Source of the DNA: Xanthobacter sp. YC-JY1
GTDB taxonomy: Bacteria; Pseudomonadota; Alphaproteobacteria; Rhizobiales; Xanthobacteraceae
Length of the DNA: 64,000 nucleotides
NCBI RefSeq assembly: GCF_021730305.1
Contig: NZ_CP032674.1
Location: forward strand, 5,150,001 to 5,214,000
Reading direction: 5' to 3'
Shown: positions 1 through 64,000 of the stretch, piece by piece
Layout of the letters: each line of letters starts with the position of its first letter
Numbering within the stretch: the stretch's first letter is position 1
Made by a program: the position numbers and the translations under genes
The notes under the pieces: model-generated
Databases searched by the model: none
What the model was told of the DNA's origin: nothing
Seen by the model: only the letters and a program-made list of their open reading frames with translations

Positions 1-1735
1 CCAGACCTTCCGCGTCTCCACCGCGACCAAGATGGGCGATCGCGAGATCATCAAGGTGCGGCCCTTCACCCGGGTGGCGGCGAACCTCGCCATGTCCACC
101 ACGTCGGTCTCCACCAATATCCCGCGCTTCAACCCCGCCCAGCTCGTCGCCGATTCCAGCAAGGACGAGACCGCGCCCCAGGCCGAGCCCACCGGCGAAG
201 TCACGCTGGTGATGCGCGACATCTCCAGCCTGCCCCCGAGCACCCGGCTCGGTGCCGGCACGTCCATGGAGAACGTGCTGGTGAAGGTGCGCGAGGTGGC
301 CGAGCTGACCCGCGTGCAGCCCGGCCAGGGCGGCCTGCCCGCGGCCATCGTCGGCGCTCAGCCGGGCTTCGCGCCCCAGGCGGCGGCGCAGGCGGCCACC
401 GCGCCCTATCTGTCCTATGCCAGCGTCGGCAATGCGCTCGGCTCGCCCGGCCTGCCGGCCTCGGCGGTCCCGGCGGGCCACGCGCCCCCCGGCGCAGCCA
501 ACGCGCCGATGCCGGTCATCCCGGCCAATATCAGCTTCGTGCCCAAGACCTCCGACGAGACCTCCGGCGGCAACGACTGGTCGGATTCCACCGTGGTGGT
601 GAAGAGGGGCGACACCATCGTCTCCATCCTCATGGACAACGGCGTCTCCAAGGAAGACGCCCGCGCCGCCGCCGCCGCCTTCCAGCGCGGCCGGGACGGC
701 ACCGTGAAGGACGGCCTGCGCATGCACCTGTTGCTGCAGGAAGAGAACAAGCGGGTACGCCCGCTGCGCATCTCCATCTTCAGCGACCTCGGCCACGAGG
801 GCACCGTCGCGCTCTCCGACAAGGACGAGTTCGTGAACGTGCCCGAGCCCTCCGAGACCGAGATGGCCGGCGTCTCCGAGGATACGGACGAGGACGACAG
901 CGGCCCCGGCATCCGGCTCTATGAGAGCATCTACGAGACCGCGCTGCGCAACGACGTGCCGCGCAGCGTCATCGCCGACATCATCCGCGTCTATTCCTTC
1001 GACGTGGACTTCCAGCGCCGGGTGAAGCCGGGCGACAATTTCGAGGTGCTGTTCTCGGACGATCCCGGCGCCTCCAACGACGTGCTCTACGCCGCCCTCA
1101 CCGTGAACAAGGAGACGCGGCGCTACTACCGCTTCCAGACCACGGACGACGGGCTCGTCGATTATTATGACGAGGACGGAAAGAGCGCGAAGAAGTTCCT
1201 GGTGAGAAAGCCGATGACCGGCGGCATCATGCGCTCGCCCTTCGGCTATCGCCGCCACCCCATCCTCGGCTATTCCAAACTGCATACGGGCGTGGACTGG
1301 GCCGACGCCATCGGCTCGCCCATCTATGCCGCGGGCAACGGCACCGTCATCTACGCCACCTGGAAATCCGGCTACGGCAAGCACACCGAGATCCAGCACG
1401 CCAACGGCTACGTCACCACCTACTCGCACCAGTCGGGCTTCGCCCGCGGCATCCGCGAGGGCGTGACGGTGCGCCAGGGCCAGCTCATCGGCTATCTCGG
1501 CAATACCGGCCTCTCCACCGGCCCGCATCTGCACTACGAGGTGAAGATCAACGGCAACTTCGTCGATCCCATGCGCATCCGCCTGCCGCGCGGCCGGGCG
1601 CTGGACGGCAAGTTCCTGGCCGAGTTCAAGAAGGAGCGGGAGCGCATCGAGGCCCTGCTCAGCCACGCCCCAGTGCCGCCGAAGGTGGCGAACGCCGGCT
1701 CCGGCTCTTCCAAGACCCGCGCCGCGAGCAACTGA
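1..1735 (+). CDS. M23 family metallopeptidase, 5' end outside the window
   Basis: The reading frame is open from base 2 with no start signal, so the gene begins left of the window and the visible 577 or so codons are its C-terminal part. A LysM-like or OapA-like stretch (VVVKRGDTIVSILMDNGV) lies near residue 190 counted from the first internal ATG at 32. The last third is a peptidase M23 (LytM) domain with the zinc-binding signatures HTGVD and HLHYE. It is probably a periplasmic or envelope peptidoglycan endopeptidase, or a degenerate activator of one; the zinc ligands look intact, which favours an active enzyme. The C-terminal tail is Ala/Ser/Lys rich. No operon partner is visible: the next gene starts 190 bases downstream. 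Family assignment is firm, substrate is not known. Confidence 0.9.
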   Translation, partial: QTFRVSTATKMGDREIIKVRPFTRVAANLAMSTTSVSTNIPRFNPAQLVADSSKDETAPQAEPTGEVTLVMRDISSLPPSTRLGAGTSMENVLVKVREVAELTRVQPGQGGLPAAIVGAQPGFAPQAAAQAATAPYLSYASVGNALGSPGLPASAVPAGHAPPGAANAPMPVIPANISFVPKTSDETSGGNDWSDSTVVVKRGDTIVSILMDNGVSKEDARAAAAAFQRGRDGTVKDGLRMHLLLQEENKRVRPLRISIFSDLGHEGTVALSDKDEFVNVPEPSETEMAGVSEDTDEDDSGPGIRLYESIYETALRNDVPRSVIADIIRVYSFDVDFQRRVKPGDNFEVLFSDDPGASNDVLYAALTVNKETRRYYRFQTTDDGLVDYYDEDGKSAKKFLVRKPMTGGIMRSPFGYRRHPILGYSKLHTGVDWADAIGSPIYAAGNGTVIYATWKSGYGKHTEIQHANGYVTTYSHQSGFARGIREGVTVRQGQLIGYLGNTGLSTGPHLHYEVKINGNFVDPMRIRLPRGRALDGKFLAEFKKERERIEALLSHAPVPPKVANAGSGSSKTRAASN

Positions 1736-1924
1736 CCCCCTGTTCCGACCCGACGCCTCTGCGCGCGGGCCGGAACGCGCTTCATCAAAAGACCGCGGGA
1801 CCCGCGAAATGGCGCCGCAGGCGGGGCCGCACTCCGCCACAAACAAAGCTTGACCTTGGGAACGGTTCAGCTACCGCTGCGACCGGTTGAAAGCCAAACC
1901 TTTCTCTCCCAGAGGACTGCCCCC

Positions 1925-2851
1925 ATGAGCGGCCCCTTCCGTGGTTCGGTTCGTTCCCTCGCCTGCGCCCTCGTCATCTCCACCGCGCTGCCCGCGCTCG
2001 CCGCCGCCGATCCGCTGAGCGACTATGTGGCCGCCCGCGACAAGGCGACAGCCGCCTCCATCGCCGCCGCCAAGGCGGGCAAGAGCGGGGACGATGCCGT
2101 GGTCAAGCGCGAGGAAGCCGCGCTCAAGGATCTCGGCAAGCGCATGACGGCCCTCGTCGGCCCGATGAAGTTCAAGGGCCTCGGTTCGCCGGAATATACG
2201 CTGCGCGTGCTGACCTATGACGAGAACACCCCCGCGCACGATCTGGGCGGCCTCTCATTCGTCAGCAAGGATTACAACACCCGTCTGGTGGTCGTGCCCG
2301 AAAGCATCTTCACCGCCTGGCTCGCCACCCGCGCCAAGGATCCGGATGCCCCGAAGGCCTTCGCCTCCGGTGTGAAGGCGGCGGCGGGGACGCCTGAATT
2401 CTACACGAATGCCGTCGGCTTCGACGGCGGCTTCTACCAGCCGTACGTGGAACTGCCCGTGGCCGCCGTGCCGGGCGAGACCGCCACCGCCTGGCTCGGG
2501 CTCCAGACCGAGGAGCCCTCCGGCAACACCGCACCCAATGAGATCGCCATCGTGCGGATCGGCGGCGGCCTCGCCATGGCCGGCGTGACCATGGTGAAGC
2601 TCGGCGACAAGCCCATCCCCACCTGCGACGCCATCTGGCAGCCCTTCAAGGCCAAGGCCGACGCGCTGCAGAAGCAGGTGGAGAAGGACAACAAGGACCA
2701 GGACCCGCGCTGGGAAGAGATCACCAAGATCCAGGATGAGGGCTCCAACGCCTATCGCGCCTGCTTCATGAAGGAGGCGCCGAACCAGCCCTTCTTCGCC
2801 GCCGCCGTGAAGAAGGCGGAAGCCTTCCTCGCCACCGCGCGCGGACAGTGA
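1925..2851 (+). CDS. Exported protein of unknown function, paralog A of a tandem triplet
   Basis: A 308-residue protein with a Sec signal peptide (hydrophobic ALVISTALPALAA, likely cut near residue 28). The ATG at 1925 was preferred to an in-frame start at 1850 because it follows AGAGGA and begins a proper signal peptide. The mature part aligns along its whole length with the next two genes. Shared features are an N-terminal DYVAARDKA helix, a KRM..L.GP..FKG block, a Cys in PTCDAIW, the motif DPRWE, a second Cys in RACFMKEA, and the ending ATARGQ. The two conserved cysteines suggest a periplasmic disulfide. No catalytic motif or domain is recognised. The two downstream copies follow on the same strand, 30 bases and a further 118 bases away. 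Confidence 0.85.
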   Translation: MSGPFRGSVRSLACALVISTALPALAAADPLSDYVAARDKATAASIAAAKAGKSGDDAVVKREEAALKDLGKRMTALVGPMKFKGLGSPEYTLRVLTYDENTPAHDLGGLSFVSKDYNTRLVVVPESIFTAWLATRAKDPDAPKAFASGVKAAAGTPEFYTNAVGFDGGFYQPYVELPVAAVPGETATAWLGLQTEEPSGNTAPNEIAIVRIGGGLAMAGVTMVKLGDKPIPTCDAIWQPFKAKADALQKQVEKDNKDQDPRWEEITKIQDEGSNAYRACFMKEAPNQPFFAAAVKKAEAFLATARGQ

Positions 2852-2881
2852 ACGCACCTTTCCCCGGATCGGAGACCTGAC

Positions 2882-3811
2882 ATGACCCGCCCCGCGCGAC
2901 GCCTGCCGAACCTGCTGAATGGACCCGCCTTCATGCTTGCACTGGGCCTCGCCATGGCCCCGGCGGGCGGTGCCGGGGCGGGACCGGCCGACGACTATAT
3001 CGCTGCCCGCGACAAGGCCGTGGCGGCGCTGGCCAAGGCGGAGAAGGCCGGCGCAAGCCCCGAAAATCTGGAGAAGCGCGACGCCGCCGAGCGCAAGGCG
3101 CTGGAGCGGATGATGGGCGGGCTCATCGGCCCGCTCCGCTTCAAGGGATTTTCGGCCAGCTTCTCGCCCGCCACCTTGCTGAACGGCAGCATCGAATCCG
3201 GCGGGCCGGACGGCCTCCTGTTCTCCGACGCGGACGCCACCACCTACCTTCTGGTGTCACCCGAGCCGGTGTTCGCCAACTGGCTGGCGGCGCGCGCGAA
3301 GGCGGAGGGCGCCGACCCGGCCCTCGGCCGCGGGATCGCGGCGGCGGTGGGAAGCGAGGAGTTCTACACCCTCGCCATCGGCGCCGAGGCGGCCTTCTCC
3401 CGCTATATGGATCTGCCGGTGACGGCGGCGGAGGGCGAGACGGTACGGGCGGCGCTGGGCCTGTTCAGCCAGGACCTTCCCTCCAACACGCTGCCCGAAG
3501 CGGTGGTCATCACCCGCGTGGCCAACGGCCGGGTCACCGTTGGAAACGCCGCGGTGGAGCTGGGCATCACGTCGCTGCCCGTGTGCGACAAGGCGTGGAA
3601 GGCGGCGAGCGCCAAGGCGGAGGCGCTGCGCACCGCCGCGGAGAAGTCGAAGAAAGAGGATGATCCGCGCTGGGAGCAGGCGAACACGGCCGACGTGGAC
3701 GCCTCCAACGCCTTCCGCACCTGCTTCGCCAAGGAGGCCCAGGGCCAGCCCTTCCTCGCCGCCGCGGTGAAGCGGGCCGAAGCCCTCCTCGCCACCGCCC
3801 GGGGCCAGTGA
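2882..3811 (+). CDS. Exported protein of unknown function, paralog B of a tandem triplet
   Basis: A 309-residue protein with an N-terminal signal peptide (MLALGLAMAPAGGAGA region). It starts 30 bases after paralog A behind GGAGACCTGAC, so the two are probably cotranscribed. It carries the same conserved blocks as its neighbours: DYIAARDKA, GPLRFKG, LPVCDKAW, DDPRWEQ, RTCFAKEA and the ATARGQ end. It is closer to paralog C than to A in the middle part, where both have PDGLLFS, VSPEPVF or VSPEPIF, WLAARAK and YMDLPVTA. Lys/Glu-rich heptad-like stretches near the ends suggest helical segments. Function unknown; no enzyme motif seen. Confidence 0.85.
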   Translation: MTRPARRLPNLLNGPAFMLALGLAMAPAGGAGAGPADDYIAARDKAVAALAKAEKAGASPENLEKRDAAERKALERMMGGLIGPLRFKGFSASFSPATLLNGSIESGGPDGLLFSDADATTYLLVSPEPVFANWLAARAKAEGADPALGRGIAAAVGSEEFYTLAIGAEAAFSRYMDLPVTAAEGETVRAALGLFSQDLPSNTLPEAVVITRVANGRVTVGNAAVELGITSLPVCDKAWKAASAKAEALRTAAEKSKKEDDPRWEQANTADVDASNAFRTCFAKEAQGQPFLAAAVKRAEALLATARGQ

Positions 3812-3876
3812 GCGCATAGCCCGCGCGGTGCCGGTGGAAGACCGGGGACGCGGCGGGGCCATCCATTGATTTTTAC

Positions 3877-3905
3877 CAATGGCGGCGCAGATTGCGCCGC
3901 CATTG
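3877..3905. repeat. Perfect 13-bp inverted repeat between paralogs B and C
   Basis: The arms CAATGGCGGCGCA (3877-3889) and TGCGCCGCCATTG (3893-3905) are exactly complementary around a 3-base loop. The hairpin would be very stable but has no run of T after it on the plus strand, so it is a poor intrinsic terminator. It ends 24 bases before the ATG of paralog C, where it could damp read-through or affect translation. Confidence 0.6.
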
Positions 3906-3929
3906 TCGTTTCAGCACACGAGAGTCCCC

Positions 3930-4874
3930 ATGACGCGCCCCGATCGCCGCCGCCCCGCTGGACGCTCTTCCCTCCGGCTGGCTTCGGCCCTGCTGGCGGC
4001 GGGCCTTCTCGCCGGCGCACCGGTGGCGGCGCGGGCGGATGCGGCGGGCGACTACATCGCCGCCCACACAAAGGCCGAGGCCGAGGTGGCCGCCGCCGTG
4101 AAGGCGGGCAAGAGCGACGGGGACATCGAAAAGCTCAGCACACCGCTGCTGAAGGATCTGGAAAAGCGGATGGTGGGCCTGCTCGGCCCGCTCGCCTTCA
4201 AGGGCACGCAGAAGAAGCCCGTCTTCATGCCGTCCTCGCTGAACCCGGACTATCTGGAATCGAAGGAGCCGGACGGCCTGCTCTTCTCCGGCGTCGATCT
4301 CACCACCCGCTATTTCGTCTCCCCGGAACCGATCTTCACCCAATGGCTCGCCGCCCGCGCCAAGGAAGAGGACGCCGCCCCCGAACTGCGCCTCGGCCTC
4401 AAGGGGGCCATGGGCACCGAGCCCTTCTATTTCGCGGTGCTCGGCACGGACGCCGCCTTCATCAAGTACATGGACCTGCCGGTGACGGCCGGCGAGGGCG
4501 AGAGCGTCACCGCGGCGCTCGGCCTCTTCACCCAATCCGGCCAGCAGAACGACCCGCCCAGCAGCATCGTCTTCACCCGCATCGGCGACGGCCGCGTGGT
4601 TGTGGGCACGGCGGACCTGAAGGCCAATATCAAGCCCCTGCCGGCCTGCGAGAAGCTCTGGAAGGAGGCCAACGCCAAGGCCACCAAGCTCGAGGACGCC
4701 GCCGCCAAGACGAAGAACGACGAGGACCCGCGCTGGAAGGAAGCCGAGACCATCCGCGAAGCCGGCGGCGACGCCTTCCGCGCCTGCTTCGTCAAGGCCG
4801 CGCCGGGCCTGCCGTTCTTTCCGGGCGCGGTGAAGCGCGCGGAGGAACTGGTGCAGGCGGCGCGGGGGAAGTAG
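3930..4874 (+). CDS. Exported protein of unknown function, paralog C of a tandem triplet
   Basis: A 314-residue protein. The ATG at 3930 gives a signal peptide with a basic, Arg-rich start followed by a hydrophobic stretch (ASALLAAGLLAGAPVAARA), cut near ARADA. The mature part repeats the family blocks: DYIAAHTKA, KRMVGLLGPLAFKG, VSPEPIF, YMDLPVTAGEGES, LPACEKLW, EDPRWKEA, RACFVKAA and the ending AARGK. Both family cysteines are kept. It is separated from paralog B by 118 bases that hold the inverted repeat at 3877-3905, so its expression may be set differently from A and B. Convergent with the DUF2267 gene, whose stop lies 6 bases beyond. Function unknown. Confidence 0.85.
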   Translation: MTRPDRRRPAGRSSLRLASALLAAGLLAGAPVAARADAAGDYIAAHTKAEAEVAAAVKAGKSDGDIEKLSTPLLKDLEKRMVGLLGPLAFKGTQKKPVFMPSSLNPDYLESKEPDGLLFSGVDLTTRYFVSPEPIFTQWLAARAKEEDAAPELRLGLKGAMGTEPFYFAVLGTDAAFIKYMDLPVTAGEGESVTAALGLFTQSGQQNDPPSSIVFTRIGDGRVVVGTADLKANIKPLPACEKLWKEANAKATKLEDAAAKTKNDEDPRWKEAETIREAGGDAFRACFVKAAPGLPFFPGAVKRAEELVQAARGK

Positions 4875-4880
4875 GGGGCG

Positions 4881-5300
4881 TCACGCCTTCCAGAAGTCGG
4901 CCGCACCCTCCGGCAGGGTGGCGAGGACGCGGTCGAGCTTGTCCGCGTCCATGTTCCGCCTGAGCGCCGCCGCCACATCGGCGATGGCCGAGGCCGGCGC
5001 GAAATTGTGGTGCCGGCGCAGGTCCTGCACTTCGGCGGTCATTGCCGCCCGGTCCGCGAACGGCCGGCGCGGCTCCGCCGTGTCCCAGTCCGCCACGAAG
5101 ATGGCCCGCAGCACCGGCGGCAGCACCCCCGCAAAGCGGATCGCCTCCTCCACCGACAGCCGCCGCCGGAACACCCGCAACACGCCATCCACCATGGTGT
5201 AGGCCTGATTGCGCGTGCCGAGCCCCGCCGTGTCCCGCGCATCGGCGAGGAAGCGGTCGAACTCTTCGGTGGCGTGCTGGAGGTCGAGGGGAATGGGCAT
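4881..5300 (-). CDS. DUF2267 domain protein
   Basis: A 139-residue, soluble, helical protein. The N-terminal part (LDLQHATEEFDRFLADARDTAGL, ..RNQAYTMVDGVLRVFRRRLS, ..AIRFAGVLPPVLRAIFV.DWD) is typical of DUF2267. The start at 5300 (MPIPLDLQ) is chosen because family members usually begin just before this helix; an ATG at 5336 is also in frame, and neither has a good Shine-Dalgarno. The biochemical role of DUF2267 proteins is unknown. It is convergent with paralog C and precedes the AT-rich glycosyltransferase region. Confidence 0.8.
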   Translation of the reverse strand: MPIPLDLQHATEEFDRFLADARDTAGLGTRNQAYTMVDGVLRVFRRRLSVEEAIRFAGVLPPVLRAIFVADWDTAEPRRPFADRAAMTAEVQDLRRHHNFAPASAIADVAAALRRNMDADKLDRVLATLPEGAADFWKA

Positions 5301-5430
5301 GGGAATGCGCGGTAGGAGATGACCCATCCCTGACATTCAGAATGTCTGCTGCAGGGTAATTCAGGGACAGCAGCGGTGGAGAAGCTAAAAGAAGATTCCA
5401 CCATCAAAATCAGACATCAAACACAACCAT

Positions 5431-6615
5431 TTAAGCGAGAAGATATGACTTCAGCGCAGCCGCATGATGATCCCAAGTGCGCCCTTCATCCATGATCCAC
5501 TGAGCCCCACGTGCTCCAATTTGCTTTCGCGATTTACTATCATTAAATAATATCTCTAAAGCATAGACAATTTCCTCTACACTGCTCTCTCCCCATCCTT
5601 CTGTGCCGACTGATTTCGACACGACGGGAGCCTGAGTGCCCAGAACGACACAATTGTTGTTGCCAACCAAGTCGCGGACGCCAGTGTTATTGGCGAGTAT
5701 CACCGGAACCCCGCAAGCCATGGCTTCCTTCGCGGGGAGATTTGTTGCCGCTTCGCATCGCGACACCTGTAGTGCGCAGTCCATTTCGCGCAAAATAGCT
5801 GGGATCAATGGGTTAGGCGTCGGTGGCAATTCCAAAAACTGGCTCTCACTGATCCCATTCTCCGCAACCCATCGCTTCACGTCCAGCACGCCCCTGGCAC
5901 CCATTCGAAGTGGGAATTTCAGCTTGCCCTGAAAGCCTACAGAGCCCTGTGGCCAGGGAGAATGCCAAGCAGATACCAGAATAGCCTCTTTGTGGCGCGC
6001 CGCAAACTCTCGGAATGCCAATAATACGAGATCGTGTGCTTTGCGAAACTCGATCTTTCCACCCGAAAAGACGTAAAACCTATTGGGATCGAGAAGTCCC
6101 GATTTGGGCCCCGGGAAGAACTGTGAGGCATCTACCCCTTCATGGATCACCCTCACTGGCTTTCCACTCGCCGCCCTCAAAATATCTGCTCCCCAGCTTG
6201 AGGCACACAGCACATCGTCATGGCTATCCAACACCTGACGCGCACTGTCTACACGCGTATCTTCCAGCAGACACCGAGCAATGGTTCGCCGTCCTTTGAA
6301 GTGTGGTTCCGCCGCCGCGACGAACCGGTTGCCGAACCCATTCACTACGATGAGGTCCTTTGCGGCGGCGCCGGTCTTGTCCGCGACGAGGCGGGCCAGG
6401 AATGCGTTGGATTTGATGACAGCCGGACCCATTGCGAACATGCGCAAAGGATCCATGGCTTGGACATCGGCCGGTCCGATCGGCCGGCCCATCAACGGTT
6501 GAACGTCTGGATCGATCGCCCAGCGCTGAAAAATACTCAAACCAACCAATCCCCAGCCAAAATAATTATTGGCCTGCCAATTTAACATAATTTGATTGTG
6601 CATGTATTTCCCCAA
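5431..6615 (-). CDS. Glycosyltransferase, GT4-like, in AT-rich foreign-looking DNA
   Basis: A 394-residue protein with a GT-B-type C-terminal half. Visible are VYVFSGG-like (FYVFSGGKIEFRKAHDL) after the linker, and the acceptor/donor-site pattern CEAATNLPAKEAMACGVPVI with the E-x7-E spacing usual in family 4 transferases. It has no signal peptide or membrane segment and would transfer a sugar from a nucleotide donor in the cytoplasm, perhaps in surface polysaccharide synthesis. Base composition is far more AT-rich than its neighbours (for example around 5521-5580) and it uses codons such as ATA, TTA and AAA that are rare in this window. No mobile-element gene flanks it. An internal ATG (MHNQIML) twelve bases in is an alternative start. 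Donor and acceptor are unknown. Confidence 0.82.
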   Translation of the reverse strand: MGKYMHNQIMLNWQANNYFGWGLVGLSIFQRWAIDPDVQPLMGRPIGPADVQAMDPLRMFAMGPAVIKSNAFLARLVADKTGAAAKDLIVVNGFGNRFVAAAEPHFKGRRTIARCLLEDTRVDSARQVLDSHDDVLCASSWGADILRAASGKPVRVIHEGVDASQFFPGPKSGLLDPNRFYVFSGGKIEFRKAHDLVLLAFREFAARHKEAILVSAWHSPWPQGSVGFQGKLKFPLRMGARGVLDVKRWVAENGISESQFLELPPTPNPLIPAILREMDCALQVSRCEAATNLPAKEAMACGVPVILANNTGVRDLVGNNNCVVLGTQAPVVSKSVGTEGWGESSVEEIVYALEILFNDSKSRKQIGARGAQWIMDEGRTWDHHAAALKSYLLA

Positions 6616-7006
6616 ACCAATAGGAAAAACGCACGAAATTCACATAATTTTCGCGTATGACGCTGGTGCGCCTCCGCGTTTAACCTTTAACTGCAGCTTG
6701 GTGGTTACCTGTTGAGGTTTCAACCGGAAGCTCGCGCATAAGCTGTGCGGCACGTGGCCGCCTACCGTCAACACCGGCAGCATGTCGCCAGCGTGCATGC
6801 CCACAGCTATCGTTTGGCGGGCATGACATAACTCCGGTCCAAAAATCACACAAAAATAAAAGACCCCCATTGCATCACGCCGGGGGCCATCCTTCCCTCT
6901 CAACCGAAGCTTCCGTCCCGGCCCTCCCCCTCACGCCGCCTGCCCCCTTACGGCCTCGCCGGGGAATGCAGCATCCAGCTTCGAGACCGGACGGCCGTTC
7001 GCCCCC
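6616..7006. other. Gene-poor stretch, partly AT-rich
   Basis: No convincing gene here. The left part continues the AT-rich composition of the glycosyltransferase gene and probably holds its promoter. The part around 6852-6888 holds a minus-strand terminator for the gene starting at 8455. The rest shows nothing recognisable. Confidence 0.5.
6852..6888 (-). terminator. Intrinsic terminator downstream of the DUF1254 gene
   Basis: Read on the minus strand, GGCCCCC (6888-6882) pairs with GGGGGTC (6868-6862) around a 13-base loop, with one G-T pair, and is followed by TTTTATTTTT. It lies about 120 bases past the stop at 7007. Confidence 0.7.
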
Positions 7007-8455
7007 TCACCCCTTCCTCACCCCCGGCGGCTTCCACGTCCCCTTGCCGGGCGGCAGGATCGACGGCGGGTTCTCCTTGGGCCAGTAGAGGCGCATCACC
7101 ATGTAGATGGGGCCGTCGGGGGCGGGGAGCCAGTTGCTCTCCTTGTCCGCGCCGGGGGACTTGTTCTGGATGTAGAGGGTGAGCGAGCCGTCGGCGTTGC
7201 GCTTCAGGCTCTCCAGCATGGGGGAGTTGATGAGGTAGCGGTCGATGGGGTTCTTGATGAGCAGCTGGGTCTTGCCGTCATACATGGTCACCGACCAGAA
7301 GGCGTTCACCGGCGGCAGGGCGTCGGCCGGGAAGGTCACCGTGTAATTGTGCTTGGAGCCGTCGAGGGTCTGGCCGTCGGCGTCCACCCGCGTCATCGGG
7401 TAGGTGGCCTCCACTGCGTCATTGCCATAGATGCCAGCCTGGGCGCCCACGGCGCGCAGCAGCCAGTCGCCGTTGAAGAAGGCGGCATCGCCCGCCGGCG
7501 AGCCCACGCGCCAGCCGTTCACATCCGTGCCGAAGGCCGCCACCGCCTCGGTCACCTTGCGCTGCCCCTCCTTGAGGCCGATGAGGATCTCCGCCTTGTC
7601 CTCCAGCGACAGGCTCTTGAAATCGAAGGTCTTGCCGGCGCCCACGCCGATGCTGGCGAGCTGCTCGCGGATGGCCTTCTCCTCCGGCCGGACCGGGGCG
7701 AACTGGAGCGCGAAATCCAGGAACTCGAAGAATTCGGTGCGGACGAGATCCTTGGAGAATTTCGGGAAGTCCACCTGCGGCGCGGCAGGGGGCGCGGCCT
7801 TGCCGAGGAAGGTGGAGAGCGGGCGCAGCTGGTAGCCCGCCTGAACCTTCTTCACATTGTCGATGTCGGCCGCGCCGAACAGCTGGGTGCGGAAGACGGT
7901 GAGGGCGAAATCGGTGGAGGCGCGGAACACCTTGCGGATGCCGGGCGGCGTCTCGCCCGTCCAGCGCGGTCCCACCACCAGATAGTCGCCGGCGTCGTTG
8001 CCGGTGGCGCGGCTGCCGATATAGCCGTAGTTGAAGGTATTCCCATCCACCAGCTGGACCGAATAATAGCGCGCCTTCTCCACCGCCGGCACGGAGATGA
8101 CGATGGGCTCGGCGCGCAGGTCCAGCCAGCCGAGGGAATAGGGCGTGTCGCTGTTGGGCGTGGGCACCGAGGTGTCCTGCCAGGTGAAGACGCGGGCCTC
8201 GTTGTAGAGCTGGTTGAACGGCGCCTTGAACTGCCCGGAGTTCCGGTCGACCACGTACTCGTACATGACGCCGTAATTCATCACGATGGGCAGGCCATAG
8301 ATGAAGCCGGCCTCGGCGATGTCCTTCGCCTTGAAGAAGCCGGGGCGGTCCGCCGCGCTGGCCGCGCCGGGCGCAAGGCCGGGCACCAGCGAGAGAGCGG
8401 GGCCGGCAACGCCGCCGGCGGCCAGGATCTTCAGGAAATGTCGCTTGGACAGCAT
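7007..8455 (-). CDS. DUF1254/DUF1214 exported protein
   Basis: A 482-residue protein. The start at 8455 (MLSKRHFLKIL) follows GGGAGAAGG and gives a signal peptide of the kind MLSKRHFLKILAAGGVAGPA..AASAA, without a clear twin Arg. The DUF1254 part (EAGFIYGLPIVMNYGVMYEYVVD, PNSDTPYSLGWLDLRAEPIVISVPAV, YYSVQLVDGNTFNYGYIGSRATG) is followed by the C-terminal DUF1214 part (PVNAFWSVTMYDGKTQLLI, R..INSPMLESLKRN, GSLTLYIQNKSPG..NWLPAPDGPIYMVMRLYWPKE). These proteins are usually exported; their reaction is not established. It stands alone, with its own terminator at 6852-6888. Confidence 0.88.
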   Translation of the reverse strand: MLSKRHFLKILAAGGVAGPALSLVPGLAPGAASAADRPGFFKAKDIAEAGFIYGLPIVMNYGVMYEYVVDRNSGQFKAPFNQLYNEARVFTWQDTSVPTPNSDTPYSLGWLDLRAEPIVISVPAVEKARYYSVQLVDGNTFNYGYIGSRATGNDAGDYLVVGPRWTGETPPGIRKVFRASTDFALTVFRTQLFGAADIDNVKKVQAGYQLRPLSTFLGKAAPPAAPQVDFPKFSKDLVRTEFFEFLDFALQFAPVRPEEKAIREQLASIGVGAGKTFDFKSLSLEDKAEILIGLKEGQRKVTEAVAAFGTDVNGWRVGSPAGDAAFFNGDWLLRAVGAQAGIYGNDAVEATYPMTRVDADGQTLDGSKHNYTVTFPADALPPVNAFWSVTMYDGKTQLLIKNPIDRYLINSPMLESLKRNADGSLTLYIQNKSPGADKESNWLPAPDGPIYMVMRLYWPKENPPSILPPGKGTWKPPGVRKG

Positions 8456-8560
8456 GGGTGGCCTTCTCCCAGGGGCGGGAGCGTTGTCGCTCCGGATTGG
8501 GCGCGAGCTTAGCTTGACCATTGCCGTTCGTCGCGTCCGGGATTGACCGCGGGCGCCACG

Positions 8561-8592
8561 AAAAAGGCCCCCGGCGCGGACGCCGGGGGCCT
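8561..8592 (-). terminator. Intrinsic terminator of clpB
   Basis: On the minus strand a 12-bp perfect stem (8592-8581 with 8576-8565, loop of 4) is followed by TTTTT (8565-8561). It sits 28 bases past the clpB stop. Confidence 0.88.
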
Positions 8593-8619
8593 CGTGTTCT
8601 CAAGCGGTACGGACCTGCC

Positions 8620-11265
<2,646 letters not shown>

Positions 11266-11591
11266 CTGTCTCTCCTCCTTCCCGCGCCCGATACCTTCCA
11301 AGAAGCATAAGGGGCACGGCGGGACACGGTCCCGGCATCCCCGGCTACCGTCGCGCAGGCGGAACAAACCTGCGCCGTGCCTCATGTGGGTGTGGCCCCG
11401 CGGCAACGGAAGGGGGTGGCTGCACGATTTCAAGCCGGCCGGGCCAAACCGCGCCGCCACCGCCCTCCACGCCTTGAACGCTAGGTCGGGCGCGCCGCCA
11501 TGGCCTTGATCCAGGTGAAAATTCGCCCGCCCTTGACCGGGCCGGCGGGGCATGGGACGCCGGGGCCTCCGGACCCGAAGGAGCGCCCCGC
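11266..11591. other. Intergenic region between divergent clpB and the MOSC gene
   Basis: It holds the clpB leader and the candidate heat-shock promoter. No further gene or RNA is recognised. Confidence 0.5.
11408..11434 (-). promoter_or_regulatory. Candidate RpoH (sigma-32) promoter of clpB
   Basis: On the minus strand CTTGAAA (11434-11428) is a full heat-shock -35 box. A C-rich CCCCCTTCC (11416-11408) follows after 11 to 13 bases, which resembles the CCCCAT-type -10. It lies about 145-170 bases upstream of the clpB start. The -35 match is strong, the -10 only fair. Confidence 0.5.
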
Positions 11592-12413
11592 ATGCCCGTG
11601 CCGTCCGTCTCTTCCGCCCCCGCCATTCCGGTTGCCGAGCTTCCCCCCGCCACCGTCACTGCCCTTTACCGCCATCCGGTGAAGGGCCTGTCGCCCGAGG
11701 CGCTGGACGCCGTGGAGCTGACCGCCGGCGCCTACTTCCCCAATGATCGCCTCTATGCGGTGGAGAACGGCCCCAGCGGCTTCGATCCCGCCGAGCCGTC
11801 CTACCGGCAGAAGACCGCCTTCCTGATGCTGATGCGGGACGCCCGCCTCGCCGCCCTCGCCTCCCGCTATGACGAAGCGACGGGGACGCTCACGCTCTCC
11901 CTCGACGGACACGAGGTGGTCTCGGCCAACCTGTCGACGCCCGAGGGCCGGGCGGAGGTGGAGGCTTTTCTCGCCTTCTATATGGGCGAAGAGGCGCGCG
12001 GCCCGTTGAAGCTGCTCACCGCGCCGGAGGGCTTCCGCTTCACCGATTCGCTGCGCTCCGGCTTTCTCTCTCTGCTCAACCTCGCGAGCGTGCGCGACCT
12101 CGGCGCGCGGATGGAGGCGGAGCTGGACCCCCGCCGCTTCCGCATGAACCTGCATCTGGAAGGCTGGCCGGCGGGCGCGGAGCTGGAGCTGTCCGGCGCA
12201 CGGCTCAATGTGGGCACGGCGCGCATCGCCATCCTCAAGCGCACCGAGCGCTGCGCGGCGGTGAACGTGAACCCCGCGACCGCCGCCCGCGACCTCAACG
12301 TGGTGAAGGGCCTCGTGTCCGCCTACGGCCACGCTGACTGCGGTATCTATGCCAAGGTGGTGCGCTCCGGCCGGGTGGCGGTAGGCGACACCATCCGCCC
12401 CGCCGCCGACTGA
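11592..12413 (+). CDS. MOSC domain-containing protein
   Basis: A 273-residue protein with an MOSC N-terminal beta-barrel ([29 protein letters not shown]) and a C-terminal MOSC domain ([11 protein letters not shown], ..[44 protein letters not shown]). The Cys in ERCAAVN is the conserved MOSC cysteine. The family binds molybdenum cofactor or carries sulfur and includes N-hydroxylated-compound reductases; the substrate cannot be read from sequence. It heads a same-strand run with the next three genes at short gaps (24, 14 and 14 bases), so these may be cotranscribed although unrelated in function. Confidence 0.88.
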
Positions 12414-12437
12414 TCCACCGCTTCCGGGAGAACCGTC

Positions 12438-12785
12438 ATGCGCCTGAAGTCCGCTTTCCTCGCCGCCGCGCTCGCCACCACACTGATCGTCCCCGCCTCC
12501 GCCGCGAGCTTCAGCTGCGCCGGCGTCAGCGCGCCCGACGAGGTGGCCATCTGCAAGAGCTGCGACCTCGCCCAGCTCGACGTGAAGATGGCGACGCTCT
12601 ACGGCGTCATCACCAAGATGGTCGGCATGGGCCAGCGCGGCGCGATCCAGGACGACCAGCGCGCCTGGCTGGTGGAGCGGGCCGCCTGCAAGGCCGACGC
12701 GGCCTGCATCTCCGCCGCCTATCAGACCCGCATCCGCGCCATCGAGGGGATGCTCTCCGACATCTATTCCCGCGGCCCGTTCTGA
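12438..12785 (+). CDS. Small exported LprI-like (DUF1311) protein
   Basis: A 115-residue protein with a clear signal peptide (AFLAAALATTLIVPASA). The mature part is Cys-rich: FSCAGVSAPDEVAICKSCDLAQLDVKMATLYG, then QRAWLVERAACKADAACISAAYQTRI. The pattern of an ICxxxxLAxLD start, a QRxWLxxRxxC centre and CIxxxYxxRI end matches the lysozyme-inhibitor LprI-like domain (PF07007 type), here with CKSC where many members have C. It is probably periplasmic. Inhibition of lysozyme is known for only few members, so the role is open. Confidence 0.8.
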   Translation: MRLKSAFLAAALATTLIVPASAASFSCAGVSAPDEVAICKSCDLAQLDVKMATLYGVITKMVGMGQRGAIQDDQRAWLVERAACKADAACISAAYQTRIRAIEGMLSDIYSRGPF

Positions 12786-12799
12786 GGCATGGTCCGCCG

Positions 12800-13543
12800 A
12801 TGATTTTGCCTTCTCCCGCAGCGCTTTCATCGGCGACTTTCGATCGCGTCGACACCTGGGTGTTCGACCTCGACAACACCCTCTATCCCGCCCAGCACGA
12901 CCTCTGGGGCCAGATCGACGCCCGGATGAAGGCGTATATCTCCAACCTCTTCGGCATCGCGCCCGAGGAGGCGTTCCGCATCCAGAAGGATTATTACCGG
13001 CGCTACGGCACGTCCCTGCGCGGGCTGATGATCGAGCATGGCGTGGAGCCGGCCGCCTTCCTCGCCCATGTGCACGACGTGGACCTCTCGACGCTGGACG
13101 CTTCCCCCCGCCTCGCCGCCGCCATCGAGGCGCTGCCGGGGCAGAAGCTCGTCTACACCAACGGCTCCGAGCGCCACGCCCGCAACGTGCTGGAAAAGCT
13201 CGGCATGGACGCGCACTTCACCGCCGTCCACGACATCGTGGCCGCCGAATTCCATCCCAAGCCCACCGAGGAGGCCTATGAGCGCTTCCTGCGCGCCCAT
13301 GGGGTGGAGGCGACCCGCGCCGCCATGTTCGAGGACCTCGCCCGCAATCTGGAAGTGCCGCACCGCCTCGGCATGGTGACGGTTCTGGTGGTGCCCCCCG
13401 GCCAGACGGTTTCGGCGCGCGAGAGCTGGGAGTTCGAGGGCCGCGAGGACGCCTATGTGAACCACGTCACGGAAGATCTCGCCGGCTTCCTCGAGACGGT
13501 CGCCCGCGACCTGCCCCCGCCGCTCCCGGCCGACCCGGAGTAA
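12800..13543 (+). CDS. HAD-superfamily pyrimidine 5'-nucleotidase
   Basis: A 247-residue cytoplasmic enzyme with all HAD motifs: motif I VFDLDNTLYPA (Asp nucleophile near residue 21), motif II VYTNGSE, the motif III Lys in HPKPTEEAYE and motif IV MFEDLARNL. The form DLDNTLYP and the cap region place it in the subfamily of pyrimidine 5'-nucleotidases (SDT1/PPN1 type). It would dephosphorylate UMP/CMP-like or related small phosphates; exact substrate is inferred. It starts 14 bases after the small LprI-like gene. Confidence 0.88.
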   Translation: MILPSPAALSSATFDRVDTWVFDLDNTLYPAQHDLWGQIDARMKAYISNLFGIAPEEAFRIQKDYYRRYGTSLRGLMIEHGVEPAAFLAHVHDVDLSTLDASPRLAAAIEALPGQKLVYTNGSERHARNVLEKLGMDAHFTAVHDIVAAEFHPKPTEEAYERFLRAHGVEATRAAMFEDLARNLEVPHRLGMVTVLVVPPGQTVSARESWEFEGREDAYVNHVTEDLAGFLETVARDLPPPLPADPE

Positions 13544-13557
13544 GGGAGGACCCCGCC

Positions 13558-14400
13558 ATGGACGGCGCCACCCGCAGCATCCGCACCCTCACCCGCGCCG
13601 AGGTGGAGACCGCCGTGGACTGGGCCGCCCGCGAGGGCTGGAACCCCGGCCTTGCCGATGCCGCCGCCTTCCTCGCGCAGGACACCCACGCGTTCCGCGG
13701 CCTCTTCCTCGACGGGGCGCTGGGCGCGGTCATCTCGGCGACGCGCTATGCGGGCGGTTTCGCCTTCGTCGGCTTCTACATCTGCCGTCCGGACCTGCGC
13801 GGCGAGGGCCATGGCCTCGCATTGTGGCAGGACACCTTCCGCACGCTCGACGGGCCGGTGGGGCTTGATGCGGTGGTGGAGCAGCAGGAAACCTATGCCC
13901 GCGACGGCTTCGTGCGCGCCTACGCCAATTTCCGCTTCGGCGGGATGGCGCCCGAGGCCGCGCCCGACCCGCGCGTGGTGGACATCACCCCCGCGCACCT
14001 CGATGCCGTGACGGCGCTGGACCGCGCCTGCTTCGGCTTTCCCCGCCCGGATTTCCTGAAGGCCTGGCTCGCGCCGCCGCAGGGGCGCGCCTGCGTCTTC
14101 GTGGAAGACGGCGCGGTGAAGGGCTATGGCGTCATCCGCCGCTGTCGCGCGGGATGGAAGATCGGCCCGCTCTTCGCCGATGACGCAGAAGTGGCCGGCG
14201 CGCTGTTCTCCACCCTCGCGCTGACGGCGGCCGGCGATCAGGTCTTCCTCGACATTCCCGACCCCAATCCCGCCGCCCGCGCCCTCGCGGAGGGGGCGGG
14301 GCTCGCCCCGGTGTTCGAGACCGGCCGCATGTATCGCGGCACGGGGCCGGATCTGCCGCTCGATCGCATCTTCGGCATCACCACCTTCGAACTGGGGTGA
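13558..14400 (+). CDS. GNAT family N-acetyltransferase with two GNAT-type halves
   Basis: A 280-residue protein. The N-terminal half holds the acetyl-CoA signature RPDLRGEGHGLALW (R-x-x-G-x-G). The C-terminal half (HLDAVTALDRACFGFPRPDFLKAWL, KGYGVIRRCRAGWKIGPLFAD) is the YitH/HsdZ-like second acetyltransferase domain, in which GxxRxCRxGxxIGPL is a common pattern. The substrate is unknown. A good AGGGAGGA precedes the ATG. It closes the run of four genes that starts with the MOSC gene. Confidence 0.88.
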   Translation: MDGATRSIRTLTRAEVETAVDWAAREGWNPGLADAAAFLAQDTHAFRGLFLDGALGAVISATRYAGGFAFVGFYICRPDLRGEGHGLALWQDTFRTLDGPVGLDAVVEQQETYARDGFVRAYANFRFGGMAPEAAPDPRVVDITPAHLDAVTALDRACFGFPRPDFLKAWLAPPQGRACVFVEDGAVKGYGVIRRCRAGWKIGPLFADDAEVAGALFSTLALTAAGDQVFLDIPDPNPAARALAEGAGLAPVFETGRMYRGTGPDLPLDRIFGITTFELG

Positions 14401-14469
14401 GGGGAGCGCTTTCACCGCCCTGAGTTTGTCGATCGGCAACGCGCCGCTCGCGCCATCTCTCCGGCCGTC

Positions 14470-14571
14470 ATCGCCCGCCTTGTGCGGGCGATCCACCGCA
14501 GGGCGAGAGGGGTGCTGGTCTTCCGGCACCGGACAGGCGGCGGGGTGGATCCCCCGGACGAGCCGGGGGAT
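14470..14571. repeat. Composite intergenic palindromic repeat, long form
   Basis: Two hairpins bracket about 55 bases. The left has arms ATCGCCCGC (14470-14478) and GCGGGCGAT (14484-14492) around CTTGT. The right has ATCCCCCGG (14549-14557) and CCGGGGGAT (14563-14571) around ACGAG. GTCATC at the left edge and GATGAC at the right edge form an outer inverted repeat. Related single hairpins occur at 29907 and 37736 and a decayed long copy at 28630. It lies between the convergent ends of the GNAT and dctD genes. Confidence 0.7.
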
Positions 14572-14605
14572 GACAAACGAGGGCCCCGGACACAGGCCGC
14601 AGCCC

Positions 14606-15973
14606 TCACCGCCCCGGCGCCCGCTCTGCGCGATAGGCCGCCTGATCGATGCCGTGGCGGCGGAGCTTGTCGTAGAAGGTCTTGCGGGGGATGCCGAGGG
14701 AAGCCACGGTGGCTTGCACGTCCCCCTTGTTGGCTTCCAGCGCGGCGCGGATTTCCTGCGCCTCGAAGGCATCCACCCGCTCCGGCAGGGTACCCTTCCC
14801 CCCGCCGGCCTCGGCCGGGACGGACGGCTGTTCCGGCTCCACCAGCCCCAGCGCCACGCGCTCGGCATAATGCACCAGCTCGCGCACATTGCCCGGCCAG
14901 TCATGCTCGGCGAGATGGCGCAGCACGCCGGCGTCCAGCTCCGGCGGGGGGCGGTTGAAGCGCTCGGCGGCGCGGGCGAGGAAGTGGCCGAACAGCAGGG
15001 GCACGTCGCCGCGCCGCTCGCGCAGGGCCGGGATGCGGACCGACGCGACGTGGAGGCGATAGTAGAGATCCTCGCGGAAGCTGCCCTGCCGCACCAGCGC
15101 CGGCAGGTCCACCTTGGAGGCGGCGACCACGCGGATGTCGACCCGGCGCGTCTCGTTGGTGCCCAGCGGCGCGATCTCGCGCGCCTCCAGCACGCGTAGC
15201 AGCTTCACCTGGAGGGCCGGCGACATGGCCTCGATCTCGTCGAGGAAGAGCGTGCCGCCATGGGCGTGCTCGATGCGCCCCACCCTTTTCTTGAGCGCCC
15301 CGGTGAAGGCGCCGGCCTCGTAGCCGAACAGCTCGCTCTCGATCACCGTCTCCGGCAGGGCGCCGCAATTCACCGCCACCAGCGGGCGCGCGGCGCGGCG
15401 GCTCCAGCGGTGGAGCGCGGTCGCCACCACCTCCTTGCCGGAGCCGGTCTCCCCCTCCACCAGCACGTCCACGTCGGCATCGGCGATCTGGCGCAGCATC
15501 TGCCGCAGCCGGGCCATCACCGCGCTGGTGCCGAGCAGCGGCAGGTCGTCCTGCGTGGTGGCGACGGCGCGCTTCAGCTCGCGGTTTTCCAAGACCAGCC
15601 GGCGACGGTCCAGCGCGTGGCGGATGCTGGCGACCAGCCGCTCGGAGGCATAGGGCTTGGCGAGGAAGTCGTAGGCGCCCTCGCGCATGGCATCCACCGC
15701 CATGGCGATGTCGCCGTGGCCGGTGATGAGGATCACCGGTAGGTCCGCATCGCGCGCCTTCAGCCGGCGGAACAGCTCCAGCCCGTCGATGCGCGGCATG
15801 CGCACGTCGGTGACCACGACGCCGGGGAAATCCGCGTCGATCACCTCCAGCGCCTCCATGGCCGAGCCGTAGCCGGCCACCGTGAGGCCGGCGAGCATCA
15901 GCGCCTGCACGTTGGCCGCGCGCAGCACCGCGTCGTCGTCGATGAAGGCCACGTCCACGGGAAGTTCTGTCAT
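14606..15973 (-). CDS. dctD: C4-dicarboxylate sigma-54-dependent response regulator DctD
   Basis: A 455-residue NtrC-family activator. Domains in order: receiver (phospho-acceptor Asp in [13 protein letters not shown] near residue 54), AAA+ domain with Walker A GETGSGKE, the sigma-54 contact loop GAFTGA, and a C-terminal Fis-type helix-turn-helix ([19 protein letters not shown]). Phosphorylated by DctB, it would bind the palindromes at 17854 and 17886 and drive the sigma-54 promoter of dctA. Its ATG overlaps the dctB stop by four bases (ATGA), so the pair is translationally coupled. Family is certain; the Dct identity rests on the neighbours and sites. Confidence 0.93.
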
Positions 15974-17838
15974 GCCCTGCCGGCTCCGTTGTCCAGTCCT
16001 TGGGCGCGGGGCAGGGTGACGGTGAAGACGGCGCCGCCGTCATTCTCCACCTTCAGGGTGCCCCCGCACTCGGCGATGATGTCCTTGGAGATGACGAGCC
16101 CCAGACCCAGTCCCTGCGGCTTGGTGGTGGTGAAGGGCAGGAACAGGGCGCCCAGCATCTCCTCCGGCAGACCGGGACCGTTGTCGGCGACGGTCACCAC
16201 CACCGTGTCGGGGCGAGTCTCGACGCGGATGCGGATTTCCCCGTCGCGCCGCGTGCCGATGGCCTCAGCCGCGTTCTGGATGAGGTTCACCAGCACCTGC
16301 TCGAGGCGCATGCGGTCGCCGGTCACCGCCACGTCCGGGCGATCGATATCGAGGGCGAGGGCGATGTCGGTCTGGAGCAGGCGATAGCGCATCAGCAGCA
16401 GCGCGCCGTCGATGACCGGGGCGAGCGCCACCGGCTCGATGCGGGCGGCGGACTTGCGGGCGAAGGCGCGCAGCTCTCCGGTAATCGCGCCGATGCGCTC
16501 CGTGAGGGCCGCGATGGTGTCGAGATTGGCGGCGGCGGCGGCGGGCTCACCGCGATCGAGGAAGGCGCGGGAATTCTCCGCGAAGGTGCGGATCGCCGCC
16601 ACCGGCTGGTTCACCTCATGGGCGACGCCGGCGGCGATCTGGCCGAGCACGGCGAGCTTGGAGGCCTGCACCAGTTCGTCCTGCAGGGCATCGAAGGCGA
16701 GGCGGGCGCGGCGGCGCTCCTCCATCTCCGTCACCAGTTGCGCATTGGCGGCGGACAGCTCCGCTGTGCGTTCGACGACGCGGGCCTCCAGCGCGCGCCG
16801 CGCCTCCGCTTCCCGCGCCAGCGCCCGGACGCGGCGGCGGCGGCGGGTCCACCACACCCCGGCCGAGCCGAGGCCGACCACGCCGGCAAGCGCCGCCGAG
16901 GCGCGGGCCGCCGTGGTGGCGAGGCGCGTGGTGGCGGCGGTGGGCGCAAGCACGGTGAGCGTCCAGCTGGTGGAGGGGACCGGCATGTCCACCGCGACGA
17001 AATCCTGCGCCGTGCTGCGGCCGGGCAGGCGCAGGCGCAGCACCCCGCCTTCCTCCGGCGAGGGGCCGAGATCGAGGCGCGTGAGGGGCGAATCGCCAAA
17101 CTGCAGGCTCTCGCGGATGGCGTCGCGCTCCACCGGATCGAGCGGCACGGTGGTGCGAAAGCGGAAGGCGGGCTCCGAGGCGATGAGCACGATGTGCCGC
17201 TCGTCGGTGACGAAGGTGGGCTCGGCGAAGCGCCGCCATTCCGCCTCCAGCCCGTCGAACTCGGCCTTCAGCACGAGGACGCCGAGCACCCGGCCCTGCG
17301 CCTCCACCCGCTGCGCCAGATAGAGGCCCGGCTTGCGGCTGACCGTGCCGAAGGCGAAATGCTCCGCCCGCCCATCGGCCAGCGCGATGCGGAAATAGGG
17401 ACGGAAGCCATAGTCGGAGCCGAGGAAGCTCTCCGGGGTGCGGAAGTTGCTCGCCGCCACCGTGTGGCCCTCGGCATCGATGAGATAGATGACGCCGGTG
17501 CGCGCCTGCTCGGCGAGGGCATCAAGCCGCTGGTCGAGGGCGTCGAGGCGGGTCGGGTCGGGGGCCTCCAGCGCGCCACGCACTTCCGGGTCCTGCGCCA
17601 GCACCACCGGCAAGGAGCGCTGCTTGTCGATTTCGCTGCGCAGCACCGCGACCCGGAGCGCCGCCGCCGTCTCGGCGGAGGCCGCCACCTGCGCCACCGC
17701 CCAGCGGCGCGCCGCATAGTCCGCCACCCGGTCGAGCCCGACCATCAGCGCGAGCGCGGCGAGCGCCGCGCCGCCCACGGTCAGCAGGCGGCGGCGGGAC
17801 GCGGGTTCTGGGCTCTGTTCGACGCCCGGCTCGGCCAA
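15970..17838 (-). CDS. dctB: C4-dicarboxylate sensor histidine kinase DctB
   Basis: A 622-residue membrane kinase. It starts at TTG 17838 behind GGAGGG. A first membrane segment (about 17-37) is followed by a large periplasmic sensor region with a double-PAS look ([43 protein letters not shown]), a second membrane segment near 310, a coiled coil and the kinase core. The core has the H box [18 protein letters not shown] box LIQNAAEAI, and G boxes DNGPGLPEE and GLGLGLVIS. The DCTP pattern HEVNQP and the dctD overlap fit DctB, which senses succinate, malate and fumarate. Divergent from dctA across 282 bases. Confidence 0.93.
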
Positions 17839-17853
17839 GGCACGCCCTCCTCC

Positions 17854-17871
17854 TGTGCGGATTTCCGCACA
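17854..17871. promoter_or_regulatory. DctD upstream activator site 1
   Basis: A perfect palindrome TGTGCGGA-TT-TCCGCACA. It is centred about 125 bases upstream of the -24 element of the dctA promoter, the usual distance for an NtrC-type activator, and lies beside the dctB start, so it may also affect dctBD. Confidence 0.8.
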
Positions 17872-17885
17872 GCATTTGCCGGCAA

Positions 17886-17903
17886 TGTGCGCCTCACCGC
17901 ACG
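17886..17903. promoter_or_regulatory. DctD upstream activator site 2
   Basis: TGTGCGCC-TC-ACCGCACG matches site 1 at the outer bases of both arms and is weaker. Its centre lies 32 bases from that of site 1, close to three helical turns, which suits cooperative binding on one face of the DNA. Confidence 0.72.
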
Positions 17904-17986
17904 CGGTGTCGAGAGGCTCCGCGGGGCCTCCCGGAAAAAGGATTGCGAATCAGTCTGTTGCCTGTGTCCCGCGCCACGCTCGGAAC

Positions 17987-18001
17987 TGGCATGCGCCTTG
18001 C
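17987..18001 (+). promoter_or_regulatory. Sigma-54 promoter of dctA
   Basis: TGGCAT-GCGCC-TTGC matches the -24/-12 consensus TGGCAC-N5-TTGC with one change and exact GG to GC spacing. It would start transcription about 12 bases further on, leaving a leader of some 105 bases before dctA. Confidence 0.85.
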
Positions 18002-18120
18002 GCAGGGGGAGGCGTCGAGCGGCGCGCTGCGCCGGCCCTTAACGAAGCATCCGATCCCGAAGTGCCCAGGCCAGAGCGGCCGCAAGAGGCACCAACGGCC
18101 CGGCGGAGGAAGGTCCTGAG

Positions 18121-19482
18121 ATGGCCCATGCGATTCCGGCGCATCCCGCGCCCCATCACTATCCGCGCAAGTTCTACCACCACCTTTATTTCCAGGTGAT
18201 CGTAGCGATCATCGCCGGCTCCCTGCTCGGCCATTTCTATCCGGATTTCGGCGCCAGCCTGAAGCCGCTGGGCGACGCCTTCATCAAGCTGGTGAAGATG
18301 GTGATCGCACCGGTCATCTTCCTCACCGTCGTCACCGGCATCGCCGGCATGCGCGACATGGGCAAGGTCGGCCGCGTGGCCGGCAAGGCCATGATCTACT
18401 TCCTCACCTTCTCCACGCTGGCCCTCGTCATCGGCCTCATCGTGGCGAACGTGGTGCAGCCCGGCGCCGGGCTCAACATCGATCCCAAGACGCTTGATCC
18501 CAAGGCCGTCGCCACCTATGCGGCGAAGGCGCATGACGCCTCCATCATCGGCTTCCTGATGGACATCATCCCGGCGACGCCGGTGTCCGCCATGGCCAAT
18601 GGCGACATCCTGCAGGTGCTGTTCTTCGCCGTGCTGTTCGGCATCGCGCTCGGCGGCGTGGGCGATCTCGGCACCCCGGTGCTCAAGGTGCTCACCGCGG
18701 CCTCCCACGCCATGTTCCGGCTGGTGGCCATCGTGATGAAGGCGGCCCCCATCGGCGCGTTCGGCGCCATGGCCTTCACCATCGGCAAGTACGGCATCGG
18801 CTCGGTGAAGAACCTCGCCTTCCTGATCGCCACCTTCTATCTCACGGCGGCGCTGTTCGTGTTCATCGTGCTCGGCCTCGTGGCCCGCTACAACGGCTTC
18901 TCCCTGTGGAAGCTCTTGCGCTACATCCGCGAGGAACTGCTCCTCGTGCTCGGCACCTCCTCCTCGGAAGCGGCCCTGCCCGGCCTGATGCTGAAGATGG
19001 AGCGCGCCGGCTGCGCCAAGTCGGTGGTCGGCCTCGTGATCCCCACGGGCTATTCCTTCAACCTCGACGGCACCAACATCTACATGACGCTGGCGGCGCT
19101 GTTCATCGCCCAGGCCACCGGCATCCACCTGTCGCTGGAAGAGCAGGTCCTGCTGCTGCTCGTCGCCATGCTCTCGTCCAAGGGCGCGGCCGGCATCACC
19201 GGCGCCGGCTTCATCACGCTGGCCGCGACGCTCTCGGTGGTGCCGTCGGTTCCGGTGGCGGGCCTCGCCCTCATCCTCGGCATAGACCGCTTCATGTCCG
19301 AGTGCCGCGCGCTCACCAACTTCGTCGGCAATGCGGTGGCCACCATCGTCGTCGCCCGCTGGGAAGGCGAGCTGGACAAGGCGAAGCTGCTGCGTGTGCT
19401 CGACGGCGAGCCCATCTCGCTGGAAGACGAGTTCGACGAAGGCCTCATCTCCACCGCGCCCGGCGTGAAGGCCGTCGCCTGA
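18121..19482 (+). CDS. dctA: C4-dicarboxylate/proton-sodium symporter DctA
   Basis: A 453-residue inner-membrane transporter of the dicarboxylate/amino acid:cation symporter family, importing succinate, fumarate and malate. Seven or more hydrophobic segments are visible. Family signatures are the Ser-rich hairpin [14 protein letters not shown] and the substrate/cation site [22 protein letters not shown], followed by [21 protein letters not shown] near the end. Controlled by a sigma-54 promoter with two DctD sites and divergent from dctBD, as in rhizobia. A terminator follows at 19521. The product name is firm. Confidence 0.96.
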
Positions 19483-19520
19483 GGTCACCGCGCGCTGCGC
19501 GACACGGGTCCTCCCCAGCT

Positions 19521-19549
19521 GCCCGCCTCTTCGGAGGCGGGCTTTTTCT
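19521..19549 (+). terminator. Intrinsic terminator of dctA
   Basis: GCCCGCCTC (19521-19529) pairs with GAGGCGGGC (19534-19542) around a TTCG tetraloop and is followed by TTTTTCTT. It lies 39 bases past the dctA stop. Confidence 0.93.
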
Positions 19550-19619
19550 TGTCCGCCGCGCCCCGCTTGACCAGCCAAGGCGGCGGTGACATCCAGACCC
19601 TCTGGATCGGGAGCTGACC

Positions 19620-20864
19620 ATGGCAGATGAAGCGGTCGAAACGCCGGAAGAGAATTCGGCGGGCTCTCCCGGCGAGGTGTTCCGCGCCTTCCTGAAGCTG
19701 GGACTCATGTCCTTCGGCGGGCCCATCGCCCATCTCGGCTATTTCCGCGCCGAGCTGGTGGAACGCCGCCGCTGGATCGACGACGCCGGCTATGCCGACC
19801 TCGTGGCGCTCTGCCAGTTCCTGCCCGGCCCGGCCTCGAGCCAGCTCGGCTTCGCCCTCGGGCTGATCCGCGGCGGCGGCTTCCTCGGCGGGCTCGCGGC
19901 CTGGGCCGGCTTCACCCTGCCCTCGGCCATCCTGCTCGCGGCGCTGGCGCTTCTCTCCTCCTATGTCGGCATGTCCGCCCTCAGCGGTGGCGTCATCGGC
20001 GGTATCCTGCATGGCCTCAAGCTCGTCGCCGTCGCCGTGGTGGCGCAGGCGGTGTGGGGCATGGCGCGGACGCTGGCCCCCGACCAGCCGCGCGCCGGCA
20101 TCGCACTGAGCGCCATCGTCATGGTGACCCTCGCCGCCGGCAGCTTCGGCCAGGTGGCAGCCATCGCCATGGGCGCCATTGCCGGGCTGGTCCTGTGCCG
20201 GGACGAGACACCGGCCGAGACGCCCGCCTCCGGGCACCTGCCGGTTCCGCTCTCGCGGCGGACGGGCGTGATCCTGCTCGTGGTCTTCGCCCTGCTGCTG
20301 GTGCTGCCGCCGGTCTTCAAGGCGGCATCGCCCTATATCGGGGTGTTCGACTCCTTCTATCGCTCCGGCGCGCTGGTGTTCGGCGGCGGCCATGTGGTGC
20401 TGCCGCTGCTGCAGGCGGAAGTGGTGACCACCGGCTGGGTCCTGCCCAGCCAGTTCCTCGCCGGCTACGGCCTCGCCCAGGCGGTGCCCGGCCCGCTCTT
20501 CACCTTCGCCGCCTGGCTCGGCGCGGTGATGGCGCCGCCGGCCGGCGGGGTCACGGGAGCGGCGGTGGCGCTGGTGGCGGTGTTCCTGCCTGGCCTGCTG
20601 CTGGTGACGGGCATGCTGCCCTTCTGGGGCGCGCTGCGGGGCCAGCCTCTGGCGCAGGCGGCCATGCGCGGGGCCAATGCGGCGGTGGTGGGCATCCTGG
20701 GCGCCGCGCTCTACACCCCCGTCTTCACCGGCGCCGTGCTGCGGCCGATGGATTTCGCCGCCGCCGTCACCGGCTTCCTGCTGCTCACGGTGTGGAAGGT
20801 GCCGCCGCTGGCCGTGGTGGTGGTGCTGGCTGTCCTCGGGCCGTTCCTGACGGGGCTCTATTAG
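19620..20864 (+). CDS. chrA: Chromate efflux transporter ChrA (long-chain CHR family)
   Basis: A 414-residue membrane protein with two homologous CHR halves, so a full-length bidomain member. The N-terminal half carries SFGGPIAHLGYFRAELVERRRW and QFLPGPASSQLGFALGLIRGG. The C-terminal half carries FGGGHVVLPLLQAEVV and the repeat of the GYGLAQAVPGPLFTFAAWLG segment. About ten hydrophobic segments are visible. It would export chromate from the cytoplasm. It stands alone behind GGGAG, with no ChrB-type regulator next to it, so chromate resistance is likely but unproven. Confidence 0.92.
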   Translation: MADEAVETPEENSAGSPGEVFRAFLKLGLMSFGGPIAHLGYFRAELVERRRWIDDAGYADLVALCQFLPGPASSQLGFALGLIRGGGFLGGLAAWAGFTLPSAILLAALALLSSYVGMSALSGGVIGGILHGLKLVAVAVVAQAVWGMARTLAPDQPRAGIALSAIVMVTLAAGSFGQVAAIAMGAIAGLVLCRDETPAETPASGHLPVPLSRRTGVILLVVFALLLVLPPVFKAASPYIGVFDSFYRSGALVFGGGHVVLPLLQAEVVTTGWVLPSQFLAGYGLAQAVPGPLFTFAAWLGAVMAPPAGGVTGAAVALVAVFLPGLLLVTGMLPFWGALRGQPLAQAAMRGANAAVVGILGAALYTPVFTGAVLRPMDFAAAVTGFLLLTVWKVPPLAVVVVLAVLGPFLTGLY

Positions 20865-20966
20865 GGCCTCCGCGAGGCGGGAGCCCGCCGACCTCAGGCT
20901 CGCGCAAGCCTCGCCCGGCATGCTGCGGCGACGTCCCCGATCCGCGCTCAAGACCGGCGGAGCGCC

Positions 20967-22283
20967 ATGCGCATCCGCGGCAGGGGACGCCCGGAGGAAG
21001 CAAGGCACCCCATGGCGACATCCAGCACGGCACCGACGTCCTCCGTCGCGGGGCCGCCCGCATCCGTCAGCGGTCCGCACACCTTGGAAGCGCTCGGGCC
21101 GGCCGTGGACATCTCGGCCAATCTCAACGAAATCCTGTGCCTGATGGCCTGGTCCAACGGCAATGCGCGCAAGCTCGCCGGCGAGACCATTTCGGCCTCC
21201 TCCGCCGTGGCGCAGATCGCCGCCACCATCGAGACCATCGCCCAGCTCGGTGCCGATGCGGGGAAGGAGACCGGGGACGCCCTGCGGCTCGTCACCTCCG
21301 GCGCGGCCAAGACGCGCACCGCCGGGCAGGCCATGAGCGGCATCGCCGAAGCGTTCGGCGAGTTGGAGGCGCGGCTCGCACATCTGAATTCCGCCACCCA
21401 GTCCATCGGCGGCTTCGCCACCTCCATCGGCTCCATCTCGCGGCAGACCAAGCTGCTCGCGCTGAACGCCACCATCGAGGCGGCGCGGGCGGGCGAAGCG
21501 GGGCGCGGGTTCGCGGTGGTCGCGGCCGAGGTCAAGGCCCTGTCGGAGGAGGCCTCGCGCACCACCGACCTCATCCGCGACCAGCTCCAGGCCCTGTCCG
21601 TGGTGGTGAAGGACATGCTGGACGCCATGGGCGCCGGTGCCACCCGGGTCGAGGAGGGGCGCGCCATCGTCGAATCGGTGATGACCGACATGGACGGCAT
21701 CGAGACCCGCGTCAGCGCCTCCGCCGACGGGGTGGGACGCATCGCCCTGATGCTGGGCGAGCGGCGCGCGGCCTTGCGCGACCTCGCCGACCGGCTCGGC
21801 GAGATCGCCCGCCTCGCCAACCAGAACGAGACCGATTCCGCCACCGCCGCCGGCCTGCTCGGCCGCGCCGATGCCATCGCCGGCGACCTCATCTCCCGCG
21901 CCTCGGCCGGGGCCGGCGCCACCGCCGCGATCCGCCGCCTCAAGTCCGATCACATGGCGTGGAAGCGGAGCCTCGCCGAATGCCTCGCCGGCGTGACCGC
22001 CGCCGATCTCCGCGGATTCCAGGCGCGCAACGCCCCGCTCGGGGGCGGCTTTGCCGAGATCGACGGGGCGGCGGTCGAAGATCCGGCCGTGTTGTCCAAG
22101 CTGGCGGCGCTCGGCCGGCAGCTCGCGGCCTGCGGCGAACGGATCGTCGCGGGTACGGCGAGCGGCGACATGGGCGGGGCCATCGACGCCTATATGGCCA
22201 TGGATACCCTCTCGGCCGACGCCCTGACGCAGATGGCGCGCCTCACGCCCCGTCGATCGAAGGGCGCATCCGCCGCGGCCTGA
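20967..22283 (+). CDS. Soluble methyl-accepting chemotaxis-like protein with degenerate CZB-like C-terminus
   Basis: A 438-residue protein without membrane segments. The central region is an MCP signalling domain with the hairpin tip [21 protein letters not shown] followed by [20 protein letters not shown], so it should couple to CheA/CheW or a related array. The C-terminal 120 residues begin with [15 protein letters not shown], recalling the chemoreceptor zinc-binding (CZB) domain. The later CZB Cys and second His are not evident ([32 protein letters not shown]), so zinc binding is doubtful. Start at 20967 has GGAG six bases upstream; 21012 is the alternative. No other chemotaxis gene is near. 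Confidence 0.85.
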
Positions 22284-22307
22284 AGCGGCGGCTTGGGACT
22301 CTACCCG

Positions 22308-22787
22308 TCAGCGCCGGCGGCGCTGGCGGTGCTCTTCCAGCTTCACGCGCACGCCGTCGAGGGCGCGCAGCGTGCCTTCCAGCCGGCGGGCGATGGCGCG
22401 GCGGAACTTGGCGGTGACCTCGGGATAGCGTTCCAGAACCTTGGTGAACGCCTCGCGCGGCAGGCGGATGACCACGGTCTCCTCCCCCGCGACGGCGGTT
22501 GCGGGGCGTGGGGTCGGGATGATGAGGGCGGTCTCGCCGATGAGCGCACCGGCCGTCACCTGCTTGAGCAGGCGCGGGGCGCCGGGGATCCGCTCGTCGA
22601 GCATCCGCAGCCGGCCGGAGACCACCACATAGGCCCCGTCCGACGTCTCGTTGGCGCGGAACAGCACGTCACCCTCGGCGAGCCGCATCTCCTCGGCGCT
22701 CTGGGCGAGCAGGCGCACGGCGCCGTCGCTGAGCAGATCGAAGGTGGCGACCCCCCGGAGCAGCGCGATGTCCCTGTCGATGCTCAC
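22308..22787 (-). CDS. Cyclic nucleotide-binding domain protein without DNA-binding domain
   Basis: A 159-residue protein consisting of one cNMP-binding (Crp-like) beta-roll: FDLLSDGAVRLLAQSAEEMRLAEGDVLFRANETSDGAYVVVSGRL, then GALIGETALIIPTPRPATAVAGEETVVIRLPREAF. The phosphate-binding cassette GETALI is present but the following Arg-Ser-Ala of true cAMP binders is replaced by PRPATAV. The C-terminus is a basic helix with no helix-turn-helix. It starts at GTG 22787. It lies 47 bases downstream of the response regulator gene on the same strand, so they may form an operon. It could be a partner or sensor protein; function unknown. Confidence 0.82.
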   Translation of the reverse strand: MSIDRDIALLRGVATFDLLSDGAVRLLAQSAEEMRLAEGDVLFRANETSDGAYVVVSGRLRMLDERIPGAPRLLKQVTAGALIGETALIIPTPRPATAVAGEETVVIRLPREAFTKVLERYPEVTAKFRRAIARRLEGTLRALDGVRVKLEEHRQRRRR

Positions 22788-22834
22788 GGACGACTTTTCC
22801 TCAAGTGGCTGTGCATGATGGTGAGGCCCGGCCG

Positions 22835-23521
22835 TCAGGGCACGAGCTTGTAGCCCCCGGCCTGGGTCGCAAGAAGGGTGGGATTGGAAGGATCGGGCTC
22901 GATCTTCTGGCGCAGGCGGTAGATGTGGGTTTCCAGAGTATGCGTGGTGACGCCGGAATTATAGCCCCACACTTCCTGCAGCAGCGTTTCCCGCGGCACC
23001 GGATTTTTCCCGGCCCGGTAGAGATAGCGCAGGATGGCCGTCTCCTTCTCGGTTAGGCGGATCTTGGAGCCGCGATCGGTGAGGAGGAGCTTGGCGCCTG
23101 GCCGGAAGGAATAAGGACCGATGGCGAACACCGCATCCTCGCTCGCCTCGTGCGAGCGCATCTGGGCACGCAGGCGCGCCAGCAGCACCGCGAAGCGGAA
23201 CGGCTTCACGATATAGTCGTTGGCGCCGGCCTCCAGCCCCATGATGGTGTCGCTGTCGGTGTCGTGGCCGGTCAGCATCAGGATGGGCGCCTTGAAGCCG
23301 TTGCGGCGCATCTGGCGCACGGCGTCGCGCCCGTCCATGTCGGGCAGGCCCACATCCATGATGACGAGGTCGATCGCCCCGTTTTTCGCCTGCTCGACGG
23401 CGCCGCCGGCGGTGTCCGCGCCCACGGGCTCGAATTCGTCCTGGAGCGCGAGCTGCTCGATCAGCGCATCGCGCAGCTCCGGGTCGTCCTCGACCACCAG
23501 GATTTTCCACGCATTGGCCAT
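22835..23521 (-). CDS. OmpR-family response regulator
   Basis: A 228-residue regulator with an N-terminal receiver (ILVVEDDPELRDAL; phospho-acceptor Asp in IDLVIMDVGLPDMDG; Lys in NDYIVKPFRF) and a C-terminal winged helix (IRLTEKETAILRYLYRAGKNPVPRETLLQEVWGYNSGVTTHTLETHIYRLRQKIE). The start at 23521 is set by AGGAGG seven bases upstream. No histidine kinase is adjacent, so it is an orphan here. The following gene is the cyclic nucleotide-binding protein, and an L,D-transpeptidase gene is divergent. Its kinase and targets cannot be told from sequence. Confidence 0.9.
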   Translation of the reverse strand: MANAWKILVVEDDPELRDALIEQLALQDEFEPVGADTAGGAVEQAKNGAIDLVIMDVGLPDMDGRDAVRQMRRNGFKAPILMLTGHDTDSDTIMGLEAGANDYIVKPFRFAVLLARLRAQMRSHEASEDAVFAIGPYSFRPGAKLLLTDRGSKIRLTEKETAILRYLYRAGKNPVPRETLLQEVWGYNSGVTTHTLETHIYRLRQKIEPDPSNPTLLATQAGGYKLVP

Positions 23522-23631
23522 CAATTCCTCCTGCGCCCTTGCGGGCGCGCGAATCGCGCAAGTAGAGCATGGACATGGCTCTGCGCAAATTTCCATCCGG
23601 GGACGGCTGTGGAGAGGTATCACACTAAGTC

Positions 23632-24183
23632 ATGAAACCGCTTCATCCCGTGGGAATCTCACGCATCGCCGTCAGCCGCCGTCCCGGCGCCCGCCATCTG
23701 GGGATTTTGCGGGCCGGCGGACTGTCGATCCCGGTGGCGCTGGGGCGCTCCGGCATCGCCGCCGACAAGCGCGAGGGTGACGGGCGCACCCCCGCCGGAC
23801 GCTGGCGCATCCTCGCTCTGCTCTACCGGCCCGACCACGGCCCGCGCCCCGTCTCCCGTCTTCCTTCCCGAACCATCCGCCCCGATGACGGCTGGTGCGA
23901 CGACCGCGCGGACCGGCGCTACAACCGCCCCGTCACGCTGCCGATGGGTGGCGCGCGGAAGGTGTCGCACGAGAAAATGTGGCGCGACGATACGCTCTAC
24001 GATCTGGTGCTGGTGATCGATCACAACCAGCGCCCCCGCATCCCCGGGCGCGGCTCGGCGGTGTTCGTCCATCTCGCCCGGCCAGGCTTCAAGCCGACGG
24101 AGGGCTGCGTGGCGCTGCGCCGGGCGGACATGAAGCGCCTGCTGGCGCGGCTGCGGCCGGGGGCGGTCATCGACATCGTATAA
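23632..24183 (+). CDS. L,D-transpeptidase (YkuD) family protein
   Basis: A 183-residue protein made almost entirely of a YkuD-like domain: VALGRSGIAADKREGDGRTPAGRWRI near the start and the catalytic block FVHLARPGFKPTEGCVALRRADM near the end, with the catalytic Cys in EGCVAL and the His in FVHL. The usual S-x-G-C is T-E-G-C here. No signal peptide is seen, which is odd for a peptidoglycan cross-linking enzyme and leaves secretion unexplained; this short class is common in alphaproteobacteria. Divergent from the orphan OmpR-type regulator (110 bases), which might control it. Confidence 0.85.
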   Translation: MKPLHPVGISRIAVSRRPGARHLGILRAGGLSIPVALGRSGIAADKREGDGRTPAGRWRILALLYRPDHGPRPVSRLPSRTIRPDDGWCDDRADRRYNRPVTLPMGGARKVSHEKMWRDDTLYDLVLVIDHNQRPRIPGRGSAVFVHLARPGFKPTEGCVALRRADMKRLLARLRPGAVIDIV

Positions 24184-24316
24184 AGGTCTGGTTGCGAGGC
24201 GGATCGCGCACGGGCCTTTGCTCCGGGCCGTCATTTCACCGCCCCGGTCGCGGTGCTATAGAGCCGTTCCAATCAGCGGCGGGCGCTCCCGCGCCCGATC
24301 CAACGCACGGGACATC

Positions 24317-25117
24317 ATGACCGCGCACACTTCGCCCCACGGGGCGCGCCACCCGCGGGTGGGCCTGTTCTGCACCTGCCTCGTGGACACCATCCGCCCC
24401 TCGGTGGGCTTTGCCGCGGCGAAGCTGCTTGAGGATGCGGGCTGCGAGGTGAACGTGCCGCCGCAGACCTGCTGCGGCCAGCCCGCCTTCAATTCCGGCG
24501 ACCGCGCCACCACCCGGGCGCTGGCGGAAGAGATGATCACGGCATTCGAGACCTTCGATTACGTGGTCGCCCCCTCCGGCTCCTGCGCCGGCATGATCAA
24601 GACCCATTATCCCGAGCTGTTCACCGGCGAGCCCGACTGGGCGGGGCGGGTGGAGCGCTTCTGCGCCAAGGTGTTCGAGCTGACCTCCTTCCTCGTGGAC
24701 GTGCGCGGCGTGACCGGCGTGGCGGCGGCCTATGACGGCACCGTCACCTATCACGACAGCTGCTCGGGCCTGCGCGAGCTGGGGGTGAAGGCGCAGCCGC
24801 GCCGGCTCCTCGCCTCGGTGGAGGGGTTGGCGCTTGAGGAAATGAAGGATGCCGACACCTGCTGCGGCTTCGGCGGCACCTTCTGCGTGAAATATCCGGA
24901 TGTCTCCAACGCCATCGTGGAGAAGAAGGCCGCCAACATCGCCGCCACCGGCGCGGACACGCTGCTCGCCGGCGATCTCGGCTGCCTCATGAACATGGCC
25001 GGCAAGCTCCAGCGCGAGGGCCGCGCGGTGCGCGCGCTTCATGTGGCCGAAGTGCTCGCCGGCATGGGCGACGAACCCGCCATCGGCGAACCTGCTGAAA
25101 AGGGGGCGAAGCGATGA
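24317..25117 (+). CDS. lutA: L-lactate utilization Fe-S protein LutA
   Basis: A 266-residue protein with two CCG (heterodisulfide-reductase-like) domains. The first has VGLFCTCLVDTIRP and TCCGQPAFNSGD, the second YHDSCSGLRELG and DTCCGFGGTFCVKYPD. Such cysteines hold Fe-S clusters. With LutB and LutC it forms the complex that oxidises L-lactate to pyruvate. The ATG at 24317 was chosen over an upstream in-frame start because it begins just before the conserved region. Its stop overlaps the lutB start (ATGA), so it is the first gene of a coupled lutABC operon. Confidence 0.92.
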   Translation: MTAHTSPHGARHPRVGLFCTCLVDTIRPSVGFAAAKLLEDAGCEVNVPPQTCCGQPAFNSGDRATTRALAEEMITAFETFDYVVAPSGSCAGMIKTHYPELFTGEPDWAGRVERFCAKVFELTSFLVDVRGVTGVAAAYDGTVTYHDSCSGLRELGVKAQPRRLLASVEGLALEEMKDADTCCGFGGTFCVKYPDVSNAIVEKKAANIAATGADTLLAGDLGCLMNMAGKLQREGRAVRALHVAEVLAGMGDEPAIGEPAEKGAKR

Positions 25118-26571
25118 GCGTCGAGATCACCACCCCCCGCTTCAAGGACAATGCAAAGAAGGCGCTGGCCGACCTGCCGCTGCAGGGGGCGCTCTCCAAG
25201 GTCGGCCCCGGCTTCATCGGCAAGCGGGCGGCGGCGGCCGAGAAGCTGCCTGAGTTCGATGGCCTGCGGGACTCGGCGCGCGACATCAAGAACCACACGC
25301 TGGCGCACCTCGACCTTTATCTCGAGCGCTTCGAGGCCAAGGCGAAGGCGGCCGGCGGCCACGTGCATTTCGCCGTGGATGCGGCGGATGCGCGGGCCAT
25401 CGTCACGGACATCTGCCAGCGCCTGGGCGCACGCACCGTGACCAAGGGCAAGAGCATGATCTCCGAGGAGATCGGCCTCAACGACCATCTCGCGGCGGTC
25501 GGCATCGAGCCGGTGGAGACGGATCTGGGCGAATATCTCATCCAGATCCGCGGCGAGGCGCCCTCCCACATCATCGCCCCGGCCATCCACCTCAACAAGG
25601 ATCAGGTGGAAGCCGACTTCCGCCGCGTCCACGCCCATCTCCCCCCGGAGCGCGACCTCTCCGAGCCCACCTCGCTGCTGGCCGAGGCGCGCGGCGAGCT
25701 GCGGCAGAAATTCCTCGCGGCGGACGTGGGCATCACGGGCGCGAACTTCCTGGTGGCGGAGACCGGCACGTCCATCATCGTCACCAATGAGGGCAACGGC
25801 GACCTCACCCAGACCCTGCCGAAGGCGCACATCGTGCTCGCCTCGCTGGAAAAGCTGGTGCCGACGCTGGAGGATGTGAGCCAGATCCTGCGCGTGCTGG
25901 CCCGCTCGGCCACCGGGCAGGACATGAGCGTCTACACCACCTTCTCCACCGGCCCCCGCCGCCCCGACGATCCGGACGGGCCGGGCGAGTATCACGTGGT
26001 GATCCTCGACAACGGCCGCTCCGCCATGCTCGGCGGGCAATTGCGCGAGGTGCTGCGCTGCATCCGCTGCGGCGCCTGCATGAACCATTGCCCGGTCTAT
26101 CACGCGGTGGGCGGGCACGCTTACGGCTGGGTCTATCCCGGCCCTATCGGCTCGGTGCTCACCCCGGCGCTGATCGGCGTGGAGAAGGGGCGCAATCTGC
26201 CCAACGCCTCCACCTTCTGCGGCCGCTGCGAGGAGGTGTGCCCCATGCGCATCCCCCTGCCCAAGCTGATGCGGCACTGGCGAGAGAAGGAGTTCGAGCG
26301 CCACCTGACCCCCGCGACCCAGCGCTTCGGCCTCGGCGTGTGGGCCTTCTTCGCACGGCGCGGCTGGCTCTACCGGCCGGCGACGCGGCTCGCCATGGGC
26401 GCGCTCTCGCTGCTCGGGCGGGCGAAGGGCCGCTTCGCCTCCCTGCCGCTGGCCGGCGGGTGGACGCAGCACCGCGATTTCCCGGCGCCGCAGGGCGGCA
26501 CCTTCCAGGCCCAATGGCGCGCCCGGCAGGCCGAGCGGCGCGCGGCGCCCCGACAGGAGGCAAGCCGATGA
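25114..26571 (+). CDS. lutB: L-lactate utilization iron-sulfur protein LutB
   Basis: A 485-residue protein. The N-terminal LUD domain (about 60-300) contains ITGANFLVAETGTSIIVTNEGNG and VVILDNGRSAMLGG. It is followed by two 4Fe-4S ferredoxin motifs, CIRCGACMNHCPVY (about 312) and FCGRCEEVCPMRIPLPKLM (about 370), and a C-terminal DUF3390-like tail. It is the electron-carrying core subunit of the lactate oxidation complex. Four-base ATGA overlaps with both lutA and lutC show tight coupling. Confidence 0.94.
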   Translation: MSVEITTPRFKDNAKKALADLPLQGALSKVGPGFIGKRAAAAEKLPEFDGLRDSARDIKNHTLAHLDLYLERFEAKAKAAGGHVHFAVDAADARAIVTDICQRLGARTVTKGKSMISEEIGLNDHLAAVGIEPVETDLGEYLIQIRGEAPSHIIAPAIHLNKDQVEADFRRVHAHLPPERDLSEPTSLLAEARGELRQKFLAADVGITGANFLVAETGTSIIVTNEGNGDLTQTLPKAHIVLASLEKLVPTLEDVSQILRVLARSATGQDMSVYTTFSTGPRRPDDPDGPGEYHVVILDNGRSAMLGGQLREVLRCIRCGACMNHCPVYHAVGGHAYGWVYPGPIGSVLTPALIGVEKGRNLPNASTFCGRCEEVCPMRIPLPKLMRHWREKEFERHLTPATQRFGLGVWAFFARRGWLYRPATRLAMGALSLLGRAKGRFASLPLAGGWTQHRDFPAPQGGTFQAQWRARQAERRAAPRQEASR

Positions 26572-27266
26572 GCTCCCGCGATACCAGTTCCCGCGACACC
26601 GTCTTCGCCTCCATCCGGGCATCCCTCGGCGTGACCTCGCAGGAAGCGCCGCGCCGACAAGCGGTGGCGGATCGCCTCGCCGGCCATCCGCGCGGTCTCG
26701 TGCCGGCACGCGGGCAATTGCCGGAGGCCGAGCGTCTTGCTCTCTTCCGCGACATGGTGATCGCCGCCGCCGCGACCATCGATCACCTGCCCTCCGCCGC
26801 CGAGGTGCCGGAAGCCGTCGCCGCCTATCTCAGGTCGCGCAACCTGCCCATGACCATCCTGCGCGGCGCCGACGCGCGCCTCGCCACTCTGCCGTGGGAG
26901 CGCGCGCCGGCCCTTGATGTGTGGATCGGCCCCTCGGACGGGCGCCAGCTCGCCGGCCTCTCCCACGCCTTCGCGGGCGTGGCCGAATCCGGGACGGTGG
27001 TGATGCTCTCCGGTCCGGAGAATCCCTCGACGCTGAACCTTCTGCCCGACCATCATCTGGTGGTGGTGGATGCGGCGGATGTGGCGGGAGACTACGAGAC
27101 GGTGTGGGACCGCATCCGCGCCCGCTATGGCGAGGGCGTGCTGCCGCGCACAGTGAACTGGATCACCGGCCCGTCCCGCTCGGCCGATATCGAGCAGACC
27201 CTGCTGCTCGGCGCCCACGGCCCGCGCAGCCTGCATGTGCTGCTGGTGGGCGGACCGACGCGCTGA
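26568..27266 (+). CDS. lutC: L-lactate utilization protein LutC
   Basis: A 232-residue protein consisting of a LUD (DUF162) domain: SHAFAGVAESGTVVMLSGPENPSTLNLLPDHHLVVV and the C-terminal TGPSRSADIEQTLLLGAHGPRSLHVLLVG. It is the third partner of LutA and LutB. Start at 26568 within ATGA of the lutB stop, behind AGGAGG eight bases earlier. No lactate permease or FadR-type regulator lies next to the operon. Confidence 0.93.
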   Translation: MSSRDTSSRDTVFASIRASLGVTSQEAPRRQAVADRLAGHPRGLVPARGQLPEAERLALFRDMVIAAAATIDHLPSAAEVPEAVAAYLRSRNLPMTILRGADARLATLPWERAPALDVWIGPSDGRQLAGLSHAFAGVAESGTVVMLSGPENPSTLNLLPDHHLVVVDAADVAGDYETVWDRIRARYGEGVLPRTVNWITGPSRSADIEQTLLLGAHGPRSLHVLLVGGPTR

Positions 27267-27308
27267 GGGATCGGGCGGGCGTCAGCCGCGAAGGCGCGAC
27301 CGGCCGGA

Positions 27309-27620
27309 CTATTCGGACAGGCGCGACGCCCAGATGCCCAGGGCCACGCCCAGCGGCACGGCGAGGAAAATCGCCAGCGCGACCGTGAGGAAGCCGCCGA
27401 ACAGACAGCCCATGACGGCGCCGGAGATGGCCGAGAACACCGCCACCAACAGGATTCCGCCGGGCGGACGACCGGGCTGGGCCCGAGGGTCTTGCGGCAA
27501 AGGCCGGGCCGGCTCGACCCTTCCCCGCCGCTGGCCATCATGACAAAAGACGGGCCATGACGGTGCCAGCGCACTGATCTGCGCGCCATCGGCCGTTCCA
27601 ATTGCAGGAGCTGAAAACAC
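27309..27620 (-). CDS. Possible small membrane protein
   Basis: The C-terminal 50 residues hold two plausible membrane segments joined by a short Gly-rich turn (GGILLVAVFSAISGAVMG and FLTVALAIFLAVPLGVALG). The N-terminal half is basic and Pro-rich and looks non-coding. The only start found is a GTG at 27620 without a clear Shine-Dalgarno. It is convergent with lutC. A real protein may be shorter than shown. Function unknown, existence uncertain. Confidence 0.35.
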   Translation of the reverse strand: MFSAPAIGTADGAQISALAPSWPVFCHDGQRRGRVEPARPLPQDPRAQPGRPPGGILLVAVFSAISGAVMGCLFGGFLTVALAIFLAVPLGVALGIWASRLSE

Positions 27621-27857
27621 TTCGTCCTCACCTGACTGAAGGGAAGTGATTTTATCCTATCACAACTTCAGCATGACAGTATACTGAGCTAATCGCAATA
27701 CGCGAATTTTGTTGCTGACGCGCGTGATGCAGGCGCGACACGGGAGGCGAAAAAACGCCACTGCGCGCGACGCTCCTGTGTCGGATAAGCAATCCGGTAT
27801 TGCCCGGCCGGCGTTTTGGCGGCAGTAGATCGTTTGATTTTCAGAAACGGTGAGACA

Positions 27858-28547
27858 ATGAAAGTTGGCTTGCGCCTCGTTCGGGCCCTGTTCGCAGCGC
27901 TCGTCGTCCTCTGCGTCGCCCAGCCGGCGCTTGCCCAGCAGAACCGGGCCCATGTCTACCTTTTGCGGGGGCTGGCCAACGTCTTCTCGCTGGGCATGGA
28001 CGATCTCGCCAAGAAGCTGAACGCCCGCGGCATCCCCGCGACGGTGCACGAGTACGGCCAGTGGGCCTCCCTCGCCGATGCCGCCGCCGCCGAGAGCCGG
28101 GCCACCGGCAACTCCCCCATCATCATCGTCGGCCATTCCCTCGGGGCCGATGCGGCGGTGGAGATGGCCGAGCGCCTGACCGCGCTGGGCACCCCGCCCA
28201 AGCTGGTGGTGACGTTCGATCCGGTGGGCGTGACCCAGGTGGGCGCGTCGGCGGGCTATTTCATCAACTACTACCAGTCGAACAACGGCTACGGTAAGCG
28301 CCTGACGGCCGGCCCGGGCTTCCGCGGCAACATCGTCAACCGCAACCTCAATGCCATCGGCGGCATCGACCACTTCAACATCGAGAAGTCGCCGCGCCTC
28401 CATGACGAGGTGATCACCCAGGTGCGCTCCATCACCACGCCGAAGCCCAAGCCGAAGCCCAAGCCGGTCGACCCCTCCGCGACGCCGCCGGCGCCGAGCA
28501 CGGCTCCCGGCACGCAGGCCGCGGCCAAGCCCGGCGCGCCGGGCTGA
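27858..28547 (+). CDS. Exported lipase/thioesterase-fold protein with Pro-Lys-rich tail
   Basis: A 229-residue protein. The ATG at 27858 gives a clean signal peptide (LVRALFAALVVLCVAQPALAQ, cut after ALA). The mature part resembles a short alpha/beta-hydrolase: AHVYLLRGLANVFSLGMDDLAKKL, then the nucleophile elbow IIIVGHSLGADAAVEMAE with Ser in GHSLG, LVVTFDPVGV supplying an acidic residue, and IDHFNIEKS where the His could complete the triad. The tail is low-complexity (KPKPKPKPVDPSATPPAPSTAPG) and could cross or bind the cell wall. Substrate unknown. A terminator follows at 28575. Confidence 0.82.
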   Translation: MKVGLRLVRALFAALVVLCVAQPALAQQNRAHVYLLRGLANVFSLGMDDLAKKLNARGIPATVHEYGQWASLADAAAAESRATGNSPIIIVGHSLGADAAVEMAERLTALGTPPKLVVTFDPVGVTQVGASAGYFINYYQSNNGYGKRLTAGPGFRGNIVNRNLNAIGGIDHFNIEKSPRLHDEVITQVRSITTPKPKPKPKPVDPSATPPAPSTAPGTQAAAKPGAPG

Positions 28548-28574
28548 GGATAGGATTTCGGACGAGGAATTCAG

Positions 28575-28602
28575 CGGCGGGCTTCGGCCCGCCGTTTTCG
28601 TT
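28575..28602 (+). terminator. Intrinsic terminator of the lipase-fold gene
   Basis: CGGCGGGC (28575-28582) pairs with GCCCGCCG (28587-28594) around TTCG and is followed by TTTTCGTTT, 28 bases past the stop. Confidence 0.85.
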
Positions 28603-28629
28603 TGGGGGGCACCGCACCTTTTTCGCCGG

Positions 28630-28712
28630 CATCGCTCGCCTTGTGCGTGCGGGCCACGGAGCGTCGGAAACGGCGCCGCATTCCCGAACGAAGCGTCACG
28701 CGGGGGATGACG
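28630..28712. repeat. Decayed long-form palindromic repeat
   Basis: It begins with CATCGCTCGCCTTGTGCG, one base off the left part of the element at 14470, and ends with CGGGGGATGAC, like the right part of that element. The inner hairpins are eroded. It sits between the lipase-fold terminator and the end of azlD. Confidence 0.45.
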
Positions 28713-28734
28713 GCTCTAAACGCGGCGCGGGCTC

Positions 28735-29052
28735 TCAGCCCCAGAACGCCCGTATGCCCGCCGCCACCGCCATGGCCACCACCACGGCGAGCAGGTCGCT
28801 GCGGGTCAGGCGGCTGACCACGAGCGCGGCGGCGAGGCCGCCCACCATGCCCATATCGCCCTTCACCGCGCCCTGCACCGCGCCGGGCACCAGCAGCGCC
28901 ACCAGAACAGCGCCGGGCAGGCAGTCGAGCACCCGCCGCACACGTGGCGTCACGGGGACGAGGCGCATCAGCCAGAAGCCGCCGGCGCGGTTGAAGGCGG
29001 TGGCCGCTGCCATCACGAGGATGGCGGTGAGGGTGCCGGGATCAACGGTCAT
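28735..29052 (-). CDS. azlD: AzlD family branched-chain amino acid transport protein
   Basis: A 105-residue, four-segment membrane protein (MTVDPGTLTAILVMAAATAFNRAGGF, LPGAVLVALLVPGAVQGA, ..GGLAAALVVSRLTRSDLLAVVVAMAVAAG). This is the small partner (AzlD/YgaH type) of AzlC in export of branched-chain amino acids or similar compounds. It starts inside the end of azlC (11-base overlap), so the pair is coupled. Confidence 0.88.
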   Translation of the reverse strand: MTVDPGTLTAILVMAAATAFNRAGGFWLMRLVPVTPRVRRVLDCLPGAVLVALLVPGAVQGAVKGDMGMVGGLAAALVVSRLTRSDLLAVVVAMAVAAGIRAFWG

Positions 29053-29752
29053 CGTCGGTGAACCCGCCTGCGAGCGCGCCCGCGACGGCGCCGATCACGA
29101 TGAACCACCAGCCCGGCAGCACGAACGACACGGCGGTGGAAACCGCCGCCGCCACGCCCCAGCCCACCGCCTCGCGCTTGCCCTTCCAGTTGGGGAGCAG
29201 CATGGCGATGAAGAAGGCGGGCACCACGAGGTCGATGCCCACCGCCTTCGGATCGGGAATGCCACCGCCCACCAGATGACCCACCGCGGTGGCCAGCACC
29301 CAGACGAACCATGTGATGAGGCCGGAGCCGACGAAATAGCCCACATCGTTGCCGCCCTCGGCGCGATAGCGCAGCGCGGCGGCCCAGTTGTTGTCGGCCA
29401 TCATCATCAGCGCCGGATAGGACTTCCACGCCGGCAGGGTGCCGAGCCAGGGCCGCAGCGAGGCGCCCATCAGCACGTGGCGCATGTTCACCGTGAGGGT
29501 GAGGAAGCCCAGCGCCAGCAGGGAACCGGCGGTCCAGTGCTGCGTCCAGCCCTCGAGTGCCACCATCTGGGCAAGGCCGGCGAACACGATTGCGCTGGAG
29601 ACCGTCGCCTCCAGCAGGGTGAAGCTTTTCTGGATGGAGGCGGCGCCGAACGCCATGCCGAAGGCGGCGATGCCGGGCATCAGCGGCAGCATGGCGCGCG
29701 CGCCCTCGGCCATGCCGGCGAGGGTCAGGGGTGCGGGATGGGGCTTGGTCAT
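29042..29752 (-). CDS. azlC: AzlC family branched-chain amino acid exporter
   Basis: A 236-residue membrane protein of the AzlC/YgaZ family: GARAMLPLMPGIAAFGMAFGAAS, TLLEATVSSAIVFAGLAQMVALE, TLTVNMRHVLMGASLRPWL and MADNNWAAALRYRAEGG are family blocks. About seven hydrophobic segments. With AzlD it would export branched-chain amino acids; some members act on azaleucine or other compounds. ATG at 29752 is preferred to a TTG 18 bases upstream. No Lrp-type regulator is adjacent. Confidence 0.88.
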   Translation of the reverse strand: MTKPHPAPLTLAGMAEGARAMLPLMPGIAAFGMAFGAASIQKSFTLLEATVSSAIVFAGLAQMVALEGWTQHWTAGSLLALGFLTLTVNMRHVLMGASLRPWLGTLPAWKSYPALMMMADNNWAAALRYRAEGGNDVGYFVGSGLITWFVWVLATAVGHLVGGGIPDPKAVGIDLVVPAFFIAMLLPNWKGKREAVGWGVAAAVSTAVSFVLPGWWFIVIGAVAGALAGGFTDDDR

Positions 29753-29906
29753 CTGGAGCGGGGCAATCAACAGTCACGTCGCGGAAATACCGACCTTATG
29801 GACGTGCCTGCCGGAAAGGCCAACCCGATTTCCCCTTTTCGCCGCGGGCGGAGGGAAGAGGGGCGCTCGTGTCGGCGGGATGCGCGCTGGCCGTCCCAAT
29901 AACAAC

Positions 29907-29937
29907 CGTCATGCCCGGGCTTGTCCCGGGCATGACG
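29907..29937. repeat. Single palindromic intergenic repeat
   Basis: CGTCATGCCCGGG (29907-29919) and CCCGGGCATGACG (29925-29937) form a perfect 13-bp stem around CTTGT. It shares the GTCAT...ATGAC ends and the loop with the elements at 14470 and 37736. It lies between azlC and the LysR gene. Confidence 0.75.
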
Positions 29938-29988
29938 ACGGCGAGAAGACATCAGGCACAACAAAACCTTGGCAGCCCACCCCGCGCC

Positions 29989-30948
29989 TCAGCCCTGCGG
30001 CTCCGGCTCGAACAGGCGGGAGAGGCCCTCGTCCCAGGGTGGCACCCCGCCATGGCCCTGGCCGTAGAGGGCGGCGAGGTGGTCGATGAAGACGCGCACC
30101 TTCTGCGGCAGGAAGCGGCGGGAGGGATACACCGCGAACAGCCCTACCCGGTGGGAGGCGCGCCAGCGCGGCAGTACCACCTTCAGCGCGCCGGAGCGCA
30201 GTTCCGGCCCCACGTCCCAGGTGGAGCGCAGGGCGATGCCCACCGAGGCGAGCACCGCCTCGCGTACCACCTCGTTGGAATTGGTGCGCAGCTGGGAATG
30301 CACGCGCAGCGTCACCGGCCCCTCCGGCCCTTCCAGCTTCCACGGGTCCTGGCCGTGGGTGGCGAGCAGGATGTGGGCGGAGAGTTCGGAGATCTGCTTC
30401 GGCTCGCCGGCGCGGGCGAGATACTCGGGCGTCGCGCACAGCACCCGGTGGACCGGGGCGAGGCGGCGGGCGACGAGGCTCGAATCGTCGAGATCGGCGA
30501 TGCGCACCGCCACGTCGAAGCCCTCGCCCACGATGTCCACGAACGAATCCGACAGTTCGAGGTCGATGGTGAGGTCGCGGTTCGCCTCCATCAGCGGCAG
30601 CAGGTGGGGGGCGATGTGCAGCCGGCCGAAGGAGGTGGGCGCCGACACCCGCAGCAGGCCCCGCGCCTCGGTGGACTTGCGGGCAAGCTGGCTTTCCGCC
30701 TCCTCGATGGAGGCGAGGATGGTGACGACCCGCTCGTAGAAGCCCTGCCCCGCCTCGGTCAGCGCCACCTTGCGGGTGGTGCGCTGGAACAGGCGGGCAC
30801 CGAGCCGCTCCTCCAGCCGCTGCACCCGCTTCGACACCACCGGCGGGGAGAGCCCCATCTCCCGCCCGGCGGCGGAGAGGCTGCCGGCGGTGACGATGCG
30901 CGCGAAGATTTCGAGATCGCCCAGATTGCCGATCATGGATCGGTCCAT
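29989..30948 (-). CDS. LysR family transcriptional regulator, divergent from glcDEF
   Basis: A 319-residue LysR-type regulator: N-terminal winged helix (LEIFARIVTAGSLSAAGREMGLSPPVVSKRVQRLEERLGARLFQRTTRKVALTEAG pattern, with the helix-turn-helix about 20-55) and a periplasmic-binding-like effector domain (GLLRVSAPTSFGRLHIAPHLLPLM, ..DSFVDIVGEGFDVAVRIADL). It resembles the common PcaQ/DmlR-like subgroup but no specific effector can be named. Divergent placement 145 bases from glcD suggests it controls glycolate oxidase. The GGAGG lies directly before the first ATG, so the second ATG at 30936 may be the true start. Confidence 0.9.
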   Translation of the reverse strand: MDRSMIGNLGDLEIFARIVTAGSLSAAGREMGLSPPVVSKRVQRLEERLGARLFQRTTRKVALTEAGQGFYERVVTILASIEEAESQLARKSTEARGLLRVSAPTSFGRLHIAPHLLPLMEANRDLTIDLELSDSFVDIVGEGFDVAVRIADLDDSSLVARRLAPVHRVLCATPEYLARAGEPKQISELSAHILLATHGQDPWKLEGPEGPVTLRVHSQLRTNSNEVVREAVLASVGIALRSTWDVGPELRSGALKVVLPRWRASHRVGLFAVYPSRRFLPQKVRVFIDHLAALYGQGHGGVPPWDEGLSRLFEPEPQG

Positions 30949-31014
30949 CCTCCGCTGGCCGGGACCATTGCGCCGGCCGATTGTTTTGTCTTCGGCCGCC
31001 GACTTTATCCGCTA

Positions 31015-31059
31015 GGGAAAGAATGGGCGACGTTTTTTCCCGAATGAACCGATTATAGT
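31015..31059 (+). promoter_or_regulatory. Candidate glcD promoter with LysR-type operator
   Basis: GGGAAA (31015-31020) and TTTCCC (31036-31041) form an inverted repeat with a 15-base gap, the kind of spaced dyad LysR proteins bind. TATAGT (31054-31059) could be the -10 box, which puts the dyad over the -35 region. The site is inferred only from pattern and place. Confidence 0.35.
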
Positions 31060-31093
31060 TCCTCCAACAAGAACGGCTCAAAGGGACGCCGAC

Positions 31094-32602
31094 ATGACGG
31101 GAACCACTCCGGGCCTCAGGCTGCCGGAAGCGGATTCGCGGGTGCTTGCCCGACGGGAGGAGATCATCGCCGCGCTTCGGGTCATCGTGCCCGGCGAGGG
31201 CGTCATCGCCCATGAACGGGAGATGCGGCCTTACGAATCCGACGGCGTCACGGCCTATCGCCAGCTGCCCCTCGTGGTGGTGCTGCCGTCGACCACCGAG
31301 CAGGTGGCGGCGGTCCTGAAATATTGCCATGCCAACGAGATCCGCGTGGTGCCGCGCGGCGCCGGCACCTCGCTCTCCGGCGGCGCGCTGCCGCTCGAGG
31401 ATGCGGTGCTCATCGGCATGGGCAAGTTCAACCGGGTGCTGGAGATCGACACCGCCAACCGCTGCGCCGTGGTGCAGCCGGGCGTCACCAACCTCGGCAT
31501 CTCCAAGGCGGTCGACCATCTGGGCTTCTATTACGCGCCCGACCCCTCCTCGCAGATCGCCTGCACCATCGGCGGCAATGTGGGGGAGAATTCCGGCGGC
31601 GTGCACTGCCTGAAATACGGACTCACCACCAACAACGTGCTCGGCGTGGAACTGGTGCTCATCACCGGCGAGGTGGTGCGCCTCGGCGGCAAGCACCTCG
31701 ATGCCGGCGGGCTCGACCTGCTCTCCGTCGTCATCGGGTCCGAGGGGCTGCTGGGCATCGTCACCGAGGTTACGGTGCGCCTCCTCAAGAAGCCAGACAC
31801 CGCCCGCGCGGTGCTGGTGGGCTTCCCCACCTCCGAGGATGCGGGAGAGTGCGTGGCGCGGATCATCGGCGGCGGCATCATCCCGGCCGCCATCGAGATG
31901 ATGGACCGCGACGCCATCGCGGCCGCCGAGGCCTTCGTGAACGTGGGCTATCCGCTGGACGTGGAAGCCCTGCTCATCGTCGAGCTGGACGGACCCGAGG
32001 CCGAATGCGCCCACCTTCTGGAGGAGGTGACGCGCGTCGCCGAGGGCTGCAATTCCGTCACCCTGCGGGTCTCCACCAGCGAGGCCGAGCGGCTCGGCTT
32101 CTGGGCCGGGCGCAAGGCGGCCTTCCCGGCGGTGGGGCGGCTCTCGCCCGACTATCTCTGCATGGACGGCACCATCCCGCGCCGCCAGCTGCCCTACGTG
32201 CTCTCGCGCATGCGCGAGCTTTCGGTGCAGTACGGCCTGCGCGTCGCCAACGTGTTCCATGCCGGCGACGGCAACCTCCACCCGCTCATCCTTTATGACG
32301 CCAACGCGCCGGGCCAGCTCGACGCGGCGGAGAATTTCGGCGCCGACATCCTGCGGCTGTGCGTGGAGGTGGGCGGCGTGCTCACCGGCGAGCACGGCGT
32401 GGGCGTGGAGAAGCGCGATCTCATGCCCACCATGTTCAACGAGGTCGATCTCGCCCAGCAGCTGCGGCTGAAATGCGCCTTCGACGACAAGAGCCTCATG
32501 AACCCCGGCAAGGTGTTCCCGACCCTGCACCGCTGCGCCGAGCTTGGCCGGATGCACGTGTCGGGCGGCGCCCTCCCCTTCCCGGACCTGCCGCGTTTCT
32601 GA
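31094..32602 (+). CDS. glcD: Glycolate oxidase FAD-binding subunit GlcD
   Basis: A 502-residue flavoprotein of the VAO/PCMH family. FAD-binding PCMH domain (about 55-235) with VPRGAGTSLSGGALPLEDAVLIG and GGNVGENSGGVHCLKYGLTTNNV. The C-terminal FAD-linked oxidase domain has NVFHAGDGNLHPLI and LTGEHGVGVEKRDLM. It oxidises glycolate to glyoxylate together with GlcE and GlcF at the inner membrane. First gene of glcDEF; 31 bases separate it from glcE. The neighbouring malate synthase fits glyoxylate disposal. Confidence 0.95.
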   Translation: MTGTTPGLRLPEADSRVLARREEIIAALRVIVPGEGVIAHEREMRPYESDGVTAYRQLPLVVVLPSTTEQVAAVLKYCHANEIRVVPRGAGTSLSGGALPLEDAVLIGMGKFNRVLEIDTANRCAVVQPGVTNLGISKAVDHLGFYYAPDPSSQIACTIGGNVGENSGGVHCLKYGLTTNNVLGVELVLITGEVVRLGGKHLDAGGLDLLSVVIGSEGLLGIVTEVTVRLLKKPDTARAVLVGFPTSEDAGECVARIIGGGIIPAAIEMMDRDAIAAAEAFVNVGYPLDVEALLIVELDGPEAECAHLLEEVTRVAEGCNSVTLRVSTSEAERLGFWAGRKAAFPAVGRLSPDYLCMDGTIPRRQLPYVLSRMRELSVQYGLRVANVFHAGDGNLHPLILYDANAPGQLDAAENFGADILRLCVEVGGVLTGEHGVGVEKRDLMPTMFNEVDLAQQLRLKCAFDDKSLMNPGKVFPTLHRCAELGRMHVSGGALPFPDLPRF

Positions 32603-32633
32603 GCGCGCGCCTTCCTCTATCCGAGGCCCAGAC

Positions 32634-33845
32634 ATGAGTGACATCATCGCAGTGCGCGACGAGCAGGAGGTCGCGGAGGCGGTCCGCACCGCCCTCGGCG
32701 CCGGCAAGACGCTGGAGGTGCGCGGCCACGGCTCGCAGCAGGCCCTCGGCCGGCCGAGCCAGACCGACCTCACCCTCGACCTCTCCGCCCTCTCGGGCGT
32801 CACCCTCTACGAGCCGGAGGAACTGGTGCTCTCCGCCCGCGCCGGCACGCCGCGCGCGGACATCGAGGAGATGGTGGCCGCGCGCGGGCAGATGCTCGCC
32901 TTCGAGCCCATGGATACCGGCCCGCTGCTGGGCGGGACCGCCGGACGCGGCACGCTGGGCGGCCTGTTCGCGGTGAACCTTGCCGGGCCCCGCCGCATCA
33001 GCCACGGCGCCGTGCGCGACCATGCGCTCGGCATCAAGGCGGTGTCCGGACGCGGCGAGCCGTTCAAGTCCGGCGGGCGGGTGGTGAAGAACGTCACCGG
33101 CTATGACCTGCCCCGCCTGATGGCCGGGGCCTTCGGCACGCTCTCAATCGCCACCGAGATCACGCTCAAGGTGCTGCCGCGCCCGCCCATGGAGGAAACG
33201 GTCATCGCCCGCGTCGCCTCTCCGGGCGAGGCGGCGGCGGCGCTCTCCGCGGCCATGGGGTCCTCCTGCGAGGTGTCGGGGGCCGCCTTCCTGCCGGAAG
33301 GCGTGGCGGGGCGCTTGCCGGGCCTTTCCGGCGCGCCTGCCGTGGTGGCGCTGCGGATGGAGGGCGTCGCCCCCTCCGTCACTGCGCGGCGCGCCATGCT
33401 GCTCAAGGTGCTGGCCGGCATCGGCCCGGCCGAGGTGCTGGAGACCGAGCCCTCCCGCCCCCTGTGGCAGGCGGTGCGCGACGTGATCCCCTTCGCCGGC
33501 TCGGGCGAGCGGGCGGTGTGGCGCCTCTCCACCCAGCCCAAGGTGGGGCCGGAGCTGGCGGCGAAGCTGGTCCAGGATCTCGGCGGCGAGGCCTATTGCG
33601 ACTGGGCCGGCGGCCTCATCTGGCTCTGCCTGCCGGGCGAAGCGTCCCACGCGGACACGGTGCGCGCGGCCCTCGCCCCGTATGGCGGCCACGCCACCCT
33701 CATCCGCGCCAGTGCGGCCGAGCGTGCCCGTTCGGCGGTGTTCCAGCCCCTCGACGGGGCGCTGGCGGCGCTGACCAAGCGGGTGAAGGAGAGCTTCGAC
33801 CCCGGCCTGGTGCTCAACCCCGGCCGCATGCATGCGGGGATGTGA
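32634..33845 (+). CDS. glcE: Glycolate oxidase FAD-binding subunit GlcE
   Basis: A 403-residue FAD-binding protein, shorter than GlcD. The PCMH part includes TLEVRGHGSQQALGRPSQTDLTLDLS and the pattern GGTAGRGTLGGLFAVNLAGPRRISHGAVRDHALGI, followed by GRVVKNVTGYDLPRLMAGAFGTL, which is typical for GlcE. It ends with FDPGLVLNPGRMHAGM. ATG at 32634. It is the second flavin subunit of glycolate oxidase. Confidence 0.94.
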   Translation: MSDIIAVRDEQEVAEAVRTALGAGKTLEVRGHGSQQALGRPSQTDLTLDLSALSGVTLYEPEELVLSARAGTPRADIEEMVAARGQMLAFEPMDTGPLLGGTAGRGTLGGLFAVNLAGPRRISHGAVRDHALGIKAVSGRGEPFKSGGRVVKNVTGYDLPRLMAGAFGTLSIATEITLKVLPRPPMEETVIARVASPGEAAAALSAAMGSSCEVSGAAFLPEGVAGRLPGLSGAPAVVALRMEGVAPSVTARRAMLLKVLAGIGPAEVLETEPSRPLWQAVRDVIPFAGSGERAVWRLSTQPKVGPELAAKLVQDLGGEAYCDWAGGLIWLCLPGEASHADTVRAALAPYGGHATLIRASAAERARSAVFQPLDGALAALTKRVKESFDPGLVLNPGRMHAGM

Positions 33846-33894
33846 GATGGCCCGCACCCTCGACCTTCCGTTCCTCCGTCACGGCTGAGCGCCC

Positions 33895-35214
33895 ATGCAG
33901 ACCCATTTCTCCCTCGCCCAGCTCGCCGATCCGCATGTGGAGGCGGCCAATTCCATCCTGCGCAAGTGCGTGCATTGCGGCTTCTGCACCGCCACCTGCC
34001 CGACCTACGTGCTGCTGGGGGACGAGCTGGATAGCCCGCGCGGGCGCATCTACCTCATCAAGGACATGCTGGAGAACGACCGGCCGGCGACGGCCGAGGA
34101 GGTGAAGCACATCGACCGCTGCCTCTCCTGCCTCTCCTGCATGTCCACCTGCCCCTCCGGCGTCAACTACATGCACCTCGTGGACACCGCCCGCGTCCAT
34201 ATCGAGAAGACCTATTCGCGCCCCGCCCCCGACCGGATGATCCGGGAAGTGCTGGCGAAGGTGCTGCCCTATCCCGACCGCTTCCGCCTCGCCCTCATGG
34301 GTGCGCTGGCCGGCAAGCCGTTCGCCGGGCTGTTCGCCAGGGTGCCGGCGCTGAAGCCGCTTGCCGCCATGCTGCGCCTCGCCCCCGGCCTGCCCCATGG
34401 CCGCGCGGCGGACGACAAGGGCGGCGTGCATCCCGCGCAGGGCACCCGCCGGGCGCGGGTGGCGCTGCTCAAGGGCTGCGCCCAGCCGGTACTGAACCCC
34501 GGCATCGACGAAGCCGCCATCCGCCTCCTCACCCGGCAGGGCGTGGACGTGGTGCGGGTGAAGGGTGAGGGCTGCTGCGGCGCGCTGGTCCATCACATGG
34601 GCCGGGAGGACGAGGCGCTCAATTTCGCCCGCAACAATGTGGACGTGTGGATCAGGGAGATGGAGACCGAGGGGCTCGACGCCATACTCGTCACCACCTC
34701 CGGCTGCGGCACGCCCATCAAGGACTATGGCTACATGCTGCGCCTCGACCCCGCTTATGCGGAGAAGGCGGCGCGGGTCTCGGCCATCACGCGGGACATC
34801 AGCGAGTTCCTGCCCACCCTCGATCTGCCGAAGGCCGAGACGCCGCGCGGGATGCGGGTCGCCTACCATTCCGCCTGCTCGCTCCAGCACGGGCAGAAGG
34901 TGAAGACGCCGCCCATGGACCTCCTGCGCCGCGTCGGCTTCGAGGTGGTGGAGCCGTTCGACCCGCATCTGTGCTGCGGCTCGGCCGGCACCTACAACAT
35001 GCTCCAGAGCGAGATTGCCGGGCAGCTCAAGGCCCGCAAGGTGGCGACGCTCGAGGCGCTGGCCCCCGACGTGATCGCCGCCGGCAATATCGGCTGCATG
35101 ACGCAGATCGGCTCCGGCACCGGCATTCCCATCGTCCACACGGTGGAGCTGCTGGACTGGGCCACCGGCGGCCCCGCCCCCGCCGCTTTGGCCGGACGGG
35201 CGAAAGCGGCCTGA
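33895..35214 (+). CDS. glcF: Glycolate oxidase iron-sulfur subunit GlcF
   Basis: A 439-residue protein with two ferredoxin motifs (CVHCGFCTATCPTY near 24 and CLSCLSCMSTCPSGVNY near 75) and two CCG domains (GCCGALVHHMGRED and HLCCGSAGTYNMLQ). It passes electrons from the flavin subunits to the quinone pool. It starts 49 bases after glcE and closes the operon. It is homologous to LutA in its CCG part, so the window holds two related hydroxy-acid oxidase systems. Confidence 0.95.
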   Translation: MQTHFSLAQLADPHVEAANSILRKCVHCGFCTATCPTYVLLGDELDSPRGRIYLIKDMLENDRPATAEEVKHIDRCLSCLSCMSTCPSGVNYMHLVDTARVHIEKTYSRPAPDRMIREVLAKVLPYPDRFRLALMGALAGKPFAGLFARVPALKPLAAMLRLAPGLPHGRAADDKGGVHPAQGTRRARVALLKGCAQPVLNPGIDEAAIRLLTRQGVDVVRVKGEGCCGALVHHMGREDEALNFARNNVDVWIREMETEGLDAILVTTSGCGTPIKDYGYMLRLDPAYAEKAARVSAITRDISEFLPTLDLPKAETPRGMRVAYHSACSLQHGQKVKTPPMDLLRRVGFEVVEPFDPHLCCGSAGTYNMLQSEIAGQLKARKVATLEALAPDVIAAGNIGCMTQIGSGTGIPIVHTVELLDWATGGPAPAALAGRAKAA

Positions 35215-35266
35215 GGATTGTTGCCGGAATGGCAAAGACCCATGTGCGATGCGGTCAATAGACCTT

Positions 35267-35280
35267 CGTCGCATGCGACG
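35267..35280. promoter_or_regulatory. Perfect 14-bp palindrome upstream of thiE
   Basis: CGTCGCATGCGACG is fully self-complementary and lies 82 bases before the thiE start and 53 bases after the glcF stop. It could be an operator or the stem of a weak terminator; no T run follows. Confidence 0.4.
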
Positions 35281-35361
35281 TTTCGCACCGAAGCGCATTG
35301 AGATAAGGGAGCGGGGCGGCTTACGCTGCGCCGCAGCACGCCCGCACCCGTGAGCCAGACG

Positions 35362-35997
35362 ATGTCCCGTCCCTTCGACCTGACCCTGTACCTCGTCACC
35401 GACCCGCGACTCGTCGCGGCGCGGGGCCTCGTGGCGACAGTGGAAGCGGCAGTGAAGGGCGGCGCCACCATCGTGCAGTTGCGCGATCCCGACGCCCATG
35501 GCCGCGCGCTGGTGGAGCAGGCCCGCGCGCTGAAGGCGCTGCTGGCGCCGCTGCGCATCCCGCTCATCATCAACGACCGGGTGGACGTGGCGGTGGCGGC
35601 GGACGCCGACGGCGTGCATCTCGGCCAGGACGACATGACCCCCGCCGACGCCCGCGCCCTTCTGGGGCCGGAGCGCATCCTCGGCCTCTCCGTGGGCAAT
35701 CCGGCGGAATTCGCCGCCTCCGACATTGGCGTCGTGGATTATCTCGGCGTCGGTCCGGTGAAGGCCACCGGCACAAAGAAGGATGCTGGCGCCGCCATCG
35801 GCACCTCCGGCGTCACGACGGTGCGCGCGCTCACCCGCCTGCCCATCGTCGGCATCGGCGGCATCGACGGCGCGCTCGCCGCCGAGGTCATCCGCGCCGG
35901 AGCGGACGGGGTGGCGGTGGTGTCCGCCATCTGCGCCGCCCCCGATCCCGAACACGCTGCACGCGCGCTTCTTTCGGCCGTCACGGCCGCGCGCTGA
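35362..35997 (+). CDS. thiE: Thiamine-phosphate synthase ThiE
   Basis: A 211-residue TIM-barrel enzyme that joins HMP-diphosphate and thiazole phosphate into thiamine phosphate. Visible are YLVTDPRL, GGATIVQLRDPDAHGRALVEQA, PLIINDRVDVAVAADADGVHLGQDDM, GLSVGNPAE, VDYLGVGPVKATGTKKDAG and IVGIGGIDG, all family signatures. A GTG at 35350 is an alternative start. It stands apart from other thi genes and no TPP riboswitch is seen before it, so its control is unclear. Many alphaproteobacteria carry two ThiE-like proteins; this may be the unlinked one. Confidence 0.9.
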   Translation: MSRPFDLTLYLVTDPRLVAARGLVATVEAAVKGGATIVQLRDPDAHGRALVEQARALKALLAPLRIPLIINDRVDVAVAADADGVHLGQDDMTPADARALLGPERILGLSVGNPAEFAASDIGVVDYLGVGPVKATGTKKDAGAAIGTSGVTTVRALTRLPIVGIGGIDGALAAEVIRAGADGVAVVSAICAAPDPEHAARALLSAVTAAR

Positions 35998-36095
35998 CCC
36001 CATCCATCCCGTCCCGGGCCTGCCACGGCCTCGGGACGGTTCCCGCCTGCGGCGACGCCACGCGCTTCAGGCTTCACACAAGGAGACCCGACATC

Positions 36096-37706
<1,611 letters not shown>

Positions 37707-37735
37707 GGGCTTTCCCTTCCGGCACCCGCACCACC

Positions 37736-37764
37736 GTCATCGCCCGCCTCGTGCGGGCGATGAC
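37736..37764. repeat. Single palindromic intergenic repeat
   Basis: GTCATCGCCCGC (37736-37747) and GCGGGCGATGAC (37753-37764) form a perfect 12-bp stem around CTCGT. It is nearly identical to the left hairpin of the element at 14470. It lies 30 bases past the malate synthase stop. Confidence 0.75.
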
Positions 37765-37977
37765 ACTTGCGTGCCCCTCAAGTCCGCGTGTCCGTGTCGC
37801 AGGCCATCGCAGCGCAACGACGCGCAAGCCACTGCGTCATGCCCTCCCGCGCAAAACCCGTTCCGCATCGCAGCAACGATTCCTGCTGCGCGGGAAACGG
37901 CAGGGCTTGCGCCGGCAGTCCACATGATTAAACAATCCCTCCATTGACTTGCGTGCGGGGAAACAACCGCGGCGTTC

Positions 37978-38001
37978 CCTGAGCTTCCTCTGAAGCTTAG
38001 G
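37978..38001 (+). promoter_or_regulatory. Inverted repeat in the mtdB leader
   Basis: CCTGAGCTTC (37978-37987) and GAAGCTTAGG (37992-38001) pair along all ten positions in RNA, one of them G-U, around a 4-base loop. It ends 44 bases before the mtdB ATG. It could be an operator for a C1 regulator or an RNA structure. Confidence 0.45.
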
Positions 38002-38045
38002 GGCGAAGCCACCCGCTTATGTTTCCCTTGGCACGGAGCTGACCC

Positions 38046-38948
38046 ATGGCGGATTCCGCCTCTATTCCCCCCATTCTCCACATCGTCACGCCGCTCGCGC
38101 ATGTGAGCCCGTTCGACGTGAACATGGCGGCCGACGCCGGCTATCTCACCATCGCGCAATATTCGCGGGTGAAGCTGGAGGAAGTCCGCGACCTGACGCA
38201 GGACATGATGTTCTCGCGCGCCCCGCAGGCGGCGCCGCGCACAGGCCTGTTCATCGGCGGCAAGGATGCCGCGCTCGCCTTCGACATGGCCAATGAGGCG
38301 AAGGCCTCCATCTTCCCGCCCTTCGAGATTTCCATCTTCCCCGATCCGGCCGGCTCCTTCACCACCGCCGCCGCCATGATCGCCAAGGTGGAGCAGGCGC
38401 TGGTCAAGGTCCGGGCCGATGGCCTCAAGGGCGCCAAGGTGCAGATTTACGGCGCCACCGGCGTGGTCGGCTCGGTGGCCGCGGTGATCGCCGCGAACGC
38501 CGGGGCCGACGTGACCCTCGTCAGCCATCGCGAGGTCGCGGCGGTGGAAGAGAAGGCGCGGGACATCAAGACCCGCTTCGGCCTCGACGTCTCCTGCACC
38601 GCCGCCGTCACCGACGCGGACAAGGCGGCGCTGGTGCCCTCGGCCGAGGTCATCCTCGCCACCGGCAAGGCGGGCGTTCAGATCCTCAACGCCGCGCACC
38701 TCGAGGCCGCGAAGAACCTCATCGTGGCGGCGGACGTGAACGCCGTGCCCCCCGCCGGCATCGCCGGCATCGGCGCCCATGATGCGGCGGCCCAGCTGCC
38801 CCACGGCATCGGCATCGGCGCGCTCGCCATCGGCAATCTCAAATACGCGGTCCAGCACACCCTGCTGAAGCGCATGTGCGAGACGACGACGCCGCTCTTC
38901 ATCGACCTGCCGGTGGTGTTCGAGCTGGCCAGAACCCTGGACGCCTGA
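38046..38948 (+). CDS. mtdB: NAD(P)-dependent methylene-H4MPT dehydrogenase MtdB
   Basis: A 300-residue cytoplasmic dehydrogenase that oxidises methylene-H4MPT to methenyl-H4MPT in formaldehyde oxidation. The N-terminal part has HIVTPLAHVSPFDVNMAADAGY, typical of Mtd proteins. A Rossmann fold follows with IYGATGVVGSVAAVIAANAGADVTLVSHR (about 140-168). The end LLKRMCETTTPLFIDLPVVFELAR also matches. It is followed 91 bases later by mch in the same direction. The clustering with mch and fhc supports the H4MPT rather than the tetrahydrofolate form (MtdA). Confidence 0.93.
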   Translation: MADSASIPPILHIVTPLAHVSPFDVNMAADAGYLTIAQYSRVKLEEVRDLTQDMMFSRAPQAAPRTGLFIGGKDAALAFDMANEAKASIFPPFEISIFPDPAGSFTTAAAMIAKVEQALVKVRADGLKGAKVQIYGATGVVGSVAAVIAANAGADVTLVSHREVAAVEEKARDIKTRFGLDVSCTAAVTDADKAALVPSAEVILATGKAGVQILNAAHLEAAKNLIVAADVNAVPPAGIAGIGAHDAAAQLPHGIGIGALAIGNLKYAVQHTLLKRMCETTTPLFIDLPVVFELARTLDA

Positions 38949-39039
38949 GCCCCATGCGCACGATCCTTTCTTCTCCCCGCCGGCTCCGCGCCTGCTGCGC
39001 GGGGATCGCCGCCGTTTGCCCCGCGCGAGAGGTGCGGCC

Positions 39040-40050
39040 ATGACTTCAGCCCAGACGACCACATCCGCAGCCCTTGCTGCCGACCCCGCCCCCCTTCCCG
39101 GCGGCATCAGCCTCGCCCATCAGGTCGCGCCCCTCGTTGAGGCGCTGGTGGCCGACGCCACGCAGCTGCGGCTCGCCGTTTCCACCGGCCCGCTCGGCTG
39201 CCGCATCGTGGATGCCGGCATCTCCGTGCCCGGCTCGCTGGAAGCCGGACGGCGCATCGCCGAAATCTGCCTCGGCGGCCTCGGCAAGGTGGCCCTCGTG
39301 CCCGGCGGGCGCTTCTCGCCCTTCGACACGCTGGTGAGCGTCACCACCACCGATCCCGTCACCGCGTGCCTCGCCAGCCAGTATGCCGGCTGGAGCCTGT
39401 CGCACGACGACTTCTTCGCCCTCGGCTCCGGCCCCGGCCGGGCCATGGCGGCGGTGGAGCCCCTGTTCGCGGAGCTGGGCTGCCGCGACCATGGCGATCA
39501 TGTCGCTCTGGTGCTGGAGACCGGCGTCACCCCGCCCGCCGAGGTGGTGCAGGAGGTGGCGAGCCGCTGCGGTGTCGCGCCCACGGCCGTCACCTTCATC
39601 CTCACCCCCACCTCATCGCTGGCCGGCACGGTGCAGATCGTCGCCCGCGTGCTGGAAGTGGCGCTGCACAAGGCGCACGCGCTCCACTTCCCGCTGGAGC
39701 ACATCGTGGACGGTATCGGCTCCGCCCCCGTGGCGCCGCCCTCGCCGGACTTCCTCACCGCCATGGGCCGCACCAATGATGCGGTGCTCTATGGCGGCGA
39801 CGTGCAGCTCTTCGTGCGCGGCTCGTCCGAGGCCGCGCAGGATCTGGCCAAGCGCCTGCCGTCGCTGGCCTCGCGCGACTATGGCCGGCCGTTCGGCGAG
39901 ATCTTCGCGGGCTATGACTGCGACTTCTACAAGGTGGACCCGCTGCTGTTCTCGCCGGCCCGCGTGACCGTGACGGCCATGGAGCAGGGCACGAGCTTCA
40001 CTGCCGGCGGCTTCGACGCCAACCTCATCGCCCGCTCCTTCGGGGTGTGA
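39040..40050 (+). CDS. mch: Methenyl-H4MPT cyclohydrolase Mch
   Basis: A 336-residue enzyme that hydrolyses methenyl-H4MPT to N5-formyl-H4MPT. Family blocks: GGRRIAEICLGGLGKV-like (EAGRRIAEICLGGLG), VTTTDPVTACLASQYAGWSL, FFALGSGPGRAMA, VEPLFAELGCRDHGDHVALVLET and DFYKVDPLLFSPARVTVT. ATG at 39040, behind AGAGG, is preferred to a TTG 24 bases upstream. Next gene starts one base after the stop, so translation is coupled. Confidence 0.95.
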   Translation: MTSAQTTTSAALAADPAPLPGGISLAHQVAPLVEALVADATQLRLAVSTGPLGCRIVDAGISVPGSLEAGRRIAEICLGGLGKVALVPGGRFSPFDTLVSVTTTDPVTACLASQYAGWSLSHDDFFALGSGPGRAMAAVEPLFAELGCRDHGDHVALVLETGVTPPAEVVQEVASRCGVAPTAVTFILTPTSSLAGTVQIVARVLEVALHKAHALHFPLEHIVDGIGSAPVAPPSPDFLTAMGRTNDAVLYGGDVQLFVRGSSEAAQDLAKRLPSLASRDYGRPFGEIFAGYDCDFYKVDPLLFSPARVTVTAMEQGTSFTAGGFDANLIARSFGV

Positions 40051-40051
40051 G

Positions 40052-40948
40052 GTGGCCGGCTTCGTGATCTTTGCCGAGCGGGTGGACTGGCACACCCGCT
40101 CGCTGGTGGCTGCCCTGAAGGCGCGGGGCGTGAAGCCCCGCATCGTTTCCCTGCGCGCCTGCGGCTTCGCCGTTGGCGAGACGGCGCACGGCCTGCTGCT
40201 GCCCGGCTTCGGCGACGATCTGCCGGACGCCTGCTTCGTGCGCTCGGTGCCCGCCGGCACGCTGGAGCAGATCACCCACCGGCTCGGCGTGCTGCACGCG
40301 CTGGCGGCGCTGGGGGTGCGGGTGATGAACGACGCCCGCGCCATCGAGCGCTGCGTGGACAAGAGCGCCACCACCTTCCTGCTCGCCCATGCCGGCCTGC
40401 CGACCCCGCGCACCCTCGTGCTGGAGGACGCGGCCACGGCCCGCATGCTGGTGGATTCCGCCCCCGGCGACAGCGTGCTGAAGCCGCTGTTCGGGGCGCA
40501 GGGCCGCGGGCTGGAGCGCATTGCCCCCAAGGGCGCGCTGCCCGAGCCCGAGGCGGTGGGCGGGGTCTATTATCTGCAGGATTTCGTGACGGCACCGGCC
40601 CAGAGCGGGCCGGATGCCATCCACGAGGATTTCCGCGTGTTCGTGGTGGGCAACCGCGCCGAGGCGGCCATGGCGCGCCGGGCCAAGGGCTGGATCACCA
40701 ACATCCACCAGGGCGCCACCGGCGCCGAGGTGGCGGCCGAGGGGCTTCTGGCGGATTATGCGGTGCGCGCCGCGGCGGCCGTGGGCGCCACCTATGCCGG
40801 GGTTGATCTCATCCGCGATGCGGAGGGGCGGCTGAAGGTGCTGGAGGTGAATTCCATGCCGGCCTGGCACGGATTGTTCGACGCCACCGGCCGCAACATG
40901 GCCGAGCCGCTGGCCGCCTGCCTCGTGGGCGAGACGGTGAGCGCCTGA
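40052..40948 (+). CDS. RimK-like ATP-grasp ligase of the H4MPT gene cluster
   Basis: A 298-residue ATP-grasp protein starting at GTG 40052. Visible are the pre-ATP-grasp region ending VMNDARAIERCVDKSATTFLLAHAGLPTPRTLV, the ATP-binding Lys in SVLKPLFGAQGRGLERI, and the metal-binding end YAGVDLIRDAEGRLKVLEVNSMPAW. It is RimK/MptN-like. In archaea MptN adds glutamate to tetrahydromethanopterin; methylotrophs carry a homolog in the same place after mch (often called orf5). A cofactor-ligase role is therefore likely but not shown by sequence alone. Confidence 0.85.
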   Translation: MAGFVIFAERVDWHTRSLVAALKARGVKPRIVSLRACGFAVGETAHGLLLPGFGDDLPDACFVRSVPAGTLEQITHRLGVLHALAALGVRVMNDARAIERCVDKSATTFLLAHAGLPTPRTLVLEDAATARMLVDSAPGDSVLKPLFGAQGRGLERIAPKGALPEPEAVGGVYYLQDFVTAPAQSGPDAIHEDFRVFVVGNRAEAAMARRAKGWITNIHQGATGAEVAAEGLLADYAVRAAAAVGATYAGVDLIRDAEGRLKVLEVNSMPAWHGLFDATGRNMAEPLAACLVGETVSA

Positions 40949-40966
40949 GCGGGGCCGGAGACCATC

Positions 40967-41917
40967 ATGCGCGTTCTGGTGCTGGAATATGTGACCGCGG
41001 GCGGGATGCGGCGTGAGACGGTGCCGCCGAGCCTCGCGGCCGAGGCCGCATTGATCCGCGACGCCATGCTGGCCGACCTCGCCGCGCTGCCCTCCCCGCC
41101 CGAGATTCTCACCACCTGCGACGAACGCTTGCCTATTCCCGGCGCGATCCCCGTGGGGCTCCACGCCAGCGCCTGGGTGCTGTGGCGGACGCTGGCGGAT
41201 GAGGCGGACCTCATCTGGCCGGTGGCGCCGGAGACCGGCGGCATCCTCGCCGATCTCGTGCGGATGTTGGCGGCGACCGGAAAGCCGGTGCTGGCCTCCA
41301 CCCCCGAGGCCATCCTCATCGCCACCAGCAAGCTGGAAACCGCCCGCCGCCTCGCGCAGGCGGGCGTGCCGCATATTCCCACCTATCCGCTGGCCGAGGC
41401 GCCCGAGATTTCCGGCGCCCGAATCACCAAGCCGGACGACGGCGCCGGCTGCGACGCCACCTTCCTCTGGCCTGCCGGGGTGCCCGCCACCCCGGAGGCG
41501 ACGGAAAACGTGGTGATCCAGCCTTATGTGGCGGGCGAGGCGGCGAGCCTCACGGTTCTCGTGGTGGCGGGCGAGGCCCGCCTGCTCTGCGTGAACCGCC
41601 AGCACATCGCCGTGCGCGACGGCCGCCTCTCCCTCTCCGGCCTCACCGTGGGCGCGCAGACGGACGACGGCCGGCTGGCGGCCTTGGCGCGGGCGGTGGT
41701 CGCCGCCTGCCCCGGCCTCGACGGCTTCATCGGCATCGACATCATCCTGACCGACGCAGGGCCCGTGGTGGTGGAGATCAATCCCCGCCTCACCACCGCC
41801 TATGCCGGCCTCCGGCAGGCTTTGGGCCTCAACCCTGCCACCCTCCTCCCCGCCCTCGCGGCGGGAGCGGATGAGGCGCCCCTTCGTCCCGCGACCGTGG
41901 AGCTGGCCCTCGCATGA
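40967..41917 (+). CDS. ATP-grasp protein of the H4MPT/methanofuran gene cluster (MfnD-like)
   Basis: A 316-residue protein beginning MRVLVLEYVTAGGM. ATP-grasp signatures are LIATSKLETARRLAQAGVPHIPTY, ITKPDDGAGCDATFLW and the metal site GFIGIDIILTDAGPVVVEINPRLTTAYAGLRQALG. The organisation resembles the archaeal tyramine:glutamate ligase MfnD of methanofuran synthesis, and methylotrophs have a homolog at this place (orf7). I infer a role in making the methanofuran-type cofactor used by Fhc. It overlaps the next gene by four bases (ATGA), which ties the two together. Confidence 0.82.
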   Translation: MRVLVLEYVTAGGMRRETVPPSLAAEAALIRDAMLADLAALPSPPEILTTCDERLPIPGAIPVGLHASAWVLWRTLADEADLIWPVAPETGGILADLVRMLAATGKPVLASTPEAILIATSKLETARRLAQAGVPHIPTYPLAEAPEISGARITKPDDGAGCDATFLWPAGVPATPEATENVVIQPYVAGEAASLTVLVVAGEARLLCVNRQHIAVRDGRLSLSGLTVGAQTDDGRLAALARAVVAACPGLDGFIGIDIILTDAGPVVVEINPRLTTAYAGLRQALGLNPATLLPALAAGADEAPLRPATVELALA

Positions 41918-42933
41918 GCGACCTCCTGATCGGCTGGGACGTGGGCGGCGCCCACCTCAAAAGGGCGGTGCTGGGACCGGACGGCGCGCTGGTATCCATC
42001 CACCTCGCGCCCTGTGCCCTCTGGCAGGGTCTCGACCGGCTGCGGGAGGCGATGGCGAGCATGCCCCCCGTCTCCGGCCGGTCGGTGGTGACGATGACAG
42101 GTGAACTGGTCGACCTGTGGCCTGACAGGGCAACGGGCGTCATCGATATCGCCACTGAACTGGGGGTGATACTGGGGCCTGACACCCGCATTTATGCGGG
42201 CCGGGCCGGGTTTGTCAGCCTCTCCGAGGCCCGCCTGAATACCGCTGACATCGCTTCCGCCAACTGGCACGCCACTGCCGCGGCGCTGGCCGCCATCTCC
42301 GGCGACGGGATCCTCGCGGACATCGGATCGACCACCACCGACCTCATTCCCTTTGCCGGCTCGCAACTTTGCTTTCGCGGCTATTCAGATGCCGCCCGGC
42401 TGGAGACGGGGGAGCTGGTCTATAGCGGTGCGGCCCGCACTCCGGTCATGGCGCTGACGCAGGCCCTGCCGTTTCGCGGGCGGCTCGTGCCCCTCATGGC
42501 GGAGTATTTTGCCACCACGGCCGACGTCCACAGGCTGACCGGCGAACTGCCTGATGGAGCCGACCTCCACCCGGCCGCCGATGGCGGGGACAAGACGTGC
42601 GACGCCAGTGCCCGCCGGCTTTTGCGGATGGTGGGCCGCGATCTCGGGCCATCGACGATGGAGGAGGCGAAGGCCCTCGCGGCGGCTGCGGCGGAGGTGC
42701 AGATGCACCGCCTCCACATGGCGCTGGCGCAGGTCTTGTCCGCCGGGGGAGTCGCCTCGGATGCCCCGCTGATCGGGGCAGGCGTCGGTCGTTTTCTGGT
42801 GGGGCGGCTGGCCCAACGGGCGGGCCGGCCCTATCTCCATGCCGGCCTGCTGCTGGCTGGCGCTACCCGTCTCGCGGGTCTCGCCGCCGATTGCGCCCCG
42901 GCCGTGGCCGTGGCGCGCCTCGCATTCAATTAG
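41914..42933 (+). CDS. H4MPT-linked C1 transfer pathway protein, hydantoinase/oxoprolinase-like (MfnF-like)
   Basis: A 339-residue protein with an ASKHA ATPase-like fold: the N-terminal phosphate loop LLIGWDVGGAHLKRAVL, a second loop ILADIGSTTTDLIPFAG and the C-terminal PLIGAGVGRFLVGRLAQRAGRPY. It belongs to the family annotated as one-carbon pathway protein in methylotrophs and methanogens. The archaeal enzyme MfnF, which couples the furan and tyramine parts of methanofuran, is as far as I recall from this family, which fits a partner of the MfnD-like gene it overlaps. Last gene of the plus-strand C1 operon; convergent with the cytochrome c gene. Confidence 0.82.
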   Translation: MSDLLIGWDVGGAHLKRAVLGPDGALVSIHLAPCALWQGLDRLREAMASMPPVSGRSVVTMTGELVDLWPDRATGVIDIATELGVILGPDTRIYAGRAGFVSLSEARLNTADIASANWHATAAALAAISGDGILADIGSTTTDLIPFAGSQLCFRGYSDAARLETGELVYSGAARTPVMALTQALPFRGRLVPLMAEYFATTADVHRLTGELPDGADLHPAADGGDKTCDASARRLLRMVGRDLGPSTMEEAKALAAAAAEVQMHRLHMALAQVLSAGGVASDAPLIGAGVGRFLVGRLAQRAGRPYLHAGLLLAGATRLAGLAADCAPAVAVARLAFN

Positions 42934-42945
42934 CCGGCTATAGTA

Positions 42946-43338
42946 TCACTTGCTGCCATCGGGCTTGAACTGGGCGAGGAAGGCGATGAGGTCCGCCCGC
43001 TCCTGCTCGCTCTTGACGCCAGCAAAGGCCATTTTCCCCTTGGGCGCTAGATGCTTGGGGTTCTCGATATAGTCGTTCAGGGTGGCGTTGTCCCACACCT
43101 TGCCGGCGGCGGCTCCGTCCTTGAGGTCCTGGGAATAGGCGTAACCCTCGAAATGCGCCCACTTGGCACCGACGATGCCGTTCAGCGGCGGGCCGACCTT
43201 CACCTTGGCATCCGGGCCAATGGCATGGCAGGCCATGCATTTCTTGAAAACGGTCTCGCCCTTGGCCACATCCGGATCGGCATAAGCCGAGCCGGTGGCG
43301 GCGGCGAGGAGGAGAGCGGAAACGAACACTGTGCGCAT
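42946..43338 (-). CDS. Class I cytochrome c (c2-like)
   Basis: A 130-residue periplasmic cytochrome. Signal peptide 1-20 (VSALLLAAATGSAYA), heme motif CMACH preceded by FKK and followed by AIGPDAKVKVGPPLNGIVG, and the distal Met in LAPKGKMAFAG. It resembles mitochondrial-type c and c2. Starting 44 bases past the fhcC stop on the same strand, it is probably transcribed with fhcBADC. It may carry electrons from a PQQ alcohol dehydrogenase cytochrome to the oxidase, but it is not the larger cytochrome cL. Confidence 0.92.
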   Translation of the reverse strand: MRTVFVSALLLAAATGSAYADPDVAKGETVFKKCMACHAIGPDAKVKVGPPLNGIVGAKWAHFEGYAYSQDLKDGAAAGKVWDNATLNDYIENPKHLAPKGKMAFAGVKSEQERADLIAFLAQFKPDGSK

Positions 43339-43382
43339 CGGGGCGTTCCTCTTCTGGTTTCTTGATCTGATATTTCGCCGGC

Positions 43383-44189
43383 TCAGCTCAGGACGAGAAT
43401 TTCGCCTTCCCCGCCGGCCAAACGGTTGCCGACGAGGCGCACGGCCCGGCCGGAAAGCGTTCCTCCGAACAGCGCGGCCAGCTCCGGCACCCGCCGGGCC
43501 AGCAGCTTCAAGGCCACAAAATCCTGTGGCCCCGCCTCGGCAAAGCCAGTCGCCAGCGCCTCTGGCGCGGTGGTAACGAGGATGGAGCCGCGCTTCATGC
43601 CACGTCCGGCGCCGGGACCAAGCCGGCCCGCCACGGCAAGTGTGCCGGCTAACAGACCATCCGCCGCACCTGCCCCGGCATCGCCGCCCACCAGGATCAG
43701 GCCACCACGCAGCCGTGCGCCGAGGCCATCCCCCACCCGGCCGGCAATGGAGACGACCCCGCCCCGCATGCCCTGCCGCTCGCCCGGCCGCGGACCACCG
43801 ACATTCTTGCCGGCGCTGCCGAAAACCTCGATCCGCCCGCCGGTCAGGCCGGCCGCAAGCCCGTCACCGGCATCGCGGGAAATCACCAGACGGCCGCCGC
43901 TCATGCCCGCACCGGCAGCCACGCCGACGCTGCCCTCCACGCGGATCTCGCCAGCGGCAAGGCCCGAGCCCACATAGTCCAGCCGGGGATCGCCGGAGAA
44001 GACCACGGCTTCATCCGATCCGGCAGTGATTTCAAAGAGATCACCGACCAGAGCGACGCCTGTGCCGAACGGAACCGTGAGCGCGGCGACATCGGCTGCG
44101 CTCACCCCCGCGAGGGCCTCGGGAAGAAGGCTGGATGCGTCCACCCGCGCGGAGAGCGGGGCCTTCAATGTCAGGCGGAAGCCACTCAT
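43383..44189 (-). CDS. fhcC: Formyltransferase/hydrolase complex subunit FhcC
   Basis: A 268-residue protein homologous to formylmethanofuran dehydrogenase subunit C. The C-terminal two thirds is a Gly-rich right-handed beta-helix made of GGxxxVxGxxGxxxG turns (GRIEVFGSAGKNVGGPRPGERQGMRGGVVSIAGRVGDGLG). It gives structure to the complex that turns formyl-H4MPT into formate. It starts inside the fhcD stop (ATGA). Confidence 0.94.
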   Translation of the reverse strand: MSGFRLTLKAPLSARVDASSLLPEALAGVSAADVAALTVPFGTGVALVGDLFEITAGSDEAVVFSGDPRLDYVGSGLAAGEIRVEGSVGVAAGAGMSGGRLVISRDAGDGLAAGLTGGRIEVFGSAGKNVGGPRPGERQGMRGGVVSIAGRVGDGLGARLRGGLILVGGDAGAGAADGLLAGTLAVAGRLGPGAGRGMKRGSILVTTAPEALATGFAEAGPQDFVALKLLARRVPELAALFGGTLSGRAVRLVGNRLAGGEGEILVLS

Positions 44190-45118
44190 CGTCCCGCCTC
44201 CTGCGCCATCAGTTCATGCAGCTTGAAATGGAAGGGCCCGAGGTTGCCGCCGTAATTGCCGGCATCCACCGCCACCACCCCGCCGGCGGCGCCAAGGCCA
44301 CACACAGCCGTGATGCCCGCACGCATGCTGTCCGCCACCTCGCCTTCGCTGAGGCCGTCGATGACGATCTCCAGCACGCTCTCGACCTCAGCCGGCAAAG
44401 CAGTTTTGGCGATGCCCCGCAGCGTCGGGCAATAAGCGTCGTTCGAGGAGGCGATCAGGCCGGCATATTTGGAGCCGACCTTGGAGCCGGAGCGCACCAC
44501 TCCGCCCGGGAAAGGCATGATGGCACCGCGCACCTGCCCCATGGCCGCCACCGCCGCCTCCGCCGCCGCCAGCGCCGCCGGGCGTGAGCGGGCGAGGATC
44601 AGGAAATTGCCGCCGCCCACCGCCGCCGTCGTGGAGCCGACGATCTCGTCGCAGACGAACTCGCCCTCCATCACCGGAATGCGCCAGATCCTGCTGCCGC
44701 CGAGGTTTTTCGACATCTGGTGGCCGTCGCCGAAATAGCGCAGCGCCTTTCCGAGCGGGACGGCGGAGCCGCCTTCCAGGCCGGAATAGAGCGCCGAGGT
44801 GGGCGAGGTGAGCACGCATTGCCCGGCCCGGAGCGGCACGATCTTCTTCAGGTCCTTGAGTGACATGGCGAAGATGAGCACGGCATAGCCGGGCCGGCCG
44901 TCCGGGGTCTCATCGGCCGGAATTTCGCGTTCGATAGCCGCCTCACAACCGCAGCCGATCACCGAGGTGGCGAACCCGGTGAGGCTGGCGGCAGCCGTAT
45001 GCGCCCAGCGCGGCGTATCGGCGGTGATGATGAGGCGCGTTCCCGCCATGGGAAACGCCTCGGCAAAGCTGTCGCGGATCTCGACGCCATTGATGAGGAG
45101 GGGGGCTGGTGCGCTCAC
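44186..45118 (-). CDS. fhcD: Formylmethanofuran:H4MPT formyltransferase subunit FhcD
   Basis: A 310-residue homolog of archaeal Ftr. Blocks: INGVEIRDSFAEAFPMAGTRLIITA, KIVPLRAGQCVLTSPTSALYSGL, GHQMSKNLGGSRIWRIPVMEGEFVCDE, GSKVGSKYAGLIASSNDAYCPTL and GNYGGNLGPFHFKLHEL. It moves the formyl group from H4MPT to the methanofuran analogue. It starts at GTG 45118 in a GTGA overlap with the fhcA stop. Confidence 0.95.
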   Translation of the reverse strand: MSAPAPLLINGVEIRDSFAEAFPMAGTRLIITADTPRWAHTAAASLTGFATSVIGCGCEAAIEREIPADETPDGRPGYAVLIFAMSLKDLKKIVPLRAGQCVLTSPTSALYSGLEGGSAVPLGKALRYFGDGHQMSKNLGGSRIWRIPVMEGEFVCDEIVGSTTAAVGGGNFLILARSRPAALAAAEAAVAAMGQVRGAIMPFPGGVVRSGSKVGSKYAGLIASSNDAYCPTLRGIAKTALPAEVESVLEIVIDGLSEGEVADSMRAGITAVCGLGAAGGVVAVDAGNYGGNLGPFHFKLHELMAQEAGR

Positions 45119-46764
45119 GGCTTCAGCTCCACGATCTCAGGGCCTTGACCGCCACGGATCTCCCCGTCGGCGATCTGGTAATGGCTTGATTTGAGGCCCA
45201 CGGCCTCGTCGAACCAGCGCTCCAACCTCTTGTCCATCAAGGGGTCTGAGGGGGGATGGACCGCATAGGTCCGCCCCTCAGTGAGGGCAACGATCTCGCC
45301 ATTCACCACCACCACCTCGCCGTCCTTCATCACGATGCGCGGGTGGGCGAACATGGTTTCGCGGTCCGGCTGGTCCTCGTAGAGCACCACGTCCGCCCGC
45401 GCGCCGGGGCCGAGATGGCCGCGATCCTTGAGGCCCAAAGTGCGGGCCGGAGCGGCGCGGGTGACGACGGCAATCTCCTCCAGCGTGTACTCGCGGGAGA
45501 TGCTTTCAAGCCGCGTATGGGACCGCGCCGCCTTGTGAATCTGCCTGAGGTGATGGTCGCGGAAGGGCTTGTCCATCAACAGCCGGATGAGGTGCGGGTA
45601 GGAGGTGAAGGGACCGCCATTGGGATGGTCCGTGGTCAGGTAGACCCGCCAGGGATCCTCGATGAGCAGGAACAGTTCCAGCCCGATGGCCCATTGCAGC
45701 GCGTTCACGAAGGAGGTGTCGCGATAGTTGAACGGCACCACGCCGCAGGCCGCGTCCATCTCGATATCCATGCCGATCCACTTCTTGGGATCGGCGATGT
45801 TGTGGTTGCGGTACTGCGACATGAGGTCGGCCGAGGCGGTCACCGTCTGGCCGAACATGATCTGGCCCACGTCCACCGAGATATGCGGCATGGCGTTCAC
45901 CGCCTCCGCGATCTCGGCCGCGCCGGAGGAGAAGTGCCGGTCGCCCTCGGTGCCGTAGGAATGGAACTGGATGTGGGTGAGGTGGAGGGGGAAGCCCTCC
46001 GTCGCGCCCATGGTGGCCAGCGTCGTCTTCACATTGCCGGGGATGCCGAGGTTGCAGCCGTGCAGGTGGATGGGGTGGGGCACGCCCAGCTCTGTCACCG
46101 CCCGCTGCAGGGTGTTGAGGATGCGGCGGGGCGTCAGCTCGTAGAACGGGCCGGCCTCGTCCAGATCAAGATTGCGGCCGTTGAACTTGAAGGCGTTGAT
46201 GCCACCCGGGTTCACAATCTTGATGGCGCAGCTCTGGGTCGCCTTGAGCATCCAGGCCACGTAGTCATTGATCGCCTGCTGACCTTCGCCCATGGCGATC
46301 AGGCGCAGCAGGAAGTCGTCGTTGCCGAGCACCAGGAAGCCGCCGGTGTCGATGTTCGGAATGTCCGCCATCTCGAGGTGCGCGTGGCGGGCGTTGGCGC
46401 CCACCACGGCCGGCTCGAACACCGCCGTGTAGCCCATCTGCGAATAGCGGCAGCCCGTGGCATGAGTGGTCGGTGCCGCGCGTCCGCCGCCGCAACCGCA
46501 AAAATCGCCGAACGGCTCGGGGAAGAGGGCGCGATCCTCGTTCATGAGGAGGCGGCCGAGATTCACCTTGCCGCCGGCGATGTGGCTGTGCAGGTCGATG
46601 CCGCCGGCGAGCACGATGCAGCCGGAGGCGTTCACCACCTCCTCGCTGCCGCCCGGCCCCGGATCGGCGATGATGCGCCCGTCCTCGATCACCACGTCGC
46701 GGACCTGATCGATGATGCCGTTGGCGGGGTCGAAGACCCGTCCGCCGGTGACGCGCGTTCTCAT
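45115..46764 (-). CDS. fhcA: Formylmethanofuran hydrolase subunit FhcA
   Basis: A 549-residue amidohydrolase-fold protein homologous to FwdA. The metal-binding start IDLHSHIAGGKVN, the Lys region IKIVNPGGINAFKFNG, IHLHGCNLG, and the Asp in YLTTDHPNGGPFTSYP agree with a binuclear metal site. It hydrolyses the formylated cofactor to formate. ATG at 46764 overlaps the fhcB stop (ATGA). An in-frame upstream start exists but lies inside fhcB and is rejected. Confidence 0.95.
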   Translation of the reverse strand: MRTRVTGGRVFDPANGIIDQVRDVVIEDGRIIADPGPGGSEEVVNASGCIVLAGGIDLHSHIAGGKVNLGRLLMNEDRALFPEPFGDFCGCGGGRAAPTTHATGCRYSQMGYTAVFEPAVVGANARHAHLEMADIPNIDTGGFLVLGNDDFLLRLIAMGEGQQAINDYVAWMLKATQSCAIKIVNPGGINAFKFNGRNLDLDEAGPFYELTPRRILNTLQRAVTELGVPHPIHLHGCNLGIPGNVKTTLATMGATEGFPLHLTHIQFHSYGTEGDRHFSSGAAEIAEAVNAMPHISVDVGQIMFGQTVTASADLMSQYRNHNIADPKKWIGMDIEMDAACGVVPFNYRDTSFVNALQWAIGLELFLLIEDPWRVYLTTDHPNGGPFTSYPHLIRLLMDKPFRDHHLRQIHKAARSHTRLESISREYTLEEIAVVTRAAPARTLGLKDRGHLGPGARADVVLYEDQPDRETMFAHPRIVMKDGEVVVVNGEIVALTEGRTYAVHPPSDPLMDKRLERWFDEAVGLKSSHYQIADGEIRGGQGPEIVELKP

Positions 46765-48074
46765 GCGCCCCTCCCGAAATTGGCGAGGATGGCAGAGGCC
46801 GCCTCGGCGAGGCTCGGAAGCTCGGCGGACCGCAGACCCTGGAGCGGCAGGCAAACGACGGAGTCCATGCGGAATACATGCCCCGGATGATCGACGCCGG
46901 GCGTACCGACGGGGATGAACACGTCCGGCTCGCGGGCAAACGACGTGTCGGGATGGGCGAGGGCGATCACCGGGCCGGCGCTGAATTCGGGCGGTGGATC
47001 AGGCCGGAAGGCGCTGGCATGGAGCAGCAGGTCTCCGTCCTTCAGCGCCGCAGCGGTGGCGTAGAGATCGGGCGCATGGCGTGCGGTTCCGGCACCGATC
47101 GCCGTGCGCAGGGGATAGCCGAAGCGCCAGAGCGCGAGCTGGTGGGCGCCGGTGACGTTGTCGCGTCCGCCCAAGGGCAGCACTGCGGCGCGGGTGGTCG
47201 GCGACAACAGATCCACCGCCTCCGAGGCCGAGCCGGCGACAGCGGCGGCATCCGCCTGCGGCAGGGTCGCGGCGTTCCAGGTGAAGACGCTGTAGCGCGC
47301 GGCGCGGAGCAGGTCGGCAAGCTCCGCCAGCGAGGCGCCGGCCGTGCCGGGCAGCACGTCCACGGCGCCGATGTCACGGCCTGCCAGGGCCGACGCCAGC
47401 AGCGCGGCGGCGGTGGCAACCTGCTCGGGCGGCAGCAGGATCTCGCTCAGTTCGTGGCCGGCAAGGGCCTTGCGCGAAGCGTCCGAGAACGGCGTACCGA
47501 TCATCACCACACGCCGGCCGGAAGGCGCGAACAGGGGGGCGGCGTCGCCGCCTTCGCCCTTGCGCACCGGCATGATGCGCTCGAACAGGCGGCCGAAGCT
47601 CGCGGCGGGATCGTCGCCGAACACCACGAGCAGGTCGCAGCGATTGCGCACCTCGGCGAGGGTCGCGGCGATCCAGCCGCGGCGGGCGAGGCGGTCGAGA
47701 TTGGCGAACAGGCCGCCGGACGCGGAATGGTCGATGCTCGCCCCCGCCACCATGGCGATATCGTAGAGCCGCCGGTGGCCCTCGAGATCGGCGCCGAGGC
47801 CGGAGAAGACGGAGGACCGCGCCGCCTTCAGATGGACGGCCGCGGCAGAGGCCGCCTCGGCGAAGCTGGCCGGCGCGCCATTGACGCGGGGAGAGGGCGC
47901 TGGCGCATCGCCGCGCGCCAGCAGGCGGGCGGCATCGGCGCAGGCCTTGCGCGGGGTCACCACGCGGCCGGCGACGGCCACTTCGATGTCGTCGCAGCCG
48001 AGGCCGCAAAAGCCGCACACCACGTCCCGCACGATGCGGGGAGCACCGGCTTCGGTCGTTTCACCCGATGACAT
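46761..48074 (-). CDS. fhcB: Formyltransferase/hydrolase complex subunit FhcB
   Basis: A 437-residue homolog of the Mo/W-bearing subunit FwdB. A Cys cluster remains at the N-terminus (VVCGFCGLGCDD, then KACADA). At the place where archaeal FwdB has the metal-ligand Cys, after a DNTAS-like string, this protein reads IDHSASGGLFAN, so that ligand is missing. This fits a methylotroph Fhc that hydrolyses rather than oxidises. First gene of the fhcBADC operon, with four-base overlaps throughout. ATG at 48074 is behind AGGGGTGAG. Confidence 0.92.
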   Translation of the reverse strand: MSSGETTEAGAPRIVRDVVCGFCGLGCDDIEVAVAGRVVTPRKACADAARLLARGDAPAPSPRVNGAPASFAEAASAAAVHLKAARSSVFSGLGADLEGHRRLYDIAMVAGASIDHSASGGLFANLDRLARRGWIAATLAEVRNRCDLLVVFGDDPAASFGRLFERIMPVRKGEGGDAAPLFAPSGRRVVMIGTPFSDASRKALAGHELSEILLPPEQVATAAALLASALAGRDIGAVDVLPGTAGASLAELADLLRAARYSVFTWNAATLPQADAAAVAGSASEAVDLLSPTTRAAVLPLGGRDNVTGAHQLALWRFGYPLRTAIGAGTARHAPDLYATAAALKDGDLLLHASAFRPDPPPEFSAGPVIALAHPDTSFAREPDVFIPVGTPGVDHPGHVFRMDSVVCLPLQGLRSAELPSLAEAASAILANFGRGA

Positions 48075-48398
48075 GAGGCTCACCCCTGCGCGGAAGAGAT
48101 GCCGCGCGGCAAGGCCGGCAGGCAAAGGGCGCGCGGCGGCGCGAAGCCGGCTCCAGAACGTGGGACAAGTGGAGAGAGAACGGAACTCAAGCGGTAACTG
48201 GCCATGGCTTTGCCTTGGGGATTGACGGACCCAATCAAGACGCCGCGGCGGTTGCCCGCTTGTCGTTGCAGTGCGCTTCGGAAAAATCCGTGCGCCATGC
48301 GTCTGTTCTTGGCGGGGAAGCTAACACAGCGAAGCGGGGCCGAAAACCCGTCACTTGTGCGGCGCCTGCGAGAATGATTTGTGCGACGCGAAATCGCT
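48075..48398. other. Intergenic region upstream of fhcB
   Basis: No gene is supported. On the fhcB sense strand TTAGCTTCCCC (around 48327-48317) recalls the arm TGAGCTTCCTC of the mtdB leader repeat; the match is short. Nothing else recognised. Confidence 0.4.
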
Positions 48399-48752
48399 CT
48401 ACTTGAAGCAGGTGATTTCTGCTTCAGCCTGCGCCCGGCGCAGTTCTGCAATCGTGTCGTCATATTGGGGCGTGTTGCGGAAGATATTGGCCGCCTGGCC
48501 CACCCCCTGCCGCATGGAAAGGATCGTCTCGGCCGCGACATAGTGGTCGTAGGGAATGATCGAGGCGAGGGTGTCCACCGAGCAGGAACACCGGGCCATG
48601 GCCTCCCGGCTCTGGCCGTTGGCCGCCATGCAGCCGAAGACGTAATCGACGCGGGCGGAGGTGGGATAGTCGTTGTCGCTGGGGGTCGCTGCCACCGCCG
48701 CCCCGCCGAGGGCGAGCAGCAGGGCGCCGGCCTCAATGGCTCGTCGGATCAT
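48399..48752 (-). CDS. Small exported Cys-containing protein, last gene of the pqq operon
   Basis: A 117-residue protein with a signal peptide ([17 protein letters not shown]). The mature part has VDYVFGCMAANGQSREAMARCSCSVDTLASIIPYDHYVAAETIL and ends ITCFK, so four cysteines that could form disulfides or bind a ligand. ATG at 48752 lies 20 bases inside the preceding gene, so it is coupled to it. The place in the pqq operon suggests a role with periplasmic quinoproteins. I do not recognise a characterised family. Confidence 0.8.
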   Translation of the reverse strand: MIRRAIEAGALLLALGGAAVAATPSDNDYPTSARVDYVFGCMAANGQSREAMARCSCSVDTLASIIPYDHYVAAETILSMRQGVGQAANIFRNTPQYDDTIAELRRAQAEAEITCFK

Positions 48753-49452
48753 AGGCGATGCTCTCCTCCCACAGGGTGCCCCCTGGCGCGTCAGCCTTGA
48801 TGGCCAGGCGCACGATCTGGCCCGGCACATCCGGTGACACCTCGAACGTATAGGCGAGGGTATCGAGCCCCCGCATGCGCACGGCATTGGGATCGCCCTT
48901 GAACGGCGTCACTGTCACGCGCCAGCCCTTCACCGTCTGGCCGCCCACTGTGAGATCGGCGGCGGTGACGGTGGCGGCGTCGCGCAAGGCGGTGCGGATG
49001 GCGGTCTTGAAATAGCGCGGATTGCCCTTGAGCCGGCCGGAAAGGTCCCCGAGGTGGTTCTCCAGGAACAGGAGCAGCATGGGATTGGTCGTCACGCCCT
49101 CGAACGGACCGGCGGCGTGATGGCGCTCGGGCGTAAAGAAATCCACCCTGACGTCGCGGGCGTCGCCGCCGTTGGCGCTCGCCTCGATCATCAGCACCAC
49201 GCGATCATCGAAGCTCGCGCCGAGTTCCGGATCCGCCACCTTGCGGGAATATTTGTAGGTGAGCGTCTGGCCCGCCTTGGTGTTGGCCAGCTGCGGATTC
49301 TCGAACAGCAGCGTCGCCGCATCCGGGGTCGCCTGCTGGGAGGCGGCCTGCGCCTCGGCCCCGCTCGCCGCCTGGGGCATGACGAGAGCGCCGCCCGAGA
49401 ACAGGGCCGCCATGAGAACGAGCCAGAGGCCCAACGCGCGACGCAGGCTCAC
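48733..49452 (-). CDS. Exported protein of unknown function, coupled to pqqE
   Basis: A 239-residue protein starting at GTG 49452 in a GTGA overlap with the pqqE stop. Signal peptide [26 protein letters not shown]. The mature part is beta-rich: [61 protein letters not shown], and [26 protein letters not shown] at the end. It has no cysteine after the signal, in contrast to the next gene. Function unknown; genetic coupling points to the PQQ enzyme system. Confidence 0.82.
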
Positions 49453-50630
49453 GATGCGGCTCCTTCGGGCGCCTTCGCGGGCGCTCCGCCGATGGTGCGA
49501 TAGAGATAGTCCGGCGCGACCGCCGCGGCCTCCTCCGTCGCCAGCGCCTCGACGCGGGCATGGAAGGGCGAGAGCGAGCAGGCCGGGTCGGTCGCCGCCG
49601 CGTCGCCCACCAGCGCCATGGCCTGGCAGCGGCAGCCGCCGAAATCCATCTCGCGTCGGTCGCAGCTGCGGCACGGCTCGCGCATCCAGTCGGTGCCGCG
49701 GAAGGCGTTGAAGGCCGGCGAAGACTGCCAGATGTCGCCGAGCGCGCGGTCGCGCACCGACCAGAATTCGAGGTTCGGGATGCTTTCCGCCGCATGGCAG
49801 GGCAGCACCCGGCCGGTGGGGGTGACATTCAGCGTCCGCCGGCCCCAGCCGCCCGAGCAGGGCTTGGGATAGCGGGCGTAATAGTCGGGGATCACCATGT
49901 CGATGACTAGGATGCCCTCAAGGCGGCGGCGCGCCTCTTCCACCAGGGCCACCGAGCGATCCACGTCCGGCCGCGCCGGCATCAGCGCGGCCCGGTTCAC
50001 ATAGGCCCAGCCGTAATACTGGGTGTGCGCCACCTCCAGCCGGCGGGCCTTCAGCGCCACCGCGAGGGCGATGATGTCCTCCACCTCATGGATGTTGCCG
50101 CGATGGATGACGGCATTGAGCGTCAGCGGCAGGCCGAGGTCCGTGACCTTCCGGGCGAATTCCAGCTTCGCCGCATGTCCGCCCTTGTAGCCACCGATGC
50201 GGTCGCCGGTCTCCGCGCTCGCGCCCTGCACGGAGAGCTGCACGTGGTCGAGCCCGGCCTCCGACAGGGCGTCGATCATGCCGGAGGCGCGGCCGATGCC
50301 GGAGGTGATGAGGTTGGTGTAGAGCCCCTCCGCGGCGCAGTGGGCGGTCAGCTCCACGAGGTCCGGCCGGGCTGTGGGTTCGCCTCCGGAGAGATGGACG
50401 TGAAGGATGCCCAGCGCTGCGGCCTCGCTCAGCACCCGCTTCCAGGTGGCGGTGTCGAGTTCCGCCTCGCGGCGCTCCAGCTCCAGCGGATTCGAGCAAT
50501 AGGGGCAGCGCAGCGGACAGCGATGGGTCAGCTCGGCGAGGATGCCGATGGGGTGGCCGACCGAAGGCGCCGCCTCGGGACGGGTCCCTTCGCTCACTTC
50601 CTTGCGGGCAACGGTCGCGATCTCGCTCAT
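49449..50630 (-). CDS. pqqE: PQQ biosynthesis radical SAM enzyme PqqE
   Basis: A 393-residue radical SAM protein that cross-links Glu and Tyr of PqqA. The SAM cluster motif [11 protein letters not shown] lies near residue 34, with the [10 protein letters not shown] segment after it. The C-terminal SPASM region has [18 protein letters not shown] and the cluster [21 protein letters not shown] at 50630 overlaps the pqqD stop. Upstream it works with PqqD, which presents the peptide. Confidence 0.97.
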
Positions 50631-50902
50631 GTCTCGATCACCCGGCGCGCGATGAGGCTGCCGATCATGTCGCGGACATCGTCGGCGATGACCTCGCGCT
50701 TCTCGTCGTAGCGCGCGGCGAGGGCATCCACGATCTGTCCACAGGTGCGCTGGCCGTCGACCAATTCCAGCACGGCCGCGGCGGTCTCGTCGATGTTGAA
50801 GGCGCGCTCCGGCGCCAGAAGCACATGGCGGGACCGCACCTGATCGAACTTGAGTTTCACGCCCCGCGGCAGGCGTGGGACGTCGGTTTCCTCGGCGCGC
50901 AT
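50627..50902 (-). CDS. pqqD: PQQ biosynthesis peptide chaperone PqqD
   Basis: A 91-residue protein of the RiPP recognition element type. [41 protein letters not shown] and the C-terminal [16 protein letters not shown] are typical. It binds PqqA and hands it to PqqE. ATG at 50902 follows the pqqC stop after one base. Confidence 0.95.
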
Positions 50903-50903
50903 C

Positions 50904-51725
50904 TCATTCCCCGACGATGGCGACGCCCGGTCGCCAGGCACCCGGCGCGGGCCAGCCCGGCGCCACATAGGCGAGATAGAGCGCGTCCAGTTGCGCCCAC
51001 AGCACCTCGGTCTTGAAGGTGAGGGCGCGGATGACAGCGCGCTGCTCGGCCGCCGTGCGGGCGTGCTGCTTCACATATTCGAGGGCGAAGTCGGCATCCT
51101 TCGGCGCCTGGTCGAGGCGGCGGCGGAAGTAGGCGACGACCTTCTCGTTGATGAAGTCGTAGTGCTCCAGCATGCCCGAGATGCGCTCGGCATGGATGCC
51201 CGGCGCGAACAGCTCGGTGAGCGAGGAGGCCACCGCCTCCAGCAGCGTGTTCTCGGCGACGAAGCGCACATAGGCCTCCACCGCGAACTTGGTGGCAGGC
51301 AGCGCCCCTTCCTTGGAGACCACGTAGGCCCGGTCGAGGCCGAGGCCGTCGGTGAGCACCAGCCAGCGCTCGATGCCCCCCGAATCCTTGCCGAAGCCGT
51401 CATGGTCGGTGATGCGGTGCAGCCATTCCCGGCGCAGCTCGCGGTCGTCGCAGCGTGCCATCAGGGCCGCGTCCTTGCGGGGAATGGCGGACTGGTAGCA
51501 GTAGCGGTTGAGAGCCCAGGCGCGCACCTGATCGCGGTTCAGCCGGCCGGAATGCAGCAGCTTATGGAAGGGGTGGAGGTTGTGATAGCGCGTGGCGCCC
51601 ACGGCGCGAAGCGCTGCCTCCAGACCCTCGGGCGACAGCGGCTCCAGCGGCGAGGGCAGGGCAGGGAAATCGACGGGGAGATCGGCGGCCTCGGCCAGCA
51701 CCCGGACGGCGGCTTGCGCGCTCAT
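50904..51725 (-). CDS. pqqC: Pyrroloquinoline-quinone synthase PqqC
   Basis: A 273-residue all-helical oxidase that does the final ring closure and eight-electron oxidation to PQQ. Blocks: YHNLHPFHKLLHSGRLNRDQVRAWALNRYCYQSAIPRKDAALMARC, HDGFGKDSGGIERWLVLTDGLG and FVAENTLLEAVASSLTELFAPGIHAERI, rich in the His and Arg residues of the PQQ pocket. Start in an ATGA overlap with pqqB. It has a slightly long, Pro-rich N-terminus. Confidence 0.97.
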   Translation of the reverse strand: MSAQAAVRVLAEAADLPVDFPALPSPLEPLSPEGLEAALRAVGATRYHNLHPFHKLLHSGRLNRDQVRAWALNRYCYQSAIPRKDAALMARCDDRELRREWLHRITDHDGFGKDSGGIERWLVLTDGLGLDRAYVVSKEGALPATKFAVEAYVRFVAENTLLEAVASSLTELFAPGIHAERISGMLEHYDFINEKVVAYFRRRLDQAPKDADFALEYVKQHARTAAEQRAVIRALTFKTEVLWAQLDALYLAYVAPGWPAPGAWRPGVAIVGE

Positions 51726-52621
51726 AGGGAGAACTCCATTCCGTCCCGGGCGACCGTCCAGCCAGCCGCTTCCACGGCGCGGTGCTCTTCGGAGCCATCG
51801 ATCAGCGCGGGATTGGTGTTGTTGATATGGATGAACACCCGGCGCGCCACCGGCAGGTCGGCGAGCAGCGCCACCGTGCCGTCCGCGCCGGACATGGAGA
51901 GGTGTCCCATGCGGGCACCTGTCTTGGTTCCGATCCCGGCCGCGATCATCTCGTCGTCGCGATAGAGCGTGCCGTCGAAGAACAGGAGGTCGGCGCCCGA
52001 GATGCGCTGGCGCAGGGCGTCCGTCACGGCGGCGCAGCCGGGCACGTAGACGAGGCGGCTACCGGCCGAGGTGATGGTTACACCCACCGTCGAGCCGGAT
52101 TCCTCGCCGATGACGAGGGAGGCATCCTCGCGCCAGAGCGGCACCTTCCCGGGGACGGTGAAGAATTCCATGGTCAGCCCCGGAACCGGCGAAAACGGCA
52201 CTTCGAACGAAACCGGCTCCCGGCGCACCAGCGCCTTGGAAACCACGTCGAAGACTTGATTCTGCTCGATCAGCGCGAGCGTGTCGGCCGTGCCGTACAC
52301 CTCGAACGCCTGCTGCTCCCGCAGCGTCAGCAAACCGGCTATGTGGTCCACGTCACCATTGGTGAGGACGACGGCGCGAATGGGGCTGTCGCGGCCATCC
52401 ACCCGAGGCTGAAGCGCCCGGGTCGCGGCGATCTGGGCCCGAAGATCGGGCGAAGCGTTGAGGAGCACCCACGAGGCGCCGTCCTCCGAGACGGCGATGC
52501 TCGACTGGGTTCGGGGTGTGACCCGTGGATCACCCTTCCATGCCAGTTGGCACACCGGACAGCGGCAGTTCCACTGGGGAACGCCGCCGCCGGCCGCTGA
52601 ACCGAGAACGATCACCTGCAT
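51722..52621 (-). CDS. pqqB: PQQ biosynthesis protein PqqB
   Basis: A 299-residue metallo-beta-lactamase-fold hydroxylase acting on the Glu-Tyr intermediate. It starts VIVLGSAAGGGVPQWNCRCPVC with the structural zinc cysteines, has LTNGDVDHIAGLLTLRE as the metal site (Asp replacing a usual His) and ends RRVFIHINNTNPALIDGSEEHRAVEAAGW. ATG at 52621, 50 bases after pqqA, with a distant AGGAG. Confidence 0.96.
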   Translation of the reverse strand: MQVIVLGSAAGGGVPQWNCRCPVCQLAWKGDPRVTPRTQSSIAVSEDGASWVLLNASPDLRAQIAATRALQPRVDGRDSPIRAVVLTNGDVDHIAGLLTLREQQAFEVYGTADTLALIEQNQVFDVVSKALVRREPVSFEVPFSPVPGLTMEFFTVPGKVPLWREDASLVIGEESGSTVGVTITSAGSRLVYVPGCAAVTDALRQRISGADLLFFDGTLYRDDEMIAAGIGTKTGARMGHLSMSGADGTVALLADLPVARRVFIHINNTNPALIDGSEEHRAVEAAGWTVARDGMEFSL

Positions 52622-52671
52622 GATGCGACGGACGCTCCTGCCAATCGTTCGCGGCTCCCGACCTGGGTCGA

Positions 52672-52749
52672 TCAGAAATCGGCCGGCAGGTAAGCGGTGA
52701 CTTCCATGCCGACGCAGACTTCGCAAACCTGGGGCTTGTTCCAGCGCAT
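52672..52749 (-). CDS. pqqA: PQQ precursor peptide PqqA
   Basis: A 25-residue peptide too short for usual gene calling. It begins MRWNKPQV, continues CEVCVGMEVTAY and ends LPADF. The conserved Glu of GMEVTAY and the Tyr three residues after it are the atoms that become PQQ. A perfect AGGAGG lies nine bases before the ATG. It is shorter at the C-terminus than many PqqA and carries a second Cys (CEVC) where others have SEIC. First gene of pqqABCDE, with an 11-bp-period repeat upstream at 52781. Confidence 0.95.
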   Translation of the reverse strand: MRWNKPQVCEVCVGMEVTAYLPADF

Positions 52750-52780
52750 GATGGTTTCCTCCTGAGTTCTCTCACAACCC

Positions 52781-52800
52781 TCATAAGAAGATCATAAGAA
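52781..52800 (-). promoter_or_regulatory. Tandem 9-bp direct repeat, likely OmpR/PhoB-type operator of pqqA
   Basis: On the minus strand TTCTTATGA occurs twice with two bases between, a period of 11 bp, or about one helical turn. Head-to-tail repeats at this period are how OmpR/PhoB-family regulators bind, and such a regulator is encoded just upstream at 52905. The repeat begins 51 bases before the pqqA ATG. Confidence 0.6.
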
Positions 52801-52806
52801 ATTGAA

Positions 52807-52826
52807 GTAGCGAGGTTTTTCGCTAC
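52807..52826 (-). promoter_or_regulatory. Stem-loop upstream of the pqqA repeat
   Basis: GTAGCGA (52826-52820) and TCGCTAC (52813-52807) are a perfect 7-bp stem around six bases. A weak T-rich tract follows on the minus strand. It could end the regulator transcript partially or be a second operator. Confidence 0.4.
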
Positions 52827-52904
52827 AACGGATTCAAATATTGGCAGCCGAATCGGTTCCCGCAAGTGAAATCTTTTGCTGCATTGCAATACTTCTAGAG
52901 CTCA

Positions 52905-53600
52905 TCAGTGAGCTGACGGTGCGGAGAGGTCGAGCATGAAGCCGCGCCCCCGCACGGTCGCCACCTGGGGGCCGCCGGCGCGCCCCACCGGTGCTAGCTT
53001 GGTGCGCAGGTAGCCCACATAGACGTCCACCACGTTGAGCGACGCACCGCCCTGGCTGGCCCAGAGCCGGTCGAAGATCTCGCCCCGGGCGATGGGACGG
53101 TTGGGACTGGCCATGAGCAGCGCCAGAAGATCGGCCTCGCGCTCGGTGAGGCGGACATGCACTTCGCCGAACTTCGCGGTGCGGGTGGAGGGATCGAGCA
53201 CCAGCCGCCCTGCCATGACGCGGTCCGCATGGCTTTCGCCGAGGCGATGCAGGAGATGGGTGCGCAGCCGCGCCACCAACTCGCCGAACACGAACGGCTT
53301 GACGATGTAGTCGTCCGCCCCGGCGCCGAGGCCTTCGGCGCGATCGTGCACCTCGTCTTTGGCGCTGAGGAACAGGATGGGGCCGGAATGGCCGGCGCTG
53401 CGCAGCGCCCGGCACACGTCGATGCCGGAGCCGTCCGGCAGCATCATGTCGAGCACCACGGCGCAGGGATTGTACTGGCGCGCCGTCTCGAGGGCCTCAT
53501 CGGCCCGTCCCACCACGGTCACGTCGAACCCCTCGGCGGAGAGGCCGCGGCTCAGCATGGCGCCGATATCGCTGTCGTCTTCCACCACCAGGATGTTCAT
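52905..53600 (-). CDS. OmpR-family response regulator next to pqqA
   Basis: A 231-residue regulator. Receiver: MNILVVEDDSDIGAML, phospho-acceptor Asp in AVVLDMMLPDGSGID, Thr/Ser in ILFLSAKDE, Lys in DDYIVKPF. Winged helix: VRLTEREADLLALLMASPNRPIARGEIFDRLW then NVVDVYVGYLRTKL. Start behind AGGAGG. The gene follows its histidine kinase (88-base gap) and lies directly before pqqA, whose leader holds a repeat of the right type. Regulation of PQQ synthesis or methanol oxidation is an inference from place; QseB/CopR-like regulators look similar. Confidence 0.92.
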   Translation of the reverse strand: MNILVVEDDSDIGAMLSRGLSAEGFDVTVVGRADEALETARQYNPCAVVLDMMLPDGSGIDVCRALRSAGHSGPILFLSAKDEVHDRAEGLGAGADDYIVKPFVFGELVARLRTHLLHRLGESHADRVMAGRLVLDPSTRTAKFGEVHVRLTEREADLLALLMASPNRPIARGEIFDRLWASQGGASLNVVDVYVGYLRTKLAPVGRAGGPQVATVRGRGFMLDLSAPSAH

Positions 53601-53688
53601 GGTTCCTCCTGTGCCCGTTCGGGCGGTCCTGGGCCGTCAGGCGGCCCGCGGGATAGGGGCGGGGAATGCCGATGCGCCGCCCGACCGG

Positions 53689-55299
53689 TCACACGGTCGG
53701 GCCGGACTCGGCTGTTGGCTCGCTCGGCGCGGCTGCAGCGGCCTGCGGCAGCGCGATCGCCACCCGGGTGCCGCCCTTCTCCCCGTCCTCCAGTGTGATA
53801 CGTCCGCCGTGCCGCGTCACCACCCAATCGGCGAGGGCCAGCCCGAGGCCGAAACCCTCGGCGCCGCCAAGCGGCCCGCCCCGCGCGAACCGCTCGAACA
53901 GGCGGGTCCGGGCCTCGGGCGGAATGCCGCACCCGTCGTCGGTGATGCTGACGATGTCGACCGCTTGTCCCTCCGCGTCCGCGCCAAGGTCGACCGAAAC
54001 CGTGACACGGGTCAGCGGCCGGCCATGGCGCAGGGCGTTGTCGATGAGCCCTTCAACCACCTGCCGCAGCCATTCGCGATCCGCATGGACGAGGAGCCCC
54101 GGCTCCGGCGCGTGGAGCACCAGCGCCACCCCCTGCCGCCGCGCCACCGGTTCCAGCCCCGCCACGGCATCGGCCAGGAGGGGGGCGAGGGGCGTGTCCT
54201 GGAACACCAGCTCGATCTCGCCGCTCTCGGAGCGGGCCACCCGCAGCATGTCCTCCACCCGGCGATGGAGCATGCCGGCGCGCTTGCGGATGGTGGTCAG
54301 CACCGAGCGGCTCAGCGCCTCCGGTATGGCCGGGGCGCGCTTGGTGACGTCGCATTCGCCGATGATGACGGTGAGGGGAGTGCGCAGTTCATGGCTCACA
54401 TCGGTGAAGAAGCGGCGCCGGGAGGCATCGATGGCGCCGAGACGCGCGTTGGCCTCGGTAAGATCCGCCGTGCGGTCGGCGATGGTCTTTTCCAGCTCCG
54501 CCCGGTCCTGCGCCACTTTCCGTTCACGGCGCGCCAACAGGGCGGCCATGCGGTTGAAGCGGGCCATCAGGACGCCGAGTTCATCGCGCTGACCGATGGC
54601 GAGCCGGGCAGACAGGTCGCCGCGGCCGATGGCGGCGGCCGCGCGATCGATCTCCTTCAGCCGGCCGAGCAGCGGCTGGGCCAGCGCGCGATAGAGCACC
54701 AGTGCCGCGGCGAACACCGCGAGGGCAATGGCCACCGCGCCGATCCGCAGCCGGTCCGCCAGCGCCACCGCCTCCTCCCGCGCGGCCGTGACGCCGCGGC
54801 GCTCGCTTTCCACCAGCAGGGACAGCGTGGGCCCGGCCGAGGCGGCGAAGGCGTTGAGGGAGCCGCGCACCCGGTCGCCCCGGCGCATGGTGTCCGGGTC
54901 ACGGGTCGCGGCGGTGATCTGTCGGTCGAGGGAGATGAAGTCCGCCCTGAGACGGGCCAGCAGGCGTTCCTGCGGCCTCAGGCCGCTCAATGTATCGGGA
55001 GCCGCCTGCACCGCCTTCACGGTGGACGCCTCAAGCAGGGCCGAGACGCGGGAGCGCGCATCCTCAAGCCGGCCGGCGCTCGCCGTGGGGCTCTCGGTGG
55101 CGGCGATGGCGGCGAGGCCGAAGTCGGAGAGGCGGGCCGAGATCTCGGTCAGCACGTCGAGGCGCTGCTGGGCCGAGACCGCCGCCTCAAGCGCCCCGTC
55201 CACGGCGCGCAGGGCGATCAGCACGCTGACGCCCGCAAGCACCGCGAGAATCGCCGTGGCGCCCGCCAGCGCGGCCAGCTTGAAACGGATGGATCGCAT
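53689..55299 (-). CDS. Membrane sensor histidine kinase paired with the pqqA-linked regulator
   Basis: A 536-residue kinase. ATG at 55299 (MRSIRFKLAAL) begins the first membrane segment (LAGATAILAVLAGVSVLIA). A periplasmic helical region of about 140 residues follows, then a second segment (IALAVFAAALVLYRALA), a HAMP domain, and the kinase core. The H box is FTDVSHELRTPLTVI, the N box LIDNALRHG, and the G boxes DDGCGIPPEAR and GFGLGLALADW. The sensor looks like a four-helix bundle. Gene order kinase-regulator is the reverse of the common order. The signal is unknown; an alcohol, formaldehyde or metal ion would suit the context. Confidence 0.92.
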   Translation of the reverse strand: MRSIRFKLAALAGATAILAVLAGVSVLIALRAVDGALEAAVSAQQRLDVLTEISARLSDFGLAAIAATESPTASAGRLEDARSRVSALLEASTVKAVQAAPDTLSGLRPQERLLARLRADFISLDRQITAATRDPDTMRRGDRVRGSLNAFAASAGPTLSLLVESERRGVTAAREEAVALADRLRIGAVAIALAVFAAALVLYRALAQPLLGRLKEIDRAAAAIGRGDLSARLAIGQRDELGVLMARFNRMAALLARRERKVAQDRAELEKTIADRTADLTEANARLGAIDASRRRFFTDVSHELRTPLTVIIGECDVTKRAPAIPEALSRSVLTTIRKRAGMLHRRVEDMLRVARSESGEIELVFQDTPLAPLLADAVAGLEPVARRQGVALVLHAPEPGLLVHADREWLRQVVEGLIDNALRHGRPLTRVTVSVDLGADAEGQAVDIVSITDDGCGIPPEARTRLFERFARGGPLGGAEGFGLGLALADWVVTRHGGRITLEDGEKGGTRVAIALPQAAAAAPSEPTAESGPTV

Positions 55300-55420
55300 C
55301 GCCCCGCCGGCCTGCCTCCCGCCTGTGGCGCGCCACATTGGTCGCGCTCCGGCGCGGCGGAGCCTGCCACATGGAGGAGACACGGGCAAAACGCCGACGC
55401 CAGAAAATGGGGCGGAAAAG

Positions 55421-55463
55421 AAAAAGCCCGCCGCCGCAGGCGTCTGGCGCTGCGGCGGCGGGC
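55421..55463 (-). terminator. Intrinsic terminator of secB
   Basis: On the minus strand a 13-bp stem (55463-55451 with 55438-55426) around 12 bases is followed by TTTTTCTTTT. It separates secB from the histidine kinase gene downstream. Confidence 0.9.
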
Positions 55464-55491
55464 TCTGTCGAAGATCAGGTCAGCGCGAGGC

Positions 55492-55971
55492 TCAGGCCTG
55501 GCCGGCCTGGAGACGCTCGGCTTCCGCCTGCAGGCGCTGCTGATAGAGCGCGGCGAAATCCACCGGATCGATCATCAGGGGCGGGAAGCCGCCGTTGCGC
55601 ACCGCGTCGGCGATGATCTGGCGGGCGAACGGGAAGAGCAGGCGCGGGCACTCGATGAGCACCACCGGCTGCAGGCTCTGCTCGGGAATGTTGAGGATGC
55701 GGAACACGCCAGCATAGACCAACTCGAAGGCGAACAAGGTGTTGCCCTCGACGCTCGCGCCGCCGTCGATCTTCAGCTCGACCTCGAACTCACCGTTGCC
55801 GCCCGGCTTGGCGTTGACGTGGATCTGGATGCTGACGTCGGGCTGGGCCGGGGGAGCGGCGAGGGAGCGCGGCGCGTTCGGATTCTCGAAGGAGAAATCC
55901 TTGATATACTGCGCGAGCACGTTCAGCGACGGCGCCGCATTCGGGTTGGGGCCGCCATTCTGCGAGGCCAT
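55492..55971 (-). CDS. secB: Protein-export chaperone SecB
   Basis: A 159-residue tetrameric chaperone that holds preproteins unfolded for SecA. Blocks: [64 protein letters not shown] and [41 protein letters not shown] at 55971 has GGAG seven bases upstream; two further ATGs lie just before. Has its own terminator. Confidence 0.97.
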
Positions 55972-56131
55972 GCGCATCTCCATCCATGGGGTGTTGGGCC
56001 GGCCCCGCGGGCACGACCGGAAAGCGCGGCGCTGCTAGCACGCTTTCCGCCGCGGGTGCAAGGATGCGGGCGGGTGAGGTAGGCCGGTCTTCAACCGGAG
56101 GATGCCTCCCGACGAGTTTGGAGACGGGACC

Positions 56132-56326
56132 ATGGACGAGGACAAGACAGAGCCGCGCAAGCCCCTGAGCGAGGCGGCGAAGCGTGCGCTGGCCGAAGCC
56201 GAGGCCCGGCGAGCGGCCATGGACGCCGCGCTGAAGGACCGGCCGAAGGAGATCAACGGCCGGGACGGTCCGGAGCCGGTGCGTTACGGCGATTGGGAAG
56301 TCGGGGGCATAGCCACCGACTTCTGA
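56132..56326 (+). CDS. DUF1674 succinate dehydrogenase assembly factor (SDHAF4-like)
   Basis: A 64-residue protein whose C-terminus GPEPVRYGDWEVGGIATDF is the DUF1674/SDHAF4 signature. Its eukaryotic relative binds flavinated SdhA during assembly of succinate dehydrogenase. The N-terminal half is charged and helical. ATG at 56132 follows GGAGACGGG. It ends seven bases from the convergent uppP. Confidence 0.9.
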   Translation: MDEDKTEPRKPLSEAAKRALAEAEARRAAMDAALKDRPKEINGRDGPEPVRYGDWEVGGIATDF

Positions 56327-56333
56327 AGGGGCC

Positions 56334-57140
56334 TCAGCCGACCAGTGCGAGGCCGATGAGGCCGGCGATGCCCACCGCGATGCGCCACCAGCCGAACGGC
56401 GCATAGCCGTGCTTCGACACGAAATCGAGCAGCGACTTCACCACCACCACCGCCGCGCAGAACGCCGCCACGAAGCCGATGACGATGAGCAGGCCATCGT
56501 CCATCGAGAGGTTGTTGCGGTTCTTGTAGAGGTCGTAGGCGAACGCGCCGAACATGGTGGGCAAGGCGAGGAAGAAGGAAAATTCCGCCGCCGCCCGCTT
56601 GTCCACACCCATCAGCATGGCGCCCACGATGGTCGAGCCGGAGCGCGACATGCCCGGGATCATGGCGAGGCACTGGAAGAAGCCGATGATGAGCGCGACG
56701 TGCCAGGGCAGGCCCATGGCGTTGTTGTAGCGCGGCTGCGGCACCACCTTGTCGATGAACAGCAGGATGATGCCGCCGAAGATGAGTGTGCCGCAGATGA
56801 GCGCGGGTGTCTCGAACAGCACGCTCTTGATGAAGCCGTGCGCCGCGGCGCCGATCACCGCCGCCGGCAGGAAGGCGATGAGCACGCCGATGACGAAGCG
56901 CCGCGCGCCCGGATTTGTGGGCAGTTGCTGGGCAACGCGCAGGAAGCGCTGGAAATAGACGGTGAGGATGGCGAGCACGGCGCCGAGCTGGATCAGCACC
57001 TCGAAGGTGTGGCCGTTGCTCTCGAAGCCGAGGAAGTGCCCGGCAAGCAGGATATGGGCAGTGGACGAGACGGGGATGAATTCCGTCAGCCCTTCCAGCA
57101 GGCCGAGGACGAGCGCTTCGAGCATATCGCCGAGAGTCAT
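56334..57140 (-). CDS. uppP: Undecaprenyl-diphosphatase UppP (BacA)
   Basis: A 268-residue, eight-segment membrane enzyme that recycles the lipid carrier of peptidoglycan synthesis. Catalytic motifs are [15 protein letters not shown] (residues 16-30) and [15 protein letters not shown] (about 163). ATG at 57140 is chosen over a far upstream frame extension that lacks hydrophobic sequence. Length and topology are normal. Confidence 0.97.
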
Positions 57141-57492
57141 GGGTGAGAAAATCCGGGAGGCGGGAGCAAGACAGGCGCCATCCTCTCCGCTTGCCTTCGC
57201 GGGTGCAACGTGGCGCGCCGCTGCGGCAGGGCCGCCTCTGTGGCCGCCGCGCGTTTCCGGCCACGCTGTGGCCACATCGCAACAACCCGGAAAATACCTC
57301 AAGGGCAGGCGGCAAAAGCCCTCGCGGCATCGTTAACCCTTCGATCACCATGATCGAACTGCGAAATGCCAGCGCAAACAATGCCCGGCCCGCGGTGCAG
57401 CAGCGAGGAACCAATCGGAAAGGTTCGGCCCCTAATCATATGGGACGCCGGGTGCCTCGCCCCCTCCCTTCGACCCCCGGCGAAATCGGCCC
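57141..57492. other. Intergenic region between divergent uppP and the GST gene
   Basis: Both promoters should lie here. No gene, RNA or repeat is recognised. Confidence 0.4.
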
Positions 57493-58178
57493 ATGTATCT
57501 GCATCATCATCCCTTTTGCCCCCATTCCCGATTCGTCCGCCTGCTGCTCGCCGAGTACGGCCTGGAGCCGGAGCTGGTGGAGGAGCGCGTGTGGGAGCGA
57601 CGGCCGGGCTTCCTGGCGCTCAATCCGTCGGGGGAGACGCCGGTGATCGTGGAGGAGATGGCGGCCTCGGTGCCGGGCGCCTTCATCATTGCCGAATATC
57701 TCGATGAGACCCGGGGTCTCGCCCTCGGCACCCACCGGCTTCTTCCGGAGGACCCGGCCGGCCGCGTGGAGGTGCGCCGGCTGACCCAGTGGTTCAACGA
57801 GAAGATGTATGTCGAATCGACCGAGCCGCTGGTGCGCGAGCGCATCCACAAGCGCTACATGTCGCGCGAGCAGGGCGGCGGTTCGCCGGATGCCACCTCG
57901 CTGCGCATGGCGCGCGCCAATCTGCGCTATCATCTAAAATACATCGGCTGGCTGGCCAAGGCGCGCAAATGGCTCGCCGGCGAGAGGCTGAGCCAGGCCG
58001 ACCTTGCCGCCGCCGCGCATCTCTCGGTGGTCGATTATCTGGGCGATGTACCGTGGGACGAGGACGAGCACGCGAGGGACTGGTACGCGCGGATCAAGTC
58101 GCGCCCGACCTTCCGCGCCCTGCTCACCGAGAGCATCCCGGGAATGCCCCCCTCCAAGACCTACGCGGACCTCGATTT

Positions 58179-58182
<4 letters not shown>
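57493..58182 (+). CDS. Glutathione S-transferase family protein
   Basis: A 229-residue protein with an N-terminal thioredoxin-like GST domain ([51 protein letters not shown]) and a helical C-terminal domain ending [25 protein letters not shown]. The PFCPHS motif keeps a Cys as in Omega/Beta-like or glutaredoxin-like members. Substrate unknown. Its stop TGA overlaps a likely CTG start of queG, so the two are cotranscribed, as in other Hyphomicrobiales. Confidence 0.9.
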
Positions 58183-59327
<1,145 letters not shown>

Positions 59328-59463
59328 GACCCGCCGCTGTTTCCATCGGCCAGGTTTGCCGGTAGGATCAAAGGCTCACGGAACCATGAAGGGGGCGACA
59401 AGAGCTGGCGTCACGATCGCGTCGCGCCCACACGCGAAGATCGACGGCGACAGAACAGGCGAC

Positions 59464-60852
59464 ATGCACGAGCCCCGCAAGCTTTATGTGAAGTCCTTCG
59501 GCTGCCAGATGAACGTCTACGATTCCCATCGTATGGCGGACACGCTGGCACGCGAGGGCTTCGTGGAGACGCAGGACCCGGCCGAGGCCGACCTTGTGAT
59601 CCTGAACACCTGCCATATCCGCGAGAAGGCCGCCGAGAAGGTCTATTCCGAGCTCGGGCGCCTGAGGAAGCAGAAGCAGGAAGCCGGCTCCGACACCATG
59701 ATCGCCGTCGCCGGCTGCGTCGCCCAGGCCGAAGGCGCGGAAATCATGCGCCGCGCGCCGGTGGTGGACGTGGTTGTCGGCCCCCAGAGCTACCATCGCC
59801 TGCCCGAGCTTCTGGCCGAGGCGAAGGCCGGCAAGCGGGTGGTGGACACCGAGTTTCCCGCCGAGGACAAGTTCGACCACCTGCCCGCACCCACCCGCGC
59901 CGCCACCCGTTCGCGCGGGCCGGCAGCCTTCGTGACGGTGCAGGAGGGCTGCGACAAGTTCTGCACCTTCTGTGTGGTGCCCTACACCCGCGGCGCCGAG
60001 GTCTCCCGTCCGGTCACGAAGATCCTCGACGAGGCCGCCCGTCTTCTCGACCAGGGCGTGCGCGAGATCACCCTCATCGGCCAGAACGTCAACGCCTTCC
60101 ATGGCGAGGGACCGGACGGCAAGGTCTGGAGCCTCGCCCGGCTCATGGAGCGCCTCGCCGAGATGAAGGGGCTGGCGCGGCTGCGCTACACCACCTCCCA
60201 TCCGCGCGACATGGGCGAGGACCTCATCGCCGCCCACCGCGACCTGCCGCAGCTGATGCCCTATCTGCACCTGCCCGTGCAGTCCGGCTCCGACCGCATC
60301 CTCGCCGCCATGAACCGCAAGCACGGCCGCGACCTGTTCCTCTCGCTCATCGAGAAGATGCGCGACGCACGGCCGGACCTCGCCCTCTCCTCCGACTTCA
60401 TCGTCGGCTTCCCGGGCGAGACGGACCGCGACTTCGAGGACACGCTGGATCTGGTGCGCGAAGTGGGCTTCGCCAGCGCCTATTCCTTCAAGTACAGCTC
60501 CCGCCCCGGCACGCCCGCAGCCGAGCATGACGCGCAGGTGGCGGAAGAGGTGAAGACCGAACGCCTCGCCGAGCTGCAGAAGCTGCTGGAAGCCTCCAAG
60601 TCGGCCTTCGACGCCGCCTGCCGTGGCCGCACCTTCGATATCCTGCTGGAAAAGCCCGGCCGCCAGCCGGGCCAGCTCATCGGCCGCTCGCCTTACCTTC
60701 AGAGCGTGGTGGTGAACGATCCGCCCGCCGGCATCGGCGAGCTTCTCACCGTCACCATCACCGATGTCGGCCCGAACAGCCTCGCCGGCGTTCCCGCCGA
60801 GACACCCCTTTCCCCCGCTTTGTCCCGGCCGCTTGCGGCCATGGAGGCCTGA
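59464..60852 (+). CDS. miaB: tRNA-2-methylthio-N6-dimethylallyladenosine synthase MiaB
   Basis: A 462-residue radical SAM methylthiotransferase acting on A37 of tRNA. UPF0004 domain with the three cluster cysteines (FGCQMN, LNTCHIR, AGCVAQ), radical SAM motif [15 protein letters not shown] (about 164), HLPVQSGSD and [12 protein letters not shown], and a C-terminal TRAM domain. ATG at 59464 is chosen; an in-frame ATG at 59386 would add 26 residues. It heads the conserved miaB-phoH-ybeY-corC-lnt string. Confidence 0.96.
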
Positions 60853-60854
60853 GC

Positions 60855-61982
60855 TTGCGCAGATCCGGCAGCGACAACCGTGATCGTCCCCTGGCGGCCT
60901 CCGCGCCGCAGGCTTCCCCCGGTCCCGCCCGTGCGGCGGTGACGGCCCCCTGGGCCGATCCGGACGAGCCTCCGGCCGCCCATGTGGTGCTGGCCTTCGA
61001 CGACAACCGGCTCGCGACCCAGCTGTTCGGCCATTACGGCCGCAACCTCGCCCTCATCGAGCGCAAGCTGGGGGTGAAGGCGGATTCGCGCGGCAACCAC
61101 GTGACGCTGGAAGGCGCGCGCGATGCCTGCGAGCAGGCCCGCGCCGTGCTGGAGCACCTGTACGAGGCGCTGCGCAAGGGCCGCGACATCAGCCAGGGCG
61201 ACGTGGACGGTGCCATCCGCGAGGTCACCTCGCAGGGCTCGCTGTTCGACTTCGATCCGGCCGAGCAGCGCCAGTCCTTCGACGAGATCCACTTGCGCCG
61301 CCGCCCGGTGCGCGCCCGCACTGCCGCGCAGGATGCCTATATCCGCGCGCTGAAGCGGCACACCTTGGTGTTCGGCAACGGACCCGCCGGCACCGGCAAG
61401 ACCTGGCTCGCGGTGGCCTACGCCGTCCATCTGCTGGAGCGGCGGATGGTGGACAAGATCATCCTCTCCCGCCCGGCCGTCGAGGCCGGCGAGCGCCTCG
61501 GCTTCCTGCCCGGCGACATGAAGGAGAAGGTGGACCCCTATCTGCGCCCCATCTACGACGCGCTCTATGACCTGATGGACCGCCCCTTCGTGGAGCGGGC
61601 GCTGCAGTCCGGCGAGATCGAGATCGCGCCGCTCGCCTTCATGCGCGGCCGCACCCTCTCCAACGCTGCCGTGATCCTGGACGAGGCGCAGAACGCCACC
61701 TCCATGCAGATGAAGATGTTCCTCACCCGCCTGGGCGAGAACTCCCACATGATTGTCACCGGCGACCCGAGCCAGACCGACCTGCCCGGCGGGCAGGTGT
61801 CCGGCCTTGCGGAAGCCGTGCGGCTGCTGGAGGGCGTCGAGGGCGTCGGCATCTGCCATTTCAAGGCCGAGGACGTGGTGCGCCACGAGTTGGTGCAGCG
61901 CATCGTCTCCGCCTACGAGAGGCTCGACGCGGCCAAGATCGAGGCGGCCTCGGCCCGCCTCGCCGGCAAGGCCGGGAGCTGA
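60855..61982 (+). CDS. ybeZ: PhoH-like ATPase (YbeZ)
   Basis: A 375-residue protein starting at TTG 60855, two bases past miaB, with GGAGG overlapping its end. A KH-like N-terminal region is followed by the PhoH domain: Walker A GNGPAGTGKTWLA (about 178), ILSRPAVEAGERLGFLPGD, NAAVILDEAQNATSMQMKMFLTRLG as Walker B, and VTGDPSQTDLP. It partners YbeY in ribosomal RNA processing. Confidence 0.95.
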   Translation: MRRSGSDNRDRPLAASAPQASPGPARAAVTAPWADPDEPPAAHVVLAFDDNRLATQLFGHYGRNLALIERKLGVKADSRGNHVTLEGARDACEQARAVLEHLYEALRKGRDISQGDVDGAIREVTSQGSLFDFDPAEQRQSFDEIHLRRRPVRARTAAQDAYIRALKRHTLVFGNGPAGTGKTWLAVAYAVHLLERRMVDKIILSRPAVEAGERLGFLPGDMKEKVDPYLRPIYDALYDLMDRPFVERALQSGEIEIAPLAFMRGRTLSNAAVILDEAQNATSMQMKMFLTRLGENSHMIVTGDPSQTDLPGGQVSGLAEAVRLLEGVEGVGICHFKAEDVVRHELVQRIVSAYERLDAAKIEAASARLAGKAGS

Positions 61983-61985
61983 GCC

Positions 61986-62507
61986 ATGGCCGCGCCCGCC
62001 CCTGTTGCGCAGCTTGCCGAGATCGACGCGGACATTGACGTCGCGGTGGAGGCCGAAGGCTGGTCCGTCATCGCGGATGCCGAAGCCGTCGCCATCCGGG
62101 CCTGCCGGGCGGCGCTGGCCGCCTGCGCCGAGGATGTGCCGGAGCCGTGCGAGGTAGCCATCACCCTCACCGACGACGCGCGCATCCGCGTGCTCAACCG
62201 CGACTGGCGGGACATGGACAAGGCGACCAACGTCCTGTCCTTCCCCCAGCCGGACCTACCCGACGACATCGACGCCCCCCAGCCGCTCGGCGACATCATC
62301 GTCGCGCTGGAGACGCTCAGCCGCGAAGCCGAGACTGAGGGCAAGGCGCCGGCCGATCATCTCGCCCATCTGGTGGTGCACGGAACGTTGCACCTCATGG
62401 GCTACGACCATCTCGAAGATAACGAAGCAGAGGAAATGGAGGCGCTCGAGCGCGACATCCTCGCGGGCCTGGGGATCGCTGATCCCTATGGCCTGCCCCA
62501 GGACTGA
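61986..62507 (+). CDS. ybeY: Endoribonuclease YbeY
   Basis: A 173-residue single-strand RNase for 16S rRNA maturation and ribosome quality control. The zinc motif H-x3-H-x5-H is in VVHGTLHLMGYDH. ITLTDDARIRVLNRDWRDMDKATNVLSFP is the substrate cleft. It starts three bases after ybeZ. Length is normal. Confidence 0.96.
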   Translation: MAAPAPVAQLAEIDADIDVAVEAEGWSVIADAEAVAIRACRAALAACAEDVPEPCEVAITLTDDARIRVLNRDWRDMDKATNVLSFPQPDLPDDIDAPQPLGDIIVALETLSREAETEGKAPADHLAHLVVHGTLHLMGYDHLEDNEAEEMEALERDILAGLGIADPYGLPQD

Positions 62508-62531
62508 CGTGCAGGCGGCTTGATAACGAAC

Positions 62532-63500
62532 ATGTCCAACATTGACCAACCGACCGAGACCAGCTCTTCGGAGCCCCAAAGTTTTCTCGATCGATTGCGT
62601 GCCCTCCTCGGCACGTTCCGCCCGCACGGCTCCCTGCGCACCGACCTCGTGGAGGTGCTCGCCGCGGCGGAGACACCCGAGGAGGAGGGGGAGTTCACCC
62701 CATCCGAGCGCAAGATGCTGCGCAACATCCTGCACCTGCGGGAAGTGGGCATCGGCGACATCATGGTGCCCCGCGCCGAGATCGTCGCCGTTCGCAAGGA
62801 CGCGCCGCTGGGCGAACTGCTGAAGCTGTTCGTCACCGTCGGCCATTCCCGGCTCGTCGTCTATGACGACACGCTGGATGACCCCGTGGGCATGGTCCAC
62901 ATCCGGGATCTCATCGCCTTCCTCGCCGGCGACCTCGCCTCCGCGTCCGGCAAAATCGACCTCGGCAAGGTCAATCTCGACGCGACGCTGGAGACCGCCG
63001 GCCTCATCCGCCGCATCCTCTACGTGCCGCCGTCCATGCCGGCGGTGGACCTGCTCGTCTCCATGCAGGCGGCACGGACCCATCTCGCCCTCGTCATCGA
63101 CGAATATGGCGGCACGGACGGCCTCGTCTCCATCGAGGACGTGGTGGAGGAGATCGTCGGCGAGATCGAGGACGAGCACGACGAGGCGGCCGAGACGCTG
63201 CTCACCCGCCAGCCCGACGGCAGCTATCTCGCCGACGCGCGCACGCCGCTTGAAGCGGCGGTCGAGGTGCTCGGCACCGGATTCGCTTCGGAAGAAGCTA
63301 TGGAGGAAGTCGACAGCGTCGGCGGCCTCGTGGTGCGTATCGCCTCGCGGGTGCCCAAGTCCGGCGAGGTGATTTCCCTGCCGGGCGGCTTCGATGTGGA
63401 CGTGGTGGAGGCCGATCCGCGCCGGCTGAAGAAGCTGCGCATCATCCCGCCCCGGGATCTCGACGGCAACGCCGCCGGTCACACCCTTCCAGACGCCTGA
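62532..63500 (+). CDS. corC: CorC/HlyC family CBS-domain protein
   Basis: A 322-residue cytoplasmic protein without the membrane DUF21 domain, so CorC-like. Two CBS domains ([18 protein letters not shown] to [14 protein letters not shown], and [56 protein letters not shown]) are followed by the CorC_HlyC transporter-associated domain. It is linked to magnesium/cobalt efflux and membrane maintenance. ATG at 62532 preferred to TTG 12 bases earlier. Confidence 0.93.
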
Positions 63501-63508
63501 CCTTCCGC

Positions 63509-64000
63509 GTGGCTTTCCCCTCCAAGGTCGCCCCCCGGCGCGGCGCACCCGTGTCAGGCCTGTCGTGGCGCGGGCGCATCCTGATGCTGCGCTTCCTCAC
63601 CGGCTGGCGCCGGCGCTTCGTCGCCTGGACGGCGGGGGCGGTCGGCGCCCTCGCCATGCCGCCGTTCGATCTCTGGCCGGTGCTGGCGCTGAGTTTCCCG
63701 GTCCTCGTGCTGCTGCTCGACGGCTGCCGGGGCGATCTCAAGACCCGTCTCCTTGGGGCCGCGGGAGTCGGCTGGTGGTTCGGCTTCGGCTATTTCCTCG
63801 CGTCCCTCTGGTGGATCGGCGCCGCCTTCCTGGTGGAGGCGGACGTGTTCGGCTGGCTGCTGCCCGTCGCGGTGGTCGCCATGCCCGCCGGGCTGGCCCT
63901 GTTCACAGCGTTCGGAACGGCGGTCGCGCGGCTCCTGTGGTCCAAGGGGGGCCTCAGGCTGTTCGCGTTCACCTTCGGCCTGACGCTGGCGGAGTGGCTG
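63509..64000 (+). CDS. lnt: Apolipoprotein N-acyltransferase Lnt, 3' end outside the window
   Basis: The first 164 codons are visible. Several membrane segments are seen (AVGALAMPPFDLWPVLALSFPVLVLLL and GVGWWFGFGYFLASLWWIGAAFLV), the latter matching the Lnt FGFGYFxxGLxWI-like signature. The nitrilase domain lies past the edge. The start is GTG 63509 or ATG 63584. Place after corC fits the usual operon. Confidence 0.9.
   Translation, partial: MAFPSKVAPRRGAPVSGLSWRGRILMLRFLTGWRRRFVAWTAGAVGALAMPPFDLWPVLALSFPVLVLLLDGCRGDLKTRLLGAAGVGWWFGFGYFLASLWWIGAAFLVEADVFGWLLPVAVVAMPAGLALFTAFGTAVARLLWSKGGLRLFAFTFGLTLAEWL

Follow-up and report, generated by a model that had tools for sequence, protein, structure and literature searches.

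A direct repeat in the leader of pqqA, within the 64-kb stretch of Xanthobacter sp. YC-JY1 DNA analysed here (the window), contains a 16-bp core box that we predict, with a probability of roughly 0.8, to be the MxbM operator, MxbM being the product of the response-regulator gene immediately upstream. Conservation of the box, its concentration at a small set of targets and its co-occurrence with MxbM make this the most likely reading. The preliminary description of this DNA had proposed that the OmpR-type regulator next to pqqA acts through the 11-bp repeat, and the comparison makes this very probable, the exact core TCTTA-N6-TCTTA being present in 23 of the 27 pqqA leaders linked to MxbM versus 0/29 control leaders.

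MxbDM has long been known as a genetic requirement for methanol dehydrogenase. What is gained here is a candidate MxbM operator, three predicted targets and an unexpected downstream position; the 16-bp box common to the pqqA, mxaF and PQQ_ABC_bind promoters, which tracks MxbM across families, is a defined and testable sequence. With a candidate operator at three promoters, the mode of action of MxbM becomes directly testable, and the location of the box downstream of mapped transcription starts raises a mechanistic question. A search of the open-licence literature, outside which key older papers lie, found no description of the box or of an MxbM binding site; the available passages of PMC5784242, PMC7391723, PMC9320726 and PMC3615186 describe no MxbM binding site and do not state that MxbM acts directly, nor do those of PMC11845868, PMC12403871 and PMC10613068.

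The mxbDM-pqq locus and its repeat

The genes are ordered mxbD-mxbM-pqqA-pqqB-pqqC-pqqD-pqqE on the minus strand. The mxbD gene (53689-55299, from a likely ATG start at 55299 in an ORF spanning 55389-53689) codes for a membrane histidine kinase with HAMP-HisKA-HATPase domains in Pfam, and mxbM (52905-53600) codes for an OmpR/PhoB-type regulator with a receiver and a Trans_reg_C (winged-helix) domain. The mxbM stop is separated from pqqA by 155 bases, a recount that corrects the earlier figure of 156. The 25-aa PQQ precursor peptide is encoded by pqqA (52672-52749), followed by pqqB (51722-52621) and, as ORFs listed, pqqC (50904-51725), pqqD (50627-50968) and pqqE (49449-50630); all five products exceed their NCBIfam cut-offs. 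Formylmethanofuran genes lie beyond pqqE, with fhcA, fhcD and fhcC above cut-off and fhcB below its own, and two intervening minus-strand ORFs (48080-48736 and 48733-49674) have zero Pfam matches. From 55299 to 43383 on the minus strand, mxbD, mxbM, pqqABCDE and fhcB, A, D and C share one direction.

By sequence and by place, the kinase-regulator pair is MxbD-MxbM, a known system and not the candidate new C1 regulatory pair that it had been taken for. The regulator is 62-66% identical to its Methylobacterium counterpart at the same place before pqqA, and the kinase is 48% identical over its full length to the kinase preceding the Methylobacterium sp. R2-1 regulator, with full-length similarity of both proteins judged against Methylobacterium sp. 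R2-1 and M. brachiatum rather than AM1 itself. The regulators of these two, the best named relatives, likewise lie directly before pqqA, and the kinase-then-regulator order directly upstream of pqqA is found both here and in locus L018. Within the window's family, 14 of 149 genomes encode the regulator at E <= 1e-45, and pqqA follows it in all 14. In passages of PMC9320726, the gene adjoining pqqA in M. extorquens is named mxbM; the shared place, order, similarity and this naming together lead to the assignment. The likeness to MxbDM of Methylobacterium/Methylorubrum thus covers gene order, the site directly before pqqA and sequence identity, whereas the window's organism comes from another family and its system is known from sequence. 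MxbDM is required for mxaF expression in Methylobacterium/Methylorubrum, according to passages of PMC5784242 and PMC10613068; published passages also place it in the switch by which lanthanides select between mxa and xox enzymes, and report that pqqBCDE of strain 22A go up only with methanol plus calcium.

The recognition helix NVVDVY(V/I)GYLR is present in 30/30 MxbM loci, the V/I position being its sole variation, and overall MxbM identity goes down to 54% in the alignment. The sensor region of the kinase has no Pfam name. In the AlphaFold prediction for the kinase (mean pLDDT 80.5, pTM 0.42), residues 4-225 form nothing but helices, and among the 50 listed PDB matches almost all are titled as kinase catalytic parts, so they suggest no ligand for the MxbD sensor.

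The repeat itself was borne out. The pqqA sense strand, which is the minus strand, carries TTCTTATGA-N2-TTCTTATGA at 52800-52781, N2 being TC; the whole segment, TTCTTATGATCTTCTTATGA, consists of two perfect 9-mers with a period of 11 bp and ends 31 bases before the pqqA start codon. Of 20,000 dinucleotide shuffles of the 155-bp mxbM-pqqA intergenic stretch, 3 gave a perfectly repeated 9-mer with a period of 11, and 29 gave one when every period between 9 and 12 was allowed. The full repeat has one exact copy in the 5.39-Mb genome and three places at <=3 mismatches. Inside it lies the core box TCTTA-N6-TCTTA (52784-52799, minus strand), the proposed MxbM operator, which reads TAAGA-N6-TAAGA on the plus strand. 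OmpR/PhoB-type operators are head-to-tail repeats at 10-11 bp, and the TAAGA half-sites stand head-to-tail about 11 bp apart, as such an operator requires. A short conserved motif resembling AAGAAA, reportedly noted by Zhang and Lidstrom in 2003 at promoters of methanol oxidation, may have been a first glimpse of half the box. An Rfam scan of the 64-kb window gave zero matches at the gathering score.

Conservation and genomic targets of the core box

Conservation in close relatives had been named beforehand as a check, and it held: the exact core is present in 16/16 aligned pqqA leaders (0.01 expected in shuffles), in all of which mxbM adjoins pqqA, and in 7/7 further leaders of genus g128, which we take to be Methylobacterium or near kin. 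In a set of 30 regulator loci, pqqA was found downstream in 13 and not found downstream in 17; nine of the 13 have the exact core, namely the seven of g128 and two from the aligned set of 16, and the other four are all g96. Three loci (L240, L250 and L251) keep the box at pqqA even though mxbM is kilobases away. In genus g96, where MxbM is near pqqA (about 1.2 kb away in L179), no box was found at <=1 mismatch in 4/4 loci; three g96 leaders have, by eye, weaker forms with the same period, such as ACTTATAAATTCCTTAT. Genus g81, which we guess to be Hyphomicrobium-like, has the exact core in 0/16 pqqA leaders and lacks it from the whole genome in 4/5 cases; a one-mismatch form is present at -150 to -184 in nine of the 16 leaders.

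Control pqqA leaders, from relatives in which MxbM was not found, have no box at <=1 mismatch (0/29), a count in which many genomes are close kin (g25) and any genome could hold a missed MxbM, since the survey scored up to seven candidates per genome. These controls are genomes outside the 41 MxbM matches in 397 genomes, two 397-genome draws being taken as identical, and 29 of 30 loci were used (L115, with pqqA not located, was dropped).

Exact copies of the core occupy three places in the window's genome: before pqqA, before mxaF, and in the intergenic region between PQQ_ABC_bind (TIGR03863), the gene of a PQQ-linked transporter, and a DUF3280 gene (PF11684; Pfam description DUF2380). The mxaF copy is 263 bp upstream of the gene, which is followed by mxaJ and mxaG. 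A reversed control pattern likewise has three exact places, and at <=1 mismatch it has 40 places versus 11 for the box; the count of the core is not above chance, and it is the location of the places, not how many there are, that carries the claim. These three promoters are the candidate MxbM targets in this genome, with strong sites predicted at contig positions 5202784, 3427403 and 5372803. The eight one-mismatch places beyond the exact ones have no recognised C1 or PQQ gene in their surrounding ORFs. That the adjacent system controls pqqA and other methanol genes, as the preliminary description had supposed, is thus well supported by comparison, with the core at mxaF and at PQQ_ABC_bind/DUF3280.

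The same targets recur across genomes. Sixteen MxbM-bearing genomes have 38 exact places, of which 33 are at targets (pqqA 16, PQQ_ABC_bind/DUF3280 13, mxaF 4). Another 22 genomes, from other families and with MxbM relatives, have 27, of which 14 are at targets (pqqA 10, mxaF 2, PQQ_ABC_bind 2), the remaining 13 comprising three coding-sequence coincidences and ten places near none of the reference genes. By comparison, 0/13 exact places are at targets in 15 genomes that have pqqA but in which MxbM was not found. In these counts L269, off-centre on its site at a contig end, was scored as no target. Fisher's test of 47/65 versus 0/13 target places gives p = 9e-7, a value that is too small because the genomes are related. 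Upstream of PQQ_ABC_bind in 27 genomes without a found MxbM, the box is present at <=1 mismatch in 0/30 (30 of 35 matches). Sites in L232, L233 and L234, near xoxF-like genes, were rejected as targets and counted as coincidence because they fall where the signal-peptide coding sequence of the following gene begins.

The search before mxa and xox genes that had been proposed as a check bore out mxaF and not xoxF. Stretches upstream of mxaF have the box at <=1 mismatch in 12/14 (0.145 expected), at the leader position in 10/14. The interval from AGACA, the -35 element, to the start of the box is 50-52 bp in 14/14 mxaF regions, four of which have weak boxes with positions chosen by eye (two mismatches in L207, L209 and L211; three in L215). 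Upstream of xoxF the exact core is found in 0/16 and a form at <=1 mismatch in 1/16 (0.12 expected), and xoxF was left out of the target count; at <=2 mismatches, 10/16 have a match, versus 1.6 expected.

Some of these regions carry additional forms. Some 300 bp upstream of where the xoxF match begins, five g23 loci (L219, L222, L223, L226 and L230) share the near-identical AAAATCATAATAAGA, with two mismatches, which may be a site of low affinity for MxbM, and L221 has a one-mismatch form upstream of xoxF. In five of six g23 genomes (L208-L212), a second one-mismatch box, ACTTAT-N5-TTCTTA, lies about 441-457 bp before mxaF and may serve a divergent gene.

Promoters and the position of the box

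Upstream of the pqqA core box we predict a -35 box, TTGCGG (52860-52865, minus strand), and 17 bp past it a -10 box, AATATT (52837-52842), whose end is 37 bp from the core; transcription would start near 52830. This is the counterpart of the M. extorquens AM1 pqqA (pqqD) promoter, which passages of PMC9320726 give, from primer extension, as TTGCAG-16-CGATAT-7-G, written TTGCAG-16-CGATATacctccgG, with the start 95 nt before the gene; the same source reports that dRNA-seq of strain DM4 has no start between mxbM and pqqA. A counterpart of the AM1 promoter is found by scan 31-37 bp before the box in 21/23 leaders, as the best candidate in 18 and the second-best in three; the other two were read by eye, and L007 and L017 fall outside the 21/23 count. 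The window differs from AM1 in its TTGCGG-17-AATATT and in that its start is a predicted one, whereas the AM1 start is mapped. The box would then span about +32 to +47 in the window, and about +29 to +44 in L018.

For mxaF, the start given in passages of PMC9320726 is AAGACA-18-TAGAAAatatagG, at a distance of 167-168 nt from the gene; dRNA-seq located it in DM4, and S1 and run-off mapping did so in AM1. The mxaF region of Methylobacterium sp. R2-1 (L214) has AAGACA-18-TAGAAA with a start at -168, so that its one-mismatch box lies at +16 to +31. If the Methylorubrum starts hold, the pqqA and mxaF boxes are both predicted to lie inside the leader, downstream of the start and at a near-constant spacing from the promoter. 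At PQQ_ABC_bind/DUF3280, read by eye in seven loci of the window's genus and G057, the operator box is flanked on each side, at a distance of 10-11 bp, by a box of TTGCC or TTGC type. A site upstream of the -35, or overlapping it, is usual for an OmpR-type activator and a downstream site is unusual. The box therefore resembles OmpR/PhoB-type operators in its direct TAAGA half-sites, its period of 11 bp and its place upstream of the predicted -35 at PQQ_ABC_bind/DUF3280, but would depart from them at pqqA and mxaF, where it is predicted to fall downstream of the start.

Orientation varies at mxaF. The mxaF box of the window's genus is oriented opposite to the pqqA box, and the exact box in the g128 mxaF leaders L238 and L253 has its TCTTA form on the sense strand. 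L214, L238 and L253 each have two opposite boxes about 25 bp apart downstream of the mxaF promoter; the second, TCTTA-type box has one mismatch in L214 and is exact in L238 and L253, and the first is weak in L238.

Between the predicted pqqA start and the box lies a perfect 7-bp hairpin, GTAGCGA-AAAACC-TCGCTAC (52807-52826, minus strand). Other pqqA leaders also have a hairpin at this position, and of 26 leaders tested 22 score a shuffle z below -1 (mean -2.4); its sequence varies across genera and the pairing tends to stay, and it may be a 5' stem that stabilises the mRNA.

Proposed mode of action and alternatives

We propose that MxbD perceives a signal through its helical sensor region and phosphorylates MxbM, and that phosphorylated MxbM would sit on TAAGA-N6-TAAGA as a head-to-tail dimer, both MxbM as the binder and the dimer being deduced. 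Bound at pqqA, mxaF and PQQ_ABC_bind/DUF3280, MxbM would tie the provision of PQQ to methanol dehydrogenase, for which it is the cofactor, with a sign of regulation that we deduce for each site. At PQQ_ABC_bind/DUF3280 of the window's genus, the box would occupy the usual place of an activator, 10-11 bp upstream of the predicted -35s. At pqqA and mxaF it is predicted to lie in the transcribed leader, so activation there would need to act from downstream or relieve a block. Since MxbDM is needed for mxaF expression, and pqqBCDE of 22A go up only with methanol plus calcium, MxbM is more likely to activate than to repress mxaF and pqqA, albeit from a downstream site; less probably, it relieves a block at these leader sites, or one form of it acts there as a roadblock. 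As a tentative model, which we hold to be somewhat doubtful as a whole, MxbM might activate or license transcription from operators inside the pqqA and mxaF leaders at a near-constant promoter distance, together with an upstream operator at PQQ_ABC_bind/DUF3280, and the Methylobacterium-type mxaF control element might consist of two opposite boxes about 25 bp apart.

Co-occurrence with MxbM is no proof of binding, and the box could belong to another regulator that travels with MxbM, such as MxcE or a further OmpR-type protein, leaving MxbM an indirect role. Retention of the box at pqqA where mxbM is not adjacent would agree with this, as would the position of MxcQE above MxbDM in strain AM1, given in passages of PMC5784242. 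We nevertheless consider another regulator unlikely: mxbM is beside pqqA in 16/16 aligned leaders and its recognition helix is almost unchanged. An 11-bp direct repeat also fits the OmpR/PhoB fold of MxbM.

Binding of MxbM to DNA has also to be set against a role of the repeat as RNA in the pqqA leader, in protein binding, stability or translation, with the other promoters a separate matter. The repeat does lie within the leader beside the hairpin, which scores z below -1 in 22/26, but the core is upstream of the predicted promoters at PQQ_ABC_bind/DUF3280 and oppositely oriented at mxaF of the window's genus; both fit recognition of double-stranded DNA, and a signal acting as RNA only is quite improbable. 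Lowest in our estimate, and very improbable, is that the repeat is a product of chance or a promoter -10 element. TATGAT within the box resembles a -10, as does TATAAT in L012, yet g128 and L018/L019 lose these letters (TCTTAGG, TCTTACG) and keep TCTTA-N6-TCTTA, and the promoter candidate 31-37 bp upstream ranks best or second-best in 21/23 leaders; chance is further disfavoured by the 3/20,000 shuffles, a figure that does not yet count conservation.

In Phaeobacter sp. 22II1-1F12B (L020), the regulator gene before pqqA encodes a protein of 47% identity whose recognition helix is similar, and after the regulator stop there is, by eye, a single TCTTA half-site 11 bp before TTGACG.
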